In this document: positions 1-24,489 of the stretch, in pieces | Position numbering within the stretch: position 1 is the stretch's first letter | Layout of the letters: each line of letters starts with the position of its first letter | Origin: Clostridia bacterium | GTDB taxonomy: Bacteria; Bacillota_A; Clostridia; Oscillospirales; CAG-272 | Assembly: GCA_017632155.1 (NCBI GenBank) | Contig: JAGBRZ010000188.1 | Location: 1 to 24,489 of the forward strand | Length of the DNA: 24,489 nt | Direction: 5' to 3' | Notes under the pieces: model-generated | What the model saw: only the letters and a program-made list of their open reading frames with translations | Databases searched by the model: none | Told to the model about the DNA's origin: nothing | Made by a program: the position numbers and the translations under genes

Positions 1-1199
1 AGAGAATCGTTGAGATCGCAAAGGCCGAGGGAGCAGACGCTATCTGCCATGGTTGCACAGGCAAGGGTAACGACCAGGTAAGATTCGAGCTCACGATCAA
101 GGCTTTCGCTCCCGATATGCCTATCATCGCTCCCTGGCGTGAGTGGGATATCAAATCCCGCGAGCAGGAGATCGATTACGCGGAGGCACACAACGTACCT
201 CTTAAGATAAGCCGCGAAACCAACTACTCCAAGGATAAAAACATCTGGCACCTCTCTCACGAGGGTCTTGACCTTGAAGATCCCGCAAACGAGCCTCAGT
301 ATAACAAGGAAGGCTGCGACGCTATCTGCCACGGCTGCACCGGTAAGGGCAACGATCAGGTTCGTTTTGAGCTGACCATCAAGGCGTTTGCTCCCGATAT
401 GCCCATCATCGCTCCTTGGAGAGAGTGGGATATCAAGTCGCGTGAGGAAGAGATCGACTACGCGGAGGCGCATAACGTACCGCTCAAGATCAACCGCGAG
501 ACCAACTATTCTAAGGATAAGAACCTCTGGCACCTCTCTCACGAGGGTCTCGACCTTGAGGACACCGGCAACGAGCCTCAGTACGAGAAGCCCGGCTTCC
601 TCGAGATGGGCGTTTCCCCCATTATGGCTCCCGATAAGCCCACCTACATCGAGCTCGATTTCGTTCAGGGCGCACCCGTTGCCCTCAACGGCGAAAAGAT
701 GAGCGCGAAGGATATCATCCTTGCCCTCAATAAGATCGGCGGCGAAAACGGCATCGGTCTGCTTGACATCGTTGAAAACCGTCTTGTCGGTATGAAGTGC
801 CGCGGCGTTTACGAAACTCCCGGCGGAGCGATCCTCTATAAGGCGCACAGCGTTCTCGAGTCGATCTGCCTTGATAAGTACACCCTCCACGAAAAGCAGA
901 AGCTCGCAGTTACCTTCGGTGAGCTCGTTTATAACGGTCAGTGGTTCACACCTCTCCGCGAGGCACTCTCCGCATTCGTTGACAAGACTCAGGAGACCGT
1001 TACCGGTAAGGTTCGCCTCAAGCTCTACAAGGGCAACATGATCAACGCGGGCGTATGGAGCGACTATTCGCTTTACAGCGAGGAGATCGCAACCTTCGGC
1101 GAATCCGACTACGACCAGTCGCAGGCTGCAGGATTTATCAACCTCTTCGGACTTCCCATTACCGTTAAGGCGATGGTCGACAAGAAGAACTCCAAATAA
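1..1199 (+). CDS. argG: Argininosuccinate synthase, 5'-truncated by the window, with internal duplication
   Basis: ATP-dependent joining of citrulline and aspartate to argininosuccinate, the penultimate step of arginine synthesis, in the cytoplasm. The reading frame is open from base 3 and ends with TAA at 1197-1199. Family motifs are visible: [14 protein letters not shown] (aspartate/citrulline-binding loop), [16 protein letters not shown] and, further on, [24 protein letters not shown] and the C-terminal region ending near AMVDKKNSK. The N-terminal ATP-binding part (SGGLDTS region, roughly the first 100 residues) lies outside the window. The segment from EG(A/C)[14 protein letters not shown] to NEPQY occurs twice in tandem, 94 codons each, so the protein would be about 94 residues longer than normal ArgG. 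Without that insertion the visible part fits a ~400-residue ArgG. argH follows after a repeat-filled spacer. Identity is certain; whether this allele is active, or even real rather than a chimeric assembly, is open. Confidence 0.93.
27..590 (+). repeat. Diverged in-frame tandem duplication inside argG (2 x 282 bp)
   Basis: Copy 1 spans 27-308 and copy 2 spans 309-590, each exactly 282 bp (94 codons). By hand alignment they differ at about 49 positions (about 17%), but only about 7 of 94 residues differ (A/C, Q/E, S/N, I/L, P/T, A/G, N/E), so most changes are synonymous. The junction is in frame at the lysine following NEPQYN, where the next residues restart at EGCDAICHG instead of continuing into PGFLEMG. 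Confidence 0.93.
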
Positions 1200-1205
1200 A
1201 AACAG

Positions 1206-1365
1206 CGGAAAAGTTTTGGAAAATTCTTAAGAAACTTTTTTCAAAAAGTTTCTTAAGTCGCGCTCCGCAGAGCGCGAAACTCTCTCCGTGCTTCGAACCG
1301 ACTGCGCCCCGCAGACGGTTCGGGCAGAGTCAATAGCCCCCTTGCGGGGCTATTGTGCTCTGTCA
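1206..1365 (+). repeat. Four-stem intergenic repeat, copy A
   Basis: Begins with a GAAAAGTTTTGG box (about 1208-1219), then four successive stems: 1226-1240 with 1243-1257 (perfect 15 bp, CTTAAGAAACTTTTT arm); 1259-1264 with 1271-1276; 1294-1300 with 1316-1322, containing an inner CTGCG/CGCAG stem around CCC; and 1331-1340 with 1346-1355 (CAATAGCCCC arm), enclosed by CAGAG/CTCTG. It starts six bases after the argG stop. No strong T-run follows any stem, so it is not a plain intrinsic terminator. Copies B, C and D share the stem order and box motifs. Confidence 0.85.
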
Positions 1366-1390
1366 ATTCTTTTGTTTTAGATATAAAATG

Positions 1391-1560
1391 GGGGGAAGGA
1401 GTCAATCCTGCCCCTAAAGTGGAAGGATTGACTCCTTCTGAACAGCCGGCGGGGCGCCGTCTGTTCGAAGCATAAGTATGCGAGGCTCTGCCTCGCGCAC
1501 CGCTTAAGGAACTTTTTGAAAAAAAGTTCCTTAAGAAACCTCAAAAACTTTTCTTGGAAG
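1391..1560 (-). repeat. Four-stem intergenic repeat, copy B (inverted)
   Basis: The same module order as copy A but on the minus strand, so A and B lie tail to tail and fill the argG-argH spacer (1200-1570). Read on minus: a GAAAAGTTTTTG box (1541-1556), stem 1521-1535 with 1503-1517 (CTTAAGGAACTTTTT arm), a small GCGAGGC/GCCTCGC stem, the stem 1461-1466 with 1440-1445 with inner CGGCG/CGCCG, and the stem 1424-1437 with 1396-1409 (AAGGAGTCAATCCT). The argH ribosome binding site (GGAAGG, about 1556-1561) touches its edge. I see no gene and no clear promoter in the spacer. Confidence 0.82.
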
Positions 1561-1570
1561 GTTTAAATTT

Positions 1571-2950
1571 ATGGCAAAACTTTGGGAAGGCAGAACGGCG
1601 GCGGCGACGGACAAGATCGCAGATGATTTTAATTCCTCGATCGCGGTTGACTGCCGTATGTATAAAGAAGATATCACGGGCAGTATGGCGCACGCGGCTA
1701 TGCTCGCAAAGCAGGGAATAATCGCAGAGGATGAGGCAGAGCAGCTCATCGACGGCCTTGCAGGTATTCTTGCAGATCTGAATGAAGGCAAGCTCGCGAT
1801 CGATCCCACCGCCGAGGATATCCATATGTTCGTCGAGAGCGTGCTGACGGCGCGTCTTGGTGACGTGGGCAAAAAGCTTCATACCGCGCGCAGCCGAAAC
1901 GATCAGGTCGCGCTCGATTTTCGTATGTATCTCCGCAATGAAACAGAGGTCGTTGTGGAAAAGATCAAGGCGATGGCTTCCACCCTTGCAGATAAGGCGG
2001 AGGAGTACGCCACCGCGATAATGCCCGGCTACACGCACCTGCAGAGAGCACAGCCGATCAGCTTCGGGCACCATCTCCTTGCGTATGCAATGATGCTTCT
2101 TCGTGATATTGAAAGATTCGAAGACACCAAGAAGCGCATCGACATCTGCCCCATCGGCTCTTGCGCGCTCGCGGGAACGACCTATGATACCGACAGATAT
2201 TTCGAGGCAGAAAAGCTTGGATTTTCTACCATCGCGCTCAATTCGATCGACGGCGTTTCCGATCGCGATTTCGCGCTCGAATTCCTCTCGAATTGCTCAA
2301 TTCTGATGACCCACCTCTCGCGCTACGCCGAGGAAGTGATCCTTTGGTCGAGCTGGGAGTTTGGCTTTGTTGAGCTTTCGGATGCCTATACCACCGGCTC
2401 ATCGATAATGCCGCAGAAGAAGAACCCCGATATGGCAGAGCTCATCAGGGGCAAAACGGGCAGAGTCAACGGCGATCTGATGGCTCTTTTGACGGTTATG
2501 AAGGGACTGCCGCTTGCGTATAACAAGGATATGCAAGAGGATAAGGAGATCGTTTTCGATGCGCTTGATACGGTCAAAATGTGCCTCGACGTTGCGATCC
2601 CGATGACGGCAACAATGACCGCGCGCACCGCGAAGATGAGAGCCGCCGCAGAGGGCGGATTCATCAACGCAACCGACCTCGCCGACTACCTTGTCGGCAA
2701 GGGAATGCCATTCCGCGCGGCGTATAAGATCTCGGGTCAGATCGTTGCCGAGTGCATTCAGACGGGACACGTGCTGGAGAATTTCCCGCTTCCCGAATAT
2801 CGCAAGTATTCGGTGGAGATCCGTGACGATGTTTATGACGCCGTCAATCTCGATAATTGCCTCTGCCGCAGAACGAGCGCGGGAGGACCGGCGGCGGAGT
2901 CTGTGAAGAAGCAGATCGAGTTTGTGAGAGGAAAAGTTGCTAGTTGCTAG
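1571..2950 (+). CDS. argH: Argininosuccinate lyase
   Basis: Splits argininosuccinate into arginine and fumarate, the last step of arginine synthesis. 459 residues, the usual length of the fumarase/aspartase-superfamily lyase. Visible hallmarks: LWEGRT near the N terminus, HTARSRNDQVALD, the GYTHLQRAQPISFGHH block containing the catalytic general-acid/base region, and the family signature GSSIMPQKKNPD around residue 280. The ATG at 1571 is preceded by GGAAGG at about 1556-1561. No promoter is evident in the spacer, so transcription probably continues from argG. The last four codons before the stop (VASC) and the TAG stop are encoded by a heptamer repeat array (2936-2970), which suggests the natural C terminus was replaced when the repeat arose. 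A rho-independent terminator follows. Confidence 0.96.
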   Translation: MAKLWEGRTAAATDKIADDFNSSIAVDCRMYKEDITGSMAHAAMLAKQGIIAEDEAEQLIDGLAGILADLNEGKLAIDPTAEDIHMFVESVLTARLGDVGKKLHTARSRNDQVALDFRMYLRNETEVVVEKIKAMASTLADKAEEYATAIMPGYTHLQRAQPISFGHHLLAYAMMLLRDIERFEDTKKRIDICPIGSCALAGTTYDTDRYFEAEKLGFSTIALNSIDGVSDRDFALEFLSNCSILMTHLSRYAEEVILWSSWEFGFVELSDAYTTGSSIMPQKKNPDMAELIRGKTGRVNGDLMALLTVMKGLPLAYNKDMQEDKEIVFDALDTVKMCLDVAIPMTATMTARTAKMRAAAEGGFINATDLADYLVGKGMPFRAAYKISGQIVAECIQTGHVLENFPLPEYRKYSVEIRDDVYDAVNLDNCLCRRTSAGGPAAESVKKQIEFVRGKVASC

Positions 2951-2970
2951 ACGCTAGTTGCTAGTTGAAG
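2936..2970 (+). repeat. Period-7 tandem repeat (GTTGCTA family) overlapping the argH stop
   Basis: Five consecutive heptamers can be read: GTTGCTA, GTTGCTA, GACGCTA, GTTGCTA, GTTGAAG. The array starts inside argH and supplies its last codons and TAG stop (2948-2950). It is one of three period-7 families in the window. Confidence 0.85.
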
Positions 2971-2975
2971 GTAAA

Positions 2976-3004
2976 AATCCGCCCGAAGTTCGGGCGGATT
3001 TTTT
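2976..3004 (+). terminator. Rho-independent terminator after argH
   Basis: Stem arms 2976-2987 (AATCCGCCCGAA) and 2989-3000 are perfect complements, with about 10 bp forming in practice around a short loop, followed by a T-run at 2999-3004. Confidence 0.9.
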
Positions 3005-3027
3005 CGATTTTATTGAAAAACAGCAAG

Positions 3028-3181
3028 CAAGTTTTTTGAAGAGTCAAGAGAAACTTTTTCTCAAAAAAGTTTCTCTTGTGGGGTATGGGGCAAAGCCCCA
3101 TAAATGCGCTTCAAACAGACTGCGCCCCGCAGGCTGTTTGGAAGGAGTAAAACCTCCCCTTGCGGGTGGTTTTACTCCTTC
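3028..3181 (+). repeat. Four-stem intergenic repeat, copy C
   Basis: Same orientation and module order as copy A. An AAGTTTTTTGAAG box (3029-3041) is followed by stem 3045-3059 with 3064-3078 (CAAGAGAAACTTTTT arm), stem 3084-3091 with 3095-3102 (TATGGGGC arm, loop AAA), stem 3112-3118 with 3134-3140 with inner CTGCG/CGCAG around CCC, and stem 3142-3154 with 3168-3180 (AAGGAGTAAAACC arm). It begins about 25 bases after the argH terminator. The gene-free stretch 2951-3513 otherwise holds the terminator, the hairpin at 3322-3346 and the lytTR promoter; 3182-3320 shows nothing I can name. Confidence 0.85.
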
Positions 3182-3321
3182 AGTTTTCGCGCCGGAAGTG
3201 CGCGGAATGGCAATAGAGATTTCATCTTCCTGCGGGTGCTCGGAGGTAATTATGCGCCGCGACAGAGGCTTCGCCGATATCCTCATAATTTTGTGTTGGC
3301 AGATCGGGACCCATCCCCCAC

Positions 3322-3346
3322 CCCCTTCCCGTGAACCGGGAAGGGG
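3322..3346. repeat. Perfect GC-rich stem-loop
   Basis: Arms 3322-3331 (CCCCTTCCCG) and 3337-3346 with a 5-base loop, followed by AGTTTTAG. It may act as a weak terminator or be a REP-like unit. It lies between repeat C and the lytTR promoter. Confidence 0.6.
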
Positions 3347-3462
3347 AGTTTTAGAGCGCAAACTTTATTATTCTGCGGTTTGCCCACCATTTTGACCCAG
3401 CAAGGTTTGAGAATGAAAATTTGCATGTTACACCACCAAATATGCAACTCGCGCAGATTGGG

Positions 3463-3491
3463 TTGACAGGGGAGCTCGTTTGCTGTATAAT
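3463..3491 (+). promoter_or_regulatory. Consensus sigma-A promoter of the LytTR gene
   Basis: TTGACA at 3463-3468, 17-base spacer, TATAAT at 3486-3491: a perfect consensus. Transcription would start about 3498, giving a leader of only about 16 bases that begins almost at the AAGGAGG ribosome binding site (3500-3506). Just upstream, TTGCAT (3421-3426) and ATGCAA (3442-3447) form an inverted repeat that could be an operator. Confidence 0.9.
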
Positions 3492-3513
3492 GATGTCAGA
3501 AGGAGGCGATGGA

Positions 3514-3951
3514 ATGAAGATCACAATAAACTACGATCCGAAAATCACCGAAACCGAGGTGGTGATCACCTGCCGCGAGCTGACGGGCGAGGTCAGGGAG
3601 ATGATCTCGGCGGTCACGCTGGCGGATAACACCATAACGGGCACCCTCGACGACGAGACCTATTTTATTCCGCTCGGGGATATTCTGTATTTTGAATCGG
3701 TGGACAGGAAAGTGTTTTTCTATACCTCGGATCAAACCTACGAAACGATGTCAAAAATGTACGCCATCGAGGAGAGGCTGGCGGACACATATTTTGCGCG
3801 CGTGGCGAAGTCGTTTATAGTCAATCTCAAAAAGGTGAGAAGCATCAAGGCAGAGCGCGCAAGCCGCATGTGCCTGACGCTTCAGAACGGCGAAAAGCTG
3901 ATCGTGTCAAGGCAGTATCTGGGTACGATCAAGGAGAAATTGGGGGTGTGA
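3514..3951 (+). CDS. LytTR-family DNA-binding transcriptional regulator
   Basis: 145 residues. The C-terminal ~95 residues match the LytTR domain: an IPLGDILYFESVDRKVFFYT stretch, then YETMSKMYAIEERL, FARVAKSFIVNLKKVRSI and the NGEKLIVSRQYLGTIKEKLG end. The N-terminal ~45 residues form a short alpha/beta segment rather than a receiver domain, so this is not a classical AgrA/LytR response regulator but the small stand-alone type commonly paired with DUF3021 membrane proteins. The ATG at 3514 is chosen because the AAGGAGG at 3500-3506 is correctly spaced and the consensus promoter lies directly upstream; an in-frame ATG at 3421 precedes the promoter and cannot be used from it. The DUF3021 gene starts three bases after the stop, so the two are co-transcribed. 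The target is probably its own operon and/or membrane or transport genes elsewhere (inference). Confidence 0.92.
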   Translation: MKITINYDPKITETEVVITCRELTGEVREMISAVTLADNTITGTLDDETYFIPLGDILYFESVDRKVFFYTSDQTYETMSKMYAIEERLADTYFARVAKSFIVNLKKVRSIKAERASRMCLTLQNGEKLIVSRQYLGTIKEKLGV

Positions 3952-3954
3952 ATT

Positions 3955-4389
3955 ATGGATAAGATCAGAAAATTTGCTGAAAAGTATTTCCGCCTTGTCG
4001 GAGTAATTTCGTTGTTTATTGTGGTGACTTTCTCAATTTTCGATTTAGCTTCACCGTCAACAACGCTTCATATTTTGAGAATGATGATGGTTGCGAATGT
4101 GCCCACCGCGGTATTTAGCCTTTTGCTTTTTGAGAATGGACCTTACGAGTTGTCGTTTAGAGTTAGGTGGAATCTTTATTCGGTTTTGCAAGGTTTGAAT
4201 TTCGCTGTAATGTTAATTTTTTTCGGCTTCGAAAAATCATCCACGGGATGGGAAATCGCGTTGCATTCCATTTATGTGGTTCTTTCTTACGTGATCATAT
4301 TTGCTGTTGCGTATTTCATTCTTAAGGTGATTCATAAAAGAAAGATTCAAAAGATCAACGAAAAGCTGAATGAACTCAATAAAGAATGA
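3955..4389 (+). CDS. DUF3021 family membrane protein, partner of the LytTR regulator
   Basis: 144 residues with four hydrophobic segments (approximately residues 14-32, 44-60, 78-94 and 106-126), a short basic N terminus and a highly charged C-terminal tail rich in K and E. Length, topology and position directly after a LytTR gene fit the DUF3021 family, thought to control the activity of the cognate LytTR protein from the membrane; the mechanism is inferred. The start codon lies three bases after the LytTR stop, so translation is probably coupled, with GGGGG of the preceding codons as a weak Shine-Dalgarno. The gene is visibly richer in A+T than the arg genes. A strong terminator follows at once. 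Confidence 0.85.
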   Translation: MDKIRKFAEKYFRLVGVISLFIVVTFSIFDLASPSTTLHILRMMMVANVPTAVFSLLLFENGPYELSFRVRWNLYSVLQGLNFAVMLIFFGFEKSSTGWEIALHSIYVVLSYVIIFAVAYFILKVIHKRKIQKINEKLNELNKE

Positions 4390-4392
4390 AGG

Positions 4393-4427
4393 ACAAAGCC
4401 CTCCCGCAAGTGGGAGGGCTTTGTTTT
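4393..4427 (+). terminator. Rho-independent terminator of the LytTR-DUF3021 operon
   Basis: Arms 4393-4405 (ACAAAGCCCTCCC) and 4412-4424 are perfect complements around a 6-base loop, ending in TTTGTTTTA. It lies four bases after the stop codon. Confidence 0.92.
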
Positions 4428-4520
4428 AGTATCAAACCCTACTATTTGGCGCTCTGAACATAGAAATTAACAGTTGAATATTCCTCAACAAACAGTAGTG
4501 TATTTTCAACCGCGCTGCTA

Positions 4521-4549
4521 TTGCATTTCGGATAAATATATGATATAAT
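4521..4549 (+). promoter_or_regulatory. Sigma-A promoter of the 4589 membrane protein gene
   Basis: TTGCAT (4521-4526), 17-base spacer, TATAAT (4544-4549). The AAGGAGGT ribosome binding site is at 4575-4582. Nothing else is recognised in 4428-4520. Confidence 0.8.
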
Positions 4550-4588
4550 GTAATCGTACAGCAAAATTGGTTTTAAGGAGGTCTTCGC

Positions 4589-5227
4589 ATGATCCATATC
4601 GGCTCATTTGACATCAAAACCGAAATTTTCGTTTTGCTCGTGTCGCTTCTGCTGATGTCGGTTCAGCTTCTTTTGTGCTTCAAGGCGAAAAGGCTTTGGG
4701 TCCGTCTGATTCCTTTCGGTTTGTTTGCGGGCACGGCTGCCATATTGCTTTTGGCTTCTTTCATCGGTGATTATTACGCACCCATTTTCTTTATTTATGC
4801 GATCTATTCGGGAGTTCCGGCTTTTGTCTGCGCTTGTGGTTGGGCGATTTGGTGGATAGTTGATTCGCTCGTTGCGTTTGTAAGAAAATCTACCAAAAAG
4901 CAGATCATCACTTTGTTTTCGGTGATCGCCGCGTCGGTACTGATCGTAGTAACTTCCGTGAGCCTCTTCAAATATAACTATCCTACTCATTACCCCTACA
5001 AAGACCGCGAGATCATCGGGAGCACGCCCGAGGAGATCGAGGCGAAGTACGGTGAATTTTGGGCATTATACCGCAACGAGGAGAATGTCCCGACCGCAGC
5101 CGAATATATGATACGCGAGGATTATATGGACTATTTGGGGAATGATGATTCGCTTTCGTATTATATAGTTTTCAAGGACGGCGTTGCTGTGAGAGTCCGG
5201 TTGCAGAAAGGCAGACCGGGAGGGTGA
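4589..5227 (+). CDS. Membrane protein of unknown function with C-terminal soluble domain
   Basis: 212 residues, not recognised. Four hydrophobic helices are visible: about 10-30 (FVLLVSLLLMSVQLLLC), 37-58, 64-93 (two closely spaced segments or one long one) and 105-124. The remaining ~85 residues are polar: a linker (YPTHYPYKDREIIG), a helix-like STPEEIEAKYGEFWALYRN stretch, and a closing YYIVFKDGVAVRVRLQKGRPGG-type beta hairpin. This tail resembles the small STPEEIEAKYG...YYIVF domain seen at the ends of several Firmicutes membrane proteins, for which I know no function. The ATG at 4589 has an ideal AAGGAGGT seven bases upstream and its own promoter. It is monocistronic; its stop touches stem 4 of repeat copy D. 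Operation with the LytTR-DUF3021 pair is possible but only a guess from position. Confidence 0.8.
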   Translation: MIHIGSFDIKTEIFVLLVSLLLMSVQLLLCFKAKRLWVRLIPFGLFAGTAAILLLASFIGDYYAPIFFIYAIYSGVPAFVCACGWAIWWIVDSLVAFVRKSTKKQIITLFSVIAASVLIVVTSVSLFKYNYPTHYPYKDREIIGSTPEEIEAKYGEFWALYRNEENVPTAAEYMIREDYMDYLGNDDSLSYYIVFKDGVAVRVRLQKGRPGG

Positions 5228-5391
5228 AGGAGCAAAAATCACCCGCAAGGGGTGATTTTACTCCTTCCAAGCGGTCGCCGGGGCGTCGCCCGATTGAAGT
5301 ACGGAGGGGATTCCGCCCTCTGCGGAGGGCGGCTTAAGGCTCTGCCTTAAGAAACCGCCACCTTTTGAAAAAGGTGGACGAAAACTTTCCC
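5227..5391 (-). repeat. Four-stem intergenic repeat, copy D (inverted, variant)
   Basis: Read on minus: a GAAAGTTTTCG box (5379-5389), a CCACCTTTTT stem (5359-5376) in place of stem 1, a CTTAAGGC/GCCTTAAG stem, a GCCCTC/GAGGGC stem, a GCCCCG-centred stem (about 5266-5297), and the GGAGT...ACTCC stem (5227-5244 with 5249-5266). It starts about 20 bases after the terminator of the EamA gene in that gene's orientation. The GGAGT stem also directly abuts the stop of the 4589 gene on the other strand. Confidence 0.72.
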
Positions 5392-5408
5392 GCTATTATT
5401 TTAATAAA

Positions 5409-5435
5409 AAATGCAAGCGTTTTTCGCTTGCATTT
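5409..5435 (-). terminator. Terminator of the argF-EamA transcript, bidirectional
   Basis: AAATGCAAGCG (5409-5419) pairs with 5425-5435 around a TTTTT loop. On the minus strand the stem is followed by TTTTTTATTAAAA; on the plus strand by TTTTAT. It ends about five bases from the EamA stop. Confidence 0.9.
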
Positions 5436-5439
5436 TTTA

Positions 5440-6330
5440 TTACAAATTAATTATCAAAAGTCCGATAAAAGTGATCACGATCGAGGCGTAGGATTTGAGG
5501 GTCAGCTTTTCCTTGAAGAGAAATGCGGACATAAGTGTGCCGATCGCCATTGTTCCGCCTTGGCTGAGGGTATAGAGCTTAGCGGCGGAGAGGTAATTCG
5601 CGGCTTCGGTCTTGAAGAACGAGTTGCCGTAGAGGCAGATCGCCATTATCAGCACGAAATACCAGGTCTTTTTCAGTATCGCAACCGCGCCGCCGTCGTT
5701 GTCTTCGGGCTTCTTTCCCGCGGTCATTGCGGTGTAAAGGAGAATGAGCGTTGCGGCGGCAAAGACGTATGAGCAAAGCTGAAACTGCGCGGTCGTTGTG
5801 TCGAGCCCCGAATAAATGAAGGCTTTCTGCGAAAAGTCCGTCATTCCGTTTGCAAGTCCGCAGAGGATGACGACTGCGAGCGTTTTGAGCGTCGGCTTGA
5901 CCTTCGTGCCCGCGTGCATAAGGTACGCGGCAAAAACGAGCACGCAGAAGCCGATTAGGTCGCGCACGGTTATTTCTTCCTGATAGAAGACGAAGCTCAT
6001 AAAGATAGTCACGCCGACGCCGAGCATCTGGAAGACCTCGAGCATCATATACCCGCTCGAATTTGCGGCAAAGAGCCACGCGGCGACGAGTATTGCGGTC
6101 GAAATTCCCGAAAAAGCAGAGTATGCGATCAGCTTTCCCGTGATCTCAAGCCCGAAAAATCCGCCCGTGACGGCAAGGATGAGCGTCGAGGTGGCGATGC
6201 ACATCAGCATTCGGAAGAAGCAGATGAGCAGCGTGTCGTCGAGCTTTGCCGAAAAACGGCTCATCTGCTTTCCGCAATAGCCCTTGATGTTGTTCGTCAG
6301 AAGCGCGATCGCGAGGTAAATATAACCCAT
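5440..6330 (-). CDS. EamA/DMT-superfamily transporter, coupled to argF
   Basis: 296 residues made almost wholly of about ten hydrophobic helices in two half-repeats, as in the drug/metabolite transporter (EamA) superfamily: the first half starts GYIYLAIALLTNNIKGYCGK, the second half follows a short loop near residues 140-150 (KVKPTLKTL). A charged loop (AGKKPEDNDGG) separates helices in the second half, and the last helix ends FIGLLIINL. The ATG at 6330 lies one base after the argF stop, so translation is probably coupled; only a weak GGTTAAG-like site is seen. A terminator follows. DMT proteins export or exchange amino acids, nucleotides and other small metabolites. Linkage to argF makes an arginine-pathway substrate worth testing, but the substrate cannot be read from the sequence. 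Confidence 0.85.
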   Translation of the reverse strand: MGYIYLAIALLTNNIKGYCGKQMSRFSAKLDDTLLICFFRMLMCIATSTLILAVTGGFFGLEITGKLIAYSAFSGISTAILVAAWLFAANSSGYMMLEVFQMLGVGVTIFMSFVFYQEEITVRDLIGFCVLVFAAYLMHAGTKVKPTLKTLAVVILCGLANGMTDFSQKAFIYSGLDTTTAQFQLCSYVFAAATLILLYTAMTAGKKPEDNDGGAVAILKKTWYFVLIMAICLYGNSFFKTEAANYLSAAKLYTLSQGGTMAIGTLMSAFLFKEKLTLKSYASIVITFIGLLIINL

Positions 6331-6331
6331 T

Positions 6332-7234
6332 TTAAGACATCAACTTAACCATTACCGCCTTCTGCGCGTGCAGACGGTTTTCGGCTTCCTCGAAGATCTC
6401 GGCGGCGTGTGCCTCGAAGACCTCGGCGGTGATCTCCTCCTCGCGGTGCGCGGGGAGACAGTGGAGCACGAGTGCGTCGGGTTTGGCGTAGGTCATAACG
6501 GTCGAGTTGATCTGGTAGCCCTCAAACGCCTTGCGTCTGATAGCAGCCTCGCCTTCCTGACCCATCGATGCCCAAACGTCGGTGTAGAGCGCGTCGGCAT
6601 CCTTGGCTGCCTCTGCGATCGACTCGGTGCAGAGGAAGCGACCTGTCGCCTCCGCCCACTTCATAATTTCCGCGTCGGGCTTATAATTTGCGGGGCAAGC
6701 GATCGCAACACTCATTCCGGCAAGGATACATCCGACGATGAGGGAGTTTGCCATATTGTTGCCGTCGCCGATGAAGCAAAGCTTCTTGCCCTCAAGATCG
6801 CCGCGAAGCTCGCGGATGGTCTGAAGGTCTGCAAGCACCTGGCAGGGGTGCGCGTAGTCGGTAAGGCCGTTGATTATCGGGATCGAGCCGTATTCAGCCA
6901 TATCCTCGACCTCCTTCTGGTCGAAGGTACGGATCATAATGCCGTCAAGGTAGCGCGAGAGCACGCGGATTGTGTCTGCGGTCTCCTCGCCGCGGCCGAT
7001 CTGAAGGTCGTTCGAGGAAAGGAAGAGACCCTTGCCGCCAAGTTCGTGGATACCCACCTCAAAGGAAACGCGGGTACGTGTCGAGGACTTGCGGAAGATC
7101 ATGCCGAGGGTCTTGCCCTGGAGATAAGGCTTTTTGATGCCCGCCTTGCGCTCGGCTTTGAGCTCGTCAGCAAGGTCAAGGATGGAGTAAAGCTCCTCTT
7201 TTGTAAGATCGGAGAGTTTAAGAAGGTGTTTCAT
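6332..7234 (-). CDS. argF: Ornithine carbamoyltransferase
   Basis: Transfers a carbamoyl group from carbamoyl phosphate to ornithine, giving citrulline. 300 residues, typical length. Motifs: carbamoyl-phosphate loop SSTRTRVSFE (residues 50-59), HPCQVLADL near 128-136, the FIGDGNNMANSL region and the ornithine-binding HCLPAHR near residue 260. The biosynthetic ArgF role, rather than catabolic ArcB, is indicated by the surrounding arg genes. The ATG at 7234 is preceded by AAAGGATAATACC. The BspA-like gene ends only 27 bases upstream with no terminator between, so argF is most simply transcribed through that gene from its promoter at 10088-10116. The EamA gene follows after one base. Confidence 0.96.
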   Translation of the reverse strand: MKHLLKLSDLTKEELYSILDLADELKAERKAGIKKPYLQGKTLGMIFRKSSTRTRVSFEVGIHELGGKGLFLSSNDLQIGRGEETADTIRVLSRYLDGIMIRTFDQKEVEDMAEYGSIPIINGLTDYAHPCQVLADLQTIRELRGDLEGKKLCFIGDGNNMANSLIVGCILAGMSVAIACPANYKPDAEIMKWAEATGRFLCTESIAEAAKDADALYTDVWASMGQEGEAAIRRKAFEGYQINSTVMTYAKPDALVLHCLPAHREEEITAEVFEAHAAEIFEEAENRLHAQKAVMVKLMS

Positions 7235-7261
7235 GGTATTATCCTTTCGGGGATGCGGGAA

Positions 7262-10042
7262 TTATTTTGTTGCAACTTGGCCGTCGGTGCACTTGATTGC
7301 GGTGACAGCGGTGTTCTTGAGCCAATCAGATCCCTTTGTGACGATGGACCACTGGGTAACTGTTCCGTCATAATTAACTGTGGAAAGACTCTTGCAACCT
7401 TCGAAAGCGTATGCTTCTACCGCCATAATATCTGCTGTGAGTGTGACGGTTGTCAGTGCAGAGCAATCCAAAAATGCGCCTCTTGCAATGGTTTCAACGT
7501 TCTTGCCAAGGGTGAGAGAAGTGAGAGATTTGCATCCGCGGAATGCATACTGACCGATGGTTTTTACGTAATCGGAGATAATTACGGTATGCAGATTTGA
7601 GCATCCGTTGAAGGCGTCCATATTGATCGCAATAAAGTCGATAGGTTCAGGACCTTCTCCTACAGTAAGCTTTTGAAGAGCGTCGCAGCCGGAAAATGCC
7701 GTGGAGCCTATGGTCTTAACAGACGAGGGGATGACGAGCTCAACAATGCCGTCGCAATCCTGGAATGCATAAGACCAGATCTCTTCAAGACCCTGAGGGA
7801 GTACAACGGATACAAGAGCATCACAGTTTTTGAAAGCGTATGATCCGATGTGCTTGAGCGAAGCGGGGAAGTTTATGATTGCAAGAGAATCATTGCCGTT
7901 GAAGCATTCATTTCCGATCTTTTCCAAGCTGCTGCCAATAGATACGGTAACAAGAGCATCGCATCCCTGGAAAGCGTAGTTTCCGATAGAAGAAACGTTG
8001 TTTCCGATAGTTACGGTGACCAGAGCGGGGCAATCCTTGAATGCGTAATTGCCAATGACGGTAAGCTCTTCGGGGATAGAGTCATCACCGATGGTAACTG
8101 TTGCGAGAGCCTTGCAACCCTGGAAAGCAGAGGATCCGACGTTCTTTACGGCTCCGGGAATATTAATGGTCTGAACAAGGTTACAGCCGTAAAATGCGTA
8201 GTTTCCGATGGAAGTCAGCGATTTTCCGAGAGTGATGGAGGAAACTCCGGCGCAGTTTTCGAAAGCGCTGTTACCGATAGTTTCGACAGAATCGGGAATA
8301 ACAATAATGGAAAGACGCGCACAGTTTTTGAATGCGCTGTTTTCAATAGCTTTGATGTTGGAACCGAAGGTGATACTTGTGAGCGATTTACAGCCCGAGA
8401 AGCAGGATGATCCAATGGTGCCGACAGTATTACCGAGAACAACTGTCTTGAGCTCTTCGCAGCCGTTAAATCCGCTTATAGTGGTGAGCTCGGTGGGAGC
8501 GGTAGCAGCACTTTCAAACACAACGCTTTCAAGCTTTGTGATTCCGCCGAAGGCAGAGGATCCGATCTCCTTGACGGTTGCGGGGATAACGAGCTCCTTG
8601 ACGCCCTTACAGTTTTCAAATGCACTGGTTCCAATGGTGATAAGTGATTTGCCGAGGGTGATCGAGGCAACGGATGTACATCCGTAGAAAGCGCTCTGAG
8701 CGACCGTGGTTACTGTGTCAGGTATTGCGATTGAGGTGAGTGCGGTGCAATTATAGAATGAATCGCGACCGATCTCGGTCAGGTTCTTGCCGAAGGTGAC
8801 GCTTGTGAGAGCCTTGCAGTTTCTGAATGCACGGGGAACGATGACCGTTACGTTATCTGTGAGAACGGCGGTGGTCAGCGCGCTGCAATCCGAGAACATG
8901 TATTCACCGAGATAATCTGCGGTAACCTTGGTAAGAGAGGTGCATTCCGAGAAGATAGAGGATTCTGATTTCTTGATGGTTGCGGGAATGTATACCTCGG
9001 TAAGAGAAGTGCAGTTCGCAAAAGCATAAGCTTCGATTTCTTCTACCTTGCCGAGAGAGAGCTTGGCAATTTGCGAGCATTTGCGGAATGCATAGTATCC
9101 GATCTTGGTTACGCTATCGGGAATGATGACTTCGTTGAGTGACGTACAGTTATAGAAAGCGTAGTCATTGATGGTTTCCAGCGACTTGCCAAATGTAACC
9201 GATCTCAGCGAGGTACAGTTATAAAAAGCGTCATTGCTGATTAGGGTAATGGTGTCGGGAATAACAACACTTGTGATGTTCTTGTTGTTCTTGAAAGCGC
9301 TTGAGGAGATGCCGACAACGAATTTGCCCTCGTGGGTCATGGGGATGATAATATCGGTTGCGGTGGAGTTTCCGATGCCGGCAACGTAGTATCCGTCGGA
9401 GCCGGAAGAGAATTTAAGGTTGTGGTCAGCTTTCTCATTTTCTCCACAAACGGTACACTTGCCACCCGAGAAGGTGTGGGAAGCGAGAAGAACGGTTTCG
9501 ATGTTCTTGAGAACCTTTTCGCAGCGAGAGCACTTCTCACCGGCGGTGGTGCCGTAGGAATTGCAGGTTGCTGCAACAGCAGGAATCTCGACTGTAGCGT
9601 GTCCGAGTGCTTCGAGGGTTTCCTGCTCCTTTACGGTGGTGTAGCAAACCGAGCAGTAGCTGCTTTCGGTATAGCCGCTCTTGGTGCAGGTGGGTTCCTT
9701 GCCCTCGTTTACAACCACGGTGTGAGCGATGGTTGCGATCTCTTGCTGTTCGAGGGTGGTGTTGCCGCAAACGGTGCAACGCTTACCGTCGGTGTAACCG
9801 ACTTCGGAGCAGGTTGCCTCGCGGCCGGGAACGGTCTCCTCGGTATGAGAAGCACCTTCGATGTACTCACGCTCGCGCTCTTCGCATTTTTCACATGTAC
9901 GCGATTGAATGCCTTTTTCTGCGCAGGTGGGTTCTTTTGTAACCTTCCAATCACTCCATTCGTGCTTGCATTCCTTTTCACAGGAAGCGAAGCAAACGAG
10001 GCAGAGGAGCAATGAAAGGATGAGAATAATGATCTTTTTCAT
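7262..10042 (-). CDS. BspA-like leucine-rich-repeat surface lipoprotein
   Basis: 926 residues. Residues 1-21 are a lipoprotein signal peptide: KK, a hydrophobic stretch, then FASC with the lipidation cysteine at 21. Residues ~24-205 hold four full and one partial ~41-residue repeats of the form C-x(9-10)-CxxC-x(12-14)-H, which could bind zinc or form disulfides. From ~235 to the end run about 28 BspA-type LRR_5 units of ~23 residues (pattern GxxAFxxCxxLxxVxIPxxVxxI). The C terminus ends in a short non-repeat tail (WLKNTAVTAIKCTDG). BspA-like proteins act outside the cell in adhesion or host binding; no enzyme domain is visible. A ribosome binding site AAAGGAA and a TTGATT-N17-TATAAT promoter precede the ATG. 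It sits between argD and argF on the same strand, which is unusual for a surface protein. Confidence 0.93.
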   Translation of the reverse strand: MKKIIILILSLLLCLVCFASCEKECKHEWSDWKVTKEPTCAEKGIQSRTCEKCEEREREYIEGASHTEETVPGREATCSEVGYTDGKRCTVCGNTTLEQQEIATIAHTVVVNEGKEPTCTKSGYTESSYCSVCYTTVKEQETLEALGHATVEIPAVAATCNSYGTTAGEKCSRCEKVLKNIETVLLASHTFSGGKCTVCGENEKADHNLKFSSGSDGYYVAGIGNSTATDIIIPMTHEGKFVVGISSSAFKNNKNITSVVIPDTITLISNDAFYNCTSLRSVTFGKSLETINDYAFYNCTSLNEVIIPDSVTKIGYYAFRKCSQIAKLSLGKVEEIEAYAFANCTSLTEVYIPATIKKSESSIFSECTSLTKVTADYLGEYMFSDCSALTTAVLTDNVTVIVPRAFRNCKALTSVTFGKNLTEIGRDSFYNCTALTSIAIPDTVTTVAQSAFYGCTSVASITLGKSLITIGTSAFENCKGVKELVIPATVKEIGSSAFGGITKLESVVFESAATAPTELTTISGFNGCEELKTVVLGNTVGTIGSSCFSGCKSLTSITFGSNIKAIENSAFKNCARLSIIVIPDSVETIGNSAFENCAGVSSITLGKSLTSIGNYAFYGCNLVQTINIPGAVKNVGSSAFQGCKALATVTIGDDSIPEELTVIGNYAFKDCPALVTVTIGNNVSSIGNYAFQGCDALVTVSIGSSLEKIGNECFNGNDSLAIINFPASLKHIGSYAFKNCDALVSVVLPQGLEEIWSYAFQDCDGIVELVIPSSVKTIGSTAFSGCDALQKLTVGEGPEPIDFIAINMDAFNGCSNLHTVIISDYVKTIGQYAFRGCKSLTSLTLGKNVETIARGAFLDCSALTTVTLTADIMAVEAYAFEGCKSLSTVNYDGTVTQWSIVTKGSDWLKNTAVTAIKCTDGQVATK

Positions 10043-10087
10043 AATGTATTCCTTTCTAAGAATAAATTGACTAAATTGACAGTATAT

Positions 10088-10116
10088 ATTATATCACAGT
10101 GCTCCGCTCAAATCAA
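10088..10116 (-). promoter_or_regulatory. Sigma-A promoter of the BspA-like gene (and probably argF)
   Basis: On minus: TTGATT (10111-10116), 17-base spacer (10094-10110), TATAAT (10088-10093). The -35 box lies in the loop of the hairpin 10101-10126, and the spacer contains one of its arms. Confidence 0.75.
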
Positions 10117-10134
10117 TAAGCGGAGCATTTTTTT
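10101..10134 (+). terminator. Stem-loop with T-run on the plus strand, overlapping a minus-strand promoter
   Basis: GCTCCGCT (10101-10108) pairs with AGCGGAGC (10119-10126), followed on + by TTTTTTT. On minus it lies just after the argD stop but is followed by ACTGTGAT, so it is a canonical terminator only for plus-strand transcripts. Such transcripts would be antisense to the BspA-like gene. Confidence 0.65.
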
Positions 10135-10138
10135 ATCA

Positions 10139-11299
10139 TTATTTTTCCAAAATATCAGCCAAAATCGCGAGTGCCTCGTCGATCTGCTCGTAGGTGATGT
10201 TCAGCGGGGGAAGGAGTCGGAGTTTATCCTTTGCGGAGAGGAAGAGCACGCCGCGTTCGATGCCCGCCGCGATGATCTCGGGGGTGGTTTTTTCGGCTTT
10301 GATTCCGATCATAAGACCAAGTCCGCTGACAGAGATCACGCCCTTCATTTCTGCAAGTTTTTTGAATATATATTCACTCTTTGCGCGGACTTCGGCGAGG
10401 AATGCATCGTCAAGTCGGCTGATGACGTTCAGCGCGCCAGCCGCACAAGCGGGATTTCCGCCGAAGGTCGAGCCGTGCGAGCCCGCGGAGAGGGTGTCCT
10501 TGACCTTTTCGCCGAGGATGACGGCACCGATGGGGAGTCCGCCGCCAAGGCCTTTTGCAGTCGAGATGATGTCGGGCTTGATGCCGAACTGCTGAAATGC
10601 GTAAAGAGTGCCCGTTCTGCCGTTGCCGGTCTGGACTTCGTCGATGATGAGAAGAATATCTTTCTCCTCGCAAGCCTTCGCGATGGCAGAGACGTAGTCC
10701 TTATCAAGCGGATTTACGCCGCCCTCGCCCTGAACGAGCTCGATTATAACGGCGCAAACGTCGGGTGTCATTGCCGCCATCATTGTGTCGAGATCATTTG
10801 CGGGGACGTGGCAAAATCCCTCGGTGAATGGCATAAAGGTGGTGTGGAAAACGTCCTGACCCGTCGCCGCGAGAGTGGTTATGGTTCTGCCGTGGAAGGA
10901 GTTGACGAGAGTGACGATCTTCGCGCGCCCCCCGCCATATTTGTCGAAGGAGTATTTGCGCGCCGCCTTGATCGCGCCCTCGTTTGCCTCCGCGCCCGAG
11001 TTGCCGAAGAAGACGCGGCACATGCCCGTCCTCTCGCAAATAAGCTCAGCAAGCTTTGCGCAGGGCGAGGTGTAGTAGAGGTTTGAGGTGTGGGAATAGG
11101 AGTTCAGCTGAGCCGTGACAGCCGCGATCCATTCGTCATCGGCGTAGCCAAAAGTATTGGTCGCGATGCCGGAGCCCATATCGATGTATTTTTTGCCGTT
11201 TGCGTCAAAAGCCACCGCACCCTTGCCCGAAACAATCTCAACGGGGAAGCGGCGGTAGGTCTGCGCGACGTATTTGGAGTCTAATTCAAATGTGTTCAT
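10139..11299 (-). CDS. argD: Acetylornithine aminotransferase
   Basis: PLP enzyme converting N-acetylglutamate semialdehyde and glutamate to N2-acetylornithine and 2-oxoglutarate. 386 residues, standard for class-III aminotransferases of the ArgD type. Seen: GSGIATNTFGY, HTSNLYY, the cofactor-phosphate motif GNSGAEANEGAIKAARKY (about 99-116), SFHGRT, IIDEVQTGNGRTG with D220, and the Schiff-base lysine in ISTAKGLGGGLPIGA (K249). The start has AGGTGA upstream. It belongs to the argC-J-B-D run, but a 171-base spacer holding a palindromic heptamer repeat separates it from argB. The argD/ornithine-aminotransferase ambiguity of this family is settled by the neighbours. Confidence 0.95.
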   Translation of the reverse strand: MNTFELDSKYVAQTYRRFPVEIVSGKGAVAFDANGKKYIDMGSGIATNTFGYADDEWIAAVTAQLNSYSHTSNLYYTSPCAKLAELICERTGMCRVFFGNSGAEANEGAIKAARKYSFDKYGGGRAKIVTLVNSFHGRTITTLAATGQDVFHTTFMPFTEGFCHVPANDLDTMMAAMTPDVCAVIIELVQGEGGVNPLDKDYVSAIAKACEEKDILLIIDEVQTGNGRTGTLYAFQQFGIKPDIISTAKGLGGGLPIGAVILGEKVKDTLSAGSHGSTFGGNPACAAGALNVISRLDDAFLAEVRAKSEYIFKKLAEMKGVISVSGLGLMIGIKAEKTTPEIIAAGIERGVLFLSAKDKLRLLPPLNITYEQIDEALAILADILEK

Positions 11300-11311
11300 A
11301 TTATTTCACCT

Positions 11312-11468
11312 AATGAATGATGAATAATGAATGATGAATAATGAATAATTGAGGTGGTTTTTCTCGCGCACTCGAAAAGCAAATAAAATAATTTTTGAGC
11401 TTGCGAGAAAATTTTCCTCAATTATTCAATATTCATTAGCGAAGCGGCTTCATTATTCATTATTAATT
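11312..11468. repeat. Period-7 (RATGAAT) array in an inverted-repeat element between argB and argD
   Basis: Five heptamers AATGAAT/GATGAAT alternate at 11312-11346. The stretch ending in AATGAATAATTGAGG is mirrored by CCTCAATTATTCAATATTC from 11416, and the right side ends in inverted heptamers (TTCATTATTCATTATT, about 11449-11464). About 60 bases separate the arms. A 28-base core at 11433-11460 recurs with two differences at 22374-22401. No coding sequence is present. Confidence 0.8.
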
Positions 11469-11470
11469 TT

Positions 11471-12328
11471 TTATTCAAGCACCATCGTTCCGATACCTTC
11501 ATCGGTCAGAATTTCGACAAGTATTGAGTGCGGGACTCTGCCGTCGATGATGAAGACGCGTTTTACGCCGCCTTTGACAAGATCTGCGCAGCCGGTGACT
11601 TTCGGGATCATACCGCCCGAGATCGTGCCGTCGGCGATCATCTTATCAATGTCGTCAAGATGGATCTGCGAAATGAGGGTGGAGGGGTCATCCTTATTGG
11701 CAAGAATGCCGGGGGTGTCGGTCAGCGAGATGAATGCCTCGGCGCCCAGGGCGGCGGCGATCTCGCCCGCCATCGTGTCGGCGTTGATATTGTATATCTC
11801 GCCCGACTTGTCGCAGGCAACGCTTGAAATTACGGGGATGTAACCCTTTTCGAGGATGTCGGTGATCAGGCCCGTGTTGACCTTTGTGATCTCGCCGACG
11901 TAGCCGAGCGCGGGGTCAAGCTCCTTTACGTGGATCATATTCGCGTCGATGCCCGAAAGTCCGACGGCAAGTCCGCCAACCGAGCCGATAAGTCCAACCA
12001 GCCCCTTGTTGACCTTGCCCGCGAGGACCATCGTTGCTACCTTCGCGGTCTCTGCATCGGTCACGCGAAGTCCGTTTTCGAATTTGCTCTCAATATTCAT
12101 TCTCTTGAGCGTTTCGGTCAGCGCGGGGCCGCCGCCGTGAACGAGAACGACCTTGACACCGATGCGGTTCAGCAGCGCGACGTCGCGCATAACGTCCTCT
12201 TTGAGGCTCTCGTCAATCATAGAGGAGCCGCCATATTTGATGACGATGATCTTGTCTGTGTATTTTTTGATATAGGGAAGCGCTTCAACGAGCACCTTTG
12301 CGCGATCTGCGTTTGAAATGTTTATCAT
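11471..12328 (-). CDS. argB: N-acetylglutamate kinase
   Basis: Phosphorylates N-acetylglutamate with ATP, the committed step of the cyclic pathway. 285 residues. Motifs of the amino-acid kinase fold: VIKYGGSSM with K31, VHGGGPALTETLKR, the N-acetylglutamate site near NINADTMAGEIAAALGAE, and GGMIPKVTGCADLV near the C terminus. About 28 residues precede the KYGG motif (NADRAKVLVEALPYIKKYTDK); such an N-terminal helix is typical of hexameric, arginine-inhibited ArgB, which fits presence of argJ (inference from known structures). The ATG overlaps the argJ stop by four bases (ATGA), so the two are translationally coupled; GGAG inside argJ serves as ribosome binding site. Confidence 0.96.
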   Translation of the reverse strand: MINISNADRAKVLVEALPYIKKYTDKIIVIKYGGSSMIDESLKEDVMRDVALLNRIGVKVVLVHGGGPALTETLKRMNIESKFENGLRVTDAETAKVATMVLAGKVNKGLVGLIGSVGGLAVGLSGIDANMIHVKELDPALGYVGEITKVNTGLITDILEKGYIPVISSVACDKSGEIYNINADTMAGEIAAALGAEAFISLTDTPGILANKDDPSTLISQIHLDDIDKMIADGTISGGMIPKVTGCADLVKGGVKRVFIIDGRVPHSILVEILTDEGIGTMVLE

Positions 12329-13542
12329 GTTCTGTAATCTCCGTTGATCTTGACGTAGTCATATGTCAGGTCACAGCCCCAAGCGGTTGCAGACTGATCG
12401 CCCATTCCAAGGGTGATGTTGACCTGAATTTCGTCGCAAAGAAGGATCTCCTTTGCCACCTCTTCCGAGAAATCAACGCCCGCGCCTCCGCGGCAGACCT
12501 CGATCTCGCCCGCCTTTGATGCGAACTTCACGCCGATGGTGTCCACGTTTACCTTCGCACCCGAGTAGCCGATAGCGCAGAGAACACGTCCCCAGTTAGC
12601 GTCGGCGCCGAACATTGCCGCCTTGAAAAGGCTTGAGCAGATGACGGATTTTGCAACCGTGCGTGCGGTCTGCTTGTCAGCCGCGCCCGAAACGTTGCAT
12701 TCAAGAAGCTTCGTTGCGCCCTCGCCGTCAGCCGCGATGGCACGGCAGAGCTTGGAGGTTACTGCGAAGAGTGCTTCCTTGAAGGTGGCAAAATCGGGGG
12801 AATTTTCATCGATCTCGGTGTTGCCCGCCATACCGTTAGCCATTACGGAAAGCATATCGTTGGTCGATGTGTCGCCGTCGACGGAGATCATATTGAAGGA
12901 GTTCTGAACATCCTCTTTGAGTGCGGCGTTGAGTGCCGCGGGTGTGATCGCAACGTCGGAGGTGACGAAAACGAGCATTGTTGCCATGTTGGGATGGATC
13001 ATTCCCGAGCCCTTCGCGATACCGCCGATGCGGCAGGTCTTGCCGCCTATCTCAAATTCGACTGCCACGCTCTTGAGCTTGGTGTCGGTGGTCATAATGC
13101 CCCAAGCGGCTTCGTCCGAGCCCTCGTATGAAAGCGAGGAAACAAGCTCGTCCATTCCGTTTGCGATCGGGGTGACGTCAAGCTTTTGACCGATAACGCC
13201 CGTCGATGCGACAATGACGTCCTTCGCGGGGATGCCGGTTGCCTTGTAAACGAGATCGCACATTGTTTCCGCGATCTGAATGCCGTCGGCGTTGCAGGTG
13301 TTGGCGTTTCCGCTGTTGCAGATCACGGCGCGTGCGCAGCCGTCAGCAAGGTTGGCGCGTGTGACCTTGATGGGCGCGCCGCAGACGAGGTTGGTGGTGT
13401 ATACGGCTGCCGCAGAGCACTTGCGGTCGCTGACGATGAGGGAAAGATCCTTTTTCGTCTTGTTCTTGCGGATGCCGCAATGAATGCCCGAGGCACGGAA
13501 GCCCTGTGCGGCGCAAACGCCGCCTTCAATGTACTTTATCAT
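12325..13542 (-). CDS. argJ: Bifunctional ornithine acetyltransferase / N-acetylglutamate synthase
   Basis: Moves the acetyl group from N-acetylornithine to glutamate, recycling it, and in the bifunctional form also acetylates glutamate with acetyl-CoA. 405 residues. The precursor cleaves itself before the threonine of HPNMATML (T188), the nucleophile of the N-terminal-nucleophile-like fold; GSGMIHPNMATML is intact. Other conserved blocks are GNANTCNAD, STGVIG, and the C-terminal DWGRVL-like sequence GADANWGRVLCAIG. Whether it is mono- or bifunctional cannot be told from sequence by eye; absence of argA nearby is compatible with bifunctional. It overlaps argC upstream and argB downstream by four bases each (ATGA junctions), showing a tightly coupled argC-J-B block. 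Confidence 0.95.
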   Translation of the reverse strand: MIKYIEGGVCAAQGFRASGIHCGIRKNKTKKDLSLIVSDRKCSAAAVYTTNLVCGAPIKVTRANLADGCARAVICNSGNANTCNADGIQIAETMCDLVYKATGIPAKDVIVASTGVIGQKLDVTPIANGMDELVSSLSYEGSDEAAWGIMTTDTKLKSVAVEFEIGGKTCRIGGIAKGSGMIHPNMATMLVFVTSDVAITPAALNAALKEDVQNSFNMISVDGDTSTNDMLSVMANGMAGNTEIDENSPDFATFKEALFAVTSKLCRAIAADGEGATKLLECNVSGAADKQTARTVAKSVICSSLFKAAMFGADANWGRVLCAIGYSGAKVNVDTIGVKFASKAGEIEVCRGGAGVDFSEEVAKEILLCDEIQVNITLGMGDQSATAWGCDLTYDYVKINGDYRT

Positions 13543-14483
13543 AATACAAGTCCTTTCACGGGGCAGGCCCCGATTGCTATGTTCATATTTTCAATGGCGG
13601 CGCCCGATGCGCCCTTGCCGAGGTTGCAGAATAATGCATAAATATTCATTGTGTATTCATTACCCGAAACGATGATCTGCATCGAATCCTTGCCCGAAAG
13701 CGCATTCGAGAAGATGAGCCCGTCGGGCGTGCCCTTATCGCAGAGCGGAGCAACAGAGATGATCTTGCTTCCCGCGTAGTGCTCCGTGTAGAGGGAGTGC
13801 ATTTCTTCAACCGAAAGCTTCTCATTTGCAAGCCTCATCTGGATGGGCACGCAAACGCACATTCCCGAATAGAAATCCGAAACGATCGGGTTGAACGCGG
13901 GGGCGAAATCGAGCGAGCATACCGACTTGATCTCGGGCAGATGCTTGTGAGCGGCGGTCAGCGCGTACTGACAGGGTGAGTCGAATTTCGGGTCACGTCC
14001 CGCGTCCTCATAATCTGCGATCATTTTCTTTCCGCCGCCCGAATAACCCGTCAGGCTGTGGATGGCGAAAGGATAGGCGGCGTCAAGGATTCCGCGCGAT
14101 ACAAGGGGGTAGAGAATTGCGATCGCTCCGCTTGCGTGGCAACCGGGATTTGCGATGCGTTTTGAGTTCTTTATCTTCTCCGCGTGAGCCGCCGAAAGCT
14201 CCGGAAAACCGTATGCCCAATCGGGATTTGTGCGGTGTGCGGTCGAGCAGTCTATGATAACGGTGGAGTCGCTTTTGCAAAGAGTCACAGCCTCGCGTGC
14301 CGCATCGTCGGGCAGGCAAAGAAAGGTGACGTCGGAGGATGAGATCGCCTCGCTTCGCGCGGCGGCATCCTTACGAAGATCCTCGGGAAGAGTGATTAGC
14401 GAAATATCCTCACGCGAGGCAAGCCGCTCGTGGATGCGCAGTCCCGTAGTCCCCGCGCTTCCGTCAATGAATACTTTTTTCAT
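13539..14483 (-). CDS. argC: N-acetyl-gamma-glutamyl-phosphate reductase (short type)
   Basis: NADPH-dependent reduction of acetylglutamyl phosphate to the semialdehyde. 314 residues from the chosen ATG, matching the short (type 2) ArgC class. Visible: MKKVFIDGSAGTTGLRIHERL nucleotide-binding start, STAHRTNPDWAYGFPEL, the catalytic cysteine in RIANPGCHASGA (C115), and HSLTGYSGGGKKMI. The start at 14483 has GGAG eight bases upstream; a longer in-frame extension to 14561 would overlap the -35/-10 elements and shows no homology, so it is rejected. First gene of the argC-J-B(-D) transcript, with a promoter at 14533-14561 and candidate ARG boxes at 14571-14605. Confidence 0.95.
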   Translation of the reverse strand: MKKVFIDGSAGTTGLRIHERLASREDISLITLPEDLRKDAAARSEAISSSDVTFLCLPDDAAREAVTLCKSDSTVIIDCSTAHRTNPDWAYGFPELSAAHAEKIKNSKRIANPGCHASGAIAILYPLVSRGILDAAYPFAIHSLTGYSGGGKKMIADYEDAGRDPKFDSPCQYALTAAHKHLPEIKSVCSLDFAPAFNPIVSDFYSGMCVCVPIQMRLANEKLSVEEMHSLYTEHYAGSKIISVAPLCDKGTPDGLIFSNALSGKDSMQIIVSGNEYTMNIYALFCNLGKGASGAAIENMNIAIGACPVKGLVL

Positions 14484-14532
14484 AAAATTTATCTCCAAAA
14501 AGAAAATCTTTCTCATTATAAATATGTTACAT

Positions 14533-14561
14533 ATTATACTACAAAATTCAATAAAGGTCAA
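14533..14561 (-). promoter_or_regulatory. Sigma-A promoter of the argCJB(D) operon
   Basis: On minus: TTGACC (14556-14561), 17-base spacer, TATAAT (14533-14538). Transcription would start about 14526, leaving a leader of about 40 bases before the argC ATG. Confidence 0.85.
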
Positions 14562-14570
14562 TAGGTTTTG

Positions 14571-14605
14571 TGAATATTTTTGCGAGAAAAATGATTATTT
14601 ATTCA
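14571..14605. promoter_or_regulatory. Candidate ArgR operator (two ARG boxes)
   Basis: TGATTATTTATTCA at 14592-14605 matches the ARG-box palindrome TGAATWWWWATTCA at 13 of 14 positions when read on minus. A second, half-matching box (TGAATATTTTTGCG) lies at 14571-14584, with its centre 21 bases away, the spacing usual for paired ARG boxes. The pair lies just upstream of the argC -35 box. ArgR itself is not in the window. Confidence 0.5.
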
Positions 14606-14624
14606 TTTTTCGAATCAGCGCGAC

Positions 14625-14866
14625 CCGAGTGGACAGTGGACAGTGGACAGAAAGATGCGGGTTGCTGCAATAATTTTGTGCAAAACATAGAGTTTTTGTA
14701 TTATACTAAAGAGTAATAAGCAATAAAAAATACTCTCGGATATTTGAAGGTATTCAAGATATCCGAGAGTTTTATATAATTAAGTTATTTGTTTAATAAT
14801 GAACAGAAAAGATAAACAAAATTATCATTCGCATCTTTCTGTCCACTGTCCACTGTTCACTCTGAC
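14625..14866. repeat. MITE-like palindrome bounded by period-7 (GTGGACA) arrays
   Basis: Left arm: three GTGGACA heptamers (14629-14649) followed by GAAAGATGCG. Right arm: the inverted form, GCATCTTTCTGTCCACTG..., with three heptamers at 14840-14860. The interior (about 180 bases) holds the stem-loop 14732-14770 at the symmetry centre and a weak plus-strand promoter-like pair (TTGTGC 14676-14681, TATTAT 14699-14704). No ORF. With the argC promoter region this accounts for the gene-free stretch 14484-14873. Confidence 0.78.
14723..14770 (-). terminator. Terminator of the sigma-fusion gene
   Basis: ACTCTCGGATATTTGAA (14732-14748) pairs, with one bulge, with 14753-14770. On minus the stem is followed by TATTTTTTATTG (from 14731 downwards). 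It sits inside the GTGGACA palindrome. Confidence 0.8.
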
Positions 14867-14873
14867 CCGTCCA

Positions 14874-17800
14874 CTAATCCCCATATTTCTCCATCATCTC
14901 CCTCGCTCGCTTGACGAACTCCTTGAATCTCTCGTCGTCGCGGGCGGAGTTGAACCATTCCCAGCCTTTTTTGGCGGTCATTGCGTTGTAATAGCGTGCG
15001 GGACAGGTGGTGTTGATCCACCAGGCTTCCCCGTAGTGCTCGCGGGTGCCGTCGGGGAGGTGAAGAGTGCCGTGATCGCCCTTTTCGATCTTGATGCCGC
15101 CGTAGATCTCCTTGTCGCCAACGTCAAGAAGCGTGCCGTCCGCGATCGCGAACCATTTCGGCGCAAGCTCGAAGGCTCGCTCGAGATATGCGTATGCCTC
15201 GTCCTTTAGCTCGGGCTTCTTGCATCCGAATGTGGTGCAAGCCGCCATAAAGTGCATTTCGGCATAAGCACCGAGCCACGCGGGCGCGATCTCGCCGTTT
15301 TCGTCGGTGAGCATATTTTCGATCATCTTGAGGCGATATTTTGCCCAAGCAACGCCTCGCGGCGCGCATTTCCAGGATCTGCTGTTGCGCGTAATGAAGT
15401 GCAGCATCAGGTGGAGGTTGTTTGCGGAATTACGCAGGCGCGCTTCGGGGAGCTTCTTTTCGTCCCAAATGCGCTCCTCGATGACCTCGCGCTCGACGAA
15501 TGCATATTCCGTGATGGGATCGGGGACGTTGCGGATGCCCGTCATATCCTCAAAAATGTTGATCTCGCCGTCATCGTTGCGGATATAGGTGTATTCCACC
15601 GCGCCGTAATATCCGTCGGTGAGGTCGAGCGCCTCATAGAAACGAACAAGTCCGTCCTCGAAGGGCATATAACCCTTGCCCACGCCCTCGTATGATGAAA
15701 GCTCATAGATCGCCTTCATTCCGCCTGCATAATCGTTGACGGTGCGGACGATTCCGATGCCCTCGGCGAAGTAATATTCCTTGTTTCCGCCGCGGTATGA
15801 GTGACCCGCGTCCATACCGTCGATCTTGAGCGAGAGCTTGAGGCAGTTTTCAAATGTACCCGCCTTTGTGGTGACGCTTCCGCCGTCCTCGACCGACATC
15901 GTCGTCTTGATCGGCATACGGTCGTAAAGTGAATATTCGATCACGGGAGACGCGCCAACGACCCAGGTGTCCGACCAAAGGCATTTTGTCGCATCCTGAA
16001 GAATTCCGTACATGTGGTTGAAAAGCAGGGCATCCTCTGAGGCGACATTTCCGCTTCCGTTCTTCCATTCAAAGGAGAAGCGACGGTCCTGCGTCAGATG
16101 ATATTCCCCATTCTTTTCGTGCAGGGCGGATTTCTGGAAGAAATTCCAATGCCCCGTGACCTTGGTGCCGGGGTTGAACTCGGGATCGGTGTCAAGGATC
16201 CTCCTTGCAACCTTCGCGGCAACACGGCTGTGCAGCTTTTCCATCGGAGTTACTGCAAGCTTTTCGGCAAGCTCGATCTGGCGGTAAACGTCCTCGATCT
16301 TGCAGTTGTCCTTTTCGTCATAGCTGCAATAATCGTTGCGGACGCACTCGATCATCTCAAGCCAAGAGGACTCGTCATAGCCGAAGCGCTCGCTTTCATC
16401 GTATGTTGAGATGATCGCGTTTTCGCCGTCAAAGAATCTGACCTCGTAGCTGTCAACCGACCTTAAATATTGGGAATTTCCGTCGATCGAATATTCCCAT
16501 CTGTTGCCGACCGCAAGCGGGATCAGTCCTTCGCCGCCCTTTATCTCGTATGAAGTGAGGTAAGCCGTGTCGCTGATACCGTCGAGTCTGCGCTCGTATT
16601 TTACGATACCAACGCCCGCGCGGTACCAGATCTTGTAATAGGAAGTACCGTTCCACCATTTGTATTCCTTAGACTCCCAAACGTGGCAGTTTTCAAACAC
16701 ACCCGCGGGAGTTTCGGCGCGTTCGCTGTCGGAAAGATAGGTGAGAGTCGAGCTGTCGGTGGCGGTGTAGCACTCACCCACGGGAATATCGAGGAAGAAA
16801 TAACCGTCGCAGCTGCCCGCGTTTTCGAACAACATCGAGCGCGTGTCGCAGCCCGAATGAAGATAACCTTCCCCGTAGCCGTCGCGGTTCCAGGATCTCG
16901 GCACGCCGTCGATAATTCTTATCTTATCTGCGCCGAAACCGACGGCGTATGAGTTTTTATCTGCCTGTCCGAATTTTTCTTCCATTCTTCCAAGCAAGTC
17001 AAGCGCGTTTGCTGCGAGCGAATGTACGGTATCGGACGCGGTGACAAGCTTTTGCGCCTTTTCCAGACATTCACGGCTTTCCTCATATTTCCTATCCATC
17101 ATATATCTGTATCCGAGGCGGAATATTTCGTAAGCCGTTGCACCGACAAATCCCGCTTTTTCGAGCGCGGGGATCTGCACGTCGCGCATAAATTCGATCT
17201 GCTTCTGACCGCTGTATTCTTCGTCCTCGCGGGTGAGGATAAAGCGCATTATTTCGTCGTTTTTACCGATCAGCGCCGCTTCCTTGATGCGGGCGAAGAG
17301 GTCCTCGTTCTTTTTGCCGGGTAGCCACCACCAGCCGCGCGCGAGGACGTCGGCGAGGGCGTGGTATTTATCCTTGCATTCGGGAAGGTTTTCGACCTCG
17401 GCGAGCATGTCGGAATAGACCGCCGCGAAGCCGCTTTTGTCGCTCATGATCTGCCAGAGCTTGATCTCTTCAACCTTCTTCATTACTCTCAGGACGAGAG
17501 TGTCGTTTGCCTTTTCATTCATAGCACAAAGTTCCTTTCTCAGCTTTTTTCTGCCTTCGTGGAGCTGGGATTTGACGGTGCCGACAGAAATTTGCATTTT
17601 TTTCGCGATTTCGGCGACCGAAAGCTCCTCGAAGTAATGAAGAGTGATCACGCGGCGCACCTTCTCGGGAAGCGAGAGGACGGTGCGGTTAAGCTCTTCC
17701 TTTTCCTCGGAGATCGCGTAAAGCGAGGCGGGGTCCTGCTCGTAGTCGGTGACGTCCGCGTATTTTTCAATGTCCTCGATCGGGGCAAAGGGACGGTAGC

Positions 17801-18068
17801 GGCGCACGGTGTTTTTCGCGCTGAACATTGCGATCTTGCACACCCAAGCGAGGAATTTTGCGGGCTCGGAGAGGGTATCGAGCTTCATCCACGCGGTGAC
17901 GAATGCATCCTGCGAGGCGTCCTCTGCCATAAAGTGATTGTGCGTGACCGATGCCGCCGCCGCGATGACGGAGTTCTGATGCCGCACCACAAGCGCCTCA
18001 AACGCTTCCTTTTCGCCCGCAAGCGTCAAAAGCACCAGCGTTTCGTCGTTTTGATTTCTGTAATTCAC
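14874..18068 (-). CDS. Giant ECF sigma factor fused to a ~880-residue unknown C-terminal region
   Basis: 1064 residues. Residues ~20-92 are sigma-70 region 2 (FEALVVRHQNSVI, DASQDAFVTAWMKL, FLAWVCKIAMFSAKNTVRR) and ~125-182 region 4 with a helix-turn-helix (LPEKVRRVITLHYFEELS, AEIAKKMQISVGTVKSQLHE, GRKKLRKEL), the plan of an ECF sigma factor, normally ~170-200 residues. The rest contains an alpha-helical, TPR-like part (~185-365), two related beta modules (TPAGVFENC 453-461 then AGVGIVKYE 484-492; TKAGTFENC 734-742 then AEGIGIVRT 768-776, each followed by a SYE...G...P stretch), and a second helical TPR-like part (~880-1064). No signal peptide or membrane helix is visible, so it is probably cytoplasmic. 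The start is GTG at 18068 with AAAGGAG upstream. No anti-sigma gene is adjacent; the C-terminal region may be the sensor or inhibitor (inference). Confidence 0.9.
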   Translation of the reverse strand: MNYRNQNDETLVLLTLAGEKEAFEALVVRHQNSVIAAAASVTHNHFMAEDASQDAFVTAWMKLDTLSEPAKFLAWVCKIAMFSAKNTVRRYRPFAPIEDIEKYADVTDYEQDPASLYAISEEKEELNRTVLSLPEKVRRVITLHYFEELSVAEIAKKMQISVGTVKSQLHEGRKKLRKELCAMNEKANDTLVLRVMKKVEEIKLWQIMSDKSGFAAVYSDMLAEVENLPECKDKYHALADVLARGWWWLPGKKNEDLFARIKEAALIGKNDEIMRFILTREDEEYSGQKQIEFMRDVQIPALEKAGFVGATAYEIFRLGYRYMMDRKYEESRECLEKAQKLVTASDTVHSLAANALDLLGRMEEKFGQADKNSYAVGFGADKIRIIDGVPRSWNRDGYGEGYLHSGCDTRSMLFENAGSCDGYFFLDIPVGECYTATDSSTLTYLSDSERAETPAGVFENCHVWESKEYKWWNGTSYYKIWYRAGVGIVKYERRLDGISDTAYLTSYEIKGGEGLIPLAVGNRWEYSIDGNSQYLRSVDSYEVRFFDGENAIISTYDESERFGYDESSWLEMIECVRNDYCSYDEKDNCKIEDVYRQIELAEKLAVTPMEKLHSRVAAKVARRILDTDPEFNPGTKVTGHWNFFQKSALHEKNGEYHLTQDRRFSFEWKNGSGNVASEDALLFNHMYGILQDATKCLWSDTWVVGASPVIEYSLYDRMPIKTTMSVEDGGSVTTKAGTFENCLKLSLKIDGMDAGHSYRGGNKEYYFAEGIGIVRTVNDYAGGMKAIYELSSYEGVGKGYMPFEDGLVRFYEALDLTDGYYGAVEYTYIRNDDGEINIFEDMTGIRNVPDPITEYAFVEREVIEERIWDEKKLPEARLRNSANNLHLMLHFITRNSRSWKCAPRGVAWAKYRLKMIENMLTDENGEIAPAWLGAYAEMHFMAACTTFGCKKPELKDEAYAYLERAFELAPKWFAIADGTLLDVGDKEIYGGIKIEKGDHGTLHLPDGTREHYGEAWWINTTCPARYYNAMTAKKGWEWFNSARDDERFKEFVKRAREMMEKYGD

Positions 18069-18180
18069 TTCGCGTTCTCCTTTCGTTGTTGCCTTTTTGA
18101 ACGTTCATTTAGTAGTGTCAAGAGAACGCCCGAAGGTTGGGAAGGTTGAGAAAATTTTTCAAAAAACTTTGTGTAAGGAT

Positions 18181-18209
18181 ATTATAGCATAGATTTTGGG
18201 GTTTGTCTA
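18181..18209 (-). promoter_or_regulatory. Promoter of the sigma-fusion gene
   Basis: On minus: TAGACA (18204-18209), 17-base spacer, TATAAT (18181-18186). The leader is about 105 bases and contains the perfect palindrome TGAACGTTCA at 18098-18107, a possible regulatory site. Confidence 0.7.
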
Positions 18210-18231
18210 TACAAATGTAATGTCATATTTT
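18203..18231 (+). promoter_or_regulatory. Weak candidate promoter for the SLH gene
   Basis: TTGTCT (18203-18208), 17-base spacer, TATTTT (18226-18231). It would overlap the -35 box of the divergent sigma-gene promoter. Both hexamers are poor matches. Confidence 0.3.
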
Positions 18232-18280
18232 CCTTCCCGCCGCCGTATTAATTATTGAATAAATTTTGCGAGGTGAAACT

Positions 18281-19582
18281 ATGCGAAGAAGAATTTTTGT
18301 ATTTTTGATCGGTTTTTGTTTGTTTTTGACTTGCGCGGTGATGCCGTCGATGGCGGTAGGGGAGGGAGCGGAGGCGCTTCTTTCGCCGGGGCTCTGTGTG
18401 ATCGCGGCGCGGTGCGAGATGGTCGTGTCCGGTGTGCCGGGCGGGGAGGTCGTGTTCACGCGCGATGATTTTGCCCGCGCGGTGGGGTATGTTCCCGAAA
18501 GCATAAAGGTTACTGGCCGCCCCGATTCTGCGGTCGGTCAGCTCACCGTCGGCCAAGTGGTCGTGCCTGAGGGTCAGGTGCTCTCTCGCGCGAGCCTTGA
18601 CAAAATGGCGTTCATGCCGAGCGGTCTTCCCGCGGCGGAGGATACGGTTTTTAATTTCACTGCGGACGGCTCTCCGTATGAATACACCTGCATTGTGAGG
18701 CTCGTCGAAGCGGGAAAAACAAACACCGCACCCACGCTTGAGTGCGCCACGGCGGCGTCGCTTTCTGCGCGTGTGCCCGAGGGCGGCATCTGCGGCGGCA
18801 CTTTGGCGGCATCCGATCCCGAGGGTGATTCTCTCGTTTTCGAGATCACATCCTATCCGCGCCACGGCAGCGTGATCCTCTCCGACCGCGAAAGCGGACG
18901 CTATCTCTACCGCCCGAGCGCGGGTTACACGGGCAGGGATTCCTTTTCCTACACCGTTCGCGACGAATGGGGCAACTATGCGGGTGAGGCGGAGGTCAAA
19001 GTGATGGTCAGCCGTCTTTCCTCACCCGATTATGCGGATATGGCGGGCAGCGCCGAAACTTTCGCGCGGCTTTGCGAGTCCGAGGGGCTGATGAGCGGCA
19101 CTTCCTACGGCGACGGAACCTATTTTTATCCCGAAAAGGGAATGACCCGCGCCGAATTCACCGTGACTTTGCTGACCGCGGCGGGTATCGCGCCCGACGG
19201 TGAGGGTGAATTCGATTTTGCCGATAATGACGAAATTCCCGCATCGGCGCGCGGATTTGTCGCAAAAGCAAGCGAGCTTGGGCTCTCGAACGGCTGGATA
19301 AAGGACGGAAAACAGGTTTTCGAGCCGAACCGCGAGATCACGCTTGCCGAGGCGGCTAAAATGACGGCACGGCTGCTTGGGCTTGAATACGACGGCGCGG
19401 TGGAAGTATCACTCGGCGGCGCGAATTACGCGCGTTACGAGATCGCGGCGCTCTGCTCGGCGGGGCTCGGAAACGCCTTTGCGGACGCTTCACCGAACGG
19501 AATTCTGAACCGTGCCGAAGCCGCGGAGATACTTTGCGGAGTCCTCTCCATCGCACGTGCGGGAGGTATCGGAAATGAATAA
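18281..19582 (+). CDS. Secreted protein with cadherin-like/Ig-like domain and SLH repeats
   Basis: 433 residues from the ATG at 18281 (AGGTGA just upstream; a TTG 15 bases earlier is less likely because it would overlap the ribosome binding site). Residues 1-25 are a signal peptide (RRRIFVFLIGFCLFLTCAV, cleavage likely after PSMA). An N-terminal ~115-residue region is unrecognised. Around 145-245 lies a cadherin-like/Ig domain (NTAPTLECATA ... DPEGDSLVFEITSYPRHGSV ... YTGRDSFSYTVRDEWGNYAGE). The C-terminal ~180 residues contain three S-layer-homology units (EKGMTRAEFTVTLLTAAG; NREITLAEAAKMTARLLGL; NGILNRAEAAEILCGVLS), which bind pyruvylated secondary wall polymers. It is therefore a wall-attached protein. 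The downstream amidase gene overlaps its end by eight bases. Confidence 0.87.
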   Translation: MRRRIFVFLIGFCLFLTCAVMPSMAVGEGAEALLSPGLCVIAARCEMVVSGVPGGEVVFTRDDFARAVGYVPESIKVTGRPDSAVGQLTVGQVVVPEGQVLSRASLDKMAFMPSGLPAAEDTVFNFTADGSPYEYTCIVRLVEAGKTNTAPTLECATAASLSARVPEGGICGGTLAASDPEGDSLVFEITSYPRHGSVILSDRESGRYLYRPSAGYTGRDSFSYTVRDEWGNYAGEAEVKVMVSRLSSPDYADMAGSAETFARLCESEGLMSGTSYGDGTYFYPEKGMTRAEFTVTLLTAAGIAPDGEGEFDFADNDEIPASARGFVAKASELGLSNGWIKDGKQVFEPNREITLAEAAKMTARLLGLEYDGAVEVSLGGANYARYEIAALCSAGLGNAFADASPNGILNRAEAAEILCGVLSIARAGGIGNE

Positions 19583-20159
19583 TAATCCATATCCGAACCT
19601 CACCTACATTCCTTACGATCGCGGCCGTGCGGTCGAGTATGCGCGGCGGTGGGCGCTCGAGCGAAATCCCATCTTCGAGGACTACACGGGCATCGGCGGC
19701 GATTGCACGAATTTCGTGTCGCAGGCGATCTTTGCGGGCACCTGCGTGCAGAATTACACGCCCGAGTATGGGTGGTACTTCATCTCGCCCGAGCAGCGCG
19801 CGCCCGCCTGGACGAGTGTGGAATATTTTTACGATTTTATAACGGGCGCGGCGGATTTTTCTGCCGTAAACGGCGGCACGGGACCGTTCGGATTCCCGAT
19901 ATCTCTCGACCGCGTGCGCCCCGGCGACGTCATTCAGCTTGCCGACGAGGCAGGGGATTTTTATCACACGCTGATAGTTTCCGCCGTTGACGGCGGCGAG
20001 ATCTACATCTGCGCCCACTCGGACGATGCCCTCGACCGCCCGCTTTCAAGCTACAACAACGCCTCCGAGCGCGCCATAATGATCGCGGGAGCGCGAACAA
20101 GACCCGTTTACCCCTGCTTCGACAGCCTTATCGGCGGCGAAACAGAACCGATGGGGTGA
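19575..20159 (+). CDS. Amidase_6-type (putative amidase domain) protein
   Basis: 194 residues. The Amidase_6 pattern is clear: YDRGRAVEYARRWALERNP, the cysteine motif GGDCTNFVSQ (candidate nucleophile), GWYFISPEQRAPAWTSVEYFYDF, RPGDVIQLAD and a histidine in FYHTLIVS, with AHSDD later, consistent with a papain-like NlpC/CHAP-type Cys-His enzyme. Family members are predicted to act on peptidoglycan or peptide bonds; the substrate is unknown. No signal peptide is present, as in many members of this family. The ATG at 19575 (GGGAGG upstream) lies inside the last codons of the SLH gene, so the two are translated together from one transcript. A strong terminator follows. Confidence 0.87.
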   Translation: MNNNPYPNLTYIPYDRGRAVEYARRWALERNPIFEDYTGIGGDCTNFVSQAIFAGTCVQNYTPEYGWYFISPEQRAPAWTSVEYFYDFITGAADFSAVNGGTGPFGFPISLDRVRPGDVIQLADEAGDFYHTLIVSAVDGGEIYICAHSDDALDRPLSSYNNASERAIMIAGARTRPVYPCFDSLIGGETEPMG

Positions 20160-20173
20160 TAATGTTCGAGGCA

Positions 20174-20213
20174 AAAACACTTGCATATCACAGATGATAT
20201 GCAAGTGTTTTTT
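20174..20213 (+). terminator. Terminator of the SLH-amidase operon
   Basis: AAAACACTTGCATATCA (20174-20190) pairs perfectly with 20195-20211 around CAGA, ending in TTTTTT. On minus the flanking AAAA would allow bidirectional action. Confidence 0.93.
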
Positions 20214-20256
20214 ACGTGGTTTACAAATGAAAAAGTATCGATCAGTCTTAAAAAAC

Positions 20257-20285
20257 TTGATTTTTAGATAGCTTTGTAGTATAAT
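20257..20285 (+). promoter_or_regulatory. Promoter of the HExxH lipoprotein gene
   Basis: TTGATT (20257-20262), 17-base spacer, TATAAT (20280-20285). A GGGTGA ribosome binding site precedes the ATG at 20319. Confidence 0.82.
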
Positions 20286-20318
20286 GAATGTGTATAATGT
20301 TTTTTAGCGGGTGATGAT

Positions 20319-21797
20319 ATGAAAAAATGTATATTATTTGTGCTTATTATACTTCTGCTGCTCTGCGGATGCGCAGATAAGCGTTCTTATGAATATTATA
20401 CGCAAGATATTACTTATTCTGAGCCAACGGCTCAATATGCTTTTAGATTGAATATGGACACAACGGAAACCGAATGCGCCAAATACTTTTTTGAAGAAAG
20501 CATCGAGAATAAAGACCGTGAGGCTTGCATAGAAGTAACGGATAAGGTGTTGTCACACTTGACATTGGATGAAGTTGTTCCTGAAATATATATTTTCGCA
20601 AATGACAGATATAGTTACAAGAACATAAGTGAGCACAAGTTTTATTGCTCCATTCAAGATTGGAAATCGATTGAATATATAACAGATGTTTTGCTTGTCG
20701 CCTACGGTGAATCGACACATTACGGAACGGCTTTCGGCTACGCAAATTATCTATCTAAAAATTATAATTGGAACAGTTACGAAAGCAAATTTTCTAATCC
20801 TTCTGTTAGTGACACATTCGACTTGAATTATTTGTGCTTTAACGAGAGCTTTACTACATCCAATGATATTGCTGTTGCAAAAGGAATTGCCTGTGATTTT
20901 GTTGAATCTTACATCAGCCAACATGGAGAACAAGCATTCCAACAGCTTTTGTCTGCTCCTTTCAAATCAATAGATGCTATTGCGGCATACTATACGGAAA
21001 ACGGAGTATCTTATAACCCTTCGGCAGTTCAATATGGATATGGCGGTAAAAAATACGATTATTTGGTTTACTCTGATTACGGTACATTCTATATCGGAAA
21101 AGATTGGGTCGATATGTGTGCGGAGCAAAATCCGCTGATAACTGATGGCTTTCTGCACGCCAATTATGCTGAAACCAAAACTTTTTTTGAAACAACTCTG
21201 AAGCAGATGAAACAGTATCAAGACTTATTTAATCTTGGCGATTATAATAATGATTTAGATATTGTTTTCTCAAACCCGATAAGCGCATCCAAATTTTCAT
21301 TTTACCAAACTGTAATTCACCGCATTTATCTATATAATGTTGATTCTTTAATGCACGAATACATTCACTCGCTGACAACGACGAATACCTCAATGGCAAT
21401 GTGGAAGGATGAGGGATTTGCGAGATATTTTTCTTACTATTATGATTTCTACGGAATGCCATTTTTGAATCAAGATTACAATAATTCCCCTAACACACCC
21501 GAACTAAAGTATATTCACGAATATTTAGCCACAATAAATAGACCCATAGATATGGAAAAAGATTATTGTGAATTAGAGAATGTTGCTGTGTATTACTTCG
21601 GCTTTACTGACCCCAATAAGAACTATCTAACCGGTTCTTCATTTGTTCAGTATTTGGTGAAGCAGTATGGCGAGGAGGCTGTTATCAATTCAATTTACGG
21701 AAACGGCGATCCACTGCCAAAATCCTATGCCGAATTGGTAAAGGAGTGGAACGAATTTATTGAAGTTAATTATAGTAATTACAGTAAATATAAATAG
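20319..21797 (+). CDS. Lipoprotein with HExxH gluzincin-like metallopeptidase motif
   Basis: 492 residues. The signal peptide ends in LLLLCGC, with the lipidation cysteine at residue 18. Near residues 344-352 the sequence LMHEYIHSL gives HEYIH (H346, E347, H350), followed after 14 residues by E365 in KDEGFARYFSYYYD. This HExxH plus downstream E in a (W)x(S/D)EG(L/F)A(x)Y context resembles the peptidase MA-like/gluzincin group, where two histidines and a glutamate hold zinc and the HE glutamate activates water. The N-terminal ~320 residues are unrecognised. It is probably anchored to the outer face of the membrane. The gene is visibly more AT-rich than its neighbours on both sides and is flanked by repeats, which suggests separate acquisition. 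Substrate unknown. A stem-loop follows at 21854-21906. Confidence 0.83.
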   Translation: MKKCILFVLIILLLLCGCADKRSYEYYTQDITYSEPTAQYAFRLNMDTTETECAKYFFEESIENKDREACIEVTDKVLSHLTLDEVVPEIYIFANDRYSYKNISEHKFYCSIQDWKSIEYITDVLLVAYGESTHYGTAFGYANYLSKNYNWNSYESKFSNPSVSDTFDLNYLCFNESFTTSNDIAVAKGIACDFVESYISQHGEQAFQQLLSAPFKSIDAIAAYYTENGVSYNPSAVQYGYGGKKYDYLVYSDYGTFYIGKDWVDMCAEQNPLITDGFLHANYAETKTFFETTLKQMKQYQDLFNLGDYNNDLDIVFSNPISASKFSFYQTVIHRIYLYNVDSLMHEYIHSLTTTNTSMAMWKDEGFARYFSYYYDFYGMPFLNQDYNNSPNTPELKYIHEYLATINRPIDMEKDYCELENVAVYYFGFTDPNKNYLTGSSFVQYLVKQYGEEAVINSIYGNGDPLPKSYAELVKEWNEFIEVNYSNYSKYK

Positions 21798-21853
21798 AAT
21801 TTGGATTGAAGCAAGATAAATATTTTATTAGTTTGAAAGAATTAATTTAAGGT

Positions 21854-21906
21854 AATACCGCACAATTCCGATGGCGCATTTGCGCGCCACGAAGTTGTGC
21901 GGTATT
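21854..21906. repeat. Long stem-loop after the HExxH lipoprotein gene
   Basis: AATACCGCACAA (21854-21865) pairs with 21895-21906, and inside it TGGCGC (21872-21877) pairs with 21884-21889. It is followed by GCTTTAATATTT, so it may work as a terminator, but its nested build looks like a dispersed repeat. The gene-free stretch 21798-22569 holds this, the palindrome 21931-22280, the heptamer repeat 22345-22460 and the promoter at 22529-22537. Confidence 0.7.
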
Positions 21907-21930
21907 GCTTTAATATTTCTGTCTAATATG

Positions 21931-22280
21931 CAGTACAGACTCCGCCACCCCTCATTCGTCACGCTCGCGCGTGCCACCTTCTCCCAAGATCCGGGAGAAG
22001 GCTGATTAGTTGGTTCGCTCTTGTTTTTTTCAGCGAACACCGTTTAGGATAAAATCGTTTGTTGGTCAAATAGGAATATTTTATTGAAATAGTTTGCTAA
22101 AGCTCCATTGCGAGTGCGAAATAATATAAATAAAAATATTCCTCTTTGATCAACTGAATTATTGTAATGAATATCATTCGCTGTACAAATAAGCGAATTG
22201 CACAAACTTTTAGCCTTCTCCCGGATCTTGGGAGAAGGTGGCGCGTAAGCGACGAATGAGGGGTGGCGGAGTCTGTACTG
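21931..22280. repeat. ~350-bp imperfect palindrome (MITE-like)
   Basis: Outer arms 21931-22002 and 22212-22280 are inverted copies of about 70 bases (starting CAGTACAGACTCCGCC, ending in the CTTCTCCC hairpin motif). Inside, 22061-22083 pairs with about 22132-22153, and CAGCGAA (22031-22037) with TTCGCTG (22177-22183). All three pairs share one symmetry centre near 22106, so the element is one long degenerate hairpin rather than two separate repeats. No ORF or transposase is inside. Confidence 0.85.
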
Positions 22281-22344
22281 TACAATGGAGAAGGGTATTT
22301 ATTACAATCAAACTATACCAAGAATGCTATGTTCGCACTTGCTG

Positions 22345-22460
22345 ATTAATTATTCATGCACCGCAGGTGTGGTTCATCAGCGAAGCGGTTTCATTATTCA
22401 TCAATAATCAAGATTGGTCAAATGAATAATGAATGATGAAGAATGAATAATGAATAATAA
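22345..22460. repeat. RATGAAT heptamer repeat with shared 28-base core
   Basis: Heptamers AATGAAT, AATGAAT, GATGAAG, AATGAAT, AATGAAT run at 22421-22455. The core containing AGCGAAGCGG at 22374-22401 is the same, with two differences, as 11433-11460 between argB and argD. Inverted TTCATTATTCAT faces the array. Confidence 0.78.
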
Positions 22461-22528
22461 AGAAGCGCTCCGTTGTCGTTTCCCATAAAAATAATTTATA
22501 TTTTGTTGTTTATTTATTATTATGGTTT

Positions 22529-22537
22529 TGGTATAAT
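22529..22537 (+). promoter_or_regulatory. Extended -10 promoter of the CHAP gene
   Basis: TGGTATAAT at 22529-22537 is an extended -10 element; no good -35 is seen at the usual distance (TTTATT at best). GGAGGA at 22559-22564 is the ribosome binding site. Confidence 0.65.
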
Positions 22538-22569
22538 ATATTTGATTCATTTTATTATGGAGGACTATT

Positions 22570-24240
22570 ATGCCGATCTTCGGGATCGTTAAAAAGATAT
22601 GCTGCGTGTGTTTGGCGTCGCTGATGCTTTTTGCAAGCTTGCCGCTCTTTTCGGTGGAGTCGGATGCCGTAACGCCTACATATTACGTCAGCAACGAGTA
22701 TAAATCAAGTAAATATTACAAGGCGCTCAAGGATTACAAGCTGACGGGCGACGAGAGATACGACCTTGTTTCGATCGCGCTGACGCAGTACGGCTATCAC
22801 GAGGGCAACGATGACTCGGATATGAGCGGCTCGAACCTTGAGGGATTCAAAAACTTTGCCGAGTACAACCGTATGTACGGCAAGCTCGACAACGGCGAGG
22901 GCAACGGAATGAGCTACGGCTATTCCTGGTGTGCGGCGTTCGTGTCCTGGTGCCTGCGTCAGGCGCGGGTGGCGGAATCCACCATTCCGACCTTTGTCAG
23001 CTGTTCGCGCGCGGTCAAGGATTTCCGTTCGCGCGGAATGTTCAAGGAAGCAAAAAGCGGTTATATCCCGCAGACGGGCGATATTATTTTTTTCATCAAG
23101 CCCGAGGATGCCGCGCAAGGCTACGTGTCGAGCCACGTTGGCATCGTTATGGGAACCGACAGCGGATTCGTTTATACCATTGAGGGAAACACGGACAACT
23201 ACTGCGTTTGCCAAAAATCCTATCCCTTTGACAGCGAAAAGCTCGTGGGTTATGCCACACCGAATTATAAAACTCTTGCGGATACCAAGTATGATTTTAC
23301 ATACAAAACCGACCAAAAGCTGCCGGGCTTTTACACGGTGACAAATGACGTGCCCGTTTGCCGCGAGATCAACGTCCGCGAGGATGTGATCGGTCAGCTC
23401 AAGGCGGGCGACAGAGTAGAGGTCAAAGAGGTCGATCTTGGCTGGGGACTTGTTGATTTCGGCGGAGTCGAGGGTTGGATATACTTGCTTTATGCCGAAA
23501 GGGAGCAGTTTACTTTGACTCTTGACACAAACGGTGGCGAGTCGCCGCTTTCGTATCATTATAAGGATGCGGGCGTTCCGCTTGAGCTCGCTTCTCGCAT
23601 TCCCCACCGAGAGGGATATAGCCTTATCGGCTGGTCTTCGGTAAAGGACGGTGCTATCGAGTACCTCTCGGATTCCGTTTACACCGCCGATGCCGATGCA
23701 ACTCTTTATGCCATCTGGCGAATTGAGGAATATACGGTTGAATTTGTCGATCACGACGGAAGAAGCATATCCGTCGGCAAATACCCCTATGGCAACAATA
23801 TCATCATTCCCGAGGATCCCATCAGACCCGCAGATGGAGAGTTTACTTATGAGTTCGTGGGGTGGGATAAGACCGTCAGCGAAACTGCTCGCGGCAACGA
23901 GGTCTACCGCGCCGTGTATAACGCCGTGCCGATTCCCGTGACAACGGAAGCGCCCGAAACCACAGCCGAGCCGGAGGTCACCACAGCTCCCGAAACCACA
24001 GAGGAGGAAACTGCTCCTCCCGAAACAGAACCCGAAACCACCATAGAGGAAACTACCGCTGAAATAACCGGCGAAACCGTCGGCACATCACCGCAGGAGA
24101 CCGAACCCGAGGTGACTACCGAAGAAGCGCCTTTGATATTGGAGCAGGATAACGGTTTTGTGAAGTATTACTATCTGCTCATCGCCGTTATTGCGATCGC
24201 AATAATCTTCCTTTGCTTTAAGAGGAAAAGAGATGTATAA
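22570..24240 (+). CDS. CHAP-domain cell-wall protein with SH3 and InlB-type repeats and a C-terminal membrane anchor
   Basis: 556 residues. A signal peptide covers about 1-33 (VKKICCVCLASLMLFASLPLF). Residues ~100-230 form a CHAP (Cys-His amidase/peptidase) domain: C121 in YSWCAAFVSWCLR, H189 in SSHVGIVMG and E205 in IEGNT are candidate catalytic residues. An SH3-type domain follows (~265-315, PVCREINVREDVIGQLKAGD, GLVDFGGVEGWIY). Then come one full InlB B-repeat/Listeria-Bacteroides-type repeat (LTLDTNGGE...GYSLIGWS...ATLYAIW) and one degenerate copy (VEFVDHDG...FVGWDK...YRAVY). A stalk rich in T, E and P (~450-530) leads to a hydrophobic helix (YYYLLIAVIAIAIIFLCF) and a KRKRDV tail without LPxTG. 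It is therefore predicted to be a membrane-anchored peptidoglycan hydrolase projecting through the wall. Confidence 0.9.
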   Translation: MPIFGIVKKICCVCLASLMLFASLPLFSVESDAVTPTYYVSNEYKSSKYYKALKDYKLTGDERYDLVSIALTQYGYHEGNDDSDMSGSNLEGFKNFAEYNRMYGKLDNGEGNGMSYGYSWCAAFVSWCLRQARVAESTIPTFVSCSRAVKDFRSRGMFKEAKSGYIPQTGDIIFFIKPEDAAQGYVSSHVGIVMGTDSGFVYTIEGNTDNYCVCQKSYPFDSEKLVGYATPNYKTLADTKYDFTYKTDQKLPGFYTVTNDVPVCREINVREDVIGQLKAGDRVEVKEVDLGWGLVDFGGVEGWIYLLYAEREQFTLTLDTNGGESPLSYHYKDAGVPLELASRIPHREGYSLIGWSSVKDGAIEYLSDSVYTADADATLYAIWRIEEYTVEFVDHDGRSISVGKYPYGNNIIIPEDPIRPADGEFTYEFVGWDKTVSETARGNEVYRAVYNAVPIPVTTEAPETTAEPEVTTAPETTEEETAPPETEPETTIEETTAEITGETVGTSPQETEPEVTTEEAPLILEQDNGFVKYYYLLIAVIAIAIIFLCFKRKRDV

Positions 24241-24247
24241 TAAGTAA

Positions 24248-24269
24248 AAACCGCGCGACGGCGCGGTTT
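24248..24269 (+). terminator. Weak terminator-like stem after the CHAP gene
   Basis: AAACCGCGC (24248-24256) pairs with GCGCGGTTT (24261-24269) around GACG. No U-run beyond TTT, so termination strength is doubtful. Confidence 0.6.
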
Positions 24270-24329
24270 CAGACTGCTGACAAACGTATATTGAAAATTA
24301 ACATATAGCAATATGCACAAATAATTAGT

Positions 24330-24489
24330 AAAAAGCTATGTTCGCACACGCAATGCAGGGGTGAAGGGGGCGCAGCCCCCTTCAAAAGAAACGATGTCAT
24401 CCTGAGGCGGCGCCCGCAGGCTGCCTGCGCCCGGTAGGTCTGTCGGTTTTTCGAAGGAAAATGGAGGCGTAAGCCGAGAAGACAGACCT
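24330..24489. repeat. Composite repeat at the window end, incomplete
   Basis: GCTATGTTCGCAC (24333-24345) also occurs at 22326-22338. A GAAGGGGGC/GCCCCCTTC stem follows, then ATGTCATCCTGAGG and an inverted pair AGGTCTGTC (24436-24444) with GACAGACCT (24481-24489) bounding the last 54 bases. The element probably continues past the window. I see no gene in 24241-24489. Confidence 0.6.

Follow-up and report, generated by a model that had tools for sequence, protein, structure and literature searches.

A Clostridia ECF sigma factor with a large soluble tail and a conserved, predicted in-frame internal start at the sigma/tail junction

The sigma-tail gene, its tail and its relatives

We analyzed a 24,489-nucleotide stretch of DNA from a Clostridia bacterium (contig JAGBRZ010000188.1; this whole stretch is called the window) and focused on one long minus-strand open reading frame (Table 1). 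As claimed in the preliminary description, the frame was present and its product began with a complete ECF sigma factor: PF04542 and PF08281 both scored above the Pfam cut-offs, only sigma-70 regions 2 and 4 were represented, and TIGR02937 matched with 98.1 bits versus 42.9. The gene is followed on the same strand by argC of an arginine cluster, and a divergent gene for an SLH/Ig-domain protein lies upstream. A Pfam scan of 16 window proteins likewise recognized no anti-sigma gene, although three of these proteins matched no Pfam family and may include an unknown partner; a YCII-domain protein, a neighbor feature of ECF42, was also absent from these 16. We further clustered the flanking ORFs of 27 loci, some with short flanks only. 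Arginine genes recurred in four of them (the window, L001, L002 and L051), the SLH protein in three (the window and its close relatives L001 and L002) and a BspA-type repeat protein in three, and two neighbor families recurred beside the shorter paralogue of L007-L009. Apart from the sigma/XRE cluster itself, no neighbor family was widespread in the 27 loci, and a conserved partner gene was rejected as a candidate.

Table 1. Features of the sigma-tail gene and its upstream region
Feature	Position	Strand	Remarks
ECF sigma factor with ~880-residue tail	14874..18068	-	1064 aa, GTG start at 18068, stop included
Sigma-70 region 2 (residues 26-91)	17796..17993	-	Pfam PF04542, E 1.1e-9
Sigma-70 region 4 (residues 124-178)	17535..17699	-	Pfam PF08281, E 7.9e-18; PF04545, E 9.1e-13
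Internal Shine-Dalgarno AGAAAGGA at the sigma/tail junction	17533..17540	-	10 nt before the internal ATG
Internal in-frame ATG, codon 183	17520..17522	-	predicted start of the free tail (882 aa)
TPR-like helical region (residues 186-368)	16965..17513	-	predicted structure; sub-threshold TPR_2 match
Beta module 1, DUF3108-like (residues 369-512)	16533..16964	-	predicted structure, profile comparison, Pfam
Beta module 2 with helical insert and a further short beta stretch (residues 513-850)	15519..16532	-	structure, profiles, Pfam
C-terminal helical domain (residues 851-1064), common to XRE-type HTH regulators	14877..15518	-	
ECF-like promoter AACC-N17-CACT upstream of the gene	18114..18138	-	most other family members have AACC-N16/17-GTCT
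Sigma-A-like promoter TAGACA-N17-TATAAT, upstream of the ECF-like site	18181..18209	-	weak statistics

A search with the tail (residues 190-1064) retrieved 426 proteins at E <= 0.001 among 7990 candidates scored. Among the matches listed, 116 of 120 homologues carried sigma domains on the same tail, indicating that the fusion is genuine and not a frameshift. Unbroken homologues were found in other records at 97% identity and also at 90, 76 and 63%, the latter three in goat and cattle gut Clostridia MAGs, and together with dozens of other single frames they ruled out a frameshift or missed stop between sigma and tail. Sequence comparison thus gives good support to a sigma-tail fusion that is real and conserved. 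The protein alignment used below comprised 115 rows (the query and 114 others); it excludes P0002, which is 97% identical, P0100, whose sigma part is incomplete, and four proteins that consist of the tail only. One scan of viral contigs identified no relative.

The preliminary description had proposed a tail with no recognized domain and no membrane helix, containing TPR-like helices and two related beta modules. The first of these statements was wrong, since DUF3108_like (PF21347) matched the beta region in two stretches with 43.4 bits at a cut-off of 27; the remainder held up. The highest 19-residue Kyte-Doolittle mean was 1.24 in the query and at most 1.55 across the alignment, and no 19-residue mean above 1.6 occurred in any of the 115 aligned proteins. 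The two beta modules were akin to each other in profile-profile comparison (prob 96.7, E 4.3e-10) as well as in the predicted structure, and the helices were consistent with the best TPR match, TPR_2, which was sub-threshold (22 bits, cut-off 27). Mean pLDDT of the predicted structure was 85.8 for the whole protein and 94.0 for the beta region alone, and fell under 50 at the sigma/tail boundary (residues 180-188). At E <= 1 Pfam gave 13 matches in the window protein, with no SnoaL family among them. These data support well a predicted architecture in which a TPR-like region is followed by two DUF3108-like beta modules and by a C-terminal domain that is also used by XRE regulators. A PDB search with the beta modules returned no clear solved relative, which is not evidence of a new fold, and the matches of a whole-protein fold search were filled by the sigma domains. 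A cysteine-based switch was among the rejected candidates: several cysteines were conserved in the alignment, but at positions 83 and 726 the query has another residue.

A taxonomic survey of the sigma-plus-tail architecture gave matches at E <= 1e-40 in 72 of the 196 genomes of the relatives' family. In the relatives' class, where just two candidates in each genome were scored, 10 of 391 genomes matched at E <= 1e-30. Sigma was in frame in 69 of the 72 loci examined, in one of them only in part; several of the 72 were the same place fetched twice, and most had been found by the full-length query. We also searched the order with the beta region alone and obtained matches in 26 of 197 genomes. 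The DUF3108-like region, which occupies two stretches of the window tail, lay on a sigma factor in the same frame in 23 of the 25 loci fetched from this search, the other two being frame-broken (L156) or at a contig edge (L162). Protein sizes included ~570 aa (one module), ~860 aa (without the C-terminal domain), ~1060 aa (the window type) and ~1140 aa (an extra module; L034, L160). Modules are thus gained or lost among relatives. Genome G029 contained a 637-aa PF21347 match.

The C-terminal domain was first met in a 373-aa XRE protein adjoining a short sigma relative (L036). It was matched in 68 of 196 genomes, mostly in open frames of ~1050 aa or ~375-430 aa. When the C-terminal part of the XRE protein itself served as query, 20 proteins were retrieved, and 19 of them had an HTH Pfam domain. 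HTH_3 was present on all 28 XRE-type proteins that we aligned (8 of those 20 and 20 ORFs from the loci, excluding L107, a fragment at a contig edge, and another, weak match in L093). In L042 an XRE-type gene immediately precedes the sigma gene in the same orientation; in L036 the two are convergent. The window sigma gene has no XRE HTH and has only the C-terminal domain in common with the XRE proteins. Occurrence of this domain on two kinds of DNA-targeting protein would fit a role in signal input.

The sigma/tail junction

Over 64 distinct junction sequences, codon 183 was ATG in 60 and GTG in one, an ATG was located two codons upstream in two, and in the remaining one, L140, the ATG had been lost together with the Shine-Dalgarno (SD) sequence. 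We defined the SD core as AAGGA, AGGAG or GGAGG at -17 to -4 and scored it in 50 representatives (<85% identity over residues 1-250) drawn from 88 genes. The core was found at the junction of 41 representatives and was absent as defined in nine, while a synonymous null consisting of draws from each gene's own codons gave 20.7 ± 3.2 with a maximum of 32 in 1000. It preceded 40 of the 47 ATGs of column 183 as compared to only 34 of 984 other internal ATGs, and it persisted even where protein identity to the query was as low as about 35%.

Codon choice at the junction tracked the SD (AAGGA or AAAGGA), since AAG/AAA use at Lys178 switched with the next residue. Before Glu/Asp, AAG and AAA were used 36 and 2 times, respectively (elsewhere 192:198, Fisher p 8e-9), and before Gly 2 and 6 times (elsewhere 98:81); the two sets of counts differed with p 8e-5, all p values being only a guide because the representatives are related and the counts are not independent events. 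The AAG share at Lys178 by itself (0.83) was not extreme, as Lys198 reached 0.92, and per-column AAG use does not single out Lys178. Among 331 sampled columns, mRNA structure was weakest around codon 183 (-2.16 versus -6.69 ± 1.59). Low GC in the vicinity accounts for most of this, since after correction z was 1.44 and the rank 25 of 331.

In the sigma-tail family, both the SD and the start codon were conserved beyond protein constraint. This conservation gives good support to selection acting at the junction on an in-frame start codon and its ribosome-binding site, and the mRNA should therefore yield the sigma-tail fusion and the free tail, the latter as a predicted protein product. A search of the openly licensed literature found no paper on internal translation starts, which is a weak negative given the limits of that literature.

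Two further ECF families and comparison with known systems

The same genomes contained two other ECF families with soluble tails, family 2 (L015, ~550 aa) and family 3 (L013, ~430 aa), which had matches in 112 and 41 of the 196 genomes, respectively. A 19-residue mean above 1.6 occurred in none of the 30 and 31 proteins examined from the two families, and the tails of the three families were mutually unrelated (hhalign prob 0.1-0.2). At the junction of family 3 the amino acids drifted and AAAGGAG (or a close variant) and the ATG were kept. The SD core was found there in 22 of 24 representatives versus a null of 5.5 ± 2.0 (maximum 12 in 1000), and before 11 of 177 other ATGs of this family. The junction of family 2, GAAGGTATG-N3-ATGGCAAGAGAA, consisted of near-fixed nucleotides in 30 loci, down to ~46% protein identity, and 6 of the 8 columns with the strongest synonymous bias (of 137; 19 representatives) were located at 167-184. 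Its SD was only partial (GAAGG), and the SD-core pattern occurred in 3 of the 19. When columns were ranked by low mRNA structure, the start codon of family 2 was first of 523, and that of family 3 was fourth of 400 with the next codon first. The XRE control (22 representatives) had a single low-structure dip, without a start codon, and no column with a conserved start plus SD.

Whether the soluble-tail ECF sigmas of this gut Clostridia lineage are dual-product genes, which would encode a fusion and, with no stop between, a free tail acting as an anti-sigma in trans, is in our judgment evenly balanced. If they are, three or more families whose tails are unrelated share this layout, which would thus represent a general way to build a sigma/anti-sigma pair from one frame.

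In-frame internal starts give rise to C-terminal products in Cas11, from CRISPR large-subunit genes, and in the short form of CheA. As predicted for the sigma-tail gene, a single frame there serves for a long and a short product, and translation of the short one begins at an internal SD and ATG. What sets the sigma-tail gene apart is that its full-length product is a sigma factor, of which the predicted short product is the regulatory tail.

The nearest known kinds are the C-terminally extended ECF sigmas (ECF41, ECF42) and the fused sigma/anti-sigma proteins, and when the tail was compared with these extension families their defining features were not found in it. ECF41 (SigJ type, SnoaL-like extension) is likewise an ECF sigma without an anti-sigma and with a fused soluble C-terminal regulatory domain; the window tail, on the other hand, has ~880 aa, other domains, no SnoaL match and a conserved internal start. 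ECF42 resembles it in having a soluble TPR-like region directly after region 4, but its TPR-rich extension is ~200 aa, whereas the window tail is far longer, adds the beta modules and the XRE-shared domain, and has only sub-threshold TPR matches. Sigma and presumed inhibitor also share one reading frame in the fused ECF48, ECF52, ECF53 and ECF243 IutY. All four are described with membrane-bound extensions, of up to ~400 aa in the first three, in contrast to the window tail, which has no membrane segment and carries an internal start. The available excerpts of PMC8999054 describe extended ECFs such as ECF41 as single proteins with a regulatory domain, and cite fused sigma/anti-sigma proteins such as IutY as precedent for sigma release by proteolysis. 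The same excerpts count 15 ECF groups with extensions whose mechanism is still to be studied, and their Table 2 includes ECF262, ECF264 and ECF288 as extended groups with Firmicutes examples. The window tail is longer than the extensions of known ECF groups described in these excerpts, in agreement with the preliminary description (PMC8999054). Functionally, the likeliest comparison is with a sigma/anti-sigma pair packed in one frame.

Proposed mode of action and alternatives

We consider it reasonably probable that the gene gives rise to a sigma-tail fusion and a free tail, and that the tail keeps sigma in check pending a signal; both the existence of a free product and the function of the tail are predictions from sequence. 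The tail would be the sensing and restraining part, keeping the sigma regions inactive within the fusion, and the free tail would also hold sigma in trans, like a soluble anti-sigma factor. Binding of a cytoplasmic ligand or partner to the tail may then release sigma, and the released sigma would increase transcription from ECF-type promoters, including that of its own gene. The preliminary description had suggested a one-protein signaling system. A large, soluble and conserved tail on a complete ECF sigma agrees with that suggestion, and ligand binding and control of sigma by this tail would be in keeping with it; however, the conserved internal SD and start codon point to two products rather than one.

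Of 35 sigma-tail family genes, 28 had the ECF-like promoter upstream (AACC-N16/17-GTCT, with CACT replacing GTCT in the clade of the window) versus 0.33 in shuffles, a count that is partly post hoc since the CACT form was added after the window's clade was seen. The first count had been 24 of 35 with GTCT or GACT, for which the shuffle control (0.21) used GTCT only. A sigma-A-like promoter was detected before 19 of the 35 genes, including that of the window, versus 10.7 in shuffles. Autoregulation through the ECF-like promoter is plausible. Genome-wide, AACCTTTT-N12/13-GTCT occurred at 25 places in 12 genomes. Eleven of these places preceded members of the sigma-tail family and three preceded other ECF genes, with one more ahead of the shorter paralogue; in the same genomes the reversed pattern occurred 26 times and a pattern with wrong spacing 9 times. 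Since the genome-wide count was not above the reversed control and other ECF genes have the motif too, it defines no regulon, and this candidate was rejected.

An unlikely alternative that deserves weighing is that only the full-length protein is made, that the tail autoinhibits by contact until a ligand releases it, as proposed for ECF41, and that the SD and ATG at codon 183 either mark a pausing site or are a relic, without function, of an ancestral operon of two genes. Strong conservation of the fusion speaks for this reading, as does the description of ECF41-like extended ECFs as single proteins in the excerpts of PMC8999054. A leftover SD, however, would decay at synonymous sites, whereas the SD of the sigma-tail family persists at about 35% identity with codon choice following it, and in family 3 SD and ATG have held their place despite drifting junction amino acids. 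A pausing site would need no start codon at a near-fixed distance.

Regulated proteolysis could instead free sigma from the fusion, a route for which fused proteins such as IutY provide precedent (PMC8999054, in the part available) and with which the low pLDDT of the boundary residues would agree. We regard it as improbable: as the 115 aligned proteins are without a membrane segment, the classical intramembrane route does not apply, and ORF clustering, made without regard to protease names, revealed no widely recurring neighbor family in the 27 loci.

A quorum-sensing sigma factor whose tail serves as an RRNPP-type peptide receptor is, in our view, quite improbable. The TPR-like helices and the sharing of the C-terminal domain with XRE HTH proteins bearing long helical tails would suit such a receptor. 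When the XRE alignment was used for a profile search of the PDB, however, 44 of 46 matches included the HTH and the other two were designed helical repeats (residues 67-192), and the match to PlcR (E 4e-4 over 4-95) stopped short of the shared C-terminal domain. To our knowledge the beta modules also have no RRNPP counterpart, which counts against this assignment. The chance that an assembly or frameshift artefact fused two genes is practically nil, since the uninterrupted frames described above already refute it despite a few frame-broken relatives (L019, L139, L156).

Should the internal start work as predicted, the phrase "no anti-sigma gene" would be misleading for the sigma-tail gene, as the inhibitor would be concealed within the sigma frame; the arrangement would constitute a simple stoichiometric switch, in which a fused inhibitor could act in trans too. 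Gene callers may report either product, the fusion or the free tail. Six database proteins, seen as protein records alone, begin at Met183 (P0019, P0030, P0044, P0114, P0145 and P0165), and four of the six sit on contigs under 3 kb.

ECF genes in related genomes

We searched the genomes of three relatives of the main gene's protein with its 1064-residue sequence and found 22 (G001), 20 (G002) and 13 (G003) matching places at E ≤ 0.001. Most of these places matched the sigma part only, and several lay within open frames of 400-610 aa. The ECF family of locus L015 (family 2) was found to be abundant, with matches in 112 of the 196 genomes of the relatives' family and at least seven matches in several of them, where at most seven candidates were scored per genome. 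The sigma/tail junction was conserved at the nucleotide level in this family. In the ECF family of L013 (family 3), the protein sequence drifts at this junction and AAAGGAG, or a close variant, is retained together with an ATG.

The second matches in loci L169, L191 and L184 were further, more distant ECF genes, which carried AGGAGA or AAAGGA just 5' of an ATG near the sigma/tail junction.

Tail variants and neighboring XRE regulators

When 27 loci were compared, two of them (L036 and L042) had an XRE regulator with the C-terminal domain of the main gene's tail adjoining the sigma gene, a hint of domain capture. Among the relatives of the main gene, those of L139, L156 and L019 had a reading frame broken within the sigma or TPR part.

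Other genes of the window

A Pfam scan of the small ORF beyond the LytTR gene returned no match. The start of the argG ORF looks incomplete, or cut by the window edge.

Coordinates of features in the related loci and in the window
Feature	Position	Remarks
ECF gene, family 3	L013:712-1995	~430-aa proteins; relatives L198-L227
ECF gene, family 2	L015:1408-3054	~550-aa proteins, soluble tails; relatives L168-L197
XRE regulator	L036:3904-5025	shares C-terminal domain with main gene's tail; adjoins sigma gene
XRE regulator	L042:4197-5321	shares C-terminal domain with main gene's tail; adjoins sigma gene
1140-aa relative	L034:1567-4989	extra copy of second beta module
1140-aa relative	L160:586-4008	extra copy of second beta module
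argG ORF	window 117-1199	N-terminal HUP model matched from profile position 104 onward only
LytTR DNA-binding protein	window 3421-4389	followed by small ORF
BspA-type leucine-rich repeat protein	window 7262-10042	926 aa; between argF and argD
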